Of a stretch of 64,000 bases of DNA, positions 1-64,000 are shown piece after piece. Numbering within the stretch: the first letter of the stretch is position 1; every line of letters starts with the position of its first letter. A program made the translations under genes and the position numbers. The notes beneath the pieces are model-generated. The model had not been told where the DNA came from. It saw nothing but the letters and a program-made list of their open reading frames with translations, and ran no database searches. The stretch comes from Micromonospora coxensis (GTDB taxonomy: Bacteria > Actinomycetota > Actinomycetes > Mycobacteriales > Micromonosporaceae), in the NCBI RefSeq assembly GCF_900090295.1, contig NZ_LT607753.1:6076001-6140000 (forward strand). Reading direction: 5' to 3'.

Positions 1-638
1 CCGACCTGTGCGGCACCGATGTGCGCTCGCTCGGCGACGGGGTGCGCGGGCGGCGGGTCGCGGTGGTCGGCAGCGGGGTGGTGGCGCTGCTGACCGCCCT
101 GTTCGCCAAGCGGCACGGGGCGGCCTCGGTGGTGGTGCTGGACCCCACGCCGCAGCGGCGGCAGGTCGCCGAGGCGCTCGGCCTGGAGACCCTCGACCCG
201 GAGGCCGACGACCCGGCCGTGGTGCTGAAGACCCGGTGGAACCACGCCGCCGGCGACCGGGGCGCCGACGTGGTGTTCCAGTGCCGGGGGCAGGCGTGGG
301 CGCTGCACCTGGCGCTGCGCCTGCTGCGCCCCCAGGGCACCGTGATCGACCTGGCCTTCTACCAGGACGGCGCGGACGCCGTGCGGCTCGGCGAGGAGTT
401 CCACCACAACGGGCTGTCGCTGCGCTGCGCCCAGATCGGCCGGGTGCCGCGCGGGCTCGCCCCGACCTGGGACCGGGAGCGGCTCTCCGCCGAGACGATC
501 GAGCTGCTGCGGCAGTACGGCGACGTGATCCGCAAGCACCTGGTCTCCGCCGTGGTGCCGTTCGACGAGGCCCCGGGGCTGCTGACCGACCTGGCCGCGC
601 GGCGCCGGCAGGAACTCCAGGTGATCTTCACCGGCTGA
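1..638 (+). CDS. MDR-family (zinc-type) alcohol dehydrogenase, C-terminal part
   Basis: The gene is cut by the window edge: the frame is open back to base 3 and ends at TGA 636-638, leaving about 211 residues. A Rossmann NAD(P)-binding fold begins with a glycine-rich turn (VAVVGSGVVALLTALFAK) followed by an acidic residue after the second strand (VVVLDPTP). The layout matches the cofactor-binding half of medium-chain dehydrogenases, and the end (KHLVSAVVPFDEAPGLL) resembles their C-terminus. The zinc-binding N-terminal half is outside the window, so substrate cannot be inferred. A 39-nt gap separates it from the ABC exporter, which has its own promoter-like box. Confidence 0.75.
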   Translation, partial: DLCGTDVRSLGDGVRGRRVAVVGSGVVALLTALFAKRHGAASVVVLDPTPQRRQVAEALGLETLDPEADDPAVVLKTRWNHAAGDRGADVVFQCRGQAWALHLALRLLRPQGTVIDLAFYQDGADAVRLGEEFHHNGLSLRCAQIGRVPRGLAPTWDRERLSAETIELLRQYGDVIRKHLVSAVVPFDEAPGLLTDLAARRRQELQVIFTG

Positions 639-665
639 GCCGGTCCGGCCCTGGGCGGGGGCGGC

Positions 666-671
666 TACGGT
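666..671 (+). promoter_or_regulatory. Leaderless-type -10 box for the ABC exporter
   Basis: TACGGT lies 6 nt before the ATG at 678 and no Shine-Dalgarno sequence intervenes. This spacing puts transcription start at or next to the start codon. Confidence 0.5.
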
Positions 672-677
672 CGGGCC

Positions 678-2423
678 ATGACCGTCGAGACCGCCGGCCG
701 GCCGGGCCTGGCTGCCCTGCTGCCCTACCTGCGCGCCCATCGCGGCACCCTCGTCGCGGTGGGCGCGTTGTCGCTCGTCGGCGCCGGGGCGGCGCTGGCC
801 CAGCCGCTGCTGACCCGGCAGGTGCTCGACTCCCTGGCCGCGGCCCGACCGGTCGCCGGCCTGGTCGTCGTGCTGGTCGCCCTGGTGGTGGCCGGGGCGG
901 CTCTCGGCGGGCTCCGCGACTACCTGCTGCAACGCACCGCCGAGGGGGTGGTGCTGGGCACCCGCCGCCGGCTCGCCGGGCACCTGCTGCGGCTGCCGAT
1001 CGTGGAGTACGACCGGCGCCGCACCGGCGACCTGCTCTCCCGGGTCGGCTCCGACACCACCCTGCTGCGGGCGGTGGTCACCTCCGGGCTCTTCGAGACG
1101 GTCACCGGAGCGGTGATGGTGCTCGGCGCGGCGACCGCGATGGCCCTGCTCGACCCGGTGCTGTTCGGGGTGACCCTGCTCGGGGTCGCCGCCGGGGTGG
1201 GCTTCGCGCTCACCGTCGCCCGCCGGGTGCGCGGCCTGTCCCGCGCCGCCCAGGAGCGGGTCGGGGAGATGACCTCCGCCGTGGAGCGCGCGATCTCCGC
1301 CGCCCGCACCATCCGCGCCGCCCGGGCCGAGGGCCGCGAGGCCGCCACGGTCGGGGTCAGCGCGCAGGCGGCGTACGCGGCCGGGCTGCGGGTGGCCCGG
1401 GTGCAGGCCGTCGTCGGCCCGGTCAGCACGGTCACCATCCAGGGCGCGTTCCTGCTGGTCCTCGGCGTCGGCGGGGCCCGGGTGGCGGCCGGCGCGATCA
1501 CCGTCGGCGATCTGGTCGCCTTCGTGATGTTCCTGTTCTTCCTGGTCCTGCCGTTGGGTCAGGCGGTGCACGCGTACACCCAGCTGCAGACCGGGCTCGG
1601 CGCGTTGCAGCGCATCGAGGAGGTGCTGGCCGTACCGGCGGAGGAGACCGCGGACCGGGCCGGGCCGGCGCCGGTCCCGCCGCCCGGACGCCCGGCGGTG
1701 ATCGAGTTCGACCGGGTCGGGTTCGGCTACCCGGACGGCCCGGCGGTGCTGCACGAGGTGAGCTTCACCGTGCCCGCCGGCGCCCGCACCGCCCTGGTCG
1801 GCCCCTCCGGCGCCGGCAAGTCCACCCTGCTGGCGCTGGTGGAACGCTTCTACGACGTCACCGCCGGGGCGTTGCGCATCGACGGCGTCGACGTGCGCGA
1901 CCTGCCCCGCGACGCGCTGCGGTCCCGGCTCGGCTACGTCGAGCAGGAGGCCCCGGTGCTCGCCGGGACGCTGCGGGACAATCTGCTCATCGGCGCCCCG
2001 GACGCCAGCGAGGCCACCCTGCGCGACGCGCTCGAACAGGTCAACCTGACCCACCTCGCCACCCGCGCCCCCGAGGGGTTGGACGTGCAGGTGGGGGAGG
2101 GCGGGGTGCTGCTCTCCGGCGGCGAACGGCAGCGGCTGGCCATCGCCCGCGCGCTGCTCGCCGGGCCGCCGGTGCTGCTGCTCGACGAGCCGACCAGCAA
2201 CCTCGACGCCCGCAACGAGGCGGCCCTGCGCCGGGCCATCGACGCGGTGGCCCGGCGGCGCACCCTGCTGATCGTCGCCCACCGGCTGGCCACCGTCGTC
2301 GACGCCGACCAGATCGTGGTGCTCGACGGCGGACGGGTGGTGGCGGTCGGCACCCACGACGAATTGACGGTCACCAGTCCGCTCTATCGGGAGCTGGCCG
2401 CTCACCAGCTGCTGGTGAGCTGA
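678..2423 (+). CDS. ABC exporter half-transporter, fused permease and ATPase
   Basis: This 581-aa protein has the type I ABC exporter layout: an N-terminal six-helix membrane domain (about residues 15-310) and a nucleotide-binding domain from about 340 to the end. The ATPase motifs are intact: Walker A GPSGAGKST near residue 375, signature LSGGERQR near 480 and Walker B VLLLDEPTSNLD near 498, followed by the H-loop (IVAHRL). It should work as a homodimer, or with a partner not seen here, exporting a drug, lipid or peptide; the substrate cannot be read from sequence. Family membership is certain and the substrate unknown. Confidence 0.9.
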   Translation: MTVETAGRPGLAALLPYLRAHRGTLVAVGALSLVGAGAALAQPLLTRQVLDSLAAARPVAGLVVVLVALVVAGAALGGLRDYLLQRTAEGVVLGTRRRLAGHLLRLPIVEYDRRRTGDLLSRVGSDTTLLRAVVTSGLFETVTGAVMVLGAATAMALLDPVLFGVTLLGVAAGVGFALTVARRVRGLSRAAQERVGEMTSAVERAISAARTIRAARAEGREAATVGVSAQAAYAAGLRVARVQAVVGPVSTVTIQGAFLLVLGVGGARVAAGAITVGDLVAFVMFLFFLVLPLGQAVHAYTQLQTGLGALQRIEEVLAVPAEETADRAGPAPVPPPGRPAVIEFDRVGFGYPDGPAVLHEVSFTVPAGARTALVGPSGAGKSTLLALVERFYDVTAGALRIDGVDVRDLPRDALRSRLGYVEQEAPVLAGTLRDNLLIGAPDASEATLRDALEQVNLTHLATRAPEGLDVQVGEGGVLLSGGERQRLAIARALLAGPPVLLLDEPTSNLDARNEAALRRAIDAVARRRTLLIVAHRLATVVDADQIVVLDGGRVVAVGTHDELTVTSPLYRELAAHQLLVS

Positions 2424-2533
2424 CCCGGCCCACCCCCGCTGAGCTGGGCGGACGCCCGGCCGTTCGGGCCGGCGGCGCGCCCCTGACGAGCCGGGCAGCG
2501 ATCAGCGGCCCGGTTCGCGTACCGTTGCCGCTC

Positions 2534-4825
2534 ATGGGTGTGTCGCAACGCTTGAAGAGCAGGTTCCGGCGGTTCCTCCAGCGCCCGGGGACGACGGTGG
2601 ACCTGGCCCCGCTGGAGAAGCTGCTGCCGCGGATCGCCGCGCGCGAGGAGGAACTGTCCGCCCTCGACGACGCCGCGCTCACCGAGGCCGCCGCCACCGC
2701 CTCGGAGTACGTGGAGATCTGCGCGCTCGGCCGGGAGGCCGCCCGCCGTGGGCTGGACCAGCGGCCGTACGACGTGCAGCTGCTCGGCGCGATGTCGCTG
2801 CTCTCCGGCAAGGTCGCCGAGATGGCCACCGGTGAGGGCAAGACGCTGACCGCCACCATCGCCGCGTACGGGCACGTCCGGCTCGGCAACGGCCCGGTGC
2901 ACGTGCTCACCGTCAACGACTACCTGGCCCGCCGCGACGCCGAGTGGATGTCCCCGGTCTACCGCCTGCTCGGGCTCACCGTCGGCTGGGTCAACGAGGC
3001 CTCCACCCCCGAGGAGCGGCGGGCCGCGTACGCCTGCGACGTCACCTACGTCTCGGTCAGCGAGGCCGGCTTCGACTTCCTGCGCGACCAGCTCGTCACC
3101 GACATCGCCGAGCGGGTCCAGCCGCCGCTGAAGACCGCGATCGTCGACGAGGCGGACTCGATCCTGATCGACGAGGCCCGGGTGCCGATGGTCCTCGCCG
3201 GCTCGGTGGTCGGCGAGCAGGATCCGGTGCACGCCGCGGCGGCGCTGGTGCGCGGCCTGCGCAAGGGCAAGCACTACACCGTCGCCGAGGACGGCCGCAG
3301 CGTCGCCTTCACCAGCGCCGGCCTGGCCACCGTCGAGGCCAAGCTCGGCGGCATCGACCTGTACGACACCGAGCACGTCGGGCAGCTCTCCGCGGTCAAC
3401 GTGGCCCTGCACGCGCACGCCCTGCTGCACCGCGACGTCGACTACATCGTCCGCGACGGCACCGTCGAGCTGATCGACGAGATGCGCGGCCGGGTCGCCC
3501 AGCGCCGCCGCTGGCCGGACGGCCTGCAGGCCGCGGTCGAGGCGAAGGAGGGGCTCGACGCCACCGCCGAGGGCGAGGTGCTGGGCACCATCGCCGTGCA
3601 GGCGTACATCGCGCTCTACCCGACGGTCTGCGGGATGACCGCGACCGCGGTGCTCGTCGGCGACCAGCTGCGGGAGTTCTTCGGCCTGGAGGTGGCGGTG
3701 ATCCCGCCGAACACCCCCTGCATCCGCGAGGACGAGCCGGACCGCATCTACGCCACCCGGGCGGAGAAGGAGGAGGCGCTGATCGACGAGATCAGGCGCA
3801 ACCACGAGCGCGGCCGTCCGGTGCTGGTCGGCACCCTGGACGTCAAGGAGTCCGAGGGCCTGGCCGCCGGGCTGAACGCCGCCGGGGTGTCCTGCGTCGT
3901 GCTCAACGCCAAGAACGACGACGAGGAGGCGGCGATCATCGCCGAGGCCGGCGCGTACGGCGCGGTCACCGTCTCCACCCAGATGGCCGGGCGGGGCGTC
4001 GACATCCGGCTCGGCGGCAGCGGCCAGGTCGACGCCGAGCGGGTCGCCGAGCTGGGCGGCCTGTACGTGATCGGCAGTGGCCGGCACGACAGCCGCCGGG
4101 TCGACGACCAGCTGCGCGGCCGGGCCGGCCGCCAGGGCGACCCCGGTGGCTCGGTCTTCTTCGTCAGCCTGGAGGACGACCTGGTCGTCCGGCACGCCGG
4201 CGACACCGTCCCGGCCTCGCCGCGGATGAACGCCGACGGTCTGGTCACCGACGAGCAGGTCGACTACGCCGTGGAGCACGCCCAGCGGGTGGCCGAGGGC
4301 GTCAACCACGAGATCCACCGCAACACCTGGCGCTACAGCGTGGTGATCGAGCAGCAGCGCAAGGCCCTGGCCGAGCGGCGCGAGCGGCTGCTCACCACCG
4401 ACGTGGCGGCGCTGATGCTGCTCGACCGGGTGCCGGAGAAGGCCGGCGAGATGGACGAGGACCTGCTGGCCCGGGTCGCCCGCTCGATCGCCCTGTACCA
4501 CCTCGACCGGCTCTGGGCCGAGCACCTGGCCGAGCTGTCGGAGGTCCGCGAGGGCGTGCACCTGCGCGCGCTGGGCCGTCTCGACCCGCTCGACGAGTTC
4601 CACCGGGCCGCGGTGCCCGCGTTCAACGACCTCGTCCCCGAGATCGAGACGCGGACCATCGCCACCTTCGAGGAGACCGAGTTCGCCGACGACTGGGAGC
4701 CGGACGCCGCGAAGCTGGTCCGGCCCAGCGCCACCTGGACGTACCTGGTCCACGACAACCCGTTCGGCTCGGAGCTGGACCGGTTGATCGCCTCGGTGGG
4801 CCGCCGGCTCGCCGGCTCGCGCTGA
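2534..4825 (+). CDS. secA2: SecA2, accessory preprotein translocase ATPase
   Basis: This 763-aa SecA-type motor starts at ATG 2534; the long open frame upstream is only chance coding potential. Walker A (MATGEGKT) is near residue 97 and a Walker B DEAD-like motif (IVDEADSILID) near 205. Helicase motif VI is visible in a stretch containing DDQLRGRAGRQGD. It is shorter than housekeeping SecA (about 900 aa) and lacks the C-terminal cysteine-rich zinc tail, as actinobacterial SecA2 proteins do. SecA2 exports a small subset of proteins through SecYEG. No substrate gene is obvious next to it. A strong hairpin follows directly. Confidence 0.9.
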   Translation: MGVSQRLKSRFRRFLQRPGTTVDLAPLEKLLPRIAAREEELSALDDAALTEAAATASEYVEICALGREAARRGLDQRPYDVQLLGAMSLLSGKVAEMATGEGKTLTATIAAYGHVRLGNGPVHVLTVNDYLARRDAEWMSPVYRLLGLTVGWVNEASTPEERRAAYACDVTYVSVSEAGFDFLRDQLVTDIAERVQPPLKTAIVDEADSILIDEARVPMVLAGSVVGEQDPVHAAAALVRGLRKGKHYTVAEDGRSVAFTSAGLATVEAKLGGIDLYDTEHVGQLSAVNVALHAHALLHRDVDYIVRDGTVELIDEMRGRVAQRRRWPDGLQAAVEAKEGLDATAEGEVLGTIAVQAYIALYPTVCGMTATAVLVGDQLREFFGLEVAVIPPNTPCIREDEPDRIYATRAEKEEALIDEIRRNHERGRPVLVGTLDVKESEGLAAGLNAAGVSCVVLNAKNDDEEAAIIAEAGAYGAVTVSTQMAGRGVDIRLGGSGQVDAERVAELGGLYVIGSGRHDSRRVDDQLRGRAGRQGDPGGSVFFVSLEDDLVVRHAGDTVPASPRMNADGLVTDEQVDYAVEHAQRVAEGVNHEIHRNTWRYSVVIEQQRKALAERRERLLTTDVAALMLLDRVPEKAGEMDEDLLARVARSIALYHLDRLWAEHLAELSEVREGVHLRALGRLDPLDEFHRAAVPAFNDLVPEIETRTIATFEETEFADDWEPDAAKLVRPSATWTYLVHDNPFGSELDRLIASVGRRLAGSR

Positions 4826-4833
4826 GCTGCCCC

Positions 4834-4869
4834 GGGTCCCTTCCGGCGACACCGCGCCGGAAGGGACCC
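4834..4869 (+). terminator. Intrinsic-type terminator after secA2
   Basis: A perfect 15-bp inverted repeat (4834-4848 and 4855-4869) encloses a 6-nt loop and begins 8 nt after the secA2 stop. It lacks a long U-tract, as is usual in high-GC actinobacteria. Confidence 0.75.
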
Positions 4870-4984
4870 CTTGCGCGGTTTCGATCCCGGTTTGCGAGGG
4901 TAGTAGCCCGGGGCTCATGACGCTGGGGGAGATCGGGAAGACGATGACACAGGCAATGGCGCCGGTCGCGCGGGACACCTCACG

Positions 4985-5746
4985 GTGCACGGGGGTCGGG
5001 ACCCGGTGAACCTGGACACACGGGAGCCGACCATCGACACCCTCGGCGTGCTGGAGACGGCCGCCCTGCTGCGGGAGCTGACCGCGGGGCTGATCGCGGT
5101 CGACGACTTCGACGACGCGCTGGGCCAGCTGGTCCGCATCGCCCGCGACGCCGTGCCGGAGGTCGCCTGGTGCGGCTTCACGGCGCTGCGCGCCGGTGAG
5201 CCGGCCGGGGCGGCGGCCTCCGACCCGGCCCTGGCGGAGCTGGACGACCTGCGTCACGGCCCGGACTCGCCGCCGATGACCGCGATCCGCCGTCGCGAGA
5301 TGACCATCGCGCCGGACCTCGACGGCGAGCAGCGCTGGCCGGCCTGGACGGCCCGGGCGCGCGGGCTCGGCGTACGCGGGGTGATCTCCGCGCCGGTGGA
5401 CGTCGACGAACAGGCGATCGGGGCGATCAACCTGTACGCCGACGCCGGCGGCATCCTCTCCACCCGGCACCAGCTCACCGCGATGCTCCTCGCCGAGCAC
5501 GCCGGGCTGCTGCTGGCCGCCGTGCGGGACCGGGCCAGGCAGGCCGAGCGGGCCGGTGAGATCGACGGCGCGCTGCTCGGCGAGGGTGTGGTGAGCCAGG
5601 CGATCGGGGTGATCATGACGCAGCGCGGCTGTCCCGCCCCGGAGGCGCTGGAGGTGCTGCGCAGCGCGGCGTCCTCGCTGGACATCCCGCTGCGGGAGGT
5701 CGCCGAGCGGTTGGTCACCACCGTCTCGCGTCCCCGCGAGGGCTGA
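4985..5746 (+). CDS. GAF and ANTAR domain regulator
   Basis: The 253-aa protein has an N-terminal GAF sensor region (about residues 30-175) and a C-terminal ANTAR RNA-binding domain (about 185-250; the segment with VVSQAIGVIMTQRGC is the typical ANTAR core). ANTAR proteins act as antiterminators by binding paired hexaloop hairpins in leader RNAs; GAF domains sense a ligand or redox state. GTG 4985 is given as start, but the in-frame GTG at 5006 is equally possible because no clear ribosome site separates them. The gene stands alone, so its RNA targets are not identifiable here. Confidence 0.85.
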   Translation: MHGGRDPVNLDTREPTIDTLGVLETAALLRELTAGLIAVDDFDDALGQLVRIARDAVPEVAWCGFTALRAGEPAGAAASDPALAELDDLRHGPDSPPMTAIRRREMTIAPDLDGEQRWPAWTARARGLGVRGVISAPVDVDEQAIGAINLYADAGGILSTRHQLTAMLLAEHAGLLLAAVRDRARQAERAGEIDGALLGEGVVSQAIGVIMTQRGCPAPEALEVLRSAASSLDIPLREVAERLVTTVSRPREG

Positions 5747-5850
5747 GGGTCGGGTTTCGGTCCGTCCGGAACCCGCGCGTCGTTTCGTCCGGTCGGCGTA
5801 CGGGTAGCACCCTGGATTCGTGGGCACGTGACGATCCTGGGGAGGACGCG

Positions 5851-6357
5851 ATGGAGAGCCGTCTGCGGGTGCAGGGGCACCCCATCCAACCGATGCTGGT
5901 GACGTTCCCGTTCGGGCTCTTCGTCAGCGCCACCGTCTTCGACCTCGCCGACGTGGCCGGCGGGCCGGCGTTCCTCGGCGAGGTCGGCTACTGGACGTCG
6001 GTGGCCGCGCTGGTCGCCGCCGCGCTCGCCGCCGTGGCCGGCATGGTCGACCTGTGGGACGTCCGCGCCTCCCGGACCCGCCGGACCATGGTCACCTTCA
6101 ACCTGGTCAACGCCGGCATGGCCGCGCTGTTCCTGCTCACCTGCCTGGTCCGGGCGGACGCGCCGCAGCGCGGCGCGACCGGTGTGCTGCTGCTGACCGA
6201 ACTGGTCGCCCTGGCGGTCGGCACGGTCGGGGTCCGGCTCGGCGCCCGGCTGATGCGCCAGTTCGACCCCGGCCGCCGCGAGCCCAGCGGCTTCGACGCC
6301 CTTGACGGGGTGCCGGCCGGCGGCTCGACCGTCGAGATCGTCCGCCCGCGCGCCTGA
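5851..6357 (+). CDS. DUF2231 integral membrane protein
   Basis: This 168-aa protein has four likely membrane helices (about residues 18-40, 47-67, 80-102 and 113-135), with the opening RVQGHPIQPMLVTFPFGLF typical of DUF2231. A GGGGAGGA ribosome site lies 9-16 nt upstream of ATG 5851. The molecular role of DUF2231 is not established; some members sit near redox or metal proteins. The gene is followed by a long perfect hairpin and appears monocistronic. Confidence 0.85.
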   Translation: MESRLRVQGHPIQPMLVTFPFGLFVSATVFDLADVAGGPAFLGEVGYWTSVAALVAAALAAVAGMVDLWDVRASRTRRTMVTFNLVNAGMAALFLLTCLVRADAPQRGATGVLLLTELVALAVGTVGVRLGARLMRQFDPGRREPSGFDALDGVPAGGSTVEIVRPRA

Positions 6358-6386
6358 GCGACCCCGCGCCTCGCGATGCGCGATGT

Positions 6387-6432
6387 GCGGCGTGTCGCGG
6401 TGTCCCGGGCGTCGGACACCGCGACACGCCGC
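6387..6432 (+). terminator. Long perfect hairpin terminator
   Basis: A 19-bp perfect inverted repeat (6387-6405 and 6414-6432, extendable by one pair) encloses an 8-nt loop, 29 nt after the DUF2231 stop. It is the U-poor hairpin type common in actinobacteria. Confidence 0.75.
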
Positions 6433-6524
6433 AAACTGCGGGGCGCACGCGGGCGGGGTGTCGGCTGGACGAGTTGGGCGGAAATCGGTTGTCGGTGGTG
6501 GCCGGGGTCGGCGACGGTCGTCCG

Positions 6525-7286
6525 GTGACCGAGCGCAGCTTCGCCGAACTGGTCGCCGAGGCGACCGCGGCGCCCGTGACCGGGTGGGGCTTCTCCTGGC
6601 TCGACGGCCGGGCCACCGAGGAACGACCCACGTGGGGCTACGCCGGCCTGCTGGCGGCCCGGATGGCGCGGGCGCGTGCCGCGCTGGACGTCGACACCGG
6701 CGGCGCGGAGGTGCTCGCCGAGGTGCCGACCCCGCCGCCGCTGCTGGTCGCCACCGAGGCGTGGCCGCCGAACGTCGCGCTCGCCCGGCGTACGCTGCGC
6801 CGGCTCGGCGCCGGTGTGGTGCAGGTCGGCGCGGCGGCCGTCCTGCCGTTCCGCGACGGATCCTTCGACCTGGTCACCAGCCGGCACCCGGTCGAGACCT
6901 GGTGGGACGAGATCGCCCGGGTGCTGCGCCCCGGCGGGACGTACCTGTCCCAGCAGATCGGCCCGGGCACCATGCGCGAGCTGAGCGAGGCGATCCTCGG
7001 CCCGCTGCCTCCCGCGACCGGCCGGCACCCCGCGCTCGCCGTCGCCGCCGCCGAGGCGGCCGGGCTGACGGTGGTACGGCTGGAGGAGGCCACCCTCCGG
7101 GCGACCTTCCACGACGTCGGCGCGGTGGTCTGGTTCCTGCGCAAGGTGGTGTGGACCGTGCCGGACTTCGACGTCGACCGGTACCGGCCGCAGCTCGCCG
7201 CGCTGCACGAGCGGATCCGCGCCGAGGGCCCCTTCGTCGCCCACGCCCGCCGCTTCCTCGTCGAAGCACACAGACCCGCCCGCTGA
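6525..7286 (+). CDS. Class I SAM-dependent methyltransferase-like protein
   Basis: A methyltransferase fold is suggested by a run containing LVATEAWPPNVALARRTL, then LPFRDGSFDLVTSRHP and VLRPGGTYLSQQIG, which match motifs II, IV and post-motif IV of class I enzymes. Motif I is weak: the usual glycine-rich DxGxGxG is replaced by LAEVPTPPPLLVATEAW, so SAM binding is less certain than the fold. Start GTG 6525 gives 253 aa beginning TERSFAELV; in-frame GTG 6495 and TTG 6474 are alternatives. The substrate is unknown. It converges on the DUF3500 gene, with a palindromic terminator between them. Confidence 0.75.
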   Translation: MTERSFAELVAEATAAPVTGWGFSWLDGRATEERPTWGYAGLLAARMARARAALDVDTGGAEVLAEVPTPPPLLVATEAWPPNVALARRTLRRLGAGVVQVGAAAVLPFRDGSFDLVTSRHPVETWWDEIARVLRPGGTYLSQQIGPGTMRELSEAILGPLPPATGRHPALAVAAAEAAGLTVVRLEEATLRATFHDVGAVVWFLRKVVWTVPDFDVDRYRPQLAALHERIRAEGPFVAHARRFLVEAHRPAR

Positions 7287-7302
7287 CCCCCGCCCCTCGG
7301 TC

Positions 7303-7357
7303 GATCATGAAGTTGTCGTCACGACACGCCGATGTGGACGACAACAACTTCATGATC
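7303..7357. terminator. Bidirectional palindrome between convergent genes
   Basis: The arm GATCATGAAGTTGTCGTC (7303-7320) pairs with 7337-7357, which carries a 3-nt insertion. It lies between the convergent methyltransferase and DUF3500 genes, so it probably terminates both. The AT-rich arm stands out in this GC-rich context. Confidence 0.65.
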
Positions 7358-7413
7358 ACCGGGGGCCGGGGCGGGCCGGGGCGGGGCGGGGTGGGGCGGG
7401 GCGGGGTGGGGGG
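7358..7413 (+). repeat. G-run array (GGGGC/GGGGT), possible G-quadruplex
   Basis: About 50 nt consist of runs of four to six G separated by single C or T bases, directly before the stop codon of the leftward DUF3500 gene. Eight or more G-runs lie on the plus strand. This could form a quadruplex or stall polymerase. Confidence 0.7.
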
Positions 7414-8358
7414 TCAGTGGGAGTGGGCGTGGTGGGCGGCGAGGACGTCGGCGCCGAAGTCGCCGGCCGGGCGGCGCAGCACGGTGTGCGCGTGGTTGCC
7501 GTCGTCGGCGGTGTTGTCGTACTCGACGAGCAGGTCCTCGCCCTGGATCCGGTAGTAGTGCCGCCCGCCCGGCCGCATCGGGCCGGCCCAGGCGAAGTGC
7601 GTCTCGCCGCCGGCGACCCGGTCGGCCTCCCGGGCCGCGAGTTCGGCGGGCAGCCGGTCCAGGTAGAGCGCGACGAGCTGGTCCAGCAGCGCCCGGCCGG
7701 TGACGCCGAGCCGCCCGCGCGGCACACCCAGCGGGACGAGCGGTGCGCCCACCGAGGCCCGGGTGGCGCTGACGATGTCCGCCGGCGCCTCGTCGGCGAT
7801 GACGGCCGCCGCGCGCCCGGCCGGGCCGATCGCGGTCAGCAGCTCCCGGGCCAGGTCCTCCTCGACGCCGAGCGGGCGTGACACGGGGCGGCCGGCGTGC
7901 AGGACGGTGGCCGGGTTGGCGCCGAGGAACACCGGGGCGGGGGAGACCTCGTCGTCGACCACGGTCATGCTCACCGACAGGTGGTGCCCCTCGAAGCGCC
8001 AGGCCCACCGGTCGTCGACGGCCGGGTCGCCGAAGACGGCCACCCAGTAGTCGCCGCTGTGCCGCCCGCGTCGCCACCCCTCCGCCCGGTCCAGCACCTC
8101 CTCCAGCGCCACGACCGCCATCGCCTGGGCGTACGCGGCCGGGCTGAGCGCGGTGGCGAGCAGCCGGTGGGCGGCCTTGCGGCCGGCGACGTCCAGGTCC
8201 GCCAGGCAGACGCCGGGACGCGGCCGGGGCCGGTACTCCAGCCACCGCCGGCCCTCGTCGTCGAAGTGGTGGCCGGCGGCGGCCCGGGCCGGCTCGTCGA
8301 GGGCGTCCAGCAGCGCGGTGGCGGCCGTGCGCATCCGCTCGGGTACGGGATCGTCCAC
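7414..8358 (-). CDS. DUF3500 family protein
   Basis: This 314-aa protein matches DUF3500: a segment with WAWRFEGHHLSVSMTVVD, then FLGANPATV and, near the end, YYRIQGEDLLVEYDNT. The last segment with its later HAHTVLR looks like the family's conserved C-terminal core. No biochemical role is established for the family. No membrane segment or signal peptide is seen. The start GTG 8358 lies 9 nt after a short leftward reading frame (8368-8457) that may be translationally coupled to it. Confidence 0.85.
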   Translation of the reverse strand: MDDPVPERMRTAATALLDALDEPARAAAGHHFDDEGRRWLEYRPRPRPGVCLADLDVAGRKAAHRLLATALSPAAYAQAMAVVALEEVLDRAEGWRRGRHSGDYWVAVFGDPAVDDRWAWRFEGHHLSVSMTVVDDEVSPAPVFLGANPATVLHAGRPVSRPLGVEEDLARELLTAIGPAGRAAAVIADEAPADIVSATRASVGAPLVPLGVPRGRLGVTGRALLDQLVALYLDRLPAELAAREADRVAGGETHFAWAGPMRPGGRHYYRIQGEDLLVEYDNTADDGNHAHTVLRRPAGDFGADVLAAHHAHSH

Positions 8359-8367
8359 GGTGGCGCC

Positions 8368-8457
8368 TCAGCGGGTGGTGAGCAGGGTGGGCCCCTGCGG
8401 CCGGTCGCACATCCGATGGGCGCAGGCGAGCGTCTCGGCGTCGAGGTCGTCGGTCAC
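8368..8457 (-). CDS. Short ORF (29 aa) upstream of the DUF3500 gene
   Basis: GTG 8457 to TGA 8368 encodes 29 residues (VTDDLDAETLACAHRMC and a basic tail) ending 9 nt before the DUF3500 start. Its position fits a small leader or coupled peptide. No homology is recognised and chance is quite possible. Confidence 0.3.
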   Translation of the reverse strand: MTDDLDAETLACAHRMCDRPQGPTLLTTR

Positions 8458-8519
8458 CTGTCCAGGTTAGTGGTCCCGGCCGCCCGGCGGGCTGGTAGCT
8501 TGCGAGCCCGGGGAGGGTC

Positions 8520-8894
8520 ATGGACGACGTGTACGTGGGCAACGCCGGTGTGGACGGGGCCACCAACGCCGGCTGGCTGCTCGGGCACTTCATGCCCGCC
8601 GGCGACCCCCGGCACAGCACCGACGTCGAGGTGAAGTGGGGCGTGCACCCGCCCGGGCAGGCCCGGTCCCGGTGGGCGACCGGTGAGTGCCGTACGGCGT
8701 TGCTGGTGCTGGTGAGCGGCCGGTTCCGGATGGAGTTCCCGGACCGCACGGTGGTGCTCGGCAGTCCGGGCGACTACGTCGTCTGGGGGCGCGGGGTCGA
8801 CCACAGCTGGTACGCCGAGCAGGAGTCGGTGGTGCTCACCGTGCGCTGGCCCTCGGTGCCCGGCTACCGGGTGGACCCGCCCGTGCTGCGCTGA
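8520..8894 (+). CDS. Small cupin-like protein
   Basis: The 124-aa product reads like a single beta-barrel: alternating short strands with the cupin-style turn FPDRTVVLGSPGDYVVWGRG and a following HSWYAEQESVVLTVRWP. Only some canonical metal ligands are visible, so metal binding is uncertain. A GGGAGGG ribosome site precedes ATG 8520. It transcribes away from DUF3500 and is monocistronic. Such small cupins often bind a ligand or act in sugar or nucleotide metabolism; no specific function is supported here. Confidence 0.65.
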   Translation: MDDVYVGNAGVDGATNAGWLLGHFMPAGDPRHSTDVEVKWGVHPPGQARSRWATGECRTALLVLVSGRFRMEFPDRTVVLGSPGDYVVWGRGVDHSWYAEQESVVLTVRWPSVPGYRVDPPVLR

Positions 8895-8934
8895 TCCCGG
8901 CCCGGCCGGAACGTCGTCCCACCATCCGGCAATG

Positions 8935-8955
8935 CCTACTAAACCTATAGGACTT
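8935..8955 (+). promoter_or_regulatory. Partly palindromic AT-rich operator-like element
   Basis: CCTACTAAACCTATAGG spans 8935-8951 and ends in the 8-bp palindrome CCTATAGG. It lies just upstream of the -10 box of the broken rhodanese gene. The CCTA/TAGG half-site pair resembles sites of Rrf2-type sulphur regulators; that link is inference. Confidence 0.4.
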
Positions 8956-8961
8956 AACGGC

Positions 8962-8967
8962 TAGAGT
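8962..8967 (+). promoter_or_regulatory. Leaderless-type -10 box of the rhodanese remnant
   Basis: TAGAGT lies 7 nt before ATG 8975, matching the spacing seen at other genes in the window. The promoter survives although the gene is broken. Confidence 0.45.
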
Positions 8968-8974
8968 GGCGGCC

Positions 8975-9186
8975 ATGACCGACCTGCTCGCCGTCGCCGC
9001 CGGCCACGCCGACCCGGCCACCTGGCCGGTGCCGCCCTGCAGGACCTCGGCCTGCGCCGGGCCACCGACGTGATCGGCGGCTTCGTCGCCTGGCGCAGGG
9101 CCGGGCTGCCCGCCCTCGGCCCCACCCCACCGTCCCGCGTCCCGCCCGTCATGCCCCCGGTGATCGCCGGCCGGCCGCCGCACTGA
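8975..9186 (+). pseudogene. Rhodanese-like gene, internally deleted and frameshifted
   Basis: From ATG 8975 the frame reads MTDLLAVAAGHADPATWPV and stops at 9073. One frame away, from about 9014 to TGA 9186, the reading AALQDLGLRRATDVIGGF then VAWRRAGLPALGP is the typical end of a single-domain rhodanese. The middle of the domain, including the catalytic cysteine loop, is absent: about 70 codons remain of the usual 100-130. An internal deletion with a frame change explains this. Rhodaneses move sulphane sulphur; this copy should be inactive. Its promoter and the CCTATAGG element upstream are intact, suggesting recent loss. Confidence 0.65.
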
Positions 9187-9239
9187 CCGCCACGCTCCAC
9201 CGGGCGTGGCGGACGACCCCGCCACTACAGGAGGCCCCG

Positions 9240-9809
9240 ATGTCCGTCGTCGCCATCACCTCGCGTCCGCACCCGCCGGGCCGACCCGACCGGGTGACGC
9301 CGACCCGGCCCCGCGCCACCGGAACCCTGACCATCACCCTCGACCTCGCCGCCGCGGCGATGACGCCCCGGCTGGCGCGCCTGGTCGACCTGCTCGGAGA
9401 GCTGGTCGAGTCGGGGGAGGGGATCGTCCGACCGGCCGAGCCCGCCGTGCCGCGACCGGTGGCCGTCGTGCCCGCCCCGCGTCCGGCGGCGGACGACGAG
9501 CACCCCGACACGCTGCACGTCCTGGCCGGCACCCGGGTGGTCCGCCGGGGCGGGCAGGAGATCCCGCTCACCCGCATCGAGTTCGACCTGCTGCTGTTCC
9601 TCGCCGAGTACCCGTACCGGGTCTTCACCCGGCGGCAACTGCTCGCCGGCGTCTGGGGCTACGAGCACGCCGTGGCCCGTACCGTGGACGTGCACGTGCG
9701 CCGGCTGCGCGCCAAGCTCGCCGCCGGCACACCGGTGGTGACCACCGTGTACGGCGTCGGCTACCGCCTCGCCGACGACGCCCGGGTCCGCGTCGACCGG
9801 TGCCGCTGA
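9240..9809 (+). CDS. Orphan OmpR/PhoB-type winged-helix regulator (copy 1)
   Basis: The 189-aa protein ends in a Trans_reg_C winged helix (about residues 95-185) with the signatures LTRIEFDLLLFLAEYPYRVF, RTVDVHVRRLRAKL and VYGVGYRL. It lacks a receiver domain; the N-terminal 90 residues instead carry a short strand-helix element (TLTITLDLAAAAM, then VDLLGELVESGEGIV) shared with the next gene. Such proteins bind direct repeats without phosphorylation input. AGGAGG at 9229-9234 fixes ATG 9240. It follows the rhodanese remnant and precedes a paralogue in the same orientation. Confidence 0.85.
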   Translation: MSVVAITSRPHPPGRPDRVTPTRPRATGTLTITLDLAAAAMTPRLARLVDLLGELVESGEGIVRPAEPAVPRPVAVVPAPRPAADDEHPDTLHVLAGTRVVRRGGQEIPLTRIEFDLLLFLAEYPYRVFTRRQLLAGVWGYEHAVARTVDVHVRRLRAKLAAGTPVVTTVYGVGYRLADDARVRVDRCR

Positions 9810-10089
9810 CCCGCCGCCGGCCCGGCGTACCGAGGACCTTCCGCCCTGGTGCGCCGGTCCGGCACCGGCCAGTGTGAACGGCGCGGGGGTACCCCCCCGT
9901 CCACGTCCACCCCGTGACTCTGCTGTAATCATCAGGCTCGTACGCAGAGCGAGGGTTCGGCTGCGATGTGTTCGTCAATTGTCACATTCATGCAACGCGG
10001 CCGCCCCTTGACCCTCGCTCAGGGGCCCGGAAGCATCGATGAAGCGGCGTCCCGGGCCGTGGGATTACCCGGACCAGCCAAGGAGGACC

Positions 10090-10698
10090 ATGTCGGTCAG
10101 CCCCGCCTCGTCGCGCGCCGGATGGCATACGTCCCAACCTGCTGTCCCCGGTCGTCCCCCCGGCGGCCAGCGCCGCCCGGCCAACACCGCCGCGCCCGTG
10201 CTCACCGTGACCCTGTCCATCCCACTGGCCAACGAGGAGTCGCTGACCCCACCGGCCCGGCGGCTGCTCGAGGCCGCCCGGGAGATGCTGGAGCGGGGTG
10301 AGGGCACCATCACCACCACCGGCGTACCGGCCGAACGGCGGCCCGAGCCACTGCCCGCCGGCCGCTCGGCGGGCCGGTCGCTGGCGCCGACCATCCCGGC
10401 CCTGCACATCCTGGCCGCCTCCCGCTCGGTGCTGCGCGACGGTGAGCCGTTGCCGCTGACCCGGCTGGAGTTCGACCTGCTGCTGCACCTGGTGGCCCAC
10501 CCGCGCCGGGTCTTCACCCGGTTGCAGCTGCTCAACGCCGTCTGGGGGTACGAGCACGCCGGGGTCCGCACGGTCGACGTGCACGTGCGGCGGCTGCGCG
10601 GCAAGGTGGGCGTGGACGTCCCGCTGGTCACCACCGTCTACGGCGTCGGCTACCGGCTCGCCGACGACGCCCGGGTCACCATCGACCGCACCGGCTGA
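10090..10698 (+). CDS. Orphan OmpR/PhoB-type winged-helix regulator (copy 2)
   Basis: This 202-aa paralogue of the upstream regulator has the same plan: a low-complexity start, the shared element (VLTVTLSIPLANEE, then LLEAAREMLERGEGTI), a Pro/Arg-rich linker and a C-terminal winged helix (LTRLEFDLLLHLVAHPRRVF, RTVDVHVRRLRGKV, VYGVGYRLADDARV). AGGAGG at 10081-10086 just before ATG 10090 decides this start over an in-frame codon at 10039. There is again no receiver domain. The 280-nt gap before it includes an AT-richer stretch and an AGCGAGGGT...ACCCTCGCT inverted repeat, suggesting its own promoter. Confidence 0.85.
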   Translation: MSVSPASSRAGWHTSQPAVPGRPPGGQRRPANTAAPVLTVTLSIPLANEESLTPPARRLLEAAREMLERGEGTITTTGVPAERRPEPLPAGRSAGRSLAPTIPALHILAASRSVLRDGEPLPLTRLEFDLLLHLVAHPRRVFTRLQLLNAVWGYEHAGVRTVDVHVRRLRGKVGVDVPLVTTVYGVGYRLADDARVTIDRTG

Positions 10699-10796
10699 AC
10701 CACCGGCACGTCACCGGAGCGGCCACCACCGCCTCGCGTCGGCGTACCCCCGACGACGCCCCGACCGCGCCGACCCGGCCGGGGCACCATGGTCGG

Positions 10797-11477
10797 ATGC
10801 GCGTCCGACCCATCTCGCCCGAGCGGCTCGTCACCGAGCTGACCGACCGCGTCCTCGCCGCCGCCGACCTGGCCGCCGACCGGCCGCCGTCCGGCCCGGG
10901 CCCGGCCGCCGACCGGTCGCCGTCGCGGCTGCGGGTGGCGGTCGACGGCCCACCCGCCGCCGACCCGGACCGGCTCGCCGACGCCCTGGTCGACCCGCTG
11001 CGCGCCGCCGGCCGTCCGGTGCTGCGCATCCGGGCCGAGGACTTCCTGCGGCCCGCCTCGGTCCGGTACGAGCTGGGCCGGACCAACCCGGACGCCTACT
11101 ACGAGGGCTGGACGGACGAGGCCGGGCTGCGCCGGGAGGTGCTCGACCCGGCCGGGCCGGGCGGTTCCGGGCGGGTCCTGCCGTCGCTATGGGACGCCGC
11201 GACCGACCGGGCCAGCCGTGCGCCGTACCTCGACCTGCCGGCCGGCGCGGTGCTGCTGGTCAGCGGGGCGTTGCTGCTCGGCGGTGGGCTCCCCTTCGAC
11301 CTGGCGGTGCACCTGGCGCTCTCCCCGGCCGCCCTGGCCCGGCGGACCGACCCGCGACTGCGCTGGACGCTGCCGGCCTTCCAGCGGTACGCCGAGGAGG
11401 TCGACCCCGCCTCCTTCGCCGACGTCGTGGTACGCGTCGACGACCCCCGGCGCCCCGCGCTCGTCGAGCCGTCCTGA
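10797..11477 (+). CDS. Uridine-kinase-like protein with a degenerate P-loop
   Basis: The 226-aa protein resembles actinobacterial uridine kinase-like P-loop proteins: RLRVAVDGPP, a lid-like segment with NPDAYYEGWTDEAGLRREV, LLVSGALLLGGGLPFDLAVHL, and AFQRYAEEVDPASFADVVVR at the end. The Walker A position reads VDGPPAADPDRLADAL, so the GxxxxGK(S/T) lysine and serine/threonine are missing. The fold seems kept but nucleotide phosphoryl transfer is unlikely. A Pro/Ala/Asp-rich insert precedes the degenerate loop. It may be a binding protein or a decaying kinase. Confidence 0.7.
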   Translation: MRVRPISPERLVTELTDRVLAAADLAADRPPSGPGPAADRSPSRLRVAVDGPPAADPDRLADALVDPLRAAGRPVLRIRAEDFLRPASVRYELGRTNPDAYYEGWTDEAGLRREVLDPAGPGGSGRVLPSLWDAATDRASRAPYLDLPAGAVLLVSGALLLGGGLPFDLAVHLALSPAALARRTDPRLRWTLPAFQRYAEEVDPASFADVVVRVDDPRRPALVEPS

Positions 11478-11629
11478 GCGCTGCCGCACGTCCGGGAAAT
11501 TCGTCGGTTTGATCGACTGTGCGGGTGGGTAATCGCCCGGCTCAACAGGCACGGGTGATCTCGCCCGTGCGCACCGGGTCCGGGACGAACCGCCCCGGAC
11601 AGCCACAGGCCCACGAAAGGCAGGCAGCG

Positions 11630-12028
11630 ATGCTCGTCCACGACACGGTCGGTACGGGCCGATCCCAGGCGGAGATCGACCAGATCCGACTCTCCCTGCA
11701 GGCCCGCCACGACGAGCTGTCCGCGGAGTACGAGCAGGCGGTGGCGCAGAGCCAGGTGCTGCGGCTGGTGGAGGTCGGCGACACCGCCGGCGACGACCAG
11801 GCCGACAGCGGCACCAAGACCGCCGAGCGGGACACCGCGCAGTCCCTGCTGCGGACCATCCTGGAGCGCCGCGCCCAGTTCGAGCACGCGCTGGCCCGGC
11901 TCGACGAGGGGACGTACGGCTTCTGCGAGGGCTGCTCCGCGCCGATCCCGGTCGAGCGGCTGGAGATCTTCCCGTCGGCCACCTCCTGTGTGGCCTGCAA
12001 GCAGACGCGGGAGCGGCGAGCCGCCTGA
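11630..12028 (+). CDS. DksA/TraR-type C4 zinc-finger protein
   Basis: This 132-aa protein has an N-terminal coiled-coil (about residues 10-85) and a C-terminal zinc finger with CEGCSAPIP and SCVACK, giving CxxC...CxxC spacing. RERR ends the chain. DksA/TraR proteins insert the coiled-coil into the RNA polymerase secondary channel; actinobacterial members are often called RbpA- or CarD-like stress regulators, but their role is poorly defined. ATG 11630 is chosen because AAAGG lies 10-14 nt upstream and the family starts here; an open frame extends further upstream to 11519 without supporting sequence. Confidence 0.85.
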   Translation: MLVHDTVGTGRSQAEIDQIRLSLQARHDELSAEYEQAVAQSQVLRLVEVGDTAGDDQADSGTKTAERDTAQSLLRTILERRAQFEHALARLDEGTYGFCEGCSAPIPVERLEIFPSATSCVACKQTRERRAA

Positions 12029-12076
12029 GCGGCGTCGTGACGGCGGACCGGGTCGGGGACGCGGTGGACGTTCTCC

Positions 12077-12946
12077 ATGGGTGAGATCAAGGTGGGCACC
12101 GCGTCCTGGACCGACCGGACCCTGCTGGACTCCGGGTGGTATCCGCAGACCGCGGACACGCCGGAGAAGCGCCTGGCGTACTACGCCCGGCAGTTCCCGC
12201 TGGTCGAGGTGGACGCCACCTACTACTCGCCGCCGGCCGAGCGGACCGCGCGGCTGTGGGTGGAGCGGACCCCGCCCGGGTTCACCTTCAACATCAAGGC
12301 GTTCAGCCTGCTGACCGGGCACCCCACCCGGGTCTCCGCGCTCTACAAGGACCTGCGGCCGGACACCGACAAGCGCAACCTCTACCCGGACGACCTGCCC
12401 GCGCAGGCGTACGAGGAGGTCTGGACGCGGTTCCTGACCGCGCTCGACCCGCTGGTCGAGGCCGGCAAGCTGGGCGCGGTGCTGTTCCAGTTCCCGCCCT
12501 GGTTCACCATCAAGCGGGCCAACAAGGAGTACCTGCTGGAGGTCCAGCGGCGCTGCCGCCCGCTGCGGCCGGTCTTCGAGTTCCGGCACGCCTCCTGGTT
12601 CGACGGCGACAACGCCGACGAGACCCTGGACTTCCTGCGCCGGCACGAGCTGGCGTACGTCTGCGTCGACATGCCCCAGGGGCACCGCAACTCGGTGCCG
12701 CCGGTGCTGGCCGCCACCGCCGACCTGGCCGTGGTGCGCTTCCACGGGCACAGCGACAAGTGGACCAGCACCGACATCCACGAGAAGTTCGGCTACCGCT
12801 ACTCGGCCCGTGAGTTGCGGGACTGGGCGCCGAAGCTGCGGGAGCTGGCGGACGCCGCCGACCGGACCCACGTGCTGATGAACAACTGCTACCGCGACTA
12901 CGCCCAGACCAACGGCCAGCAGTTGCAGGACCTGCTCGGCGCGTGA
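12077..12946 (+). CDS. DUF72 protein (copy 1)
   Basis: The 289-aa protein is a full-length DUF72 TIM-barrel-like protein: GTASWTDRTLLDSGWYP at the start, then EVDATYYSPP, FTFNIKAFSLLTGH, VLFQFPPWF, FEFRHASWFD and a C-terminal HVLMNNCYRDYAQTNGQQL. These match the conserved blocks of the family, whose biochemical function is not settled. It follows the zinc-finger gene by 48 nt. A divergent shorter DUF72 paralogue lies 0.9 kb downstream on the other strand. Confidence 0.9.
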   Translation: MGEIKVGTASWTDRTLLDSGWYPQTADTPEKRLAYYARQFPLVEVDATYYSPPAERTARLWVERTPPGFTFNIKAFSLLTGHPTRVSALYKDLRPDTDKRNLYPDDLPAQAYEEVWTRFLTALDPLVEAGKLGAVLFQFPPWFTIKRANKEYLLEVQRRCRPLRPVFEFRHASWFDGDNADETLDFLRRHELAYVCVDMPQGHRNSVPPVLAATADLAVVRFHGHSDKWTSTDIHEKFGYRYSARELRDWAPKLRELADAADRTHVLMNNCYRDYAQTNGQQLQDLLGA

Positions 12947-13083
12947 CACCGCGCGGGGTCCGGCCGGCGTCCGCCCGCTTCACCCGCTGCGGGTGAGGCG
13001 GACTCACCCGGTCCCCGCGCAGCATGGGCGGTGCCGGTCACCGAGCGACCGGCCGACACCGACCAGGTACGGAGGTGACCGGT

Positions 13084-13284
13084 ATGGGAGTGCGGGTGGT
13101 GACGGACCCACGGCGTGGCGCCGTGCTGCACGTCGTCGGCTCGGGTGGTGGCAGCAGCCCCCGGCGGCCGGCGCGGGCCGACCGGACCAGTCCGGTCCGC
13201 CAGGAGCGGGGGCCGTCCGGGCCGCCGCGACGCGACGACGACCGACGCTGGGAGAGCGAGACGCGGGGGTGGCGTGATGGCTGA
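13084..13284 (+). CDS. Small basic protein of unknown function
   Basis: ATG 13084 follows an ACGGAGGTGA ribosome site by 4 nt and encodes 66 residues: a short beta-like start (MGVRVVTDPRRGAVLHVVG), then a low-complexity Arg/Pro/Ser-rich tail. Its TGA overlaps the DUF2267 start by 8 nt, consistent with translational coupling. No domain is recognised. The good ribosome site and the overlap argue for expression; the composition argues for caution. Confidence 0.45.
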   Translation: MGVRVVTDPRRGAVLHVVGSGGGSSPRRPARADRTSPVRQERGPSGPPRRDDDRRWESETRGWRDG

Positions 13285-13705
13285 GCAGCTGCATTCGGCG
13301 TTCGAGACGTCGATGGACAAGACCAACCTGATTCTCAAGGACATCGAGCAGGCGTACGGCTGGCCCAAGGAGCAGCGCAACCAGTCCTACGCGGCGCTGC
13401 GGACCGTCCTGCACCTGCTGCGCGACCGGATGACGGTGCAGGAGAGCGCCGAGTTCGCCGCGCAGTTGCCGGTGCTGGTGCGCGGGATCTACTTCGACGG
13501 GTGGCAGCCGGACAACGTCCCGATCAAGCTCAACCGGGACGACTTCCTCTACGAGGTCCGCCAGGGCTTCCCGTACGACGTGGAGGGCGGCCCCGAGCGG
13601 GTGACGCAGGTGGTGCTCGACACCCTGCGCCGGCACATCACCCAGGGCGAGTGGGACGATGTGCGGTCCACCATGCCCAAGGACATGCAGCAGCTGATCC
13701 CGTGA
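13277..13705 (+). CDS. DUF2267 protein
   Basis: The 142-aa protein is all-helical and matches DUF2267: TNLILKDIEQAYGWPKEQRN, YAALRTVLHLLRDRM, AQLPVLVRGIYFDGWQP and VLDTLRRHITQGEWDDVRS. The last block with LPVLVRGIYFDGW is the family hallmark. The function is unknown, though members are often found with stress proteins. It starts inside the end of the small upstream gene and ends before a hairpin facing the convergent DUF72 gene. Confidence 0.85.
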   Translation: MAEQLHSAFETSMDKTNLILKDIEQAYGWPKEQRNQSYAALRTVLHLLRDRMTVQESAEFAAQLPVLVRGIYFDGWQPDNVPIKLNRDDFLYEVRQGFPYDVEGGPERVTQVVLDTLRRHITQGEWDDVRSTMPKDMQQLIP

Positions 13706-13719
13706 CCGGGTGACACCCG

Positions 13720-13748
13720 GCCCGTCCCGCCGCGCCGGTGGGGCGGGC
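13720..13748. terminator. Hairpin between convergent genes
   Basis: GCCCGTCCCGCC (13720-13731) pairs with GGTGGGGCGGGC (13737-13748) with two G-U wobbles, between the convergent DUF2267 and DUF72 genes. Confidence 0.5.
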
Positions 13749-13819
13749 CTCGTCACGTCCGTCAGGCCGTCTCGCCCGCCAGTCGGTGATGCAGGGGTGA
13801 CGCCCGGACCGTGACCCGG

Positions 13820-14572
13820 TCAGGCCGTGACGCGGCTGACCGGGTGCCCGGCCCGGCCGGCCAGCCCGGCGAAGGCGACCGCGTCGACCACCGCGGCACC
13901 TCCCGGGTCGTTGTTGAAGTACACGTACGCCGGCTGCGCGTCGTCGAAGGCCGCGCCGAGGCGGCGTACCCAGGTGGCGAGCGCCGTGCGCCCGTAGCGC
14001 GGCCACGGCCGGGCCCGCCCCTCGTGCAGCCGCAGGTACCCGAAGTCGGTGGTCCGCCACAGCGGGGTGACCGGCCGGCCGAGCCGGTCGGCCCAGACCA
14101 ACGCCGCGCGGCGGCGCTCCAGCACCCGGCGCACCTCGTCGGTCCACCAGGACGGGTGGCGCGGCTCCACCGCCACCCGCACCTCGGCGGGGAACAGCCG
14201 CAGGGTCGCGTCGAGCGCGTCGGCGTCGGCCGGCAGGTTCGGCGGGAGCTGCACCAGCACCGGCCCGAGCCGGTCGCCGAGCGCGGTGGCCCGGCCCAGG
14301 AAGCGGGCGACCGGCTCCGCCGGGTCCCGCAGCCGTTTGACGTGGGTCAGGTAGCGGCTCATCTTGACCGCCACGCAGAAGTCCGCCGGGGTACGCGCCC
14401 GCCAGGCGGCGAAGGTCTCCCGCTCGGGCAGCCGGTAGAAGGCGTTGTTGACCTCCACGGTGGCGAACCGGGTGGCGAAGTGTTCCAGCCAGAGCCGCTG
14501 CGGCAGCCTCGCCGGGTAGAACCGCTCCCGCCAGTCGCGGTACTGCCACCCCGACGTGCCGACCAGGAACAC
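13820..14572 (-). CDS. DUF72 protein (copy 2, short)
   Basis: A second DUF72 member of 250 aa: VGTSGWQYRDWRERFYP, EVNNAFYRLPERETF, FCVAVKMSRYLTHVKRL, PVLVQLPPNLPAD, VAVEPRHPSWW and a late YVYFNNDPGGAAVVDA. It keeps the family blocks but is about 40 residues shorter than the other copy and clearly divergent, so the two belong to different subfamilies. Start is GTG 14572, 9 nt beyond the stop of the PIG-L gene, so the two are probably co-transcribed. Confidence 0.9.
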   Translation of the reverse strand: MFLVGTSGWQYRDWRERFYPARLPQRLWLEHFATRFATVEVNNAFYRLPERETFAAWRARTPADFCVAVKMSRYLTHVKRLRDPAEPVARFLGRATALGDRLGPVLVQLPPNLPADADALDATLRLFPAEVRVAVEPRHPSWWTDEVRRVLERRRAALVWADRLGRPVTPLWRTTDFGYLRLHEGRARPWPRYGRTALATWVRRLGAAFDDAQPAYVYFNNDPGGAAVVDAVAFAGLAGRAGHPVSRVTA

Positions 14573-14581
14573 CGCGCCCGC

Positions 14582-15331
14582 CTAGTGCAGGCCCAGCGGG
14601 AAGACCTCGAAGGCGGCCCCGTGGCGCACGCCGAGCCGGGTGCCCGCCGGCCGGCTGATCCCCTCCAGGAACTCCTCCGGGTCGAAGCTGCCGTCACCCA
14701 GCCCGCGCAGGTACGCGTCGTGCGCCCGCAGCGACGCCAGTCCCGCGTCGAAGGTGTCGGTCACGTCCACCCCGTGCCGGGCCAGCGGTGAGGCCGCGGC
14801 CCACACCTCGCGTACCCGGTTCCAGGGCTGCACGCCGTCGGTCAGCTGCTCCGGGAAGATCCAGCGGTTGCCCGCGTCCCGCGCGGCGTCGAGCACCGCC
14901 CGCCCGGTGGCGATGTGGTCGGCCTGGTTGAGCGTGTACGCCCCGTCCCAGGTCTCCCGGAAGTTGTTGGTGATCACCACGTCCGGCCGGTGCCGGCGGA
15001 TCACCTCGGTGATCGCCCGGCGCAGCGGCACGCCGTACTCCAGCAGGCCGTCGGGGAGACCGAGGAAGTCCACCGTGTCCACCCCGACCAGCCGGGCGGA
15101 GAGCCGCTGCTCCTCCTCGCGGATCACTCGGGCCCGCTCCGGGGTGATCGCGTCGATCCCGGCCTCGCCGCTGGTCACCAGGCAGTAGACGACCTCCTTG
15201 CCCTGCCCGGTCCAGCGGGCGACCGCGGCGGCGGCGCCGAACTCCAGGTCGTCCGGGTGGGCGACCACGGCGAGCGCGCGCTGCCAGTCCTCCGCCAGCG
15301 GCGTCAACGGCTCCGGCTGCGGCTGCCCCAT
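14582..15331 (-). CDS. PIG-L family zinc deacetylase
   Basis: This 249-aa enzyme has the PIG-L signature AHPDDLEFGAAAAVARW (zinc ligands His, Asp, Asp) and a later NQADHIATGRAVLDAAR block with the third zinc histidine. The family removes N-acetyl groups from GlcNAc-type sugars (MshB, Mca, GlcNAc-PI deacetylase). It is not convincingly MshB or Mca, so the substrate is open. ATG 15331 follows a GGGAGAGGGG ribosome site; the frame extends upstream but without support. It is transcribed divergently from the xylanase gene. Confidence 0.85.
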   Translation of the reverse strand: MGQPQPEPLTPLAEDWQRALAVVAHPDDLEFGAAAAVARWTGQGKEVVYCLVTSGEAGIDAITPERARVIREEEQRLSARLVGVDTVDFLGLPDGLLEYGVPLRRAITEVIRRHRPDVVITNNFRETWDGAYTLNQADHIATGRAVLDAARDAGNRWIFPEQLTDGVQPWNRVREVWAAASPLARHGVDVTDTFDAGLASLRAHDAYLRGLGDGSFDPEEFLEGISRPAGTRLGVRHGAAFEVFPLGLH

Positions 15332-15435
15332 CGCGGTCCCCTCTCCCTCGGCTCCTCCCGCCATCCTGGCACCGCCGTCGCCGCCCCGCCGCCCGGCGAC
15401 CGCCTTGACGGCCGACAGGGCCGGTGCGAGGATCG

Positions 15436-15449
15436 CGGAAGCGCTCCCA
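15436..15449 (+). promoter_or_regulatory. CebR/CelR-like LacI-family operator
   Basis: CGGAAGCGCTCCCA matches 12 of 14 positions of the established CebR/CelR operator TGGGAGCGCTCCCA. It lies 59 nt before the xylanase start, as expected for repression relieved by cello-oligosaccharides. No LacI regulator gene is in the window. Confidence 0.65.
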
Positions 15450-15507
15450 TCGTCGTTCGTCACTGGTCGTCACCGTCGTGCCGACCTCCACGAAGGACAG
15501 GGACCGC

Positions 15508-16965
15508 ATGCGCATCCACCACACCTCCCGACGGGCCCGGTCGGCCGTGCTGGCCACCGTGCTCGCCGCCGCCACCGCGCTCGCCGTCGGCGTCACGGTC
15601 AGCCGGCCGGGCGCCGCCGAGGCCGCCACCAGCCTGAAGAGCCTGGCCGACGCCAAGGGCCGCGACATCGGCTTCGCGCTGGCCCCCGACCGGCTCGCCG
15701 AGAGCGCGTACAAGCAGATCGCCGACAGCGAGTTCAACCTCGTCGTCGCCGAGAACGCGATGAAGTGGGACGCCACCGAACCCACCCGCGGCCAGTTCAC
15801 CTTCGCCCAGGGCGACGCCGTCGCCGACTACGCCGCGGCCGGCGGCAAGAAGTTGTACGGCCACACCCTGGTCTGGCACTCGCAGCTGCCCGACTGGGCG
15901 TCCGGGCTGTCCGGGCCGGAGCTGCTGCAGGCGATGAAGGCCCACATCGCCGGGGTGGCCGGCCACTACCGGGGCAAGGTCGTCGCCTGGGACGTGGTGA
16001 ACGAGGCGTTCGCCGACGGCGGCTCCGGCGGACGCCGCGACAGCGTCTTCCAGCAGCGGATCGGCGACGGCTGGATCGAGGAGGCGTTCCGCGCGGCCCG
16101 CGCCGCCGACCCGGCCGCCGACCTGTGCATCAACGACTACAGCACCGACGGCGTCAACGCCAAGAGCACCGCGATCTACAACCTGGTCCGTGACTTCAAG
16201 GCCCGGGGTGTGCCGATCGACTGCGTCGGCTTCCAGGCGCACCTGATCGTCGGCCAGGTCCCCGGCGACCTGCAGGCCAACCTCCAGCGCTTCGCCGACC
16301 TCGGCGTCGACGTGCGGATCACCGAACTGGACATCCGGATGCCCACCCCGCCCACCGCGGCCAACCTCGCCACCCAGGCCGCCGACTACCGCAAGGTGGT
16401 CACCGCCTGCCTGGCGGTGAGCCGCTGCGCCGGCGTCACCACCTGGGGCATCACCGACCGGTACTCCTGGATCCCGCAGGTCTTCCCCGGCCAGGGCGCG
16501 GCGCTGATCTGGGACGACAACTACGCGCCGAAGCCGGCGTACCAGGCGGTGGCCGAGGCGCTCGGCGGGGGAGTGACCGCCCCGCCCAGCACGCCCAACA
16601 CCTCACCGTCGCCGACCACGCCCACCCCCGGCCCCGGCACCCCGGTCCCGGGCGGGTGCGTGGTCAGCTACGTCCCGAACTCCTGGAACAACGGGTTCAC
16701 CGCCGAGGTCCGGGTCCGCAACGACGGCCCGGCGCTCACCGGCTGGACCGTCGGGTTCGCCTTCACCGCCGGCCAGCAGGTGACCAACGCGTGGAACACC
16801 ACCCTCGCCCAGTCCGGCGCGCAGGTGCTCGCCCGCAACGCCGCCTGGAACGGCACGGTGCCGACCGGCGGCACGGTGAGCTTCGGCTTCCAGGGCACCC
16901 ACGGCGGGTCCAACCCGAACCCCGCCGCCTTCACCCTGAACGGGGCCACCTGCCGTAACGGCTGA
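15508..16965 (+). CDS. Secreted GH10 endo-1,4-beta-xylanase with CBM2
   Basis: The 485-aa precursor has a signal peptide (residues 1 to about 40, ending near an AEAA cleavage site), a GH10 catalytic domain (about 42-352), a Pro/Thr/Ser linker (about 357-380) and a family 2 carbohydrate-binding module (about 384-485, with paired cysteines). The catalytic acid/base is Glu166 in WDVVNEAF and the nucleophile Glu273 in ITELDIR. Exposed tryptophans of the CBM (SWNNGF, WNTTL, AWNGTV) would bind crystalline cellulose or xylan. ATG 15508 follows an AGGACAGGGA site. It cleaves xylan outside the cell. The upstream operator suggests cello-oligosaccharide induction. Confidence 0.95.
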
Positions 16966-16969
16966 CCGG

Positions 16970-17011
16970 CGGCGGGGCCGGGCGAACCGTCCCGAACGTC
17001 GGGCCCCGCCG
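16970..17011 (+). terminator. Hairpin after the xylanase gene
   Basis: A 10-bp perfect inverted repeat (16970-16979 and 17002-17011) with a 22-nt loop starts 5 nt after the xylanase stop. Confidence 0.5.
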
Positions 17012-17106
17012 TCTACGGTGTGGTTAGAGAAGATCGCGCGTGGGGTACCACCCGCTGCACGACGAACCCCGACCGACGGCGGGGCGGCACACCCGAGGGA
17101 GCATCC

Positions 17107-17412
17107 ATGGCACTCAACGACGATGACATGCAGACCACCAGCGGCGGCGGCCTCGAGGGCCCGGCCGACGGCGGCGCGACCCCGGGTCACCAGGACGGTG
17201 GCGCCGATGGTGGTGCCGAGGGTCCGGCCGATGGCGGTGCGACCCCGGGCCAGCAGGACGGTGGCGCCGATGGTGGTGCCGAGGGTCCGGCCGATGGTGG
17301 TGCGACCCCGGGCCAGCAGGACGGTGGCGCCGATGGTGGTGCCGAGGGTCCGGCCGACGGTGGTGCGACCCCGGGTCACCAGGACGGTGGCGCCGACGGC
17401 AGCGCGTCCTGA
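17107..17412 (+). CDS. Tandem-repeat Gly/Asp/Ala-rich peptide, candidate substrate of the adjacent oxygenase
   Basis: The 101-aa product is a short leader-like start (MALNDDDMQTTSGGG) followed by four 21-residue repeats with the pattern EGPADGGATPGxQDGGADGGA, x being His in repeats 1 and 4 and Gln in 2 and 3. There is no signal peptide, cysteine, lysine or aromatic residue; the protein is strongly acidic and must be unstructured. A GAGGGAG ribosome site precedes ATG 17107. Only 9 nt separate its stop from the JmjC/cupin oxygenase gene, so the two are almost certainly an operon. The repeats look like a hydroxylation substrate, possibly a RiPP precursor; no family is recognised. Confidence 0.8.
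   Translation: MALNDDDMQTTSGGGLEGPADGGATPGHQDGGADGGAEGPADGGATPGQQDGGADGGAEGPADGGATPGQQDGGADGGAEGPADGGATPGHQDGGADGSAS
17155..17406 (+). repeat. Four tandem 63-bp coding repeats
   Basis: Units lie at 17155-17217, 17218-17280, 17281-17343 and 17344-17406 and are in frame. Differences are mostly third-codon changes, plus CAC/CAG swaps that alternate His and Gln. This suggests amplification and selection on the protein. Confidence 0.9.
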
Positions 17413-17421
17413 CGGATCGTC

Positions 17422-18696
17422 GTGACGATCGTCGACCCGCCGGGCGGCCACGGCCGCCCGGCGGTTCCGTCCCGCGCCCTGGCGGCCCTCACGCGCTGCG
17501 TCGGCGTCGAGCCGGCCAAGTTCGCCGCCGCGTACTGGGGCCGCGAGCCGCTGCTCTCCCGTGCCGACGAGCTACCCCACCCGCACGGCTTCACCGACCT
17601 GCTCAGCCCCGCCGACGCCGACGAGCTGCTCAGCCGGCGCGGCCTGCGTACCCCGTTCCTGCGGGTGGCCAAGGACGGCCAGCTCGTGCCCGCGGCCCGC
17701 TACACCGGCGGTGGTGGCGCGGGCGCCGAGATCGGTGACCAGGTCCTCGACGAGAAGGTGCTGGAGCTGTACGCCTCCGGCGCGACCCTGGTGCTGCAGG
17801 GCCTGCACCGCACCTGGCCCGCGCTCGTCGACTTCGCCCGCGACCTCGGCGCCGCGCTCGCCCAGCCGCTCCAGGTCAACGCCTACCTGACCCCGGCCGG
17901 CAGCCAGGGCTTCGCCACCCACTACGACACCCACGACGTGTTCGTCCTGCAGGTCGACGGTCGCAAGCACTGGCGGATCCACCCGCCGGTGCTGCCCGAC
18001 CCGCTGGAGAGGCAGCCGTGGGGCGGCCGGGCCGACGAGGTCTCCGCCACCGCCTCCGGACCCGCCGCCCTCGACGTGGTCCTCGAACCGGGGGACGCGC
18101 TCTACCTGCCGCGTGGCTGGCTGCACAGCGCCCAGGCGCAGGAGTCCAGCTCCCTGCACCTGACCGTCGGCATCCGGGCGCTGACCCGGTACGCCCTGGT
18201 CGAGGAGCTGTTGGCGCTCGCCGCCGAGGACCCCCGGCTGCGGGCCGGCCTGCCCTTCGGCACCGACGTCGCCGACCCGGACGCGATCGAGCCCGAACTC
18301 ACCGAGACCGTCGAGGCGCTGCGCGACTGGCTGCTGCGCGCCGACCCGGCTGCGGTGGCCGCCGGGCTGCGGCGGCGGGCCTGGCCGGCGGCCCGGCCGG
18401 CGCCGATCCGGCCCCTCGCGCAGGCCGCCGCGCTCGCGGCGCTCGATCCGGACCACCGCATCGCCCCGCGTGGGGGACTGCGCTGGCAACTCACCCCGAC
18501 CGACGACGGCAAGGTCGCGCTGCGGCTGGTCGACCGGACCGTCACCCTGCCCGGGCAGTGCGAGGCGGCGCTGCGCGCGCTGCTCACCGCCGACGTGATC
18601 CGGGTCGGGGACCTGCCCGGGCTGGACGACGACGCCGACCGGCTGGTGCTGGCCCGCCGGCTGCTGCGCGAGGCGGTCGCCGTACCGGCCGAGTGA
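17422..18696 (+). CDS. JmjC/cupin-fold Fe(II)/2-oxoglutarate oxygenase (ribosomal oxygenase-like)
   Basis: The 424-aa protein belongs to the cupin_4/JmjC group that contains YcfD (RoxA), MINA and NO66. The iron triad is visible: His167 and Asp169 in THYDTHD and His235 in RGWLHSA; Lys182 in the GRKHW motif probably binds 2-oxoglutarate. Residues 20-75 match the conserved N-terminus (FAAAYWGREPLL), and the C-terminal third is the helical dimerisation plus winged-helix part. Known relatives hydroxylate His or Arg in ribosomal proteins; here the repeat peptide encoded 9 nt upstream is a more likely partner. Start is GTG 17422. Confidence 0.9.
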   Translation: MTIVDPPGGHGRPAVPSRALAALTRCVGVEPAKFAAAYWGREPLLSRADELPHPHGFTDLLSPADADELLSRRGLRTPFLRVAKDGQLVPAARYTGGGGAGAEIGDQVLDEKVLELYASGATLVLQGLHRTWPALVDFARDLGAALAQPLQVNAYLTPAGSQGFATHYDTHDVFVLQVDGRKHWRIHPPVLPDPLERQPWGGRADEVSATASGPAALDVVLEPGDALYLPRGWLHSAQAQESSSLHLTVGIRALTRYALVEELLALAAEDPRLRAGLPFGTDVADPDAIEPELTETVEALRDWLLRADPAAVAAGLRRRAWPAARPAPIRPLAQAAALAALDPDHRIAPRGGLRWQLTPTDDGKVALRLVDRTVTLPGQCEAALRALLTADVIRVGDLPGLDDDADRLVLARRLLREAVAVPAE

Positions 18697-18801
18697 CGTC
18701 ACCCGCGGCCCGCTCCTGCTCGGCCCGCTCCTACCGGGCGGACCGGGCAGGGGGACCGGGCCGGGCACGCCGCCGACCGGTGCGACCGAAGGGGGCGGGG
18801 G

Positions 18802-19467
18802 TCAGCGGGTCGCGACCAGCAGCGCCACGGTGGTCGCCAACCCGGCGATCAGCACGATCGCCGCCGGCCGCGGGCCGAGCAGCGCGTGTCGCCGGTCCGC
18901 CAGCCGCTTCGCCGGGGCCAGGCCCACCAGCGGGCCGAGCAGCGTCACCACCAGCGCCAGCACCGGCATCCCCGCCGCCAGGTCGCCGCCGTAGCGCACC
19001 CCCAGCGCGCGGGCGCCGGCCCCCAGCGCGTACGCGAGCAGCGCGCCGGCCACCCCGCAGAGCGCCAGCAGCGGGTTCGCCGAGCCCGGCAGCTCACCCG
19101 GCTGCCCGGCCCGGTCCAACAGGTCCCGTACCCCGCGCAGCGACGCCACCGGGTCCCCGCCGGCGTCCCGCGCCGGCCCCGGCGGCGGCCCCAGCCGGCG
19201 GGCGCCCAGCCCCACCCGGCCGCGCAGCTCCGCCCAGAGGTGGCCCACCTCGGCGTCCACCCGGTCCACCATGGCCCGCGCCTCCGCCACCTCCGCCTCG
19301 GCCCGGCGCAGCTGCTCGGCGGCCTCGGCCACCGCCCGGTCGGCGGCGGCGCACTGCTGGTCGTGCCACGCCTGCGCCTCGGCGCGCTGGGCCCGGACCC
19401 GGCCGGTCAGCTCGGCGAGGCGGCGGACGTGGGCGGCGTACGTGTCACTGGCGACCGGTTCGTTCAT
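18802..19467 (-). CDS. Coiled-coil membrane protein of the FtsK cassette
   Basis: The 221-aa protein has an N-terminal coiled coil (about residues 8-85, with heptad-like AEAQAWHDQQCAAADRAV) and three likely C-terminal membrane helices (about 138-158, 168-185 and 198-218). No enzymatic motif is present. ATG 19467 is chosen because it gives the ATGA overlap with the ftsK-like stop; the open frame further upstream lies inside ftsK. It is the last gene of a four-gene leftward operon and is a plausible membrane anchor for the FtsK-like ATPase. Confidence 0.75.
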   Translation of the reverse strand: MNEPVASDTYAAHVRRLAELTGRVRAQRAEAQAWHDQQCAAADRAVAEAAEQLRRAEAEVAEARAMVDRVDAEVGHLWAELRGRVGLGARRLGPPPGPARDAGGDPVASLRGVRDLLDRAGQPGELPGSANPLLALCGVAGALLAYALGAGARALGVRYGGDLAAGMPVLALVVTLLGPLVGLAPAKRLADRRHALLGPRPAAIVLIAGLATTVALLVATR

Positions 19468-22148
19468 CGGGACGGACCATAAGGGATGATCACCTGTCCG
19501 GTGCGGTGCACCGCGCGGTCGAAGAAGAGCCCGCGCCACGGCCGGGGGTACCAGTCCGGCCCCCCGGTGCCCGGGTACAGCGCCGAGCCCAGCTCACCGC
19601 CCTGCACGTCCAGCGCCACCCACGCCCCGATCTGGTCGGTGCGTGCCGCCGGACCGCCCAGGTCGGCCCGCATCCGGGCCACCCCGCGCCACCAGGCCAG
19701 CACGTGGGTACGCCGCTCCGGACCGTCGTGCAGGATGCGGCGCAGCCGGTCCAGCCCGCTACGCCCGCCGACCGACGTCGACAGCGCACCGGCCGCCGCG
19801 TCGACGGCGAACAGCAGCAGGTAGTGCGGGGTGGCCGGGGTGCCCGGCCGGGCCAGCGCCTCGACCGTCTCGGCCATCAGCTCCGGCACCGTCTCCTCGT
19901 CGTACCAGGCGGCGTCGTCGGCCAGGTCCTCGTACAGGGCGCGGGCCGCCGGGTCGGCGTCCGGGTCGAGGCAGGCGATGGAGAACCGGGCGGCGCCGGG
20001 CCGGTGCTGCCGGGCCAGCGAGCGGGCCGCGGCGTCGAGCACCGCGCACGCCTCGTCGACCCGGGTGCCGAGCACCGCCAGGTTGCGTCCGGGCGCCCGG
20101 GGCAGCCGCAGCGCCGCCGAGCGGGCCTGCACGTCGATGATCTCCCCGAGCAGCGCCACCGGGTTGCGGGGCGCGGCGTCCCCGGCCGGCGGGGCCAGCG
20201 CGCGGAAGTCCGGCGCGTCGGCCAGCCGGGGGACCGCGTCGCCGTCGAAGAGCCGGGCCGGGGCGGCGTCGGCCGGGCGCATCCGCCACAGCCGGTGCTG
20301 CAACTCGCTCCACGTCTCCCAGTCGCCGGCCGACGGGATCCGCGCCACCTGGTTGCCCTCGGTCATCCCGGACTCGGCGTTGACCACCGCGTGGTACTTC
20401 GGCAGCGCCTGCGCGGCGTCGTTGCGCTCGGCCAGGATCCGCAGCGCCTTCGGCAGCGCGATCCGCAGGGTGAACTGGGCGACCAGCGCCGGGCGCCCCC
20501 ACAGCGCCTCGATGCCGCGTACGTCCTGCGAGGCGAGCACCAGGTGGATGCCCTGCGAGCGGCCCCGCCGGGCCAGGTCCTCCAACAGGTCGGCGGCCTC
20601 CCGGGCCACCACGTCCCGGCCGGCCAGCAGGGCCTGGAACTCGTCCACCACCGCCACGATCCGGGGCCAGTGCCCGGTCGGGTCCACCGCCCGCAGCTCG
20701 GCGAGCTTGGTGACCTCGTGCTTCTTCGCCGCGTCGGCGCGGCGGCGCAGCTCCTCGGCGAGGAAGCGCAGCAGCGCCAGCCCGAACTCCCGGTCGGTGT
20801 TGACGTTGATGCCGACCAGCCGCATGTGCGGCAGCCAGCTCGGGTCGCGCCGGCCCTGCGCGAACCGGGCGAAGGACACCCCCTCCTTGAAGTCGAGCAG
20901 GTAGAACTCCAGCTCGGCGGGGGAGTACCGGGCGGCCAGCGCGCCGATCCAGGCGAAGATCAGATTGGTCTTGCCGGTGCCGGACGGGCCGCCGATCAGC
21001 GCGTGCGGCGGGTAGTCGCCCAGGGTCAGCAGGACCGGCCGGCCGTGCGGGCCCTCACCGATCGGGGCGGTGAGCCCGTGCGCCGAGTCCTCCTTCCACA
21101 TCTGCTCGGGCGGGGGCAGCAGGTCGGTGAAGGGGGTCGGCGGGGGACCGGCGTTGACCCGGGAGGCGATCTCCCGGCAGGTCTCGGTGACCAGGGTGGC
21201 CGGCGGCGGCGGGTCGAGGCGTACCGGCAGGCCGCTCGGGCCGCCCACCCGGGCCTCGCCCTTCTCGGCGGTGATCCGGGTCAGCGTCGCGTCGTCCGGC
21301 AGGTCGATGCCCCGGACCACCAGGTGCACCCCGCAGGCCGCCCCGGTGCGCAGCACCCGGTCGAGTTGGCCGCGCTCGTGCCGGGACGGCTCGTCCCCGC
21401 CGAGCAGCACCGCCACCCGCCACGGCTCCGGCCGGCGGCCGGTCGCCGCGGCCAGCTCGCGCAGCGAGGCGTACTCGCCGGCGAGCACGGTCTCGTTGAT
21501 CCGGCGGATCTGCTCGACCAGGTCGTCCAGGAGCCGGCCCAGGCCGCCCGGGCCGACGAAGGTGAGCAGTCCGGCGGTGCCGAGCGGGGCGAACCCGGCC
21601 AGCCCGCCGCCCAGGTGCTCCGGGTCGTACCCGTAGAGCCGCACCGCGCCGGGGTCGGCCCGGCCGACGCCGCGCAGCAGCAGCGCGGACACCACGGCGT
21701 CACCACCGTGCCGGTCGGCCCCGGCCAGGTGCACGTGCCCGGCGTCCAGCAGCGGCACCAGCGCCGGCACCGGTTCCGCGCCGGGGACGCGCAGCGTGCC
21801 CACCCGTACCGGGCCGATCGGCTCGCCCCGCGCGGCCGGCGTCGCGTGCCACTGCGGCCAGGGCGCGGACGCCGCGCCCGGGGCCTCCCGCAGCGCGGCG
21901 GCGGCCGTGCGGCGGGCCAGCTCGCCGATCCGCGCGGCGTGCCGGTCGTCGATCTCGGCCAACCGCCGGTCCCGCTCCGCGGCGACCCGCTGCGGCACGG
22001 CGGCGGCGGCCCGTCGCGTCCGGGCCAGCCGCTCCCGGGCGCCGGTCAGCTCCGTCTCGGCGGCGGCCACCCGGGCACGGGTGGCGCCGAGTGCCTCGGA
22101 GAGCATCCCGCGTACCCGGGAGACGAGCTGCCCGCGCAGGTCAGCCAC
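19464..22148 (-). CDS. FtsK/SpoIIIE-type ATPase
   Basis: This 894-aa protein has an N-terminal coiled coil (about residues 1-90), then a degenerate domain, an FtsK/SpoIIIE motor (about 340-650) and a second degenerate ATPase-like region to the end. The motor has Walker A GGPSGTGKT near residue 388 and Walker B IVAVVDEF near 496, with a HLVLASQDVRG sensor segment. It lacks the four N-terminal membrane helices and the gamma domain of chromosomal FtsK, so it is not the division protein; the tandem ATPase layout recalls EccC of type VII secretion. It overlaps both neighbours (8 nt upstream, 4 nt downstream). Confidence 0.85.
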   Translation of the reverse strand: MADLRGQLVSRVRGMLSEALGATRARVAAAETELTGARERLARTRRAAAAVPQRVAAERDRRLAEIDDRHAARIGELARRTAAAALREAPGAASAPWPQWHATPAARGEPIGPVRVGTLRVPGAEPVPALVPLLDAGHVHLAGADRHGGDAVVSALLLRGVGRADPGAVRLYGYDPEHLGGGLAGFAPLGTAGLLTFVGPGGLGRLLDDLVEQIRRINETVLAGEYASLRELAAATGRRPEPWRVAVLLGGDEPSRHERGQLDRVLRTGAACGVHLVVRGIDLPDDATLTRITAEKGEARVGGPSGLPVRLDPPPPATLVTETCREIASRVNAGPPPTPFTDLLPPPEQMWKEDSAHGLTAPIGEGPHGRPVLLTLGDYPPHALIGGPSGTGKTNLIFAWIGALAARYSPAELEFYLLDFKEGVSFARFAQGRRDPSWLPHMRLVGINVNTDREFGLALLRFLAEELRRRADAAKKHEVTKLAELRAVDPTGHWPRIVAVVDEFQALLAGRDVVAREAADLLEDLARRGRSQGIHLVLASQDVRGIEALWGRPALVAQFTLRIALPKALRILAERNDAAQALPKYHAVVNAESGMTEGNQVARIPSAGDWETWSELQHRLWRMRPADAAPARLFDGDAVPRLADAPDFRALAPPAGDAAPRNPVALLGEIIDVQARSAALRLPRAPGRNLAVLGTRVDEACAVLDAAARSLARQHRPGAARFSIACLDPDADPAARALYEDLADDAAWYDEETVPELMAETVEALARPGTPATPHYLLLFAVDAAAGALSTSVGGRSGLDRLRRILHDGPERRTHVLAWWRGVARMRADLGGPAARTDQIGAWVALDVQGGELGSALYPGTGGPDWYPRPWRGLFFDRAVHRTGQVIIPYGPSR

Positions 22149-23043
22149 GGCGTCCGCCGTCGGGCGCCGGCTGCCGGCGCGGGTCGGGCCCGTCGGCGGG
22201 AGGCAGGTCCCGGCCCAGCCGGGCCAGCAGCACGGCGGTCGCCACCCCGGCCGTCACGGCGGGGTCGGCGGCGTGCGGCTGCTCCTCGCCCGCGCCCCGG
22301 CGCGGCGGGGGCATCCGGCAGATCCGGGTGAGCAGGGTGTCCAGCACCGGCGGCGGCAGACCGGGCAGCAGGTCACGCACCCGGCCGTCGAGTTCGCCGC
22401 GCAGCCGGCCCAGGTCGTCGGCGCGGGGCGGATGTCCCAGCAGCTCCCCGGCCAGGTCGCGCAGCAGGGGCGGGGCGAGGGCGGCCATGCCGAGGCCGAC
22501 GTCGGCGTGCGCGCGGCGCAGCTCCCGGTGCAGCCGGTCCCGGTCGCCGGAGCGGACGCCGCCCGCCACCCGGCGCAGCAGCTCCCGGGAGTCGGCGACC
22601 CGCTCGTCCGGCTCGTCCGGTGGGCCCTCCGTCCCGCCGGTCAGCTCGGCCACCCGGACCGACCACCAGCGCTCGACCGTCGGGTCGGCGGCCGGCTCGT
22701 CGGCCGGCGCGGCCGCCGGCGGCCCGTCCTCGCGCGGCGCGTCGTGCTTCGGAGCCCGGCCGGTGGCCGGTGGCGGGGGCGCCCCGTCGGGGGCGAGCCC
22801 GATCGCCGCCAGGTACGCGGTGAGCTGCTCCTGGGCCACCCGCAGCGCGTGCCCGGCGGCCTCGGCGTGCTCGACGGCGGCGGACAGCTCCGGCACCCCC
22901 ATCGGGTTGGCCGACTCCTGCCGGACCCAGCGCAGCCGCTCGGTGGCCTGGCCGAACTTCTCCAGCGCCAGGGCGAGCTGGGCGAGGGGGAACTCCTCCG
23001 CGGCGGCGCGCACCTGCGCCCCGACGTCCTCCACGATGGACAC
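22141..23043 (-). CDS. Unknown 300-aa protein of the FtsK cassette
   Basis: No domain is recognised. The N-terminal 95 residues are helical and resemble a WXG100-like helical hairpin in length and composition; the middle (about 100-140) is a Pro/Ala-rich linker, and the C-terminal 160 residues are helical and charged. No signal peptide or membrane helix is present. The 8-nt overlap with the ftsK-like gene implies translational coupling, so it probably works with the ATPase as an adaptor or substrate. Confidence 0.7.
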   Translation of the reverse strand: MSIVEDVGAQVRAAAEEFPLAQLALALEKFGQATERLRWVRQESANPMGVPELSAAVEHAEAAGHALRVAQEQLTAYLAAIGLAPDGAPPPPATGRAPKHDAPREDGPPAAAPADEPAADPTVERWWSVRVAELTGGTEGPPDEPDERVADSRELLRRVAGGVRSGDRDRLHRELRRAHADVGLGMAALAPPLLRDLAGELLGHPPRADDLGRLRGELDGRVRDLLPGLPPPVLDTLLTRICRMPPPRRGAGEEQPHAADPAVTAGVATAVLLARLGRDLPPADGPDPRRQPAPDGGRRG

Positions 23044-23052
23044 GGCGGCCGC

Positions 23053-23313
23053 TCAGAGCGTCGAGACGTAGAGCTGCGCCTGCTCCACCGCGACCAGGGT
23101 CGCGGCGAGGCATTCCTCCAGCTCCTGCCCGGCCTGGGTCAGCGAGGCCTGGGCGGCCTCCACGGTCTCGTGCCCGCTGCCCTCCAGGGCCCCGGCCAGG
23201 GTCTGCTGCGCCTCGGAGAGCTTCTCGCCGGCCGCCTGCACCGCTGTCTGACCGTCCCCGATCTGTTGGAGGGCGACCTCGATGGCTGCCTTCAGCTCGG
23301 CGACGCTCGCCAC
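23053..23313 (-). CDS. Small helical protein, first gene of the FtsK cassette
   Basis: The 86-aa product is a two-helix coiled-coil-like chain (ELKAAIEVALQQIGDGQTAV, then AAQASLTQAGQELEECLAAT). The size and helical-hairpin layout recall ESX WXG100 proteins, but the WxG turn is absent. AGGAGG lies 5 nt upstream of the GTG at 23313. Nine nt separate it from the next gene. As the first gene before an FtsK/EccC-like ATPase it could be a secreted or structural partner. Confidence 0.7.
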   Translation of the reverse strand: MASVAELKAAIEVALQQIGDGQTAVQAAGEKLSEAQQTLAGALEGSGHETVEAAQASLTQAGQELEECLAATLVAVEQAQLYVSTL

Positions 23314-23530
23314 GATGACCTCCTGGGGGCGGGGAGACGTCCATTACAACGTATACCCGGGCGGTGGAGAACATCCGCCCGGTGGGTGTCCCTGCCCGGC
23401 TGCCCGTTTCCCGCCCCGACGTGCGCGAACCCGCCACCTGCCGCAATCGCCGGTCCCGCCCGGGCCCCACCCGGTCCCGCCGACGGGACCAAGGCTTCGG
23501 CGGCGGGAGCCGGCGCGGACGGGCACAGGT

Positions 23531-23911
23531 TCAGGGGCGGGGGAGCCAGCGCGGGCCGTGCACCTCCGCGCCGAGGGCGGTGACCCGGGTACGCAGCTCG
23601 CGGTCGGCGGTGACCACCAGGCGGCGGCGGTCCGGGGCGTCGCGGACCAGCGCGACGATCGTGTCGTCGCCGGAGGCGGGCGCGGCGACGGTGCGTACCT
23701 CGGCGGTCCCGGGGACCTCCCGGGCCGCCCCCTCCACCACCAGCACCACCTCCACCGGTGGCGGCAGCTCGGGCGGCAGGCCCGCCGCGGCCAGCGGGGC
23801 CAGCGCGTCGCGTAGCCGGGCCGCCGCGCCGGCCCGGTCCCGCCACCATCCGTCGGGCCGGGAACCGACCACGTTGGCGCCGTCGACGATCAGCAGGGGG
23901 CGGTTCTCCAT
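23531..23911 (-). CDS. NYN/PIN-like nuclease-fold protein
   Basis: The 126-aa protein starts with LLIVDGANVVGSRPDGWW, the first acidic motif of YacP/NYN-type PIN-fold ribonucleases, and later has SGDDTIVALVRDA and VVTADRELRTRVTALGAEV, the central and final acidic motifs. All expected Asp residues (VDGAN, GDD, TADREL) are visible, so metal-dependent RNase activity is plausible. ATG 23911 is chosen because the motif starts six residues later. It is divergent from the Clp gene and monocistronic. Confidence 0.8.
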   Translation of the reverse strand: MENRPLLIVDGANVVGSRPDGWWRDRAGAAARLRDALAPLAAAGLPPELPPPVEVVLVVEGAAREVPGTAEVRTVAAPASGDDTIVALVRDAPDRRRLVVTADRELRTRVTALGAEVHGPRWLPRP

Positions 23912-23963
23912 GGCCCCAGCCTGCCACCCGGTGGCGTTTGCCGCGTCGGCCGTCGGGTAGCCA

Positions 23964-24015
23964 CCGGCGACCGTGCCGCGCCCGCGGTGTCGCTCCGGCG
24001 ACCGTGCCGCGCCCG
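23964..24015 (+). repeat. Two 21-bp direct repeats upstream of the Clp gene
   Basis: CCGGCGACCGTGCCGCGCCC begins both copies, at 23964-23984 and 23995-24015, exactly 31 bp apart. They lie just upstream of the Clp ribosome site and could be operator sites. Confidence 0.7.
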
Positions 24016-24031
24016 ACTGCGGAGGACAGAG

Positions 24032-26587
24032 ATGATGGGACCCGGTGACTTCGGCTCCGACCCGTGGGACGAGTTCCTGGCCCGGTACTTCGGCCGGGGA
24101 GAGGGCGGACGCCGACCGGCCCACCGGGTCGACATCACCCGGCTGATGACCGCCGACGCCCGGGAGATGCTGGCCGACGCGGCCCGCCGAGCCGCCGAGA
24201 AGCACAGCAACGACCTGGACACCGACCACCTGCTCTGGGCGGCGTTGCAGCGCGAGCCGCTGCGCGACCTGGTACGCCGGGCCGGCGCCGACCCGGACGC
24301 CCTGGTCAACGCCCTCGGCGGCCGGGGTGAGGGCGCGCCCCGGGGCGAGGTGCCGCCGAACCTCTCGCTCACCCCGGCGGCGAAGCGGGCGCTGCTCGAC
24401 GCCCACCAGCTCTCCCGCGCGATGGGGGCGAACTACATCGGCCCCGAACACATCCTGATGGCGCTGCCGCTCAACCCGGAGTCACCGGCCGGCCGGATGC
24501 TCGCCGCCGGCCGGATCCAGCCCGAGTCGTTGCAGGCGGCCAGCGCCGAGCGCGGCCCGATGCCCGGCCCGAAGCCGGACCGGGGCACGCCCACCCTCGA
24601 CCAGTACGGCCAGGACCTCACCGACCTGGCCCGCAACGACCAGATCGACCCGGTGATCGGCCGGGCCGACGAGATCGAGCAGGCGGTGGAGATCCTGTCC
24701 CGGCGCACCAAGAACAACCCGGTGCTCATCGGTGAGGCGGGTGTCGGCAAGACCGCCATCGTCGAAGGGCTGGCCGAGCGGATCTGCGACGGCGACGTGC
24801 CGCAGACGCTGCTCGGCAAGCGGGTGGTGCAGCTCGACCTGGCCGGGCTGGTCGCCGGCACTCGGTACCGGGGCGACTTCGAGGAACGCCTGAAGAAGGT
24901 GATCGACGAGATCCGGGCCCACCGGGACGAGCTGATCATCTTCCTGGACGAGATCCACACCCTGGTCGGCGCGGGCGGCGCCGGCAGCGAGGGCGGCATG
25001 GACGCCTCGAACATGCTCAAGCCGGCCCTGGCCCGTGGCGAGCTGCGGGTGATCGGCGCGACCACGTTGGACGAGTACCGGCGCAGCATCGAGAAGGACG
25101 CGGCGCTGGCCCGGCGCTTCCAGCCGGTGCTGGTGCCCGAGCCCACCGTCGAGGACACCGTGGCCATCCTGCGCGGCCTGCGCGACCGGTACGAGGCGCA
25201 CCACCAGGTCCGCTTCACCGACGAGGCGCTGGTCGCCGCCGCCGAGCTCTCCGACCGGTACGTCACCGACCGGTTCCTGCCGGACAAGGCGATCGACCTG
25301 ATCGACCAGGCCGGCGCGCGGGTGCGGCTGCGGACCCGCACCCCCGCCTCGGACGTGCGGGAGCTGGAGCAGCAGCTCGACGAGGTGCGCCGGGACAAGG
25401 AGCAGGCCGTCGCCGACGAGCAGTACGAGAAGGCGTCCGCGCTGCGCGACCGGATCGCCGAGATCGAGGCGCAGATCCGCCGGGCCCAGGGCGACGGGGA
25501 GGGCGGCAACCACGTCCCGTCGGTCGGCACACAGGAGATCGCCGAGGTGGTGTCGCGGGCCACCGGCATCCCGGTCAGCCAGCTCACCGAGGAGGAGCGG
25601 GACCGGCTGCTGCGCCTGGAGGGCCAGCTGCACGCGAAGGTCGTCGGGCAGGACGACGCGGTCACCGCGGTCGCCGAGGCGGTGCGCCGGTCCCGCACCG
25701 GGTTGGCCGACCCGGAGCGGCCGATGGGCAGCTTCCTCTTCCTCGGCCCCACCGGCGTCGGCAAGACGGAGCTGGCCCGGGCGCTGGCCGAGGCGCTCTT
25801 CGGCGAGGCCGACCGGATGGTCCGGGTGGACATGAGCGAGTTCCAGGAGCGGCACACGGTGGCCCGGCTGGTCGGTGCGCCTCCCGGCTACGTCGGGTAC
25901 GAGGAGGCCGGTCAGCTCACCGAGGCGGTGCGCCGCCGCCCGTACGCGGTGGTGCTGCTCGACGAGATCGAGAAGGCCCACCCGGACGTGTTCAACATCC
26001 TGCTCCAGGTGCTCGACGACGGCCGGCTCACCGACGGGCAGGGGCGCACGGTCAACTTCAAGAACACCGTGCTCATCATGACGAGCAACCTGGGCGCGGA
26101 GCTGATCACCGGCACCCAGCGCGCGGTGGGCTTCGGCGCGGGCGAGCCCGGCGGGACGGCGGAGACCGACGAGCTGCGTGAGCGGCTGATGCGCCGACTC
26201 CAGGAGACCTTCCGCCCCGAGTTCCTCAACCGGATCGACGAGACGATCATCTTCCGCCGGCTGGAGGCCGAGCAGCTGCGTCAGATCACCGGGCTGCTGC
26301 TGGAGGAGACCCGCCGCCGGCTGCACGCCCAGGACGTCGAGGTCGACTTCACCACGGCCGGTGTCGACTGGCTCGCCGAGCACGGCTACCAGCCGGAGTT
26401 CGGGGCCCGCCCGCTGCGCCGGGTGATCCAGCGCGAGGTGGACAACCGGCTCTCCCGGATGCTGCTGGAGAACGAGATCTCACCCGGCCAGAAGGTCACC
26501 GTCGACGCGCGTGACGGCCAGCTCGCCTTCGAGGTGGCCGCCGGTGACCGTGGCTACACCGCGGCCACCACGTCCCACCCACGATGA
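24032..26587 (+). CDS. ClpC-type Hsp100 ATPase (additional copy)
   Basis: The 851-aa protein has an N-terminal Clp_N repeat domain (about 35-165), AAA1 (Walker A GEAGVGKT near 240), a UVR-like middle segment (DEQYEKASALRDRIAEIEAQ), AAA2 (Walker A GPTGVGKT near 575) and a D2-small domain. The short middle region makes it ClpC-like rather than ClpB, which has a long coiled coil. A distinctive opening (MMGPGDFGSDPWDEFL) separates it from housekeeping ClpC. GGAGG 6 nt before ATG 24032 fixes the start. The DUF3140 gene follows with overlaps, suggesting a stress-response cassette. Confidence 0.9.
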   Translation: MMGPGDFGSDPWDEFLARYFGRGEGGRRPAHRVDITRLMTADAREMLADAARRAAEKHSNDLDTDHLLWAALQREPLRDLVRRAGADPDALVNALGGRGEGAPRGEVPPNLSLTPAAKRALLDAHQLSRAMGANYIGPEHILMALPLNPESPAGRMLAAGRIQPESLQAASAERGPMPGPKPDRGTPTLDQYGQDLTDLARNDQIDPVIGRADEIEQAVEILSRRTKNNPVLIGEAGVGKTAIVEGLAERICDGDVPQTLLGKRVVQLDLAGLVAGTRYRGDFEERLKKVIDEIRAHRDELIIFLDEIHTLVGAGGAGSEGGMDASNMLKPALARGELRVIGATTLDEYRRSIEKDAALARRFQPVLVPEPTVEDTVAILRGLRDRYEAHHQVRFTDEALVAAAELSDRYVTDRFLPDKAIDLIDQAGARVRLRTRTPASDVRELEQQLDEVRRDKEQAVADEQYEKASALRDRIAEIEAQIRRAQGDGEGGNHVPSVGTQEIAEVVSRATGIPVSQLTEEERDRLLRLEGQLHAKVVGQDDAVTAVAEAVRRSRTGLADPERPMGSFLFLGPTGVGKTELARALAEALFGEADRMVRVDMSEFQERHTVARLVGAPPGYVGYEEAGQLTEAVRRRPYAVVLLDEIEKAHPDVFNILLQVLDDGRLTDGQGRTVNFKNTVLIMTSNLGAELITGTQRAVGFGAGEPGGTAETDELRERLMRRLQETFRPEFLNRIDETIIFRRLEAEQLRQITGLLLEETRRRLHAQDVEVDFTTAGVDWLAEHGYQPEFGARPLRRVIQREVDNRLSRMLLENEISPGQKVTVDARDGQLAFEVAAGDRGYTAATTSHPR

Positions 26588-26604
26588 CCCGGAGGGCGGA
26601 CGAG

Positions 26605-26769
26605 ATGACCGAACCGGAGGAGACCAGGGAGAGCACCGAGCGCACCGAACCGATCCTCGCGCCTCCGACGGCGAACCCGGCCCGGGTCCAGGTGCCGCCG
26701 GAGGGCCTCAAGCAGCAGACCGACGACGGGGACCCGGTGCCGTCCGGGCGCCCGGAAGAGGAGGCGTGA
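26605..26769 (+). CDS. Small acidic protein between clp and DUF3140 genes
   Basis: This 54-aa protein (MTEPEETRESTERTEPILAP, then a Pro/Gln-rich tail ending EEEA) is acidic and probably disordered. It could instead start at ATG 26584, overlapping the clp stop by 4 nt; ATG 26605 follows GGAGG. Its stop overlaps the next start by one base (TGATG). No domain is recognised. The tight spacing supports a real gene in the operon. Confidence 0.65.
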   Translation: MTEPEETRESTERTEPILAPPTANPARVQVPPEGLKQQTDDGDPVPSGRPEEEA

Positions 26770-27119
26770 TGGTACGCGAGAAGCGACTCGACCCCGAGGT
26801 CGAGGTGATCTGGGACGACTTCCACGCCGAGGTGAACGTCCCCTCCGAGCAGTTGCGGCAGTGGCTGCTGACCCGGGGCTCCGGGGAGGAGTCGTTCGGG
26901 CCGAACCCGGATCTCGACCTGCCCGAGCCCGGCCGGCAGATCCTGCGGGTGCTCAGCAAGCGCAAGGTCGACCTGACCCCGGAGGACATCGAGGTAATGC
27001 GGGAGGCGATCGAGCGCATCCGGGCGCTGACCGCGGAGAAGCCGCGCGGCGGCAACGCCGACGACCAGTGGCGGCACTCCCTGCTCGACCTGGGCCACGA
27101 CGTCCTCGTCGAACGCTGA
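26769..27119 (+). CDS. DUF3140 protein
   Basis: The 116-aa protein matches DUF3140: EVIWDDFHAEVNVPSEQLRQ, WLLTRGSGEESFGP, GRQILRVLSKRKVDLTPEDI and VMREAIERIRAL. The family is small, helical and of unknown function, common in actinobacteria. It begins at ATG 26769 in the TGATG overlap with the preceding gene, is translationally coupled and ends before a strong hairpin. Confidence 0.85.
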   Translation: MVREKRLDPEVEVIWDDFHAEVNVPSEQLRQWLLTRGSGEESFGPNPDLDLPEPGRQILRVLSKRKVDLTPEDIEVMREAIERIRALTAEKPRGGNADDQWRHSLLDLGHDVLVER

Positions 27120-27133
27120 CCCGGGTACCACGC

Positions 27134-27166
27134 GGCGCCCGCGGACCGGTGCGGTCCGCGGGCGCC
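27134..27166. terminator. Strong bidirectional terminator
   Basis: A perfect 14-bp stem (27134-27147 and 27153-27166) with a 5-nt loop separates the convergent DUF3140 gene and the leftward small gene. Confidence 0.75.
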
Positions 27167-27199
27167 GTCCGTGCGCGCCCGGCGTCGGGCGCGCAGCGC

Positions 27200-27433
27200 T
27201 CAGGGCTCCAGGCTGGGCAGTTGCAGGCCGGCGGCGTCGGCGGCGCTCTGCCGGTCGGCCAGGGTGCGCTCCTCCCGGCTGAGCAGGGTGGCGTACTCGG
27301 TGACGTCGGCCGGGTCGGGCACGTCCGGCAGCCGGCGCAGGAACGCCTCCACGTCACGAGCGGCGGCGGTGTGGGCGGCGGCGGCCTGACGCAGCAGCTC
27401 CCGCTGGTCGGCGACGGGGTCGAGATCGGTCAT
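27200..27433 (-). CDS. Small hypothetical protein
   Basis: A 77-aa, largely helical protein (DQRELLRQAAAAHTAAARDV, then VTEYATLLSREERTLADRQS). No domain, signal or membrane segment is seen. It lies 19 nt downstream of the LysR gene on the same strand and may be co-transcribed with it. Coding potential is moderate and its conservation is not known. Confidence 0.6.
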   Translation of the reverse strand: MTDLDPVADQRELLRQAAAAHTAAARDVEAFLRRLPDVPDPADVTEYATLLSREERTLADRQSAADAAGLQLPSLEP

Positions 27434-27452
27434 ACCGGCCTGATACCCGTCG

Positions 27453-28442
27453 TCACGCCGTTCGCACCCCCGGGTGGGCGGGGGTCGTCCGGGCGCCGAA
27501 GTCCGGGTGTCGCAGCAGCCAGGCCAGGTAGTCGGGGTGTGCGGCCAGGGAGTCGGTGTACGCGGCGACCGCGTGCTCCAGCACCGACTCGGCGACCCGG
27601 GCGGCGGGGGAGTCGGGGTGCCAGCCGAGCAGCAGCCGCCAGCGCAGCGGCGTGCCCGCCAGCCGGCGGGTCACCAGGCCGGCCACCGGGCGGAAGGTGG
27701 CCTGGCAGAGCGCCACCGCCTCCCCGGCGTCCACCAGGTCCATGCAGCCGCGCACGTCGGTCTCGTACACCTTGCGCGGGGTGAACCCGGCGCGGGCGCA
27801 GGCGGCGGCGAAGCAGTCGCCGAAGCAGCCGTCGCCGGGCGCGGCCACCCACTGCTCGCGGCGCAGGTCGGCCAGGCCGACCTCGTCCCGGTCGGCCATC
27901 GGATGGGACTCGGGCAGCAGCACCAGCACCGGGTCGACCGCCACCTCCCGCCAGCTGAGGCCGAACTCGGTCGGCGGGGCGGCGTCGCCGCAGACGCCGG
28001 TCAACGCGAAGTCCAGCCGCCCGCCGGCCACCAGCGAGGCCAGCTCGTCGGCGGACCAGGAGGCGTACGTGGTGAGCTGCGCCTGGGGCTGCTCGGCGGT
28101 GAGCCGGTGCACCAGCCGCCCGAGGATCGGACTGTTCACCCCGCCGAAGCGGTACCGCCCGAGGGTGCCGTCCTGCCCGGCCAGCCGGGCCGCCTCGTCC
28201 TGCAGCCCTTTCATCGCCGGCAGCAGCACCCGCGCCCGGGCCAGCACCAGCTCGCCGAGCGCGGTGGGACGCGCCCCGCGCCGGTCCCGTTCGAACAGCG
28301 GCCCACCGAGTGTGCGTTCGATGCGCTGGAGCTGCGCGGTCAGGGCCGGTTGTGCCAGGCCGAGGGTGGATGCCGCCTTGGTCACGCTCCCCGTCTCGGC
28401 GATCGCGCAGACCACCCGCAGGTGCCGCAGCTCCAGGTTCAT
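27453..28442 (-). CDS. LysR-type transcriptional regulator
   Basis: The 329-aa protein starts with a LysR helix-turn-helix (residues 1-62: LRHLRVVCAIAETGSVTKAA, then GLAQPALTAQLQRIERTLGG) and continues with a periplasmic-binding-like effector domain (about 90-300). The effector contains the segment with GGVNSPILGRLVHRLTA. The target and inducer are unknown: the divergent or adjacent gene that a LysR usually controls is not obvious, because the hemerythrin gene lies upstream on the same strand. Confidence 0.9.
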   Translation of the reverse strand: MNLELRHLRVVCAIAETGSVTKAASTLGLAQPALTAQLQRIERTLGGPLFERDRRGARPTALGELVLARARVLLPAMKGLQDEAARLAGQDGTLGRYRFGGVNSPILGRLVHRLTAEQPQAQLTTYASWSADELASLVAGGRLDFALTGVCGDAAPPTEFGLSWREVAVDPVLVLLPESHPMADRDEVGLADLRREQWVAAPGDGCFGDCFAAACARAGFTPRKVYETDVRGCMDLVDAGEAVALCQATFRPVAGLVTRRLAGTPLRWRLLLGWHPDSPAARVAESVLEHAVAAYTDSLAAHPDYLAWLLRHPDFGARTTPAHPGVRTA

Positions 28443-28500
28443 AAGGTGACGGTAGGACCACGCACCGGCCGGGGGAAGGCCCCGAACGGATCGGCGTACG

Positions 28501-29118
28501 TCATTCCCTCAAGTCGCGCCGGAGATCGGCCAGGTACGTGCGCCGCCCGGTGACCGCGTCGCGCACCTTGTCCACCACGCCCAACGCCGGTTCGACCACC
28601 CGGTTCCAGGGCGGGCTCGCCGGGGTGCCGGGGTGCGGACGGGTCGGGGCGGCCTCCTCGGCGATCTCCCAGCGGTTGCCCAGCCGGATCAGCTCGGCGT
28701 CGGAGGTCACCTCGCGCAGCCGCGCGGTCAGCGTCCGCACCTCGTCGACGTGGCGGCGTACCCGCTGGACCACCTCGGCCAGCGTGTCGTCCTGCGGGCC
28801 GGTGAGCGCCTTCAGCGCGGTCAGCAGCGCGGCGTCCGCCGCGAGCACCTCCTCGACCCGGTCGGCGGCCTCGGGCAGCGCCGACCGTACGGCCGGCAGC
28901 AGGTACTGCTCCTCGGCGGAGAGGTGACGCGAGACCGCGGCGGTCAGCACCTCGACGACCTCCCGGCGCCGCTCGCCGTCCAGCTCCGGGTCGTCGAGGC
29001 GGCCGGCGAGGCCGAGCAGTTGCCGGTGCTCGGTGTCGGCGAGGTCGGCCACGCTGCGGCCGCCGGGCCGGTAGGCGTCGTCGGCGGCGGGCGGCAGCGG
29101 GGGCAGGGGAACGGACAT
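28501..29118 (-). CDS. Hemerythrin-domain protein
   Basis: The 205-aa protein has a hemerythrin-like four-helix bundle (about residues 20-145) with iron-ligand candidates in TEHRQLLGLA, SRHLSAEEQYLLPAV and RRHVDEV. Such proteins bind a di-iron centre and sense or carry O2 or NO; this one may be a cytosolic oxygen/NO sensor. The C-terminal 50 residues (RRTYLADLRRDLRE at the end) are basic and less conserved. It ends 58 nt before the LysR gene on the same strand. Confidence 0.8.
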   Translation of the reverse strand: MSVPLPPLPPAADDAYRPGGRSVADLADTEHRQLLGLAGRLDDPELDGERRREVVEVLTAAVSRHLSAEEQYLLPAVRSALPEAADRVEEVLAADAALLTALKALTGPQDDTLAEVVQRVRRHVDEVRTLTARLREVTSDAELIRLGNRWEIAEEAAPTRPHPGTPASPPWNRVVEPALGVVDKVRDAVTGRRTYLADLRRDLRE

Positions 29119-29300
29119 GGTGCCCTCCTCGGCGGGCGGCCGGGGCGTTGGGGGACGGCCGGCGCGACGGGCGGTGCGGGGACGCCGACGCGGTACCCGT
29201 ACCCCGTGATCGCGAAACGCGCCGGGCCGGGCGCGCGGTCCCGGCCCGGCGACGCGGCGGGCGACGGCGTCCGGGCCGCCGAGGCGGGCCGGCCGGCTGG

Positions 29301-29306
29301 TAGAAA
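29301..29306 (+). promoter_or_regulatory. Leaderless-type -10 box for the M20 peptidase
   Basis: TAGAAA lies 6 nt before the GTG start at 29313, without a Shine-Dalgarno sequence between them. Confidence 0.5.
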
Positions 29307-29312
29307 GAGGCG

Positions 29313-30641
29313 GTGACTGCCGACGCCGCCTCCACCCGACCCGACCCCACCGACGAGGTCGTGGAACTCTGCCGTGACCTGCTGCGCATCGACACCACCA
29401 ACACCGGTGACAACGCCACCAGCGCCGGGGAGCGCCGCGCGGCCGAGTACGTCGCGGAGAAGCTGGCCGAGGTCGGCCTCGACGCCCGGATCCACGAGTC
29501 TGCGCCGGGACGGGCCAACGTGGTCGCCCGGATCGCCGGCGCCGACCCGGGCCGTGACGCCCTGCTGGTGCACGGCCACCTCGACGTGGTGCCGGCCGAC
29601 GCCGACGAGTGGTCGGTGCACCCGTTCTCCGGCGAGGTCCGCGACGGCTACCTGTGGGGCCGGGGCGCGATCGACATGAAGGACTTCGACGCGATGGTGC
29701 TGGCCGTGGTGCGGCACTGGCAGCGCACCGGGGTCCGCCCGCCGCGCGACATCGTGCTGGCCTACACCGCCGACGAGGAGGCGGGCAGCGACTACGGCGC
29801 GCACTTCCTGGTGCAGCGGCACCGGGAGCTCTTCGACGGCTGCACCGAGGCGATCGGCGAGGTCGGCGGCTTCTCCTACTCGATCAACGAGTCGCAGCGG
29901 CTCTACCTGATCGAGACGGCCGAGAAGGGGCTGGACTGGCTGCGCCTGCACGCCAAGGGCCGCCCCGGGCACGGCTCGTTCGTCCACGACGACAACGCGG
30001 TCACCGCGCTGGCCGAGGCGGTCGCCCGGGTGGGGCGGCACAAGTTCCCGGTCACCGTCACCCCGACCGTGCGGGCCTTCCTCCAGGAGGTCTCCGACGT
30101 GCTCGGCGTGGAGTTGGACCCGGACGACCCGGAGACCGCGATCGCCAAGCTCGGCCCGATCGCCAACATCATCGGCGCGACCATCCGCAGCACCGCCAAC
30201 CCGACCCGGCTCGCCGCCGGGTACAAGGACAACGTCATCCCCGGGCGGGCCACCGCCACCATCGACTGCCGCAGCCTGCCCGGGCAGTCGGAGATGCTGG
30301 AGCGCCAGTTGCGCGAGCTGGTCGGCCCGGACATCGAGATCGAGTACATCCAGCGCCAGCCGGCCCTGGAGACCACCTTCGACGGTGACCTGGTCGAGGC
30401 GATGTCCGCGGCGCTGCGCGCGGAGGACCCGGGGGCCCGGCCGGTGCCCTACATGCTCTCCGGCGGCACCGACGCGAAGGCCTTCTCCCAGCTCGGCATC
30501 CGCTGCTTCGGCTTCTCCCCGCTGCGGCTGCCGGCCGACCTCAACTTCTCCGCCCTGTTCCACGGCATCGACGAGCGGGTACCGGTGGACGGGCTACAGT
30601 TCGGCGTGCGGGTCCTGGACCGGTTCCTGCGCGCCTGCTGA
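29313..30641 (+). CDS. M20/M25/M40 family metallopeptidase
   Basis: The 442-aa enzyme has the M20 zinc motifs: LLVHGHLDVVPAD (His and bridging Asp), WGRGAIDMKDFDAM, TADEEAGSDYGAHFL (catalytic Glu and ligand Glu) and the late GGTDAKAFSQLGIRCFGF block. The dimerisation (lid) domain lies at about 205-330. Family members act as di- or tripeptidases or as deacetylases of N-acyl amino acids; the exact substrate cannot be inferred. Start is GTG 29313. The next gene follows 47 nt later on the same strand. Confidence 0.9.
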   Translation: MTADAASTRPDPTDEVVELCRDLLRIDTTNTGDNATSAGERRAAEYVAEKLAEVGLDARIHESAPGRANVVARIAGADPGRDALLVHGHLDVVPADADEWSVHPFSGEVRDGYLWGRGAIDMKDFDAMVLAVVRHWQRTGVRPPRDIVLAYTADEEAGSDYGAHFLVQRHRELFDGCTEAIGEVGGFSYSINESQRLYLIETAEKGLDWLRLHAKGRPGHGSFVHDDNAVTALAEAVARVGRHKFPVTVTPTVRAFLQEVSDVLGVELDPDDPETAIAKLGPIANIIGATIRSTANPTRLAAGYKDNVIPGRATATIDCRSLPGQSEMLERQLRELVGPDIEIEYIQRQPALETTFDGDLVEAMSAALRAEDPGARPVPYMLSGGTDAKAFSQLGIRCFGFSPLRLPADLNFSALFHGIDERVPVDGLQFGVRVLDRFLRAC

Positions 30642-30688
30642 CCTCGTCCGGTGTCACGACCTGCCCCATTTTCCGAAGGGATCGCCTC

Positions 30689-31369
30689 ATGACCGACCAG
30701 CACGGTGAGCTCGACGCCGCCCTCGAGCGCGTGATCGACGCCGCCCGGGCCCACCTGGCGGCCGTGCGCGCGGCCCAGGGCCGGATCGACGACGACGACG
30801 TCTGGCAGGCGTACGTGGCGTTGAACAACGCCTCCTACGCCTACGACGAGCAGCTGCTCGACGCGTTCGGCGAGGTCACCCCCTGGGACGTCGAGTCGAT
30901 CGACCCGGACGAGGCCGACGAGCGGTTCGGCGGCGGCGAGGGGGCCCCGGCCACCGACCCGCACCCACAGGTGATCTCGGTGCGCCAGCGCCGCGACTAC
31001 CGGGTGCCGAGCGTCTCCGCGCTGATCCGGGTCGCCGAGGCGGCCCGCCGCGAGGGCACGCCCGAGCAGGACGAGCCGGCGCCGGTCGAGGGGGTCGGCG
31101 AGGCGGTGCTGGAGCTGTTGCAGAGCGGCGACGGCTCGCTGAGCGCGCTGGACGTGCCGGAGCTGGAGCCGCTCGACGGCGTGGTGATGGTCAGCGAGGT
31201 GGGCACCCCGGTCGACCTGGAGTCCTTCGACGACGACGACCCGGTGGGCCCGTTCCAGCCGGCCGCCGACGACCGCCTGGTGGGGCGGCTCGACGAGCAC
31301 CCCTTCCTCGACGAGGAAGAGGACGAGCACGATCACGCCGGGCACGACCACGCCGGGCACCGGCACTAG
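30689..31369 (+). CDS. Conserved actinobacterial protein with acidic His-rich tail
   Basis: The 226-aa protein begins with a helical region (LERVIDAARAHLAAVRAAQG, DDDVWQAYVALNNASYAYDE) and ends in an acidic, His-rich tail (DEHDHAGHDHAGHRH) able to bind divalent metals. Homologues in actinomycetes are sometimes labelled primosomal proteins, but nothing in the sequence supports replication. No signal or membrane helix is present. A hairpin follows directly after the stop. Confidence 0.75.
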   Translation: MTDQHGELDAALERVIDAARAHLAAVRAAQGRIDDDDVWQAYVALNNASYAYDEQLLDAFGEVTPWDVESIDPDEADERFGGGEGAPATDPHPQVISVRQRRDYRVPSVSALIRVAEAARREGTPEQDEPAPVEGVGEAVLELLQSGDGSLSALDVPELEPLDGVVMVSEVGTPVDLESFDDDDPVGPFQPAADDRLVGRLDEHPFLDEEEDEHDHAGHDHAGHRH

Positions 31370-31377
31370 CCCACGCC

Positions 31378-31415
31378 GTCCCCGGGGCCCGGCCGTCCGG
31401 TCCGGGTCCGGGGAC
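31378..31415. terminator. Imperfect bidirectional hairpin
   Basis: GTCCCCGG...CCCGG (31378-31392) pairs with CCGGGTCCGGGGAC (31402-31415) with one bulge, between convergent genes. Confidence 0.5.
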
Positions 31416-31448
31416 GCGGGGCGGGTGACGCCGGTCGGCGTGACCCGC

Positions 31449-31649
31449 TCAGTAGGAGAGGCCCGGCTGCGGCTGGGCGACCCGGCGACGGCGCAGCACG
31501 ACCTGCCGCGTACCGTCCCGGAACAGCCGCACCCGGGCCAGTTCCCATCCGGAGAACTCCGCCTGGATCGCCAGCTGCGCCGCGGCGGTCAACCGGTCGA
31601 CGTTCGGCGGCAACCGCAGCGGCGCGTACTCGTAGTCCATGTGACCCAT
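31449..31649 (-). CDS. DUF5703-type small protein
   Basis: The 66-aa product (MDYEYAPLRLPPNVDRLTAA near the start, then a GWELARVRLFRDGTRQVVLR core) matches the DUF5703 family of small actinobacterial proteins. The function is unknown; the shape suggests a compact alpha/beta fold. The start could be ATG 31649 or ATG 31640. It is convergent with the upstream His-rich gene. Confidence 0.75.
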   Translation of the reverse strand: MGHMDYEYAPLRLPPNVDRLTAAAQLAIQAEFSGWELARVRLFRDGTRQVVLRRRRVAQPQPGLSY

Positions 31650-31771
31650 GCTGCCCAGCCCGGCGGCGCTTCGCCACCCCCGGTGAGTGACCCGCGCCGC
31701 TGTTCGGGGGCCGGACCCCGGCGGCGTGTCCGGTTCGTCCCCGCAGGCGGCCCGCCGTCCGGACCGTCGCC

Positions 31772-31777
31772 TAGGGT
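31772..31777 (+). promoter_or_regulatory. Leaderless-type -10 box for the GNAT gene
   Basis: TAGGGT lies 6 nt before ATG 31784. Confidence 0.5.
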
Positions 31778-31783
31778 ACGGGC

Positions 31784-32260
31784 ATGGTGACCGTCCGGTT
31801 GGAGTCGATGACCGACGCGCAGTACCTCGACTACCGCGAGCGGGCCGAGGACGACTACGCCGACAGCATCGCCGCCAGCGGCACGCTGCCCCGGCCCGAG
31901 GCCCGCCGCAAGGCGCGCGAGGACCACGCCCGGCTGCTGCCCGACGGGCCGGCCACGCCCGGGCACCACCTCTGGCGGGTCCTCGACGGTGACGACGGCG
32001 CCGACGTGGGCCTGCTCTGGCTACACGTCGCGCAGCGCTCCGACGGCCCGCACGCCTTCGTCTACGACATCGAGGTCCACGAGCAGGCACGCCGGCGCGG
32101 CTACGGGCGGGCGGTGATGCGGGCCGCCGAGCGGTTCTGCCGGGACCGGGGGGTGGTCTCGATCGCGTTGAACGTGTTCGGCCACAACACCGGCGCCCGC
32201 GCCCTCTACGAGCAGGAGGGCTACCAGGTCACCTCGGTGCAGATGCGCAAGCGGCTGTGA
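31784..32260 (+). CDS. GNAT family N-acetyltransferase
   Basis: The 158-aa enzyme has a GNAT fold with the acetyl-CoA pyrophosphate-binding loop RRRGYGRAVMRAAE (Q/RxxGxG/A type), preceded by the central strand FVYDIEVHEQA and followed by IALNVFGHNTGARALYEQEG. The acceptor is unknown. It is probably leaderless (TAGGGT box). It converges on the DUF3105 gene of the neighbouring locus with only 12 nt between them. Confidence 0.9.
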   Translation: MVTVRLESMTDAQYLDYRERAEDDYADSIAASGTLPRPEARRKAREDHARLLPDGPATPGHHLWRVLDGDDGADVGLLWLHVAQRSDGPHAFVYDIEVHEQARRRGYGRAVMRAAERFCRDRGVVSIALNVFGHNTGARALYEQEGYQVTSVQMRKRL

Positions 32261-32272
32261 GGCGCGCCGGGC

Positions 32273-32842
32273 TCACGACGACACGCAGTCGGTGGCCCCG
32301 TCCTGCCAGCCGTGGTCGTAGCGCCCCGCCACCGCCGTGACGAACTCCTCGACCGCCCGCTCGTCGAGCCGGTCGAGCCGGTGCAGCCGCTGCCAGCCGG
32401 TGAGCCCGATGCCCCGCCCGAGGGGCGGGTACGGCGCGACCACCACGTCCCGGGGGTGGCGCCGGCCGAGACGCTCCAGCGCCTCCACGTCGGCGGCCGG
32501 GACGTCCGGGGCGTACTGCACCAGCACGTGCCCGTGCTCCAGCACGTGCACCTGCAACTCCGCCGGCACCGGGTCCCGGTAGATCCCCGGGACGACCACC
32601 CGGGGGGAGTGCGGCCCCGAGGTGGGCGGCACCGTCCGGTACGGCTCGTGCGGCGCGCCCTCGTACGGGATGTGCCGCTCGCCCTCGAACGGCTGCGCGG
32701 TGCCGGGCACCCGGTCGCAGGGGAGCGCGGCGGTGTCGTCGGTCAGACCGAGGAGCACCCCCACGCCGAGACTCGACATGGTGGCGACGCTGAGCACGGT
32801 GACGACGGCGCTGACCACCGTGCCGAGCCATCGGCGTTTCAT
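32273..32842 (-). CDS. DUF3105 membrane-anchored protein
   Basis: The 189-aa protein has an N-terminal membrane helix (about residues 8-32), then an extracellular domain with the DUF3105 blocks: YEGAPHEPYRTVPPTSGPHS, VQVHVLEHGHVLVQYAPDVP-like segment and VVVAPYPPLGRGIGLTGWQR. The histidines (PHS, HVLEHGH) could bind a metal. The family is of unknown function. Its ATG overlaps the M50 protease stop by 4 nt, so it is the last gene of the RiPP-like locus and may act in export, immunity or maturation outside the membrane. Confidence 0.85.
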   Translation of the reverse strand: MKRRWLGTVVSAVVTVLSVATMSSLGVGVLLGLTDDTAALPCDRVPGTAQPFEGERHIPYEGAPHEPYRTVPPTSGPHSPRVVVPGIYRDPVPAELQVHVLEHGHVLVQYAPDVPAADVEALERLGRRHPRDVVVAPYPPLGRGIGLTGWQRLHRLDRLDERAVEEFVTAVAGRYDHGWQDGATDCVSS

Positions 32843-34056
32843 GCCAACGCCTTTCTCGTCCGGCGACGATTGCGCACGATCACGCCGAGCGGCAGCAGGA
32901 CGTTGAAGGAGGCGAATACGAGTAGCGCTATGCCCTCCCACCAGTACGCGCTGGCGAGGGGTGCGCCGATGAGTACTCCGGCCGCCCAGCCGAATGTGAC
33001 TTTCGCGCTCGGCCACAGAAAGTGGATCGCGAACCAGATCATCCAGATCAGGCCGGCGAGGTAGAGCAACCGGTACCAGCGCGACACCCGTAGATCGGTG
33101 TCGTGCGCGTGCCGCAGAATGGTGTTCTCCTCGGCGCTGAGCCGCCGTATCCGACGTTTGAGGGACAGTCGGGTCACCTGGTGCAGGTTCCGGCAGCCGG
33201 TGGCGGTCGCCATCACCAGGTACATGTCGGTGCGCAGGTACGCCAGCGTCTGGAAGGCCAGCTTGACCGCCTGGCTGAACACCACCATGGCGAGGAACCG
33301 GACCAGCTCCGGCGGCAGATCGATCCAGCCGCGCGACCAGGCGAAACGGGGTGCGACGGCGGCGAAGAGCAGCACCGAGTCGATGGCCATGCCGGCCAGG
33401 AACGGCCCGTACCGCCGCTCCGGCGGCAGCGCCCACAACCCGGTCAGGTCGGTCTCCAGCACCGGGAAGATGCCCCGCCGCTCCACCCGCAGCCGCGACG
33501 GCACCCCGACGGCCGCCCCGGCCAGGGCGTGCCACACCTCGTGCACGATCGTCAGGACGACCACCACCACGTTGGTGATCAGCAGGCTCAGCACCACGTC
33601 CGGGAAGATGAAGGTGTCCTCGTAGTGGGGCAGCAGGGACGGCTCGGCGGCGAACATCACCAGCGTGGCCAGCAGGGCGGCGACGTACCCGGTCCAGGCC
33701 ACCCGGCCGAACAGCGGGCGGACCAGGCGGGCGGGGATCCGCGACACCGACCAGTACCGGGCCGGCGCGGCCGCTGCGGCGGCGTCCTCCGGACGGCCGT
33801 CGATGACGCCCGCCTCGACGAGCACCTCGACGAAGTCCAGGGCGTCGACCGGCTCGCCGGTCTGGCGTTCCACCTCGTCGGCGGCCTCGGCCACCGAGCG
33901 GCCGGCGGCGAAGAGCGCGACCAGCCGGGCCCCCACCTCGGGTACGACGACGAAGGTGCCGGTGGCGGGGTCGCCCACCACGTACTCGTCCTCGTCCTCC
34001 TGCCGCACGACCAGGTTGCCGACCCGGGGCCGGCTGTCGAGCCCGAGCCCGCTCAC
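32839..34056 (-). CDS. M50-type membrane metalloprotease with PqqD-like N-terminus
   Basis: The 405-aa protein has an N-terminal PqqD-like winged-helix segment (about residues 10-88; DEYVVGDPATGTFVVV, then GRSVAEAADEVERQTGEPVD), the fold used as leader-recognition element in many RiPP enzymes. The rest is membrane with the zinc motif HEVWH (His172, Glu173, His176) in a transmembrane helix and several further helices to about residue 395, as in site-2-type proteases. It is a good candidate for leader cleavage or export of the 39-aa peptide. It begins at GTG 34056, overlapping the ThiF-like stop by 4 nt. Confidence 0.8.
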   Translation of the reverse strand: MSGLGLDSRPRVGNLVVRQEDEDEYVVGDPATGTFVVVPEVGARLVALFAAGRSVAEAADEVERQTGEPVDALDFVEVLVEAGVIDGRPEDAAAAAAPARYWSVSRIPARLVRPLFGRVAWTGYVAALLATLVMFAAEPSLLPHYEDTFIFPDVVLSLLITNVVVVVLTIVHEVWHALAGAAVGVPSRLRVERRGIFPVLETDLTGLWALPPERRYGPFLAGMAIDSVLLFAAVAPRFAWSRGWIDLPPELVRFLAMVVFSQAVKLAFQTLAYLRTDMYLVMATATGCRNLHQVTRLSLKRRIRRLSAEENTILRHAHDTDLRVSRWYRLLYLAGLIWMIWFAIHFLWPSAKVTFGWAAGVLIGAPLASAYWWEGIALLVFASFNVLLPLGVIVRNRRRTRKALA

Positions 34057-35156
34057 GCCTCCTCCTCGGTCCAGCCGCAGGTGCCGCAGGTGTGCCCCGG
34101 GCGCGGGTTCACCACGTAGTGGTAGGTCAGGTCGGTCAGGCTCAGGTGGAACATCCGCCCCCGGCTCGTGGTGGGGATGCCGCCGAGGTGGTAGACCGCG
34201 TCCAGCGCGGCCAGGTGACCGGTCAGGTTGGCCGTCGGGGCGATCACCGCGTGGCCGGTGAACGGGAACAGCTCCTCCGGCTCGGCGCCGTAGTGCTCCC
34301 GCAGCCGGTCGTTGACGCTGGGCAGGCAGGCCTGGCAGCAGGTCTGCCCGGGCACGAAGAGCCCGACCACCGCCATCGGCCCGGCGTACTGGGCGATCAT
34401 CCAGGGGGTGCCGGTCGCCAGCGCGGCCCGGTTCGTCCAGTCCCGGATGGCGTGCAGCGGCTGGTCGGCGCAGAGCACCAGCAGGTCCCGCCCGGCCATC
34501 AGCGCGGCCACCGACTCGACGGAGTCGACCCGGGTCTCCGCGCCGGTGACCGTCACGTGCGCGTTCATCCGGGCCAACCGCCGCACGGCCACGTCGAGCT
34601 TCGGCCGGCCCACGTCGTCCTCGGTGTAGAGCAGCTGCCGGGTCAGGTTGCCCGGCTCGACACGGTCGAAGTCGACGCAGTGCACCGTGCCGACACCGGC
34701 GGCGACCAGGGACGAGGCGACGGCCGAGCCGGTGCCGCCCAGCCCGACGACCACGACGTCGCTGGCCTTCAGCCGGGCCTGCACCTCGTACCGGGACGGG
34801 CGGGGGGTCAGGTCGACCCAGGCGTAGTAGGTCAGCGCCCGGTCGTAGCGCTCGACCTCGGCCGGGCTCAGCGCGGGTGGCACGGGGGCGGCGGCGTCCT
34901 CCACGTACCCGGCGTCGACGATCGTGCGCAGCGCGTCGTCCGCCTCCTCCGGCTCCATCCCGGGGTGTCGGGCGAGCATCGCGGCGACGATCTCCGCGCG
35001 GGTGCGGGTGCCGTCCATCAGGCCCAGCAGCGCCCAGAGCGAGCCGTCCTCGTCGTCGATCTCCGCCCCGATGCCCATCTGCCGACCGCCGATGCTGATC
35101 AGCGTCGGGCTCAGCCGTACGGGTTTGTGGATGCCCTTGATCCGGGGGCGCAGCAT
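34053..35156 (-). CDS. ThiF/E1-like adenylyltransferase with PqqD-like N-terminus
   Basis: The 367-aa enzyme has an N-terminal region (about 1-90) resembling a PqqD-type leader-binding domain, then an E1/ThiF Rossmann domain: GLGGTGS at 138-144, VDFDRVEPGNLTRQ with Asp162 and Asp164 (ATP and Mg) and the RPKLDVAVRRL helix. Two CxxC pairs (Cys274/277 and Cys357/360) form the structural zinc site typical of E1 enzymes. ThiF-like RiPP enzymes such as MccB and PaaA adenylate peptide carboxylates. ATG 35156 is preceded by GGAGGTCACC. The precursor-like gene lies 64 nt upstream. Confidence 0.85.
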   Translation of the reverse strand: MLRPRIKGIHKPVRLSPTLISIGGRQMGIGAEIDDEDGSLWALLGLMDGTRTRAEIVAAMLARHPGMEPEEADDALRTIVDAGYVEDAAAPVPPALSPAEVERYDRALTYYAWVDLTPRPSRYEVQARLKASDVVVVGLGGTGSAVASSLVAAGVGTVHCVDFDRVEPGNLTRQLLYTEDDVGRPKLDVAVRRLARMNAHVTVTGAETRVDSVESVAALMAGRDLLVLCADQPLHAIRDWTNRAALATGTPWMIAQYAGPMAVVGLFVPGQTCCQACLPSVNDRLREHYGAEPEELFPFTGHAVIAPTANLTGHLAALDAVYHLGGIPTTSRGRMFHLSLTDLTYHYVVNPRPGHTCGTCGWTEEEA

Positions 35157-35220
35157 CGGTGACCTCCTCCGCGATGGGTGACCGGGGCGCGGCGCGCCGC
35201 GCCCCGGTCGGGGAACGTGA

Positions 35221-35340
35221 TCAGCCGCAGAGGTCGTTGCGGCAGCCCGGGTCGATGATCGCCGCGGTGGTCTCGAGCTTCTCCAGCTTGCGCACGACGA
35301 CCTTGGCCGGCTTGCGCTTGACGTCGGTCTTACGGTCCAC
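35221..35340 (-). CDS. Candidate RiPP precursor peptide (39 aa)
   Basis: GTG 35340 follows GGAGGAAACC and encodes 39 residues: a basic, Lys/Arg-rich leader (MDRKTDVKRKPAKVVVRKLE, then KLETTAAII) and a short C-terminal core with two cysteines, DPGCRNDLCG. The KLxKLET motif resembles leader recognition motifs of actinobacterial RiPPs. The ThiF-like and M50/PqqD enzymes follow directly on the same strand. The C-terminus ends in Gly, as in ThiF substrates of the MoaD type, but could also be a cyclised or disulphide core. No known family is recognised. Confidence 0.7.
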   Translation of the reverse strand: MDRKTDVKRKPAKVVVRKLEKLETTAAIIDPGCRNDLCG

Positions 35341-35396
35341 GGTTTCCTCCACCGAATTGAGAGGGACGACGCGGCGAGCTTGCTCGCGCCGCACTC

Positions 35397-35425
35397 AGTA
35401 GAGCACCGCGAACAATGGCTCTCAA
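35397..35425 (-). promoter_or_regulatory. Promoter candidate for the RiPP-like operon
   Basis: On the minus strand TTGAGA (35425-35420) and TCTACT (35402-35397) are spaced by 17 bp. A GCGGCGAG/CTCGCGCCGC hairpin (about 35371-35392) lies in the short leader before the precursor start. Confidence 0.45.
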
Positions 35426-35687
35426 TATTCATTTCTGTCATAACCCTGACGTGCGGCTGGTCCGTATTCCGATATCGGTGACGGCTGCCCGGAAAAGGAA
35501 GAGATAAATGCCCCGCGAGTGCCGCTGTGTGGCTCACCGTCGGCTTTCGGGGCAGATCAAAGCCTGCCGGGTTGATCGAATTATGGGTGCCCGACGGTCA
35601 GTAAAGGGGGATGGGTCGACATGGGCCCGCTGCGCGCGTCTTTGCGCCGATCCGACGCAGATTCGCGCGGCCCGCTCCGGCGGGCAC

Positions 35688-35752
35688 GCCTCGGCCCGGG
35701 CGTGGGTACGGCTCCGGCAGAGCGCCTCGGCCCGGGCGGGTACGGCTCCGGC
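35688..35752 (+). repeat. Two direct repeats, 36-bp period
   Basis: GCCTCGGCCCGGGCG begins both copies, at 35688-35718 and 35724-35752; the first has two extra bases. A flanking CTCCGGCGGGCACGC(C/G)TCGG segment also recurs 70 bp later. Confidence 0.6.
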
Positions 35753-35867
35753 GGGCACGCGTCGGCGCACGGCCGGCGCAGGGCTCCGCCGGAAGACGCC
35801 TCGTCCGAGGGCGTACGGCGTGGCGGAGGCGTCGCCTCTCAGGCGTGCACGGCTCGGCGGGGAATCA

Positions 35868-35913
35868 CCTCGCCCCATGGCCGTGCCCGGCATCGGCACG
35901 GCCATGGGCGAGG
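35868..35913. terminator. Strong hairpin downstream of the T7SS-like leftward genes
   Basis: CCTCGCC(C)CATGGCCGTGCC (35868-35887) pairs with 35895-35913 around a 7-nt loop, with one bulged base. It is about 200 nt beyond the stop of the leftward gene at 36110. Confidence 0.5.
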
Positions 35914-36109
35914 CGGTCGGCGGGACCTGGCGTCGCGTCCGCCGATCGGGCGTGAGCGCCGCGCCCCGCCGAGGCAGGGCGACGCCCGCCGCCCTGCCGC
36001 ACGCCGTGCATCCGGCCGTCGGTCGGCGAGGTCCTGTCGCCCCTCGGGGCCGCCCCGCCGACCGGCGCGGCCGGGGGAAATTGCGACCGGGACCGGGACC
36101 GGGACCCGG

Positions 36110-37150
36110 CTAGCGCCCCTGTCCGGACGGCTCCGGCGGGTGAGCAGCGGCGCCGGAGCCGGACGCGGTCCCGGCCGGCACCGGCGCGCCGTCCGATGCG
36201 GCGAGGCCGGCGACGTCGTTGGCGGCCAGCAGCGCGCCCAGCGCCGGCGCGCTGAGCGTCAGCCCGTGTGGGGCACCCGGGTCGACGGTCAGCCCCCAGC
36301 TCCGGTCCGGCCAGTCGGCCAGCAGGTCGGTGGCGGGTGTCGCGACGAACGGCACCCCGGGGCCGACGAACGCGACGAGCGTCTCCGGCGAGGTGAAGAC
36401 CGGCAGCAGCGGCTCTCCGCCCGCGCCCAGGACGACGGTCCACGGGAACTCCCGCTCGGGCGTCGGCTCGTCGGCCAGCGGCACGCAGACCCCGCCGGTG
36501 AGCAGCACGCCCAGGTAGCCGCGCAGGTCGTGCCGGGCCGCCGCGTCGGCGAGCAGGCCGGTGGCGTCGACGGTGGCCGTCCGGCCCGCCGGGGGGCCGG
36601 GATCCGGCCCCGGCTCGTCGTCCGCCCGGTGCCGTCCGCCGGCTGTCCGATCCGCCCCGCCGGCTGTCCGATCCGCCCCGCCGGCCGTCCGGTCCACCCC
36701 GCCGCCGTCCGGCACGGTGTCTCCGCTGTCCAGCACGGTGTCGCCGCCGTCCGGCGTGGCGTCGCTCGCGTGGTGCCCCGCGACCGAGGTGGCCGCGCCG
36801 GGGTCGGTGGCCGTCGCGCCCGCCGGCAGGACCCGGCAGGTCAGCGCGGCGGTGTCGGCGGTCAGCACGGCGGCGGCGGTACGGCAGGCGAAGCCGCTCC
36901 ACCAGTGCAGCGCCTCGGGCGTGCGCGGCGTCTCGTACCAGAAGGCGCCGCCGTCCGGCGCGGCCTGCCAGCCGAGGTCGGCCAACTGCCGCGCGTCGTG
37001 CGGCGGGCAGGTCCCCCGGACGGTCGCCCGCCGCACCGTCAGGTGCAGGCGGCGGGCCCCGGCGGCGAGTTCGAGGTCGGTGTCGCGGTCGCAGCGGACC
37101 AGGGTGTCGTGCAGCCGCGCCACGATCTCCGGCCAGCCCGGCGAGGTCAT
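36110..37150 (-). CDS. Fusion of a TY-Chap-like domain and an SseB-type domain
   Basis: The 346-aa protein has an N-terminal YbjN/TY-Chap-like domain (about residues 1-110; HLTVRRATVRGTCPPHDARQ, LGWQA) and a C-terminal SseB-type domain (about 200-330; GGEPLLPVFTSPETLVAFVG, then LLADWPDRSWGLTVDPG). The linker holds three exact DRTAGGA repeats encoded by 21-bp units at 36639-36701. Both domain types accompany type VII secretion genes in actinobacteria, and a chaperone role is likely but inferred. It overlaps the YbaB-like stop by 4 nt. Confidence 0.75.
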   Translation of the reverse strand: MTSPGWPEIVARLHDTLVRCDRDTDLELAAGARRLHLTVRRATVRGTCPPHDARQLADLGWQAAPDGGAFWYETPRTPEALHWWSGFACRTAAAVLTADTAALTCRVLPAGATATDPGAATSVAGHHASDATPDGGDTVLDSGDTVPDGGGVDRTAGGADRTAGGADRTAGGRHRADDEPGPDPGPPAGRTATVDATGLLADAAARHDLRGYLGVLLTGGVCVPLADEPTPEREFPWTVVLGAGGEPLLPVFTSPETLVAFVGPGVPFVATPATDLLADWPDRSWGLTVDPGAPHGLTLSAPALGALLAANDVAGLAASDGAPVPAGTASGSGAAAHPPEPSGQGR

Positions 37151-37566
37151 GCCGACTGCCCCGGCAGGCGGCGCTCCAACCGCTCCAGCCGGCCCATCGT
37201 CTCGTCGAGACGGCCGAGCGCGGAGAAGTCGCCGGGCGCGCCGAACAGGTCGCCCAGGCTCGACCCCAGCTTCACGCCGAGCCCTTCGGTGCGTTCCCGG
37301 ATCTGCTCCGTCGCCGCGGTCCGCGCCCTGCGGTACGCCTCCAGGACCATCTCGGACAGTCCCTGGCTGCCGGCGCGCAGGGCGACCGGCTCGAACGTCA
37401 CGTCGGTCAGCTCGCCGGACACGTCGACCGTCACCGTGACCAGGCCGCTGTCGTCGGTCCCGGTGGCACGGAAGGCGGCCAGATCGTCCTGCAGGCCGGC
37501 GAACTGCTGCTCGATGGCGGCCAGCCGGCCGGCGAGCGCGTCGAAAGCGGATGCTGGATCGGTCAT
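37147..37566 (-). CDS. YbaB/EbfC-family protein
   Basis: The 139-aa protein contains the YbaB/EbfC core: TVTVDVSGELTDVTFEPVAL, then LSEMVLEAYRRARTAATEQI. An N-terminal helix (LAGRLAAIEQQFAGLQDDLA) completes the fold. Standard YbaB binds nucleoid DNA; versions beside ESX genes are thought to work with secreted helical proteins. It is divergent from the EspC-like gene with a 95-nt shared promoter region, and forms an operon with the TY-Chap/SseB gene. Confidence 0.8.
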   Translation of the reverse strand: MTDPASAFDALAGRLAAIEQQFAGLQDDLAAFRATGTDDSGLVTVTVDVSGELTDVTFEPVALRAGSQGLSEMVLEAYRRARTAATEQIRERTEGLGVKLGSSLGDLFGAPGDFSALGRLDETMGRLERLERRLPGQSA

Positions 37567-37661
37567 CCCTCGGTCCTCCCCGTTCCTGGCGTCGACCGGG
37601 GTGGCGGCCGACGGCCGGTGGATCGTATCGTCACTGCGCCGACTGACAGGGGGAAGCGGCG

Positions 37662-37991
37662 ATGCCGGACATCGAAGTGGACGTGGCGACGGTCCGTCGC
37701 CTGCAGGGCGCCGCGGCCGACGCGGCCGCGGGACTGGGCGGGCTGCACACCGCCATCGCGGGCGCCGCGGAGGTGCCCCCCGGCGCCTTCGGCCACCTGC
37801 CCTTCGCCAGCGACATGCTGCGCGACAAGTACGCCGAGCAGGTGCGCGGCGGCATGGAGATGTTCCGTGCCGGGCAGGACGCCTTCGGCCGGGTGGCGAC
37901 CTCGCTGGGGGCCACGGCCGACTCGTACGAGCGCAACGAGCAGCAGATCGACGCCGGCTTCACGGCGATCCGCTCGGGGCTGGGCCGGTGA
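37662..37991 (+). CDS. EspC-like ESX secretion-associated protein
   Basis: The 109-aa helical protein (VDVATVRRLQGAAADAAAGL, PFASDMLRDKYAEQVRGGME) matches the EspC/WXG100-like type VII secreted family in size and two-helix layout; a canonical WxG is replaced by GHLPFASD. A short GGGGGAAG ribosome site precedes ATG 37662. GTGA overlap with the next gene indicates coupled translation, typical of ESX substrate pairs. Confidence 0.8.
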   Translation: MPDIEVDVATVRRLQGAAADAAAGLGGLHTAIAGAAEVPPGAFGHLPFASDMLRDKYAEQVRGGMEMFRAGQDAFGRVATSLGATADSYERNEQQIDAGFTAIRSGLGR

Positions 37992-39070
37992 GCGGGCCCG
38001 CGGGCAGCGCCGTCGAGCTGTGGAACAACATCGACGGTGCGTTGTCCACGGTGGACAAGGCGGTCGACAGTGTCTGCCGTACCCTCGCCTGGCCGCTGAT
38101 CCAGCTGGTCGACATGGTCGACGGCGACCCCGAGGTGCTGCGGGCGCACGCGACGCAGTGGGACGCGGTCGCCGCCCGGGTACGCGAGATCGCGCTCGAC
38201 CACCGCAGCGTCCGTGAGGCCGAGCGCTCCGGCTGGCGCTCACCGGCGGGCGACGCCTACGGGCAGCGCCTCGCCGAGACCGAGCAGCAGCTGCTGGACG
38301 TGGCCGACCAGTTCACCGCCACCGCGGAGTACCTCCGGGGTGTCGCCGACGGGTTGCAGGTCACCCACGACGTGCTGGTCGACATCTGCGTCGAGTTCGT
38401 CAACTTCCTGCTGGTCACCCTGATCACCGCGCTGCTGATGGCGCCGTTCACGGCCGGCGCGTCCTGGGCCACCGGCATGGCGGTCACCGCCACCCGCTTC
38501 ATGATCACCCTGGCCCGGGCGGTGAAGGCCATCCGGCCGCTGGCGACCCACCTGCCGAAGGTGGTCCGGCTGCTGGAGCGGATCATCCTCAAGCTGGAGA
38601 AGATCATCACCCAGCTGCAGAAGCTGGGCCGGCACCTGAACAAGCTCGCCGACAAGCAGAAGGCCCTGATGAAGGGCCAGAAGTACGCCGACAAGCGGGC
38701 CGCCGCCGGCAAGGCGGACAAGTGGTACCACAAGATCACCGACCCGGCGCAGGGCACCTTCAAGCTCGGCAAGTCCGGCTCGCCGTTCGACATGGGCATG
38801 TTCGACCGGATGGGCGCGCTGCGCAACAACGGCCTCGTCGACGGCGGCAAGATCATCGCCCGGGACTGGGCGGCGAACCTGTCGTGGAACATCCCCAACA
38901 CCGTCATCCACGGCGTCACCTGGGGCACCGTCGCGATCGCCACCGGGCTGTCCGTGCCCGGCTCCGAACAGGTCGGCGACCAGGTGCAGGAGGCCGTGCA
39001 GGACGGGGCCGACTGGATCGACCAGAACGTCTTCGGGCAGCCGCCCGCGGAGCAACCGGCGGGCCGGTAG
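37988..39070 (+). CDS. Large ESX-like protein with CpnT-like N-terminal helical domain
   Basis: The 360-aa protein starts with a WXG100-like helical domain (about residues 20-130; SGWRSPAGDAYGQRLAETEQ is the turn and second helix), then two or three hydrophobic helices (about 130-180), then Lys-rich amphipathic helices (PKVVRLLERIILKLEKIITQ) and an unknown C-terminus of about 120 residues. The layout matches N-terminal modules of T7SS effectors such as CpnT, but no toxin fold is recognised at the end. It starts at GTG 37988, overlapping the EspC-like stop by 4 nt. Confidence 0.75.
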   Translation: MSGPAGSAVELWNNIDGALSTVDKAVDSVCRTLAWPLIQLVDMVDGDPEVLRAHATQWDAVAARVREIALDHRSVREAERSGWRSPAGDAYGQRLAETEQQLLDVADQFTATAEYLRGVADGLQVTHDVLVDICVEFVNFLLVTLITALLMAPFTAGASWATGMAVTATRFMITLARAVKAIRPLATHLPKVVRLLERIILKLEKIITQLQKLGRHLNKLADKQKALMKGQKYADKRAAAGKADKWYHKITDPAQGTFKLGKSGSPFDMGMFDRMGALRNNGLVDGGKIIARDWAANLSWNIPNTVIHGVTWGTVAIATGLSVPGSEQVGDQVQEAVQDGADWIDQNVFGQPPAEQPAGR

Positions 39071-39340
39071 CCGCCCGGGCCGTCCCGGCGGCCCGGCCGT
39101 ACAGGCGACCCACTGCCATCTCGACCACGGGACGGCCGCCGGACCAGCCGAGTGGTCGATCGGTGGGTCGGCGACGGGCCGCTCCACCGCAGCGGGCGGA
39201 CAAGGGCGCGGCGGGCGCTGACCCGAGCACGGCGCGCCGGGCGGTGGGTCCGGCTCGACCGGGTCGGCCACAATGTCCTCGGACCGCCGACCGGGTCCGG
39301 CCGCCGGTGCGCAGGCGGTCGTCATGACGGAGGGGACGAC

Positions 39341-40237
39341 ATGACCGGAGCGTGGAACCGGATCACCCGGCTGACCGGCTCGGTGGTGGGCCAGGCGCGC
39401 AGCGTCCGCGACAAGGCCCGGGAGCTGCGCGAGGAGTTCCGTGGCACCGACGAGCCCGAGCGGCTGCTGGTGGCGCCCCTGGTGCCCGGCCAGCAGGTCC
39501 GCTACGTCAGCCAGTTCGGCTTCTACGGCGACGAGTACCACAAGATGGGCGCGCAGTTCGCCGACCAGGTGGGCGACGCCCTGGCCGACTCGTTCGACCC
39601 CCGGGTGCTGTACGGGCTGCTGAACATCGTCAACCCGGTCGCCTGGGTGGACGCGGTGATCACCCCGGTGCGGATCGCCGCCGGTGTGCTCACCCTGCCC
39701 GCCAAGGCGGTGGTGGCGGGCGGCGCGGACGCCGGGCAGGCGCGGGACGGGCAGCTCGTGCCGCCGAGGCGGCCGCTGCCGCTCACCCCGGAGCAGGAGG
39801 CGTTCCGGGCCCTGTTCGGCTTCGACGCCTACCAGCCGCTCGCCGACCAGCTCGCCGAGTTCACCTTCCACTACCGGTACGCGTTCAGCGGCGACCTGAC
39901 CAGCCTCGCCGGCGGCATGCTGCTGTTCCTGGCCCGGTTCACCGACACCCCGGTCGCGGTCACCGACACCCACCTGCACGTGCTGGAGCTGCCGGAGCGT
40001 CCCGCCCCGGGCCAGCCGGACGAGCGCCGGCCCCGGCTGCTGTGGAGCGTCGAGCGGCGTCGCCTGGCCCGCGTCGACTTCGACTACGGCCCCACCCGCC
40101 TGTTGCAGTTCCCGGCGACGATCGTCTTCGACGACGGCTCCTGGATCCACGTGGTGAACCCGACCACCCGGGACGACCAGAACCGCTTCCTGCAGGCGCT
40201 GGAGGGCGTCCCCGGCAAGCGGCCCGGGGACCGGTGA
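39341..40237 (+). CDS. Hypothetical protein with a PH/GRAM-like C-terminus
   Basis: The 298-aa protein has an N-terminal helical part, a hydrophobic segment (VLYGLLNIVNPVAWVDAVIT) and a C-terminal beta-rich region (HLHVLELPERPAPGQ, RLARVDFDYGPTRLLQFPAT, IVFDDGSWIHVVNP) that resembles a PH or GRAM-type lipid-binding domain. ATG 39341 follows GGAGGGGACGAC. Its link to the T7SS-like genes is by position only, after a 270-nt gap without visible features. No catalytic motif is recognised. Confidence 0.7.
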   Translation: MTGAWNRITRLTGSVVGQARSVRDKARELREEFRGTDEPERLLVAPLVPGQQVRYVSQFGFYGDEYHKMGAQFADQVGDALADSFDPRVLYGLLNIVNPVAWVDAVITPVRIAAGVLTLPAKAVVAGGADAGQARDGQLVPPRRPLPLTPEQEAFRALFGFDAYQPLADQLAEFTFHYRYAFSGDLTSLAGGMLLFLARFTDTPVAVTDTHLHVLELPERPAPGQPDERRPRLLWSVERRRLARVDFDYGPTRLLQFPATIVFDDGSWIHVVNPTTRDDQNRFLQALEGVPGKRPGDR

Positions 40238-40241
40238 GCGC

Positions 40242-41213
40242 TCAGCCGTCCCGCTCGGGGTAGCCGACCGGCACGGCGGAGACGTCGTCCAGCGCGGTGG
40301 TGATCTCCTCCGGCAGGGTCATCCGCTCCACCTGGAGCGCGCCGAGCAGTTGACCCACCGTGCGCGCGCCCAGGATCGGCGCGGTCACCCCGGGCCGGTC
40401 CCGGATCCAGGCCAGCGCCACCTCCAGCGGTGACACGCCGAGCCCGCCGGCCGCGATGGCGACCGCCTCCACGATGCTGGAGCAGCGCGGTTCGAGGTAG
40501 GTGGTGACGAAGCGCTCGAAGTGCGCCGAGGCGGCCCGGGAGTCGGCAGGCCGGCCGTTGCGGTACTTGCCGGTGAGCACCCCCCGGCCCAGCGGCGACC
40601 AGGGCAGCACGCCCAGCCCGAGCGCCGCGCAGGCCGGCAGCACCTCCCGCTCCACGCCCCGCTCCAGCAGCGAGTACTCCACCTGCGCGGCGACCACCGG
40701 GGCCCGCCCCGGCCAGGCGGCCTGCCAGGCGGCGGCGCGGGCGGTCTGCCAGCCGGAGAAGTTCGACACGCCGACGTAGCGGACCCGGCCGCTGGCCACC
40801 GCGTGGTCCAGCGCGGCCAGGGTCTCCTCCAGCGGGGTGTCCGGGTCGTACCCGTGCACCTGCCACAGGTCGACGTGGTCGGTGCCCAGCCGGCGCAGCG
40901 ACGCGTCGAGGGTGCGCAGCAGGTGGCCCCGGGAGCCGTCGCGCCGTCGTCCACTGCCCGGCCGCAGGCCCGCCTTGGTGGCGATGAGCACCTCGTCACG
41001 GGGGACGAGAGCGCCCAGCAGCGAGCCGAGCACCGACTCGGCGTCGCCGTCGCCGAAGACGTCGGCGGTGTCGACCAGGTTGCCGCCCGCGTCGAGGAAA
41101 CTCTTCAGCTGGGCGGCCGCGTCGTCGGCGTCGGTGTCCCGACCCCAGGTCATGGTGCCGAGCGCGAGCCGGGAAACCGCCAGCCCGCTTCGGCCGAGCG
41201 GTCGCTGTTGCAT
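40242..41213 (-). CDS. Aldo/keto reductase
   Basis: The 323-aa enzyme is a full AKR TIM barrel: LGRSGLAVSRLALGTMTWG at the start, the catalytic Asp in the VDTADVFGDGDAESVLG segment (the usual Tyr is Phe here), Lys in LIATKAGL, His in DLWQVHGYDPDTPL and the NADPH site GVLPWSPLGRGVLTGKY. The Tyr-to-Phe position (DVFG instead of DxYG) is unusual and may reduce or change activity. The substrate is unknown. It is divergent from the LLM oxidoreductase. Confidence 0.9.
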   Translation of the reverse strand: MQQRPLGRSGLAVSRLALGTMTWGRDTDADDAAAQLKSFLDAGGNLVDTADVFGDGDAESVLGSLLGALVPRDEVLIATKAGLRPGSGRRRDGSRGHLLRTLDASLRRLGTDHVDLWQVHGYDPDTPLEETLAALDHAVASGRVRYVGVSNFSGWQTARAAAWQAAWPGRAPVVAAQVEYSLLERGVEREVLPACAALGLGVLPWSPLGRGVLTGKYRNGRPADSRAASAHFERFVTTYLEPRCSSIVEAVAIAAGGLGVSPLEVALAWIRDRPGVTAPILGARTVGQLLGALQVERMTLPEEITTALDDVSAVPVGYPERDG

Positions 41214-41410
41214 GGGTGAACCTTATTTCGAACCCGGCGTCACGGATATCCTCGCTCCCGTCATCTCTGCCCTCCGCGTCGCCGATCCGACCGTCGGCGG
41301 CGACCGCGCCGGTCGTCGACCGCCCGGCCGGGTGGGGTGAGCCGGTGATCGGGGCCACCCCCGCCATTGCGTACCCTGGTGCGACCTGTGCTGCGGATGG
41401 GGGAGGACCA

Positions 41411-42463
41411 GTGCGACTCGGGCTCAGCCTCGGATATCAGACGGCGTGGAGCACACCCGCCGACCACCTCGCGCTCGCCCAGGAGGCGGACCGGCTGGGC
41501 TACTCGGTGGTGTGGGCCGCCGAGGCCTACGGCTCCGACTCGCCGAGCATGCTGGCCTGGATGGCCGGGCAGACCGAGCGGATCGACGTGGGCAGCGCGG
41601 TGATGCAGATTCCCGCCCGTACCCCGGCGATGACGGCGATGACCGCGGCCACCATCGACGCGCTCTCCGGCGGCCGGTTCCGGCTCGGTCTGGGCGTCTC
41701 CGGCCCCCAGGTCTCCGAGGGCTGGCACGGCGTCCGGTTCGCCAAGCCGCTGGCGCGCACCCGGGAGTACGTCGACATCGTGAAGCTCGCGGTGGCCCGC
41801 AAGGAGGTCGCCTACGACGGCGAGCACTACACCCTGCCGCTGCCCGACGGGCCGGGCAAGGCGCTGCGGCTGGGCTTCCACCCGCCGCGCGAGCACATCC
41901 CGATCTACCTGGCCGCCGTCGGCCCGAAGAACCTCGAACTGGCCGGCGAGATCGCCGACGGCTGGCTCGCCGTCTTCTACGCCCCCGAGTTCGCCGAGGA
42001 GCAGCTCGCCTCGGTGCGCGCCGGCCGGGCGAAGGCCGGCAAGGAGCTGGCCGGCTTCGACGTCGTCCCCTCGGTGCCGGTGGTGGTCGGCGACGATGTC
42101 GCCTCCTGCGCCGAGCTGGTCCGTTGGTACGCCGCCCTCTACGTCGGCGGCATGGGCAGCCGGCAGCAGAACTTCTACAACCAGCTCGCCACCCGGATGG
42201 GCTACGGCGACGCGGCCCGCGAGGTGCAGGACCTCTACCTGGCCAAGCGGCAGCGCGACGCCGCCGCCGCGGTGCCGATGGAGTTCATCGACCGCACCTC
42301 GCTGCTCGGGCCGAAGGAGCGCATCGCCGAGCGGATGCGGGAGTACGCGGCGGCCGGCGTGACCACCCTGTCGGTGACCCTCTTCGTCGCCGACCGGGAC
42401 AGCGGCGTGCAGACCCTGCGTACCGTGGCCGAGGCCCTCGACCTCTCCGGGGTCGGCGAGTGA
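41411..42463 (+). CDS. LLM-class F420-dependent oxidoreductase
   Basis: The 350-aa protein is a luciferase-like (LLM) TIM barrel: [20 protein letters not shown] at the start, [32 protein letters not shown] and [19 protein letters not shown]. Actinobacterial members of this type use coenzyme F420. GGGAGG ahead of GTG 41411 fixes the start; the open frame upstream is not supported. It overlaps uppP by 4 nt, so the two are co-translated; the functional link is not obvious. Confidence 0.9.
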
Positions 42464-43296
42464 CCTGGGTCGAAGCCATCGTCCTGGGCATCGTCCAGGG
42501 GCTCACCGAGTTCCTGCCCGTCAGCTCGTCGGGACACCTGCGGATCACCTCCGCGATCTTCTTCGACCGGGACGCCGGCGCCTCCTTCACCGCGGTGACC
42601 CAGCTGGGCACCGAGGCGGCGGTGCTGATCTACTTCGCCAAGGACATCTGGCGGATCACCCGGACCTGGCTGGTCGGCATTCGGGACCGGTCGGTGCGCG
42701 CCAGCCTCGACTACCGGATGGGCTGGTACGTCATCGTCGGCTCGATCCCGATCGGGCTGTTCGGCTTCCTCTTCAAGGACCAGATCCGGGAGACCGCCCG
42801 CAACCTGTGGGTGGTCGCCACCACGCTGATCGTCTTCGCCTTCGTGCTGGCCTTCGCCGAGTACTGGGGCCGGCAGACCCGCACGCTGGAGAACTTCCGG
42901 ATGCGCGACGGCGTGGTGATGGGCTTCGCCCAGGCGATGGCGCTGATCCCGGGGGTGTCCCGCTCCGGCGGCACGCTCACCGCCGGCCTGTTGCTCAACC
43001 TGACCCGGGAGGCGGCGGCACGGTACTCGTTCCTGCTGGCCATCCCGGCGGTGGTGATGTCCGGGATCTTCAGCATCGGCGACGTGTTCGAACCGGCCGC
43101 GCCGGGCACCTCGGTGCCGAGCGTGGCGCAGATGGTGGTGGCCACCGTGATCGCCTTCGCGATCGGCTACGCGGCCATCGCCTGGCTGCTGCGCTACGTC
43201 GCCCACCACACCCTGTACGTCTTCGTGCTCTACCGGGTGGCGCTCGGCACGCTGGTGCTCGCGCTGCTGCTCACCGGCACGATCAGCGCCACCTGA
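42460..43296 (+). CDS. uppP: Undecaprenyl-diphosphate phosphatase
   Basis: The 278-aa membrane protein has both UppP/BacA signatures: [14 protein letters not shown] near residue 15 and [13 protein letters not shown] near residue 165, with about eight membrane helices. It recycles undecaprenyl diphosphate to the monophosphate lipid carrier for peptidoglycan synthesis and can give bacitracin resistance. It starts at GTG 42460 in a GTGA overlap with the LLM oxidoreductase. Confidence 0.95.
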
Positions 43297-43396
43297 GCCA
43301 CCCGCCCGGCGTCCCCGCGCCGGGCCGGGGCGAGCGCGCCGGCGGCCCCCGACACCAGCTGAGTGCCCGGGGGCCGCCGCCGGTGCGGCCCGCCCG

Positions 43397-43402
43397 TAGG
43401 GT
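43397..43402 (+). promoter_or_regulatory. Leaderless-type -10 box for the histidine phosphatase
   Basis: TAGGGT lies 7 nt before GTG 43410. Confidence 0.55.
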
Positions 43403-43409
43403 GGACGGC

Positions 43410-44114
43410 GTGGCGACCCTTCTGCTTCTGCGACACGGCCGGACGACGGCGAACGCCGACGGTGGGCTGGCCGGCCGCCAACCGGTCGAACTCGACGACA
43501 CCGGCCGCGCCCAGGCCGCCGCCGTCGGCGAGCGGCTGCGCGGGTTGCCGCTGGCGGCGGTGGTCACCAGTCCGCTGATCCGCTGCCGGCAGACCCTGGA
43601 GCTGGCGCTGCCGCGGGTCGCGCCGGTGGTCGAGGAGGGGCTGATCGAGTGCGGCTACGGCAGCTGGGAGGGACAGCCGCTGAAGAAGCTGGCCAAGGAG
43701 CCGCTCTGGCCGGTCGTGCAGCAGCACCCCAGCGCCGTGGTCTTCCCCGAGGGCGAGTCGATGGCGGCGATGGCCGCCCGGGCGGTCGCCGCGGTGCGCT
43801 CCTGGGACGCCCGGGTGACCGCCGAGCACGGGCCGGAGGCGGTCTGGCTGGCGTGCAGCCACGGCGATGTGATCAAGGCCATCGTGGCGGACGCGCTCGG
43901 CGTGCACCTGGACCTGTTCCAGCGCATCGTCGCCGATCCGGCGTCGGTCACCGCGATCCGCTACACCCCGCTGCGCCCCTTCCTGGTCCGGCTCAACGAC
44001 ACCGGCGGTGACCTGGCCGCGCTGGTGCCGCCGCCGCCGAAGCGGCGCCAGCGGGCGAGCCGGCGGGTCGACTCCGACGCGGCCGTGGGCGGCGGCGCGG
44101 GGGCCGCCGGGTGA
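43410..44114 (+). CDS. Histidine phosphatase (MSMEG_4193-type)
   Basis: The 234-aa enzyme has the phosphatase signature LLLLRHGRTTANADGGLAGR (catalytic His in RHG) and the second His in VWLACSHGDVIKAI. It belongs to the MSMEG_4193-type group that lies beside DUF3090 and SCO1664 genes in actinobacteria, the same order as here. The substrate is unknown. The last 35 residues (Arg- then Gly/Ala-rich) are a variable tail. Confidence 0.9.
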   Translation: MATLLLLRHGRTTANADGGLAGRQPVELDDTGRAQAAAVGERLRGLPLAAVVTSPLIRCRQTLELALPRVAPVVEEGLIECGYGSWEGQPLKKLAKEPLWPVVQQHPSAVVFPEGESMAAMAARAVAAVRSWDARVTAEHGPEAVWLACSHGDVIKAIVADALGVHLDLFQRIVADPASVTAIRYTPLRPFLVRLNDTGGDLAALVPPPPKRRQRASRRVDSDAAVGGGAGAAG

Positions 44115-44213
44115 GCGGCGCCGCCACGCCGGGGCCGCCCGCGCGCCGCCCGCGGCGTTTCGCCCTCGGCTGAACCACCCTCGGTGCGGTACGCGGCGCT
44201 TCCGCCCGCCGGA

Positions 44214-44219
44214 TAGGGT
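44214..44219 (+). promoter_or_regulatory. Leaderless-type -10 box for the DUF3090 gene
   Basis: TAGGGT lies 7 nt before ATG 44227. Confidence 0.55.
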
Positions 44220-44226
44220 CGTGGGC

Positions 44227-44805
44227 ATGACCCACCAGGTGCACGCCTTCGAGCCGCCGGAGCGGTTCGTCGCCGGGACCGTCGGGCCGCCGGGGGAGCG
44301 CACGTTCTTCCTGCAGGCGCGCGGTGGCGGCCGGCTGGTCAGCGTCGCGCTGGAGAAGGTGCAGGTCTCCCTGCTCGCCGAGAAGCTGGAGGAGTTGCTC
44401 GCCGAGGCCCAGCGCCGCTTCGGTGTGGAGCTGCCCGAGGCGCCGGCCGCGCTCGGCGACAACGACCCGCTGGACACCCCGGTCGACGAGGAGTTCCGGG
44501 TCGGCACCCTCGGCCTGGCCTTCGACGTCGACAGCGCGACCGTGGTGATCGAGGCGATCGCCGCCGGTGAGACGGAGGTCGAGGTCGAGCTCGGCGGCGA
44601 CGAGGACGACGAGGCCGACGAGGACGAGGAGCCGGACGAGGACCTCGACCGGCTGCGGGTGCGGCTGACCCCCGAGGCGACCCGCGAGTTCATCGAGCGG
44701 GCCCGTCGGGTGGTCAACGCCGGCCGGCCGCCCTGCCCGCTCTGCGGCCAGCCGCTCGACCCCGCCGGCCACCTCTGCCCACGGCACAACGGTTACCACC
44801 GGTGA
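44227..44805 (+). CDS. DUF3090 protein
   Basis: The 192-aa protein matches DUF3090: VHAFEPPERFVAGTVGPPGE, TFFLQARGGGRLVSVALEKV and a C-terminal zinc-ribbon-like end (CPLCGQPLDPAGHLCPRHNG). The middle holds an acidic patch (GGDEDDEADEDEEPDEDLDR). The family always accompanies the phosphatase and SCO1664 genes but has no established activity. Its stop overlaps the SCO1664 start by 4 nt. Confidence 0.9.
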   Translation: MTHQVHAFEPPERFVAGTVGPPGERTFFLQARGGGRLVSVALEKVQVSLLAEKLEELLAEAQRRFGVELPEAPAALGDNDPLDTPVDEEFRVGTLGLAFDVDSATVVIEAIAAGETEVEVELGGDEDDEADEDEEPDEDLDRLRVRLTPEATREFIERARRVVNAGRPPCPLCGQPLDPAGHLCPRHNGYHR

Positions 44806-45620
44806 CCTCGTCGGAGTTGCAGCCCCGCCACGACGGCGACGCGGCGCTCCGGCTGCTGCGCGACGGTGAACTCGACATCGAGGGGCGGCTGGTCGACGCC
44901 TCCAACACCACCCTGCGCGGGATCCTGACCCTGGACGGGCGGACCGCCCGCTGCGTCTACAAGCCGGTGCGCGGCGAGCGCCCGCTCTGGGACTTCCCCG
45001 ACGGCACCCTGGCCGGGCGGGAGGTCGCGGCGTACCTGGTCTCCCGGGCCTCCGGGTGGGACCTGGTGCCGCCGACGGTGCTGCGGGACGGGCCGTTCGG
45101 CCCCGGCTCCTGCCAGCTCTGGATCGACGAGCCGTCCGACGCCGAGCCGCTGGTCGGCTTCGTCCCCGCCACGGAGGTGCCGCCGCGCTGGTTCCCGGTC
45201 GCGGCCGCCCGCGACGACGACGGGGCCGCGTACGCGCTCGCCCACGCCGACGACCCCCGGCTGGCCCGCCTCGCGGTGCTCGACGCGGTGCTCAACAACG
45301 CCGACCGCAAGGGCGGGCACGTGCTGGTCGGCCCGGACGACCGGCTCTACGGCGTCGACCACGGCGTCTGTTTCCACGTCGAGGAGAAGCTGCGCACGGT
45401 CCTGTGGGGTTGGGCGGGCCGGCAGTTGCCGCCGGACGCGGTGGCGATGCTCGGCACCCTCGCCGGTCTGGTCGCCGGTGAGCTGGGCGAGGAGCTGGCC
45501 GAGCACCTGACCCTCGGCGAGGTCGCGGAGCTGGCCGCGCGCGTCGACCGGCTGCGCGAGACCGGTCGCTACCCGCAGCCGCCGCGGGACTGGCCGGCGA
45601 TGCCCTGGCCGCCCATGTGA
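44802..45620 (+). CDS. SCO1664-family protein (PI3/4-kinase-like fold)
   Basis: The 272-aa protein is the SCO1664 type: GELDIEGRLVDASNTTLRGI, CVYKPVRGERPLWDFPDGTL (ATP-site Lys), DAVLNNADRKGGHVLV (catalytic loop DxxxxNxDR) and YGVDHGVCFHVEEKLRTV (metal-binding Asp). These are atypical kinase motifs related to HipA/PI-kinase folds, so phosphotransfer is plausible but the substrate is unknown. It starts at GTG 44802 within the DUF3090 stop. Confidence 0.85.
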   Translation: MTSSELQPRHDGDAALRLLRDGELDIEGRLVDASNTTLRGILTLDGRTARCVYKPVRGERPLWDFPDGTLAGREVAAYLVSRASGWDLVPPTVLRDGPFGPGSCQLWIDEPSDAEPLVGFVPATEVPPRWFPVAAARDDDGAAYALAHADDPRLARLAVLDAVLNNADRKGGHVLVGPDDRLYGVDHGVCFHVEEKLRTVLWGWAGRQLPPDAVAMLGTLAGLVAGELGEELAEHLTLGEVAELAARVDRLRETGRYPQPPRDWPAMPWPPM

Positions 45621-45674
45621 GCCGTTGTCGTGTTGATCACCCGGAGGGTGGCTCCCGGCGGACTGACGGCTCGT

Positions 45675-45680
45675 TAGGCT
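45675..45680 (+). promoter_or_regulatory. Leaderless-type -10 box for mshC
   Basis: TAGGCT lies 7 nt before ATG 45688. Confidence 0.55.
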
Positions 45681-45687
45681 GACGGGC

Positions 45688-46926
45688 ATGGAGTCTTGGG
45701 CGGGACACGAGGTGCCACGGCTGCCGGGGAACGGCGGGCCCCTGAGCTTGTACGACTCGGCGCGGCGCGGTGTCCATCCCAGCCGGCCCGACGGCACGGC
45801 GAGCATGTACGTCTGCGGCATCACCCCGTACGACGCCACCCACCTGGGGCACGCCGCCACGATGATCACCTTCGATCTGGTGCAGCGGATGTGGCGCGAC
45901 GCCGGGCTGACCGTGCGGTACGTGCAGAACGTCACCGACATCGACGACCCGCTGCTGGAGCGGGCCGAGCGCGACGGCGAGGACTGGAAGGTCCTGGCCA
46001 TGCGGGAGACCGCGCTGTTCCGTGAGGACATGGAGGCGCTGCGGATCATCCCGCCAGCGCACTACGTGGGCGCGGTGGAGTCGATCCCGGACATCGCCGA
46101 GAAGGTGCAGGTGCTGCTCAAGGACGGCGCGGCGTACCGGCTCGACGACGGCACCGGCGACGTCTACTTCGACATCGGCGCGGCGCCGGCGTTCGGCTAC
46201 GAGTCCAACCTGACCCGTGCGCAGATGCTGGAGATCTTCCCGGAGCGCGGGGGCGACCCGGACCGGACCGGCAAGCGCGACCCGCTGGACCCGCTGCTGT
46301 GGCGCGGGGCCCGCGAGGGCGAGCCGTCCTGGCCCGGCGGTGAGCTGGGCGCCGGCCGACCCGGCTGGCACATCGAGTGCGCGGTGATCGCGCTGAACCT
46401 GCTCGGCGACCGGATCGACGTGCAGGGCGGCGGCAACGACCTGCTCTTCCCGCACCACGAGTGCTCCGCCGCGCACGCCGAGCGGCTCACCGGCGCGGCG
46501 CCCTTCGCCGACCACTACGTGCACGCCGGCATGATCGGCCTGGACGGCGAGAAGATGTCGAAGTCCAAGGGCAACCTGGTCTTCGTCTCCCGGCTGCGGG
46601 CCGACCGGGTCGACCCGATGGCTGTGCGACTCGGGCTGATGTCCGGCCACTACCGCGCCGACCGCACCTGGACCGACGACCTGCTCGACGCCGCGCAGGC
46701 GCGGCTGGCCCGCTGGCGGCGGGCCGCCGCCGCGCCGAGCGGGCCGTCCGGGGAGGCGTTCCTGGCGGGCGTACGCGCCCGGCTCGCCGACGATCTGGAC
46801 ACCCCGGGAGCGCTGGCGCTGGCCGACGACTGGGCCGAGCGGACCCTCGCCGGCGCGGGCGACGATCCGCAGGCGCCGGGACTCTTCGCCACCACCGTGG
46901 ACGCCCTGCTCGGCATCCGACTCTGA
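45688..46926 (+). CDS. mshC: Mycothiol ligase MshC
   Basis: The 412-aa enzyme joins cysteine to GlcN-inositol in mycothiol biosynthesis. It has the class I aminoacyl-tRNA-synthetase core: [20 protein letters not shown] (zinc Cys and HIGH-like HLGH), the [11 protein letters not shown] and [14 protein letters not shown] segments, and KMSKSKGN. MshC differs from CysS by its shorter C-terminus. Mycothiol is the main low-molecular thiol of actinobacteria. The gene ends before the leftward GntR gene. Confidence 0.95.
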
Positions 46927-47006
46927 CGGCCCGCCCCGTCACCGTGGAGTCGAGGCGTTCGCACGCGTCGTCGGCGCCGACCGTGCACGATCGCCGGGGC
47001 AGGCGG

Positions 47007-47798
47007 TCAGCCGAGGACGAGGCCGGGGTCGGGGTCCTGCTCCGGGGCGGGGGCGGGGATCCGGTACTCCTCGGTGAGGGTGGTCATCGGCCCGGGCCAG
47101 GTGGCCTGGGCGACCTCGATCGGCTTGCGGTCGCCGTCGTAGGCGACGTGCAGCAGGTGCAGCACCGGGGTGTCCGGGCGGATCTGGAGGGTCTCGGCCT
47201 CCTCCCGGCTGGGCTGCCGGGCGCTGATGGTGTCGGTCGCCGAGACGTACCGCCGGCCGGTGGCCTCCTCGGCCTCCTGGTAGAGCGGCCGGCCGAACGC
47301 CTCGGCGCGCTCCAGCGAGGTGCCGGCGGTGTCCTTGGGCAGGAACCAGGAGGCGCCCACCTCCACCGGTGAGTCGTCGGTGCGTACCAGGTGCCGGCGG
47401 CAGAGCAGCTCGGTGCCGTCGGGTACGCCGAACGCGTCGGCCACCTCCGGCGGGGCCGGCGCGCGGCCGACCTGGACCAGCTGCTGCCGGTACCGGGCCG
47501 CCAGGTCGGTGTGGTAGCCGCGGAAGCCGCCGTACCGGCCACGGGAGAGCCGGTTGAGCCGGCGCCGGGTGCCCCGCACGTACGTCCCGGAGCCGGGCTT
47601 GGTGATCAGGATGCCCTCGACCCGCAGCTGGTCGACCGCGCGCTGCACGGTCTGCTTCGCCACGCCGAACATCTCGGCGATGGCCGGGATGGACGGCAGC
47701 CGCTCGCCCGGCGCCCAGTCGCCGCGGCGCACCTGGGCCTTGAGCTGCGCGGCGATCTGCCGGTGCGGGAACTCGGCGGCCCCCGGGTTGATCTGCAC
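47007..47798 (-). CDS. GntR/HutC-type regulator with UTRA domain
   Basis: The 263-aa protein has an N-terminal GntR winged helix (residues 8-75: QIAAQLKAQVRRGDWAPGER, AEMFGVAKQTVQRAVDQLRV) and a C-terminal UTRA effector domain (about 90-250). An extended Arg-rich linker lies between. GAGGAGG before GTG 47798 fixes the start. The operator-like CTAGG repeats just upstream suggest autoregulation. The ligand and targets are unknown. Confidence 0.9.
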   Translation of the reverse strand: MQINPGAAEFPHRQIAAQLKAQVRRGDWAPGERLPSIPAIAEMFGVAKQTVQRAVDQLRVEGILITKPGSGTYVRGTRRRLNRLSRGRYGGFRGYHTDLAARYRQQLVQVGRAPAPPEVADAFGVPDGTELLCRRHLVRTDDSPVEVGASWFLPKDTAGTSLERAEAFGRPLYQEAEEATGRRYVSATDTISARQPSREEAETLQIRPDTPVLHLLHVAYDGDRKPIEVAQATWPGPMTTLTEEYRIPAPAPEQDPDPGLVLG

Positions 47799-47817
47799 GC
47801 CCGCCTCCTCTTGACAG

Positions 47818-47829
47818 CTAGGTTCCTAG
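47818..47829. promoter_or_regulatory. CTAGG-type operator upstream of the GntR gene
   Basis: CTAGGTTCCTAG is an inverted repeat; a third CCTAG copy follows within 12 nt (CCCTAGAGG). It lies 20 nt upstream of the GntR start on the minus strand, a position suited to autoregulation. Confidence 0.5.
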
Positions 47830-47928
47830 GATGCCCTAGAGGTGGCGACGCCGCCACCCCGGACACGCGCCCGCCCCGCCGACGAGGTCGGCGTGCGCGG
47901 GCAGCGACGCGGGGGCAGCGAAGGGAGC

Positions 47929-47958
47929 GGCCCCCGGACGGCGAGGCGTCCGGGGGCC
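47929..47958 (-). terminator. Terminator after the PAC2 gene
   Basis: A perfect 12-bp stem (47929-47940 and 47947-47958) with a 6-nt loop lies 20 nt beyond the PAC2 stop on its strand. Confidence 0.7.
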
Positions 47959-47978
47959 GGGTCGGCGCGGGGGAGGAG

Positions 47979-48848
47979 CTACCAGGAGCCGGCGGTCGGG
48001 CCGGCCGAGCCGCCCCGGCGGCGCAGGTACTTTTCGAACTCCTGGGCGATCTCGTCGCCGGTCAGCGGCGTGATGCCGGCGTCGCCGACACGCTCCTCCA
48101 GCTCACGGACGTACTCGCCCAGCTCGGCGTCCTGCTCGGCCGCGCCCCGCACCCGCTGCTCCCACTCGGCGGCCTCCTCGGCCAGGTCGGCCATCGGTAC
48201 CGGCAGGTCGAGCACGTCCTCCACCCGGTGCAGCAGGGCGAGGGTGGCCTTCGGGCAGGGCGGGTTGTTGGCGTAGTGCGGCACGTGCACCCAGAACGAG
48301 ACGGCGTCCACCTCGGCGCGGATGCACGCGTCGTGCAGCACGCCGACGATGCCGGTCGGCCCGTCGTAGCGGGTGGGGGTGAGCTGGTAGCGCTCGGCGG
48401 CGGCCGCGTCGGAGGCGCTGCCGCTGATCGGCAACGGCCGGGTGTACGGCACGTCGGCCAGCAACGCGCCGAGCAGCACCACCCGTTCCACCTCCAGGCT
48501 GTGGCAGATCTCCAGCACCTGCTCGCAGAAGGTGCGCCAGCGCATGCTCGGCTCGATGCCCCGGATCAGCACCACGTCGCGCTCGGTGCCCTCCGGGCTG
48601 GCCACCATGAACCGGGTGGTGGGCCACTCGACCCGCCGGGTCTCGCCGTCGGCCATGCTGATCGTCGGCCGGCTGACCTGGAAGTCGTAGAAGTCCTCCG
48701 GGTCCAGCTCGGTGACCGGTCGGGCCTGCCAGACCTGCTCCAGGTGCTCCACGGCGGCGGTCGAGGCGTCCGCGGCGTCGTTCCAGCCCTCGAAGGCGGC
48801 GATCGCCACCGGGGACCGCAGCACCGGCAGCCCGTCGAACTCGGTCAC
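47979..48848 (-). CDS. PAC2 family protein
   Basis: The 289-aa protein matches the PAC2/proteasome-assembly-chaperone-like family of actinobacteria: VAIAAFEGWNDAADASTAAV at the start, VLIRGIEPSMRWRTFCEQVL, VVLLGALLADVPYTRPLPIS and SFWVHVPHYANNPPCPKATL. These proteins are common in organisms with a bacterial proteasome, but their function is not settled. The small gene at 48845-48991 overlaps its start by 4 nt. Confidence 0.9.
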   Translation of the reverse strand: MTEFDGLPVLRSPVAIAAFEGWNDAADASTAAVEHLEQVWQARPVTELDPEDFYDFQVSRPTISMADGETRRVEWPTTRFMVASPEGTERDVVLIRGIEPSMRWRTFCEQVLEICHSLEVERVVLLGALLADVPYTRPLPISGSASDAAAAERYQLTPTRYDGPTGIVGVLHDACIRAEVDAVSFWVHVPHYANNPPCPKATLALLHRVEDVLDLPVPMADLAEEAAEWEQRVRGAAEQDAELGEYVRELEERVGDAGITPLTGDEIAQEFEKYLRRRGGSAGPTAGSW

Positions 48849-48991
48849 GCCGTCACCTCACCCTGCTCGTGGCCGACGGCGCCGGGCGTCCGCCCGCTCG
48901 TCCGCCCGCCTACGACAACTCCGACCCGGCGCGTCTGACGCCGCGCCGCGACCTGGAGCTGTCGCACGGTCGCGTCGCTGATGTCCTTCAC
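48845..48991 (-). CDS. Small leaderless gene coupled to the PAC2 gene
   Basis: GTG 48991 to TGA 48845 encodes 48 residues (MKDISDATVRQLQVAARRQT, then a Gly/Arg-rich tail). TAGGCT lies 7 nt before the start, the same spacing as at mshC and others, and the stop overlaps the PAC2 GTG by 4 nt (GTGA). Promoter and overlap together make it more likely than chance. The first half could be a helix binding DNA or RNA. No homologue is recognised. Confidence 0.5.
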   Translation of the reverse strand: MKDISDATVRQLQVAARRQTRRVGVVVGGRTSGRTPGAVGHEQGEVTA

Positions 48992-48998
48992 GTCCGCC

Positions 48999-49004
48999 AG
49001 CCTA
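48999..49004 (-). promoter_or_regulatory. Leaderless-type -10 box for the small gene and PAC2
   Basis: On the minus strand TAGGCT lies 7 nt upstream of GTG 48991. Confidence 0.5.
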
Positions 49005-49147
49005 CGTGCCGACGCTGGACACGGCCCGTCGGCCGCGCCGGTCCGCCGATCGGCCGGCCGGGCGAACCAGTACGAATCGGAAGCGGTGCTCCGGCGGCAG
49101 CATGTGGGACCGCCAGCGGGTCGCAGCGGTCACCCGGATGATCGGAT
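49005..49147. other. Divergent intergenic region between the PAC2 operon and metH
   Basis: No gene is seen. A cobalamin riboswitch might be expected before metH but no B12-box-like sequence was recognised. The stretch holds the two divergent -10 boxes at its ends. Confidence 0.4.
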
Positions 49148-49153
49148 TAACCT
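49148..49153 (+). promoter_or_regulatory. Leaderless-type -10 box for metH
   Basis: TAACCT lies 6 nt before GTG 49160; an in-frame GTG at 49154 would touch the box, which favours 49160 as start. Confidence 0.45.
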
Positions 49154-49159
49154 GTGGGG

Positions 49160-52100
49160 GTGCGGACCTCGATGCTCGATGTGCTGGCCGACCGGATCCT
49201 CATCGCCGACGGCGCGATGGGGACGATGCTGCACGCCGCTGACCTGACCCTCGACGACTACGACGGCCTCGAAGGATGCAACGAGATCCTCAACGTCACC
49301 CGTCCCGACGTGGTGCGCGGGGTGCACGAGGCGTACCTGGCCGTCGGGGCGGACTGCGTCGAGACGAACACCTTCGGCGCCAACCTGGCCAACCTGGCCG
49401 AGTACGGCATCGAGGGGCGGATCCGGGAGCTGTCCGAGGCGGGCGCCCGGCTGGCCCGGGAGGCCGCCGACGCGTACGCCACGCCCGAGCAGCCCCGCTT
49501 CGTGCTCGGCTCGATCGGCCCGGGCACCAAGCTGCCCACCCTGGGCCACGCCGCGTACGCGACGCTGCGCGACGCGTACCAGGAGAACGCCGCCGGTCTG
49601 ATCGCCGGCGGCGCGGACGCCCTGATCGTCGAAACCTGCCAGGATCTGCTCCAGGTCAAGGCCGCCGTGGTCGGGTCCAAGCGGGCGATGGCCGAGCTGG
49701 GCCAGCGGGTGCCGATCATCTGCCACGTCGCCGTCGAGACCACCGGCACCATGCTGCTGGGCAGCGAGATCGGCGCGGCGCTGACCGCCATCGAGCCGCT
49801 CGGGGTGGACCTGATCGGGCTCAACTGCTCCACCGGCCCGGCCGAGATGGGCGAGCACCTGCGCTACCTGTCGCAGAACTCCCGCATCCCGGTGTCGGTG
49901 ATGCCGAACGCCGGCCTGCCCGTGCTGACCGCCGACGGGGCGTACTTCCCGCTCACCCCGGTCGAGATGGCCGACGCCCTGGAGCGCTTCGTCACCGAGT
50001 ACGGCGTCTCGCTGGTGGGTGGCTGCTGCGGCAGCACCCCGGAGCACATCCGGGTGCTCGTCGAGCGGCTGCGCGGCGCGAGGCCGGTGGCCCGCGAGCC
50101 GCGGCCCGAGCCGGGCGTCTCCTCGATCTACCACCACGTGCCGTTCGCGCAGGACGCCAGCGTGCTGATGGTGGGGGAGCGGACCAACGCCAACGGCTCG
50201 AAGGCGTTCCGGGAGGCGATGCTCGCCGCCGACTGGCAGGCGTGCGTGGAGATCGCCCGCAGTCAGGCCCGCGACGGCTCGCACCTGCTCGATCTCTGCG
50301 TCGACTACGTCGGCCGGGACGGCACCACCGACATGCGCGAGCTGGCCGGCCGGTTCGCCACGGCGTCCACCCTGCCGATCATGCTGGACTCCACCGAGCC
50401 GGCCGTGGTCGAGGCCGGGCTGGAGATGCTCGGCGGCCGGTGCGTGGTCAACTCGGTCAACTTCGAGGACGGTGACGGCCCGGAGTCCCGCTACGCGCGG
50501 GTGATGCCGGTGGTCAAGGAGCACGGCGCGGCCGTGGTGGCGCTGCTCATCGACGAGGAGGGCCAGGCCCGCACCCGGGAGTGGAAGGTCCGTGTCGCCG
50601 CCCGGCTGATCGACGACCTGACCGGCCGGTGGGGGATGCGCCGCTCCGACATCCTCATCGACGCGCTGACCTTCCCCATCGCCACCGGGCAGGAGGAGAC
50701 CCGCCGGGACGGCATCGAGACCATCGAGGCGATCCGGGAGATCGCCGCCCGGTACCCGGGGGTCAACTTCACCCTCGGCATCTCCAACGTCTCGTTCGGG
50801 CTCAACCCGGCCGCCCGGCAGGTGCTCAACTCGGTCTTCCTGCACGAGTGCGTGCAGGCGGGGCTCACCTCGGCGATCGTGCACGCCAGCAAGATCCTGC
50901 CGATGTCGAAGATCCCCGACGAGCAGCGCGAGATCGCGCTGGACCTGATCTACGACCGGCGCCGCGAGGGGTACGACCCGGTGCAGCGGTTCATCGAGGT
51001 CTTCGAGGGCGTCGACGCCGCCTCGGCGCGGGCCGGCCGGGCCGAGGAGTTGGCCGCGCTGCCGCTGGACGAGCGGCTGAAGCGGCGGATCATCGACGGC
51101 GAGCGCAACGGCCTGGAGGCCGACCTGGACACCGCGATGGCCGAGGGCCGTACGCCGCTGTCCATCATCAACGACATCCTGCTCGACGGGATGAAGGTCG
51201 TCGGTGAGCTGTTCGGCTCCGGGCAGATGCAGCTGCCGTTCGTGCTCCAGTCCGCCGAGGTGATGAAGACCGCGGTGGCGTACCTGGAACCGCACATGGA
51301 CAAGGCCGACGACGGCGGCAAGGGCCGCATCGTGCTCGCCACGGTCAAGGGCGACGTGCACGACATCGGCAAGAACCTGGTCGACATCATCCTGTCCAAC
51401 AACGGCTACGAGGTCGTCAACATCGGCATCAAGCAGCCGATCAACGCGATCCTCGACGCCGCCGAGGAGCACCGGGCCGACGCGATCGGCATGTCCGGGC
51501 TGCTGGTCAAGAGCACCGTGATCATGAAGGAGAACCTCGCCGAGATGGCCTCGCGCGGGGTCGCCGAGCGCTGGCCCGTGCTGCTCGGCGGGGCGGCGCT
51601 GACCCGCGCGTACGTCGAGGACGACCTGCGCAGCATGTTCCCCGGCCAGGTGCACTACGCCCGGGACGCCTTCGAGGGGCTGTCCCTGATGGACCGGGTG
51701 ATGACCGCCAAGCGGGGCGGCGCGCCGGTGGTCGACCCCGAGCGGGAGGCGGCCCTGGCCGCGCGGCGGGCCCGCCGGGAGCGGCAGAAGGCGATGGTCA
51801 GCGAGGCGCTGCCCGAGCTGGACGACGCCTCGGTCCGCTCCGACGTGGCCACCGACGTGGAGGTGCCCACCCCGCCGTTCTTCGGCACCCGGGTGGTCAA
51901 GGGTGTGCCGCTGGCCGACTACTCGGCGCTGCTCGACGAGCGGGCCACCTTCCTCGGGCAGTGGGGGCTGCGGGGTTCGCGCGGCGGCCAGGGCCCGTCG
52001 TACGAGGAGCTGGTGGAGACCGAGGGTCGCCCCCGGCTGCGGTACTGGCTGGACCGGCTGATCGCCGACCAGGTCCTGGAGGCGGCCGTCGTCTACGGCT

Positions 52101-52675
52101 ACTTCCCCGCGTACGCCGAGGGCAACGACCTGGTGGTGTTGGACGAGAACGCCAGCACCGAGCGGGCCCGGTTCTCCTTCCCCCGGCAGCGGCAGGAGCG
52201 CCGGCTCTGCCTGGCCGACTTCTTCCGGCCCAAGGGCGACCAGCTCGACGTGGTGGCGTTGCAGCTGGTCACCGTCGGGCAGCCGATCAGCGAGTACACC
52301 GCGAAGATGTTCGCCGCCAACGAGTACCGCGACTACCTGGAGGTGCACGGCCTGTCCGTGCAGCTCACCGAGGCGCTCGCCGAGTACTGGCACCGGCGCA
52401 TCCGTAGCGAGCTGACCCTGCCCGGCGGTCGTACGGTCGCCAGCGACGACCCGGCGGACCTGGCCGGCCTGCTGCGTAACGACTACCGGGGCTGCCGGTA
52501 CGCGTTCGGCTACCCGGCCTGCCCGGAGCTGGAGGACCGGGCGAAGATCGTGGAGCTGCTGGGCGCCGAGCGGATCGGGGTGCAGCTGTCGGAGGAGTTC
52601 CAGCTGGTGCCGGAGCAGGCCACCGACGCGATCGTGGTGCACCACCCGGAGGCGAACTACTTCAACGCCAAGTGA
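49160..52675 (+). CDS. metH: Cobalamin-dependent methionine synthase
   Basis: The 1171-aa enzyme has the four MetH modules in order: homocysteine methyltransferase (about 1-310, zinc site GGCCGSTPEHI), pterin-binding (about 335-610), B12-binding (about 640-880; KGDVHDIGKNLVDIIL carries the cobalt His) and the SAM-dependent activation domain (about 900-1171, RFSFPRQRQERRLCLADF). It transfers a methyl group from 5-methyl-THF via methylcobalamin to homocysteine. GTG 49160 is chosen because the leaderless -10 box is directly upstream. Confidence 0.95.
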   Translation: MRTSMLDVLADRILIADGAMGTMLHAADLTLDDYDGLEGCNEILNVTRPDVVRGVHEAYLAVGADCVETNTFGANLANLAEYGIEGRIRELSEAGARLAREAADAYATPEQPRFVLGSIGPGTKLPTLGHAAYATLRDAYQENAAGLIAGGADALIVETCQDLLQVKAAVVGSKRAMAELGQRVPIICHVAVETTGTMLLGSEIGAALTAIEPLGVDLIGLNCSTGPAEMGEHLRYLSQNSRIPVSVMPNAGLPVLTADGAYFPLTPVEMADALERFVTEYGVSLVGGCCGSTPEHIRVLVERLRGARPVAREPRPEPGVSSIYHHVPFAQDASVLMVGERTNANGSKAFREAMLAADWQACVEIARSQARDGSHLLDLCVDYVGRDGTTDMRELAGRFATASTLPIMLDSTEPAVVEAGLEMLGGRCVVNSVNFEDGDGPESRYARVMPVVKEHGAAVVALLIDEEGQARTREWKVRVAARLIDDLTGRWGMRRSDILIDALTFPIATGQEETRRDGIETIEAIREIAARYPGVNFTLGISNVSFGLNPAARQVLNSVFLHECVQAGLTSAIVHASKILPMSKIPDEQREIALDLIYDRRREGYDPVQRFIEVFEGVDAASARAGRAEELAALPLDERLKRRIIDGERNGLEADLDTAMAEGRTPLSIINDILLDGMKVVGELFGSGQMQLPFVLQSAEVMKTAVAYLEPHMDKADDGGKGRIVLATVKGDVHDIGKNLVDIILSNNGYEVVNIGIKQPINAILDAAEEHRADAIGMSGLLVKSTVIMKENLAEMASRGVAERWPVLLGGAALTRAYVEDDLRSMFPGQVHYARDAFEGLSLMDRVMTAKRGGAPVVDPEREAALAARRARRERQKAMVSEALPELDDASVRSDVATDVEVPTPPFFGTRVVKGVPLADYSALLDERATFLGQWGLRGSRGGQGPSYEELVETEGRPRLRYWLDRLIADQVLEAAVVYGYFPAYAEGNDLVVLDENASTERARFSFPRQRQERRLCLADFFRPKGDQLDVVALQLVTVGQPISEYTAKMFAANEYRDYLEVHGLSVQLTEALAEYWHRRIRSELTLPGGRTVASDDPADLAGLLRNDYRGCRYAFGYPACPELEDRAKIVELLGAERIGVQLSEEFQLVPEQATDAIVVHHPEANYFNAK

Positions 52676-52730
52676 TCGCGGCACCCGCTCTGACCTGCGG
52701 CGGAGCGCCCGGAACGGTCCTGATTTCCAT

Positions 52731-52741
52731 GATCATGCCGT
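52731..52741 (+). repeat. 11-bp direct repeat, left copy (possible att core)
   Basis: GATCATGCCGT overlaps the stop of the truncated integrase. An identical copy is at 58632-58642 in the same orientation, close to the other side of the island. Confidence 0.4.
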
Positions 52742-53311
52742 TTCCAGGCCGTCGGGGGTCTGCGGGTCGTCGGCGAAGGCGTGGTCGATCGCGCGGCGGG
52801 TGCGGTCCTCGCTGGCCGGTAGCAGGTGGGTGTAGATCCGGAGGGTGAAGCCGGGGTCGGAGTGCCCCAGGTACGCCGACAGGGCTTTGACGCTTTCGCC
52901 GGCGTCCAGCAGGACCGAGGCGTAGGTGTGCCGGAGCACGTGCATGCCGTTGTGCCGGTTGTCGGGGACGCCGGTCGCGCGGATGGCGCGCTTCCAGACG
53001 CCCGAGTTGAAGGCCGTCCGGCTCAGCGCCGTTCCGGCCGGGGTGGTGAGGTAGAGCGGCACGGTCCGCGGCTCGCCGGTCGAGGTGCCCCACGGAAGGG
53101 TGATGTCGACCGGCGGGTACCGCTTGGCGTGCTCGGCGAGCCTGCGCGACACCGACTCAGGCAACGGAACATCCCGGACCTTGCCGCCCTTGGGTGGCGC
53201 GAAGATCAGGCGCCCCCGGACGAGCTTGACCTGACGGGTGACGTGCAGGACGGGCCGGGCCGGGTCGACGTCGTCCGGGCTGACGCCACGGATTCGAGCA
53301 CCGAGGGGATC
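52733..53311 (-). pseudogene. Tyrosine recombinase (integrase), C-terminal fragment
   Basis: The open frame contains the C-terminal catalytic part of a phage-type integrase: LHVTRQVKLVRGRL, FAPPKGGKVRDVPLPESVSR, MHVLRHTYASVLLDAG (HxxR), LSAYLGHSDPGFTLRIYTHL (His and catalytic Tyr). The N-terminal DNA-binding domains and the first catalytic Arg are missing: similarity stops near 53290, just beside the HD gene, with no start codon of its own in good context. It is a remnant of the element that brought the island. Fusion by rearrangement with the HD gene region is likely. Confidence 0.8.
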
Positions 53312-53312
53312 C

Positions 53313-53867
53313 CTACATCGGTTGAGCGGCCATGCGAATCTCCGTCCGTCGCACGGCTTCCAGGAGTGGTGCCTCGGCCTTTCGCCAGAACCGCGTCACC
53401 AGATCCTCGGGCCCGTACCGCTCCCGAATTTCGGCTAGCCGTTCTGTGACTGTCAGGTCTTGGCCATCTGGACCAGTGGTCATATCCGCGAACCAGAGTG
53501 CATCAGAGGTCGGAGATTGCTCCTGCGGGAACTCCGCAGCGAGGAAATCGCCAAGACCGCGTTCGGCAGCCTCATATGAAGCGCAAGAGTGGTGGGCAAC
53601 GAGCGCGGCTAGTCGGAGACTGAACCCGTGGCGCAGCATCCACCGCGCGCCGTCCAGAGAGTGAAAACCCGTTTCCACAATGCCGGGCGCGTAACCGATG
53701 TCATGGAGCCATGCGGTGGACAGGAGTGCCTCGGCATCGACAGCTGCCAGGCCGCCCAGCATCCGTGCCTTAGCCGCGACTGCTTGCACATGGCGCCAGC
53801 GTCGTGGCAGAGCAGCGGCAAGGTGCCGCTCTGCTACCTCCGCTGCATGATCGACCGTACTCACCAT
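53313..53867 (-). CDS. HD-domain phosphohydrolase
   Basis: The 184-aa protein has the HD motif: His26 in RRWRHVQAV, His55-Asp56 in AWLHDIGYAPG, then GFHSLDGARWMLRHG and LVAHHSCAS with further metal ligands. Such proteins hydrolyse nucleotide or cyclic-nucleotide phosphates. TAGGCT 7 nt before ATG 53867 marks a leaderless start. It sits between the integrase remnant and the large island gene, so it may be cargo. Confidence 0.85.
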   Translation of the reverse strand: MVSTVDHAAEVAERHLAAALPRRWRHVQAVAAKARMLGGLAAVDAEALLSTAWLHDIGYAPGIVETGFHSLDGARWMLRHGFSLRLAALVAHHSCASYEAAERGLGDFLAAEFPQEQSPTSDALWFADMTTGPDGQDLTVTERLAEIRERYGPEDLVTRFWRKAEAPLLEAVRRTEIRMAAQPM

Positions 53868-53874
53868 GACCGAG

Positions 53875-53880
53875 AGCCTA
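53875..53880 (-). promoter_or_regulatory. Leaderless-type -10 box for the HD gene
   Basis: On the minus strand TAGGCT lies 7 nt upstream of ATG 53867. Confidence 0.5.
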
Positions 53881-53963
53881 GGCTCGACGCGTCTATCCCG
53901 CCAGATCGCGGCGGTTAGGCATCGTGTGCGACCGTCAGCAGGACCTGGCAGCAGCAGTGGGGC

Positions 53964-56528
53964 CTACCTCCGGCGCCTCCGCTTCTTTCCAGGGTTCAGC
54001 CGGCGGGTGGGGCGACGTGCGGACGGTGGAGGGTTCCGGTCCATCTCCTGCACCGGTACGAGGCCCATCTCCAACCCGAGTTGATCGAGTTCCTCGTTAG
54101 GTTCCCAGGGATCGTTGTTGTAACCAGACCATGCAATATCGCCATCCTCGTTGAGGAGAACGGCTAGGGCTCGGTCGGCCCTTAGTTGGTGCTTCTTCGC
54201 AGCGGCGTAAATTTCCAGCCGCCCTCTTGCGCCCAGATTGCCGAATGGCTGGGTGCCGACGAAGAAGGCCGAATAGCCCCAAGGTGTCACAAGCGCCTCC
54301 GCCAAACTGTGGAAGCTTTTGTCCAGCCTCGTTAGTTCAATTATGCGTGTGATCTTGTTGGCGAGCTCTACCTGACCTGCCTCCGAGAGGTTGAAGAGGT
54401 CCGCGCCCACCCTGAGCCAACCTGATGCGTTTTCCGTTCGCAGCTTGTCGACAATCGACTGAAGGAGAGGATGCTCACGCCGCTGGGGCTTCGATGCAGG
54501 CGTCTGCGTTATTCCGTCTTCGTGGTACATCCAAGCATCGAGAGTATCTGTTAGTGTCCCGATGGTGGTGAAAGACTCTCTTTTGAACCGAGCGCGAGAG
54601 GCCCCTGTCGGCTTCGCCCCGGTCGGATAGCGACGGTACAGCTCGTCGGGGTCGGGATCGAAGTACAGTCCTCCTTGCACGAACCACATCAGCACATCCA
54701 GCTCGTCTACCGCTTCGAACATTCTTGCGGCCTGCGGTTCGGTGCGGCGGCGAAGGTATAGCAGGAACGACTCGGGGGTCTCAAGCAGTTTGGTGGCAAT
54801 TTCGAGGTCGTGAAGCGATATGATCCACGGCAAAGTTGTTCCGCCGATCATATTTGCTCGCACAAGGGTGTCGGCTGCGATCGCTAGTGGACCGAAATCG
54901 TCGAGGCATGCAACTACTGTCCGAACTTCCCGAACTCCGGCCAGATCCAGCCACTTGCCGCTCTCCTGCCAGAGTCCGCCGTGCGTCAATATCAGTTGTT
55001 CGAGGCGCTGAGCTTGGGTAGTCGCCTCGCCAATGGTTTTGCGCAGGTCCTGGGCTACGCGCTGAACGTTTCCAGAGCGTGCCTTGTCGGTGATAGACCC
55101 AGCTTTGACTTCCATGCAAATTGCAACGTCATCGACTATGAAAAGAGAGTCTCCTTCCACGACACGGGCCAGCTGTTTCGGGTTACTTGCGTTGCGGCTC
55201 AGGTCGTAACCCGGATCGTCCTTCGGAGGTGCCAGATACTTCAAGCCCGTGTGCTGTGGCGAAGGTACGCCGAGGGCCTTGGCCATGAGCTCGGCAGCCT
55301 TCTTCTCCGCAAAACTGTCCCGCTGCTTGCTGTACCGATCCCAAGCCTTGCTGTCGCCGAGAGACTTGACACGCAAGTCGATAACGCGGCGAATCTGGTC
55401 ATCCGGGATGCCGCTCTGCAGCAGCAGATAGTTACCACGACCATCGTGGACTAGGTCTTTCCCTGCTAAAGGGTTCTTGCCGTTGCAGAAAGACTCAACC
55501 AGCGCAATCGGATTTGCTAACGGCATGGAGATGCTAAAGGTGTCTAACACTGCGCTAACAGTCGCAGGTTCGAGGCCGGAGCTAGCTGCAATTTCGGCAG
55601 CAGTGAAAGCTGACGCGGGCCCCGGATGGACGAATAGCCTGTCGAAGGATTCTTGTGCCGCTTCTAATTGGCCGGCGTGGGGCTCGAATCCCTCGGACGT
55701 CCGCTTAGCAGTGCGGCCAAGCGCGTCAAGGTCAACGATTTTGGCCTGCTGATATCCCAGGGTTATCGCCTCGGAAACCCGCAGTACGTCTTCGTAGGTG
55801 AAGCCCAGCTTAGCTGCGAGGAGCTTGTCGTTGCCGGGCGGACCCAGTACCCCTTCATTCAGCCCGCGGCCCACCGAAAGATAGTGCTTGTTCCTGATCA
55901 TGATCTCGGCAAGCCTTAGCTGGGCTGCAAGCGGAGTAAGAGCGGTATCGGCAGGGGATCCTTCGATTGTGAAACTCAGCACTCCAGCTAGGTCAACAAG
56001 CGTGCGCGCGTGGGTGCAAAGTTCCTCGATTACTGTATTCGCGTACGGAACATCGGTTTGCGGCAGCGCCTCCACCACACGTGCGCCCATCCCCACCGCG
56101 ACAAGCGCGACGATGTCGACCACAGCTGCCAACCCTTCCGATTGGCTCTCCCGATACCCTTCTAGGGTGAAGGGAACTTCGTGCTGCCGCGTCAGCTCGA
56201 TGATGTCAAATACGTCCTGCCCTTGAAAGAGCCTCTCCATCTCTGCTACATGGTGCCTAATGATGTGCGGCGCCTGGTGGCGAACATCGTTCCAGCTCTC
56301 CGCGGGCTCCAGCTTGCCTGCCAGCCTGGAGACTTGTTCGATCAGCCTGCTGACTCCTTCGTCGCCGTCCGTAAGGAGGCGACGTTGCTGACGAGGGGCA
56401 GCGGGTTTGCTCTTCGCCACCTTCTTACCCACGGAGTGGGCTCCCTTCTCGGGGCCGTCGGATGTCTCATCTGGCTCGTCCGACACTAGTCCTGTCGTGT
56501 CCTGTGAGGAATTTCTGTACGGGATCAA
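53964..56528 (-). CDS. Large island protein with PD-(D/E)XK nuclease-like motif
   Basis: The 854-aa protein is not recognised as a named family. Around residues 455-475 a PD-(D/E)XK-type core is visible: GDSLFIVDDVAICMEVKAGS, with the Asp of VDD and E-x-K in MEVKAG. Charged helical regions surround it, with a winged-helix-like segment (AAEIAASSGLEPATVSAVLD) near residue 315 and a strongly basic C-terminus (RRLNPGKKRRRRR). No membrane helix is seen. Base composition and codon choice are more AT-rich than the flanking genes, typical of acquired DNA. A role in defence against foreign nucleic acid is inferred from these traits and the island context. Confidence 0.6.
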   Translation of the reverse strand: MIPYRNSSQDTTGLVSDEPDETSDGPEKGAHSVGKKVAKSKPAAPRQQRRLLTDGDEGVSRLIEQVSRLAGKLEPAESWNDVRHQAPHIIRHHVAEMERLFQGQDVFDIIELTRQHEVPFTLEGYRESQSEGLAAVVDIVALVAVGMGARVVEALPQTDVPYANTVIEELCTHARTLVDLAGVLSFTIEGSPADTALTPLAAQLRLAEIMIRNKHYLSVGRGLNEGVLGPPGNDKLLAAKLGFTYEDVLRVSEAITLGYQQAKIVDLDALGRTAKRTSEGFEPHAGQLEAAQESFDRLFVHPGPASAFTAAEIAASSGLEPATVSAVLDTFSISMPLANPIALVESFCNGKNPLAGKDLVHDGRGNYLLLQSGIPDDQIRRVIDLRVKSLGDSKAWDRYSKQRDSFAEKKAAELMAKALGVPSPQHTGLKYLAPPKDDPGYDLSRNASNPKQLARVVEGDSLFIVDDVAICMEVKAGSITDKARSGNVQRVAQDLRKTIGEATTQAQRLEQLILTHGGLWQESGKWLDLAGVREVRTVVACLDDFGPLAIAADTLVRANMIGGTTLPWIISLHDLEIATKLLETPESFLLYLRRRTEPQAARMFEAVDELDVLMWFVQGGLYFDPDPDELYRRYPTGAKPTGASRARFKRESFTTIGTLTDTLDAWMYHEDGITQTPASKPQRREHPLLQSIVDKLRTENASGWLRVGADLFNLSEAGQVELANKITRIIELTRLDKSFHSLAEALVTPWGYSAFFVGTQPFGNLGARGRLEIYAAAKKHQLRADRALAVLLNEDGDIAWSGYNNDPWEPNEELDQLGLEMGLVPVQEMDRNPPPSARRPTRRLNPGKKRRRRR

Positions 56529-56650
56529 GGCGGCCCGCGTCGCGGGCCGCTCGCGCCGCCGAACCTGGGCCGGGCCGATGGCCCGCCGCCGCGCCTCTGG
56601 CCTTCGGCCGCCAGCGCGTCGGTCTTAGCCCGCCGGCGGCGCGACATACG
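56529..56650. other. Hairpin-rich non-coding segment
   Basis: Just upstream of the large island gene the DNA holds several tight palindromes: GCGGCCCGC-GTC-GCGGGCCGC (56530-56550), GGGCCGATGGCCC (about 56571-56583) and GGCCTTCGGCC (56599-56609). No gene is supported. It may be a remnant of replication or regulatory DNA. Confidence 0.5.
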
Positions 56651-56750
56651 ACGGAGCCCCGGGCCGCCATGGGTACTGGCAGATCCGGGGCTTCGGTGTT
56701 GACAAGAGCAGTGCCTCCGGCGGGGTCCTCGGGCACTCCGGGATGGTGAC

Positions 56751-56892
56751 GCCATCCCGACAACCTTCGTTCGGGCAGAGCCGAGTGGGTGGGGCCTGCC
56801 TGGTCAAGGTCGTTCAGACGGCAGTGTGCTCCACCTTGACCAGGCAGGCCCCACCCACTCCACAGTGTGCGGACGAAGGCCGACGGGATGGC
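56751..56892. repeat. 60-bp-arm inverted repeat
   Basis: Arms 56751-56810 and 56833-56892 are exactly symmetric without gaps around a 22-nt centre. The inner 28 bp are perfectly paired, as are 7 bp and 9 bp further out, with mismatches between. It lies between divergent genes, so it is not a usual terminator. Nothing is encoded from 56893 to 56980. Confidence 0.85.
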
Positions 56893-56980
56893 GGGATGAC
56901 GTCCGACGAGCCGGAGGGACTGTCGGGGGCGGTGCGGACGACGGGGCAGCGCCACATGAGGCGCCCCACGAGTACGTACG

Positions 56981-57850
56981 ATGTGGAGCGTGAAGGAGCA
57001 GCCGGAGGCAATCTCAACTCATGCAGTAGCGAAAATGCCGTCGGCTCGGTTGAGTTTGGCGGACCTCGAATTTATCGCGAGTTCCATGGGGGAAGTGCGA
57101 CGAGTAGCGCTAACCTGGTCCAGTCGCGAAATGTATACGGTGACGGCTTCGAATTTCTCCGGACAAAGCCCTTCGGTCAAGGTCGTCCGCACCTTCAAGG
57201 CGAACTCCGTTGCCGAATTTGCGACGCAAGCACCGCGAGGAAGGATCTATATTCTGGAGGCTCGCTTCGAGTCGCCCGGCGGTGCGGCGGTCCTCACCTT
57301 GGGTAAGGATCGCGACCTTAGTCGTGATCTGGTGCTGAGTTTCGAGGGGGCCGAAGAGGGCGTACCCTCTTGGTTTGACGACATCGTCAGAGGGATGATT
57401 TCTGCGAAGTTGTTCAACGCTGGCCAGCGCGAGATATACCTGCTGGGTTTGGCTTGGGCGCCTGTCTTCTTGCCTCCCATCGCAGTACCGTGGGCGATCG
57501 CTACCGGGCGCTTGTCAAGTATGGGAATAAGCGCAGTGCTTTGGTTTGGAGGGTTCGCCTGGCTCGCATACGCGGTGTTCGCTCCAACGATTGCGCGGTT
57601 TATCCGCGCCAGCAGTTTACGAGTGACCCCTCTCTTCGCCGCTGTCCCGTGGCCGCAGCCAGCTAATGTCACCTCTCCTTTCCGGCTTATTCCGCTTCGC
57701 CTCAGAGAGTTTCGGACGGAAGTAAAGATTGCGTTCAAAAGCGGCTGGTTGGCGTTCAGGCAAAGCGACCATCAATTCAATGCAGTCTTGGTTTCCCTTG
57801 TAGCATTGGTAGTTGCGTTAGTGTCCCTGATCGTTGACGTTTCCAAGTAG
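56981..57850 (+). CDS. Island membrane protein of unknown function
   Basis: The 289-aa protein has a soluble N-terminal half (about residues 1-140) and three hydrophobic helices (around IYLLGLAWAPVFLPPIAVPW, AVLWFGGFAWLAYAVF and, at the C-terminus, VLVSLVALVVALVSLIVDV). No domain is recognised. ATG 56981 is used; GTG 56990 and ATG 57035 are alternatives. Like the large divergent gene it has AT-richer codon use. The arrangement of a soluble nuclease-like gene divergent from a small membrane gene recalls defence pairs, but this is inference. Confidence 0.6.
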   Translation: MWSVKEQPEAISTHAVAKMPSARLSLADLEFIASSMGEVRRVALTWSSREMYTVTASNFSGQSPSVKVVRTFKANSVAEFATQAPRGRIYILEARFESPGGAAVLTLGKDRDLSRDLVLSFEGAEEGVPSWFDDIVRGMISAKLFNAGQREIYLLGLAWAPVFLPPIAVPWAIATGRLSSMGISAVLWFGGFAWLAYAVFAPTIARFIRASSLRVTPLFAAVPWPQPANVTSPFRLIPLRLREFRTEVKIAFKSGWLAFRQSDHQFNAVLVSLVALVVALVSLIVDVSK

Positions 57851-57874
57851 GCTGCCCTGCCCGCTACCAGGGGA

Positions 57875-57928
57875 CCGGCCGCACGAACGAGAACCCCGAT
57901 GGGGGTCATCAGGGTTCCGTGCCGGCCG
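57875..57928 (+). terminator. Imperfect hairpin after the island membrane gene
   Basis: CCGGCCGCACG (57875-57885) pairs imperfectly with CGTGCCGGCCG (57918-57928), with an inner AACCC/GGGTT pairing. Confidence 0.4.
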
Positions 57929-57994
57929 CGCGCTGCACTGGGGTGAGGGGCAGACCGCCGCAAGCGCTCGCTGCTCTGGATTGGTGCCGGCGGT

Positions 57995-58567
57995 ATGGCT
58001 ACCGTGGCTTCCGTGATGAGGGAGACCGAGTCGGAGGTGCGACGTCTTCGGGACCAGGCGCTGACGAGCGTGGGTCGTTCATCTGCCCGGACCCCGATCC
58101 GTTCCGCCCTGTACCACTTGACGCGCGGGCGGATTGACAAGCGCCCACGCTACACCGTAGGCCAGCTTCCGAGGCTCGGGACGCCCTGGCAGGACACCGT
58201 CTCCGGTCGGTACTTCGGATGGCGATGTAGAGAGGCGCACCTGGGGGACCGGTTTGCCTTCGCAGTCGAGTATGTCGTGTGCCCGTACTGCCGGATGGCA
58301 TGGGTGGACAAGCCGTATACGGCTGAGGAGTACCAGCGGAACGGCCTTGCTTCAGCCGCCTTGAGGGCGCTTCGAGAGGAGAACCCTGGGCTGACGTGGT
58401 TCACGGGCAGCGGGCACATGAGAGACGCAAGAGCCTTCTGGGCGGCTGTGGGCTTGGGGGTTGCTGGCGGGTACGAGCAGCGAGAGTTGTGCGAGCACAT
58501 CGACCGGCATGGGGGCTTGAAACCGCGTTGGTTGCTCAGGCGGCAGCTGCGAATCGGTGCCGAATGA
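57995..58567 (+). CDS. GNAT-like acetyltransferase with CPYC motif
   Basis: The 190-aa protein has a GNAT-type acetyl-CoA loop in EYQRNGLASAALRALREENP and a final FTGSGHMRDARAFWAAVGLG segment. The middle carries VVCPYCRMAWVDKP, a CxxC that could bind a metal or serve in a redox role; this is unusual for a GNAT. ATG 57995 is used, with ATG 58016 possible. It is island cargo of unknown substrate. Confidence 0.65.
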   Translation: MATVASVMRETESEVRRLRDQALTSVGRSSARTPIRSALYHLTRGRIDKRPRYTVGQLPRLGTPWQDTVSGRYFGWRCREAHLGDRFAFAVEYVVCPYCRMAWVDKPYTAEEYQRNGLASAALRALREENPGLTWFTGSGHMRDARAFWAAVGLGVAGGYEQRELCEHIDRHGGLKPRWLLRRQLRIGAE

Positions 58568-59075
58568 TCGCCGACTCCATGGCTGATTGGGGAAGCGGCT
58601 ACAAGCCGGGCGGCCCGGAGAGCACCATCAAGATCATGCCGTCCGTGGGCCGTCTGAGGTGAACCAAAGGCCACCAAAGATGACAAGCGTCGGCAGAGCC
58701 CGGCGCAGGTCAGACGCTGTTCCGTCCGATTGAGGTTGGTACGCCGGCAGCCTTCCACATTGCAACGCCAAGTGACGCCGTAGCACCTCCGGCCTGCGCG
58801 AACACCATCCGGGCGCCTGCCCGGCCGGTTCAGGCAGTAGTGAGGAGCATTCGGTCGTGGCCGAGGGCCGTGTCGATCACGCGGCCTTCGGTCCTCGCTC
58901 CGCGTCACCGGACATCGGGTTGCCTGGTCGCCACGCCTGCGGAAGCCGCAGCCGGCGCCAGCACGGCGGTGACCCGGTCCCGGTCGGGCGCCGGCGCGGA
59001 GGCGGGCGCGTAGGTCGTTCGGCCAGGGGATCACCTTCGACGCTCGGTGCTGTCGTCCTGGCCGCACGGAAGGAG
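58568..59075. other. Non-coding stretch near the right side of the island
   Basis: No gene is supported over about 500 bp: open frames on both strands are Arg-rich, short or overlapping. It includes the right copy of the 11-bp repeat (58632-58642) and a GACGGCC...ACGGCATGATC segment similar to the integrase 3' end on the minus strand. Confidence 0.5.
58632..58642 (+). repeat. 11-bp direct repeat, right copy (possible att core)
   Basis: Identical to GATCATGCCGT at 52731-52741, 5.9 kb apart, same orientation. Confidence 0.4.
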
Positions 59076-59507
59076 TCACCCTCGCCCGAGCAGACGGACC
59101 GCAGTCGAGGAGATCGGGGCCAGGTGTGGCCTGGCCGGCAGAAGCACGGTCGTTGTCCCCAGGCTCTCGTTCATGCCTGCCAGTTCGTATTCGTACTGGA
59201 TGTCCGCGACGCTGCGTACGCCTCGCACGATGACCCGCACGTCGTTCTCGGCGCAGTAGGTGGCGGTGAGTCCTTCCCAGGGCGTCACGTCGACGTCGTC
59301 CCAGTCATTCGGGAGCGCTTCGCGGATCGCCGCCGCTCTGGCCGCCGGTGCCATGGCGGGCGTCTTGGCTCGGTTGCTGGCGACGAGCACAGTGACGTGC
59401 CCGAACAGCCGGCGTGCCCGATCGATGATGTCGAGGTGACCGGGCGTGAGCGGGTCGAAGGTGCCGGGATAGACCGCTCGGCCGCCGAGCGCGGACCGGG
59501 TTGTCAC
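59076..59507 (-). CDS. Short CoaD-like nucleotidyltransferase
   Basis: The 143-aa protein is clearly related to phosphopantetheine adenylyltransferase: AVYPGTFDPLTPGHLDIIDR with the T/H-x-G-H motif, VRVIVRGVRSVADIQYEYEL and ISSTAVR near the end. It ends 5 residues after the ISST motif, whereas CoaD normally continues about 25 residues and totals about 160. Truncation or a divergent paralogue are both possible. A leaderless TAGGCT box 7 nt before GTG 59507 suggests it is expressed. It does not lie beside rsmD or rpmF as the usual coaD does. Confidence 0.7.
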   Translation of the reverse strand: MTTRSALGGRAVYPGTFDPLTPGHLDIIDRARRLFGHVTVLVASNRAKTPAMAPAARAAAIREALPNDWDDVDVTPWEGLTATYCAENDVRVIVRGVRSVADIQYEYELAGMNESLGTTTVLLPARPHLAPISSTAVRLLGRG

Positions 59508-59514
59508 GCGTCGA

Positions 59515-59520
59515 AGCCTA
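59515..59520 (-). promoter_or_regulatory. Leaderless-type -10 box for the CoaD-like gene
   Basis: On the minus strand TAGGCT lies 7 nt upstream of GTG 59507. Confidence 0.5.
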
Positions 59521-59689
59521 GAGGATCAACGGGAAGCGGGAACTGCGGCTCGCCGCGCTGGCCGGGGCCGGGCAGGCCTTCGGTGCCCAGGTGGCGGACC
59601 GATCATCTGCGGGTGACCGGACCGATCAGGCCGCCACCACCGCCTGCTCGGGCGGCTGGTGGGCAGGCAGGGATGCCGCGCACCACAAC

Positions 59690-62600
59690 TCAGCATCGTG
59701 GGGCCTGGTCCGGATCATTGCCGGTGGCTTTCCACGCCTCGGCAACCGTCTGCGTGCCACGCAACGCGGAGCAGGCGTCGGACACCACCCGATCGGGGTC
59801 GGGATCCACAATGTTGATCTGCGAATGCACCCCGGCCATGGCGATCAGTCCGGTACCGGGTTGCACGGCAAGACCGTCCAGCGAGGTGGGTGTGCGCACC
59901 GTCGCCAAGATTTTTTGTGTCGATACGTCCCACAGTCGCAGCGACATGTCATAGTCGCTGACCGAGGCGAGCGTGTCGCCGTCCGGCAGGAAACCCACTC
60001 CCCTGATGGTGCCACCATGCCCGCTCAACGCACCGCCGAGCTCTTTTCTGCTGGCGACATCCCACAGTCGCAGGGTTCGGTCGCTGCCCCCGCTCGCGAG
60101 GATTGTGCCGTCCTGGTTGAACGCCACCGCGGTGGCAAGTCCATGGCGGCCGTCCAGGGTGTCAACCAAATCACCGGTACGCGGATCGCGAAGCTCGATC
60201 GTCCCGTTGCTCAACGGGACGGCGATCAAACTCCCATCCGGGGAGAACGCGATCTGGCCTCCTGGATATGGGTCGCGCGTCACGTCCTCGGGTTCATAGG
60301 TTACCCGAACCGGCGGAGAGTCCGGATTGGAGAGGTCCCAACGCATCAGCCGAAAACGTATAACTTTGGCGTCGCCCGAGTCTATCGCCTCCCGAGACGG
60401 GCCACCGTGCGCAACCACAGCCCTGCTGTCCGGACTGTACCGGACCGAGTAGGGCACCATGCCATCTCCGATGGCTCCGGGCCTGCCCGCTTGCCCGGTC
60501 GCGATGTTCCACAGACGCACAGTTCCGTCGGCGCCTGCCGTCGCCAGTTCGCCACTGTCCGGCCTGAAAGAAAGAGAATTGACCACCCCGGTGGCCAATT
60601 CACGAACCACGGACCGTGTGGTCATGTCCCACAGCGTCACCACGTTGCCTCTCGGGAAGGCCAGCAGACGCCGGTCCGGACTGAACGCCACGACAGTGGG
60701 TGCGTGGGACTGGTCGAGAACATTTGTCTGCGCTCGCCACAGGATCGCCGAGCGGTCGAGGCTGCCGCTGAGCACGGCATGGCCGTCCCGGCTGAATCCG
60801 ACTGACGTGACGCCTTCGGTGTGTCCGACGAAGGAGCGGACGGTGGCACCGTCGACAACCCGCCACCACTGGACGCTCTTGCTCCTGCTCAGACCGGCGA
60901 TCACGTGTCGCCCGTCGGGGCTGAACTCCGCCTCCTTGATGAACTCGTTTCCGCCGGGTGGGCGCAGTATCGGAACGCCCGCAGCTCGGCCGTTGCGCAC
61001 GTCCCACAACCGCACCGTCCCGTCGGCGCTGCCACTGGCCAGCAGCCGGCCATTCGGACTGAAATCCGTGCTCATGACGTATTTCTCGTGGCCGGCCAGA
61101 ATCGCCACCCGGCGTCCCGTGGCGGTCTGCCAGACCTGCACGCTGTTGTTTCCGCCACCTGCCGCGAGCAGCGAGCCATCCGGGCTCAACGCGACTCCGA
61201 ACGCTGCGCCGCCCTTGTCGTACGAGCGCACCCGCCGTCCGCTCGTCACCTCCCACAACACAATGGTGGGCTCGTTCCTGGATGCGGTGGCGAGGGAGGT
61301 CCCGTCCTGGCTGAATGCCATACTGACGGCGTCACCGGGCAAGCTGCGAATGAGTTTGCGCGTGCGTACGTCCCACAGCCGCAGCCGGTGCTCGGCGCGT
61401 TCAGTGGAATGGGCGGTGCCGAGTATGTTTCCGTCCGGGCTGAACTCGACGATCGGCAGCCCGCCATCCGTGCCGGTCAACGTGGCTACCTGACGATGGC
61501 TCTCGGTGTCCCACAGCGTAACTGAGCCGTCGGTGGCCGCCAGCGCGGCGAGCGTGCCGTCGGGACTGAGAGCCGTATCGAACAGCCGGGCCTCGACGGG
61601 GCCGAGCACGCCCCGGTAGGGAATGCTCTGCGCACTCAGGATGGCACCGCGCGACTCCTCGGTCGGCGCGGCCTGCCAGGCTGCTATCGCCAGCAACAGT
61701 GACCGGTGTGGATCGGCGTCGCGTGCGGTCAGCGACTCCGACGAGTAGAGCCGCGACACGGCGACGGCACGCTGCTGCTCGGCCCGGTGTCTCTGCCCGT
61801 CCGCTACCCGCTGCTGCCACACCGCGAGCCCGCCCGCCACCACGGCGGCAACGAGCAGAAACGCGAGCGCCACCACCCCGCGACGCAGTCGCCGGTTGTT
61901 GCGCCGGACGGTCTCGTGCGCCGATTCCTCCGCAGCCTCGCTTGCCGCGACGAACTCGCGTTCCGCGTCGGTGAGGTTGGCCACGCGGTCGTTCCGCTCG
62001 TCCAACCACGCCCGGAGGACGGCCAGCCGAGCGCCCTGATACAGGCTGCCGTCATCCCGATCCAGGTTGAGCCAGTCGTTCGTCGCATCGGTGAGCCTGC
62101 GGTGTACGACGAGGCCGGTCCGGTCCTCGCTCAGCCAGGAGGTCAACCGTGGCCACGCACGCAACAGTGCTTCGTGGGCGATCTCGACGGTGTCCTTGTC
62201 CACGGCCACCAGCCGGGTGGCGACCAACCGGTTCAGCACGGTCACCGAGTCGTCGTCACCACCGGTCAGTTCCGACTTCGGTACCCTGCGGCGAGTGTCA
62301 TCGACACCGTCGCCGACCGCCACCATCGCCAGCAACAACCGCCGTACGATGTGTTGCTCCGGCTCGGACATCGAGGTGAACAGCTTCTCCGCCGCCTCGC
62401 TGATCGCGCCCCGAACGCCACCGGACTCCTGGTAACTGGCCAGGGCCATGGTGTTGCCTCGCCGCTTGTTCCAGGTAGCCGCCAACGCATACGCAAGCAG
62501 CGGCAGGGTGCCCGGTTGATGCCCGGCGGCGTCGACGACGTCCTCCAGCACCCGATCGACCAAGCCCCGCTCAACGTCGAGACCGACGACGGCTGCGGGT

Positions 62601-63946
62601 CCTTCCACGACGCTCCGCAGTTCGGAGATTCTCATCGGGCCGACCAGATACTGGTTGTCCTGCAGGATCTCGGCCAGGCCCGGTTCCTCGGCGCAGGAGG
62701 AGAAGAAATCTGTCCGCAGGCTGGCGAGCACCAGCGCGCTCGGGGTGGTCTCGTCGCCGGCGACGCTGACGGCTGCCGCACGGAGGGCCGCGATGAACGC
62801 TGCCCGTTCGGCGGCGTCCCTGCAGAGCGTGAAGATCTCTTCGAACTGGTCGACGATCAACACCACCGGCCCGGCAACGTCGAGTCCCTTCCTACCTGCG
62901 TCCGCGAGCGCCGCCTGGCGGGCAAGCGCTGCGAACCGAACCGGATCGTCCCGTACCTCGTCCACCGAGGTCCCGACCGAACTGCCCGCCAGAACCGCCA
63001 GGTGGCTGACCAACTCGGTCAGCGGCCTCGAGCCGGGTGTCAGCCGGACCTGCGGCCAGTCGGCGGAACCGGGAATCGGGAGGTCACCACGCGCCAACGC
63101 GGGCACGAGACCGGCCCGCAACAAGGACGACTTGCCGGAGCCGGATACGCCTACCACCAGCAACGGCAATCCGCGATCCTTGGCCGCGACCAGTCGGTCG
63201 ACCAGTTTCGCGGTCAGCTCCTCGCGGCCGAAGAACCACTCGGCCTGGCCCGCGGCGAACGCGGACAAGCCTGGATAAGGGCAAATGCCTGGTACGGGCG
63301 GTTCGACGTACTCGGCCTTCTCCCACGCCCGCAGCTCGACACCGACGTCGCGCAGCAGGGGTGCCAGGTCCTCTGTTCGCGCGACCCACACCGTGTCCCG
63401 GCCCCAGCTGTCGTTGGTGTTGTACCTGGCCGACACGACACCCACGACCGTGCCGTCGGCACCCCGCACCGGGGCACCCGACATTCCCCGCATCACCGCG
63501 CTCGCCGTCAACCGACCCAGCCGCACCCCATCCCGGGTCGTACCACCCGCCCAGTGCCCTGGCGCGTCCAGGAAGCGATACTCCTGGAAGTCCGGCAGAT
63601 CCACCGAACCTGTGACCACCACCTCGGCCCTGAGCCCGACGCCATCCGTGGCCGCCACGCCCGGCACGACCGCGGGAAGGCTGCTCTCTGCGCGCAACAC
63701 CGCGAGGTCGTGCACCCGGTCAACGTTGATGATCCGCGCGGGGAAACCGCCCCCACCGGCCAACGGATCGACCCGCACCACACCGTCGATGTCTCCTGCG
63801 TGTGCGGTGCCCGCGTCAACGTTCCGCAGCACGTGCCACGCCGTCACGAACACGCCAGGCGCCACCTGAAAACATGTGCCTTCGGGGCGGCCCGCCGCAT
63901 CGAGAACCCGGCCGAGAAACCCCGGAACCCGTTCGTCAGGCGCCAT
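59690..63946 (-). CDS. Trypsin-nSTAND1-WD40 protein
   Basis: The 1418-aa protein has an N-terminal trypsin-like protease domain (about residues 1-200) with the triad His38 (TAWHV), Asp80 (HDLAVLR) and Ser156 (GMSGAP). It is followed by an nSTAND1 NTPase (about 225-640) with Walker A GVSGSGKSS near 268 and Walker B VVLIVDQFEEIF near 368. A possible membrane helix (VVALAFLLVAAVVAGGLAVW, about 690) leads into ten or more WD40 repeats (about 760-1390; for example GTVRLWDVRNG, GTVRLWNIATG, RTLRLWDVASR). This plan occurs in bacterial conflict and signalling systems. The upstream gene overlaps its start. Confidence 0.9.
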   Translation of the reverse strand: MAPDERVPGFLGRVLDAAGRPEGTCFQVAPGVFVTAWHVLRNVDAGTAHAGDIDGVVRVDPLAGGGGFPARIINVDRVHDLAVLRAESSLPAVVPGVAATDGVGLRAEVVVTGSVDLPDFQEYRFLDAPGHWAGGTTRDGVRLGRLTASAVMRGMSGAPVRGADGTVVGVVSARYNTNDSWGRDTVWVARTEDLAPLLRDVGVELRAWEKAEYVEPPVPGICPYPGLSAFAAGQAEWFFGREELTAKLVDRLVAAKDRGLPLLVVGVSGSGKSSLLRAGLVPALARGDLPIPGSADWPQVRLTPGSRPLTELVSHLAVLAGSSVGTSVDEVRDDPVRFAALARQAALADAGRKGLDVAGPVVLIVDQFEEIFTLCRDAAERAAFIAALRAAAVSVAGDETTPSALVLASLRTDFFSSCAEEPGLAEILQDNQYLVGPMRISELRSVVEGPAAVVGLDVERGLVDRVLEDVVDAAGHQPGTLPLLAYALAATWNKRRGNTMALASYQESGGVRGAISEAAEKLFTSMSEPEQHIVRRLLLAMVAVGDGVDDTRRRVPKSELTGGDDDSVTVLNRLVATRLVAVDKDTVEIAHEALLRAWPRLTSWLSEDRTGLVVHRRLTDATNDWLNLDRDDGSLYQGARLAVLRAWLDERNDRVANLTDAEREFVAASEAAEESAHETVRRNNRRLRRGVVALAFLLVAAVVAGGLAVWQQRVADGQRHRAEQQRAVAVSRLYSSESLTARDADPHRSLLLAIAAWQAAPTEESRGAILSAQSIPYRGVLGPVEARLFDTALSPDGTLAALAATDGSVTLWDTESHRQVATLTGTDGGLPIVEFSPDGNILGTAHSTERAEHRLRLWDVRTRKLIRSLPGDAVSMAFSQDGTSLATASRNEPTIVLWEVTSGRRVRSYDKGGAAFGVALSPDGSLLAAGGGNNSVQVWQTATGRRVAILAGHEKYVMSTDFSPNGRLLASGSADGTVRLWDVRNGRAAGVPILRPPGGNEFIKEAEFSPDGRHVIAGLSRSKSVQWWRVVDGATVRSFVGHTEGVTSVGFSRDGHAVLSGSLDRSAILWRAQTNVLDQSHAPTVVAFSPDRRLLAFPRGNVVTLWDMTTRSVVRELATGVVNSLSFRPDSGELATAGADGTVRLWNIATGQAGRPGAIGDGMVPYSVRYSPDSRAVVAHGGPSREAIDSGDAKVIRFRLMRWDLSNPDSPPVRVTYEPEDVTRDPYPGGQIAFSPDGSLIAVPLSNGTIELRDPRTGDLVDTLDGRHGLATAVAFNQDGTILASGGSDRTLRLWDVASRKELGGALSGHGGTIRGVGFLPDGDTLASVSDYDMSLRLWDVSTQKILATVRTPTSLDGLAVQPGTGLIAMAGVHSQINIVDPDPDRVVSDACSALRGTQTVAEAWKATGNDPDQAPRC

Positions 63947-64000
63947 CAGGGAAGTGCCCCGCCGCAGCGCGGTAGGTCAGTGCCACCTCGATGGTCGCCT
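63936..64000 (-). CDS. C-terminal end of an upstream gene, partial
   Basis: Only about 20 codons are in the window (ATIEVALTYRAAAGHFPDGA, then TGA 63938-63936). The stop lies inside the start of the trypsin-nSTAND gene (ATGGCGCCTGA), so the genes are translationally coupled. Trypsin-co-occurring (Trypco) small domains often sit directly upstream of such genes, and the short beta-like end would fit one, but this cannot be confirmed. Confidence 0.5.
   Translation of the reverse strand, partial: ATIEVALTYRAAAGHFPDGA

Follow-up and report, generated by a model that had tools for sequence, protein, structure and literature searches.

A repeat-peptide gene paired with a JmjC_2 oxygenase gene in Micromonospora and across the Actinomycetota

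A gene for a small peptide made of four 21-residue repeats lies directly upstream of a gene for a JmjC_2 oxygenase in the window (by which we mean the whole stretch of 64,000 nucleotides of Micromonospora coxensis DNA that was analyzed), and this pairing of peptide and enzyme is old and widespread. The pair is apparently an undescribed peptide-modification system: the open-access literature that we searched, which misses most subscription journals, yielded no description of it. The reading we favor, and regard as rather probable, is that the two products are a substrate and its hydroxylase, which together would make a poly-(beta-hydroxy-aspartyl) peptide, most likely an intracellular protein with a part in metal binding or stress.

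The gene pair and its products

The two genes and the signals in front of them are set out in Table 1. The preliminary description of this DNA had spoken of a 101-residue peptide containing four in-frame 21-residue repeats, and both the open reading frame and the array found by Tandem Repeats Finder (17154-17396; 63-bp unit, 3.9 copies, 95% match) bear this out. As had also been stated, the stop codon of the peptide gene is followed after 9 nt by the GTG start of the enzyme gene at 17422, and the peptide is devoid of Cys, Lys and aromatic residues (Phe, Tyr and Trp). The statement that His and Gln alternate at one position of the repeat needs correction, however: their order along the array is H, Q, Q, H, which is not strictly alternating.

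Table 1. Features of the peptide-oxygenase pair in the window
Feature	Positions	Strand	Remarks
SigB-type promoter, GTTAGA-N14-GGGTAC	17023..17048	+	Motif match
Likely ribosome-binding site of the peptide gene, GAGGGAG	17096..17102	+	Sequence reading
Repeat peptide gene, 101 aa	17107..17412	+	ATG start; leader-like MALNDDDMQTTSGGGL followed by the repeat array
Four 21-aa repeats, consensus EGPADGGATPG[QH][QH]DGGADG[GS]A	17155..17406	+	
JmjC_2 (PF08007) Fe(II)/2OG oxygenase gene, 424 aa, ROX-type with NO66 C-terminal region	17422..18696	+	Pfam, alignment, model

In 42 of 82 regions upstream of peptide genes, GAGGGAG occurs among the final 25 bases. The window peptide matched no Pfam or NCBIfam family at E values up to 1, and the peptides of three relatives likewise matched no NCBIfam family. 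Two related peptides (P0017 and P0022) are labelled "BatC protein" in public records; a literature search for the origin of that name gave only an unrelated Bacteroides paper that contains the word. Most of the peptides begin with an acidic motif, [L/I/V]x[D/E][D/E][D/E][I/M]xT, which is missing from those of loci L164 and L166, so that any recognition based on the leader would not be general. Repeat number is variable, peptides of the DGGA type having 2 to 8 DGGAD each. At L186 (the same place as L159) and L175 (the same as L148), there are unusual variants, one made of two copies of PTEDDENLDAPGEHSQDTGDE and one of arrayed SADGTDQGVEGGTYGPRDA-like units containing Arg and Tyr, again next to an enzyme of this kind.

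The inferred product of the downstream gene matches JmjC_2 with an E value of 1.2e-29 (102.9 bits, against a cut-off of 22). The iron triad that had been assigned to His167, Asp169 and His235 is indeed intact, being invariant in eight aligned relatives and likewise in 47 aligned rows. An AlphaFold2 model of the enzyme (pLDDT 93) matches NO66 over residues 13-424, and as modeled the protein possesses a C-terminal region like the helical and winged-helix one of NO66 and, with it, the full ROX architecture. In the PDB, the closest relatives with a named function have His or Arg residues in ribosomal proteins as their targets. A literature search on YxbC, a relative in B. subtilis, gave nothing on its function.

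Distribution and co-inheritance of the pair

Relatives of the peptide were found in 31 of 41 genomes, among them 24 of the 25 of the same genus, the window's own included. The one genome of the genus without the peptide (G014) is a draft in 890 contigs from which the enzyme is absent too. In two further drafts of the genus (G010 and G023, in 800 and 990 contigs) the peptide lies at a contig end and no orthologous enzyme was found, which is likely the result of broken assembly. Draft assemblies are interrupted or change frame within or close to the array at L113, L115, L129 and G003:C9/C35 as well as in G010 and G023, and the peptide or the enzyme can therefore readily escape notice in them.

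Turning to individual loci, the enzyme is contained in 28 of the 30 designated L021-L050 (in the remaining two it lies off the fetched stretch), and a repeat ORF is located upstream of it in all 28, one of them cut by a contig end. In a set of named loci from other genomes, representing the best 80 of 585 confirmed relatives, the repeat is upstream of the enzyme in 79, and the lone exception is a locus whose sequence reaches back 79 nt from the match. Among the positives, L113, L115 and L129, all in draft contigs, have a partial array or a broken frame, and certain named records come from strains that are also represented among the other sampled genomes.

A related enzyme (E <= 1e-25) was present in 42 of the 296 genomes of a sample of the phylum. 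Three of these (G000, G012 and G031) had been counted among the earlier loci, and the other 39 yielded 40 phylum-sample loci. In 33 of the 40 the peptide gene immediately precedes that of the enzyme; four loci (L167, L195, L197 and L198) are without it, and three are cut by contig ends within 140 nt upstream. At the level of the order, PF08007 was found in 37 of 61 genomes with 46 matches in total. Thirty of these matches became loci, in 28 of which the repeat peptide passed the score within the 3.3-kb locus; for the remaining two (G031 and G029) the peptide was seen in other parts of the analysis. The other 16 matches comprised L252, L253 and a truncated G037 locus, with peptide, and 13 JmjC_2 ORFs without one. 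A repeat ORF, whose absence beside orthologous oxygenases had been named beforehand as the observation that would tell against a partnership, is thus present beside nearly all assessable orthologues, and the pairing of the genes strongly supports the earlier view of the peptide as a partner dedicated to the oxygenase.

A phylogeny of the enzyme was built from 69 sequences, of which 50 have the peptide, 17 do not and two were not assessable. The peptide label changes twice on the tree, as compared to a mean of 15.2 changes when the labels were shuffled. There is one peptide-linked group of enzymes with a single loss (L167), and the 16 other peptide-less enzymes fall outside it. The pattern is clear, but less so the precise point at which the clade is rooted, because the fork joining the peptide clade has an SH-aLRT value of only 80 and long branches lead to several of the control enzymes. 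No recognizable peptide is encoded beside the L167 enzyme, which lies inside the clade, and a search of its genome (G178) with the peptide of a sister lineage, a query that may be too distant, found none.

The peptide as a candidate substrate and its probable site of modification

The protein sequence of the peptide is held by purifying selection. Among 25 distinct four-repeat genes from Micromonosporaceae (300 pairs) the median pN/pS was 0.10, with a mean pS of 0.43 and a mean pN of 0.075; gene conversion between repeats may affect these figures, but their direction is clear. We rejected the idea of a chance low-complexity ORF on the basis of this ratio and of the phylum-wide recurrence of the peptide beside one clade of enzymes. 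A comparison of 92 repeat units, taken from 23 distinct peptides with four repeats each, showed no variation at D5, D14 and D18 or at most of the Gly and Ala positions. Positions 12 and 13 (mostly Q, H or R) and position 20 vary freely, and positions 9, 10 and 19 do so rarely.

To compare composition more widely we assembled 123 distinct peptides, 99 of the DGGA type (84 Micromonosporaceae-type and 15 others) and 24 of a DxD type, which comes from distant lineages (for example, DADGTDGDATDGTDGDA) and in which the repeats shift from DGGA to the DADGTDGDA type. Nine loci were excluded from this count because of a mis-chosen frame or start, a partial array or an ORF judged not to be a relative, and many leaders are partly cut in it, an internal Met having been taken as the start. 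Every one of the 123 peptides contains at least six Asp. The commonest spacings between Asp residues change from 4, 9 and 8 in the DGGA type to 3 and 2 in the DxD type, and the residue after Asp is small (G, A, S or T) in 93% and 86% of cases, respectively.

The preliminary description had proposed Asp, His or Pro of the repeats as targets, and it is the first of these that the comparison upholds; His and Pro are not constant. At least two His occur in 56 of the 84 Micromonosporaceae-type peptides and in 11 of the 15 other DGGA-type peptides, as against one of the 24 of the DxD type, a composition that rules out His as a universal target. At least two Pro are present in all 84 and all 15 of the former groups and in 15 of the 24 DxD peptides. 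Because Asp is abundant in all of the peptides and His and Pro are not, Asp is, as judged from sequence, the likeliest residue to be modified. Gly and Ala are as constant as Asp, but their chemistry would make them unlikely targets for hydroxylation.

We weighed the alternative that the peptide is a substrate whose modified residue is the His or Gln next to DGGA, or Ala, Gly, Thr or Pro, rather than Asp. NO66 and MINA, the closest solved relatives of the enzyme, are named His hydroxylases, HDGG is frequent in the peptides of Micromonosporaceae and their near relatives, and His directly precedes 16% of the Asp residues in DGGA-type peptides. Against this stand the scarcity of His and the inconstancy of Pro in DxD peptides, the occurrence of H, Q, R or A at position 13 of the repeat, and the peptide of L155 (the same place as L182), whose repeats consist of D, A, S, T and G and contain neither His nor Pro. 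We therefore consider a target other than Asp unlikely.

Accepting Asp as the favored target, we envision the peptide as a multi-site substrate in which the JmjC_2 enzyme, using Fe(II), 2-oxoglutarate and O2, would hydroxylate the Asp residues of the repeats, most likely on the beta carbon, to generate a poly-(beta-hydroxy-aspartyl) peptide. The enzyme might be recruited by the acidic N-terminal motif, by the repeats or by both, perhaps through its C-terminal winged-helix-like region. There are precedents for such chemistry. FIH and AspH are described as 2-oxoglutarate oxygenases whose hydroxylation sites are Asp and Asn residues of repeated domains, and FIH, itself a JmjC enzyme, is reported to act on Asp in ankyrin repeats (PMC4543633, available text). 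The graspetide oxygenases SmaO and SmaX are reported, in the accessible part of the source, to carry out beta-hydroxylation of Asp and then to form aminomalonate (PMC13097080); going by that description, they resemble our proposed system in that they, too, target Asp residues of a ribosomally made peptide. No graspetide synthetase was seen beside the pair of the window.

A different interpretation is that the peptide, small and acidic, serves the enzyme as a cofactor, chaperone or regulator and that the enzyme acts on some other protein, such as a ribosomal protein. The enzyme does have the full ROX architecture, and the known ROX oxygenases NO66, MINA53 and YcfD (JmjC_2, PF08007) have ribosomal proteins as their substrates, according to the part of PMC4543633 available. 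In contrast to those enzymes, however, the oxygenase studied here has a small repeat peptide gene fixed beside its own, whereas the 16 sampled JmjC_2 enzymes outside the clade do without the peptide. Moreover, the number of repeats has varied and the surroundings of Asp have been rebuilt while the pairing was kept, as would fit a multi-site substrate better than a binding partner. A non-substrate role for the peptide is, in our view, quite improbable. Through its genetic linkage the peptide offers a candidate substrate for a large, orphan branch of the bacterial JmjC_2 oxygenases, the known relatives of which are ribosomal oxygenases. If its Asp residues are hydroxylated, the pair would represent a new peptide-modification family across the Actinomycetota with many sites per molecule and a minimal unit of two genes that may be expressible in E. 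coli, and it might open a ribosomal path to metal ligands based on beta-hydroxy-Asp.

Companion genes, promoter and possible cellular role

In many lineages the pair is joined by a third gene. A gene of the PF06999 family, encoding a thioredoxin-like ferredoxin of about 300 residues, directly follows the enzyme gene in 27 of the 40 phylum-sample loci by clustering and in 30 by tblastn. It is found after 28 of the 33 peptide-positive pairs and after none of the four peptide-negative enzymes, and two of the three contig-edge loci carry it as well; of the five peptide-positive loci without it, one (L184) ends at the enzyme. Two members scored E values of 3.4e-21 and 1.3e-13 (76.6 and 51.9 bits, with a cut-off of 34.9). 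All seven genomes of the same order but outside the genus that have a peptide match contain a PF06999 relative, adjacent to the pair in six and on another contig in one. No relative was detected at E <= 1e-3 in any of the 25 genomes of the genus, including that of the window (G000), and the gene was not found in 98 Micromonosporaceae loci (89 with at least 1.5 kb of downstream sequence, and some sharing a strain). The Micromonosporaceae appear to have lost it.

Yeast Aim32 (PF06999, sucrase/ferredoxin-like) is described in the available text as having the motif CX8CXnHX3H (PMC8482512). The third-gene proteins keep CX8C, which is contained in a CxxG..D.CC stretch in 26 of 27 of them, but differ from Aim32 in that the second His of HX3H is Asp; HX3D (SHxGGDRFA) is present in 23 of the 27, and four were unmatched by the regular expression. 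A PDB sequence search with one PF06999 protein gave nothing significant, the best hit being a [2Fe-2S] ferredoxin at an E value of 1.6. We infer that the PF06999 protein could be an electron or iron donor to the oxygenase, and where it is adjacent it would assist the enzyme, perhaps by keeping its iron reduced over many turnovers.

Apart from the enzyme and the PF06999 gene, and leaving antisense shadows aside, no coding-strand gene was common to more than five of the 40 loci, which extend up to 18 kb. (ORFs of at least 80 aa were clustered at E <= 1e-10, and clusters found in five or fewer loci were left without annotation.) Beyond PF06999, the clusters contained no RiPP protease, transporter or further tailoring gene that was shared widely. 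The neighbors of the pair in the window are DUF72, PIG-L, GH10 and FtsK-like genes. An ATP-grasp-like gene is located just upstream of the peptide gene in two related genomes (L168 and L169, the same places as L141 and L142), where it presumably encodes a relative of PGM1-like ATP-grasp peptide ligases; as a shared component it was discarded, as it is not among the clusters of three or more of the 40 loci.

These findings bear on the earlier suggestion that the peptide is a RiPP. The precursor gene does lie beside that of a dedicated enzyme, which would be the modifying one, but the co-encoded protease or exporter that is usual, if not obligatory, is lacking from the widely shared genes and the peptide is distributed like a core gene (24 of 25 genomes of the genus), so we doubt the natural-product label. 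It could still be supposed that the pair makes a classical exported RiPP, with unlinked housekeeping genes responsible for leader removal and export. Such a view would account for a precursor beside a tailoring enzyme, for the leader-like motif in most of the peptides and for the multi-core array, and JmjC enzymes are known RiPP tailors: the biphenomycin hydroxylases BipG, BpmG and PbsQ are JmjC or cupin-like oxygenases that, in the accessible text of the reports, are encoded beside a precursor peptide and hydroxylate its Orn (PMC12257519, PMC12707348). Those enzymes belong, as far as the available descriptions go, to a larger cluster with an MNIO, a B12 radical SAM enzyme, an arginase and a protease, whereas here we have a two- or three-gene unit with an Asp-rich repeat peptide, a distinction drawn from the published descriptions. 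The sparse neighborhood, the core-genome-like distribution and the stress-type promoter of the Micromonosporaceae (see below) argue against export, and we judge it very unlikely. For the same reasons, namely the lack of a widely shared protease or exporter, the distribution and the promoter, we favor an intracellular modified protein over a secreted antibiotic; the product would most likely not leave the cell and would serve there in metal binding or stress.

The promoter of the window pair conforms to the SigB-type consensus of Streptomyces coelicolor, of which SCO5555p (GTTAGA-N13-GGGTAC) is an example in the available text of PMC8346170. The pattern GTTANN-N13..15-GGGTAC has a single match in the window, where 0.01 would be expected, and GTTAGA-N13/14-GGGTAC occurs twice in the 6.77-Mb genome. 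Of 82 regions upstream of peptide genes, 60 contain GTT-N14..18-GGGTA, versus a mean of 0.5 in shuffles of two-base blocks (58 of 80 when only distinct regions are considered), and GTTAGA-N14-GGGTAC is the commonest form (35 of 57). The motif was seen in one of 32 phylum-sample loci (0.28 expected) and in none of the four non-Micromonosporaceae regions among the 82. Since it does not extend across the phylum sample, stress control looks like a trait of the Micromonosporaceae that is not part of the ancestral system.

Metal binding by a beta-hydroxy-Asp peptide is an attractive possibility. More speculatively, poly-(beta-hydroxyaspartate) peptides might act throughout the phylum, together with a [2Fe-2S] companion, as an intracellular buffer for iron or other metals. 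In this view, an enzyme that needs iron and oxygen would place many metal-chelating beta-hydroxy-Asp groups on a repeat scaffold, and the buffer would reach its mature form only with an ample supply of iron and O2, a proposal that we offer tentatively and regard as possible if doubtful.

Finally, we note two features of the surrounding DNA. A gene for an FtsK/SpoIIIE-like ATPase lies at 18802-23313 on the minus strand, and its same-strand neighbors, including an 86-aa ORF, are below Pfam cut-offs; that this is a secretion-type locus is a guess. Two DUF72 (PF01904) genes are located about 1 kb apart on opposite strands, at 12077-12946 (plus strand) and 13820-14572 (minus strand).
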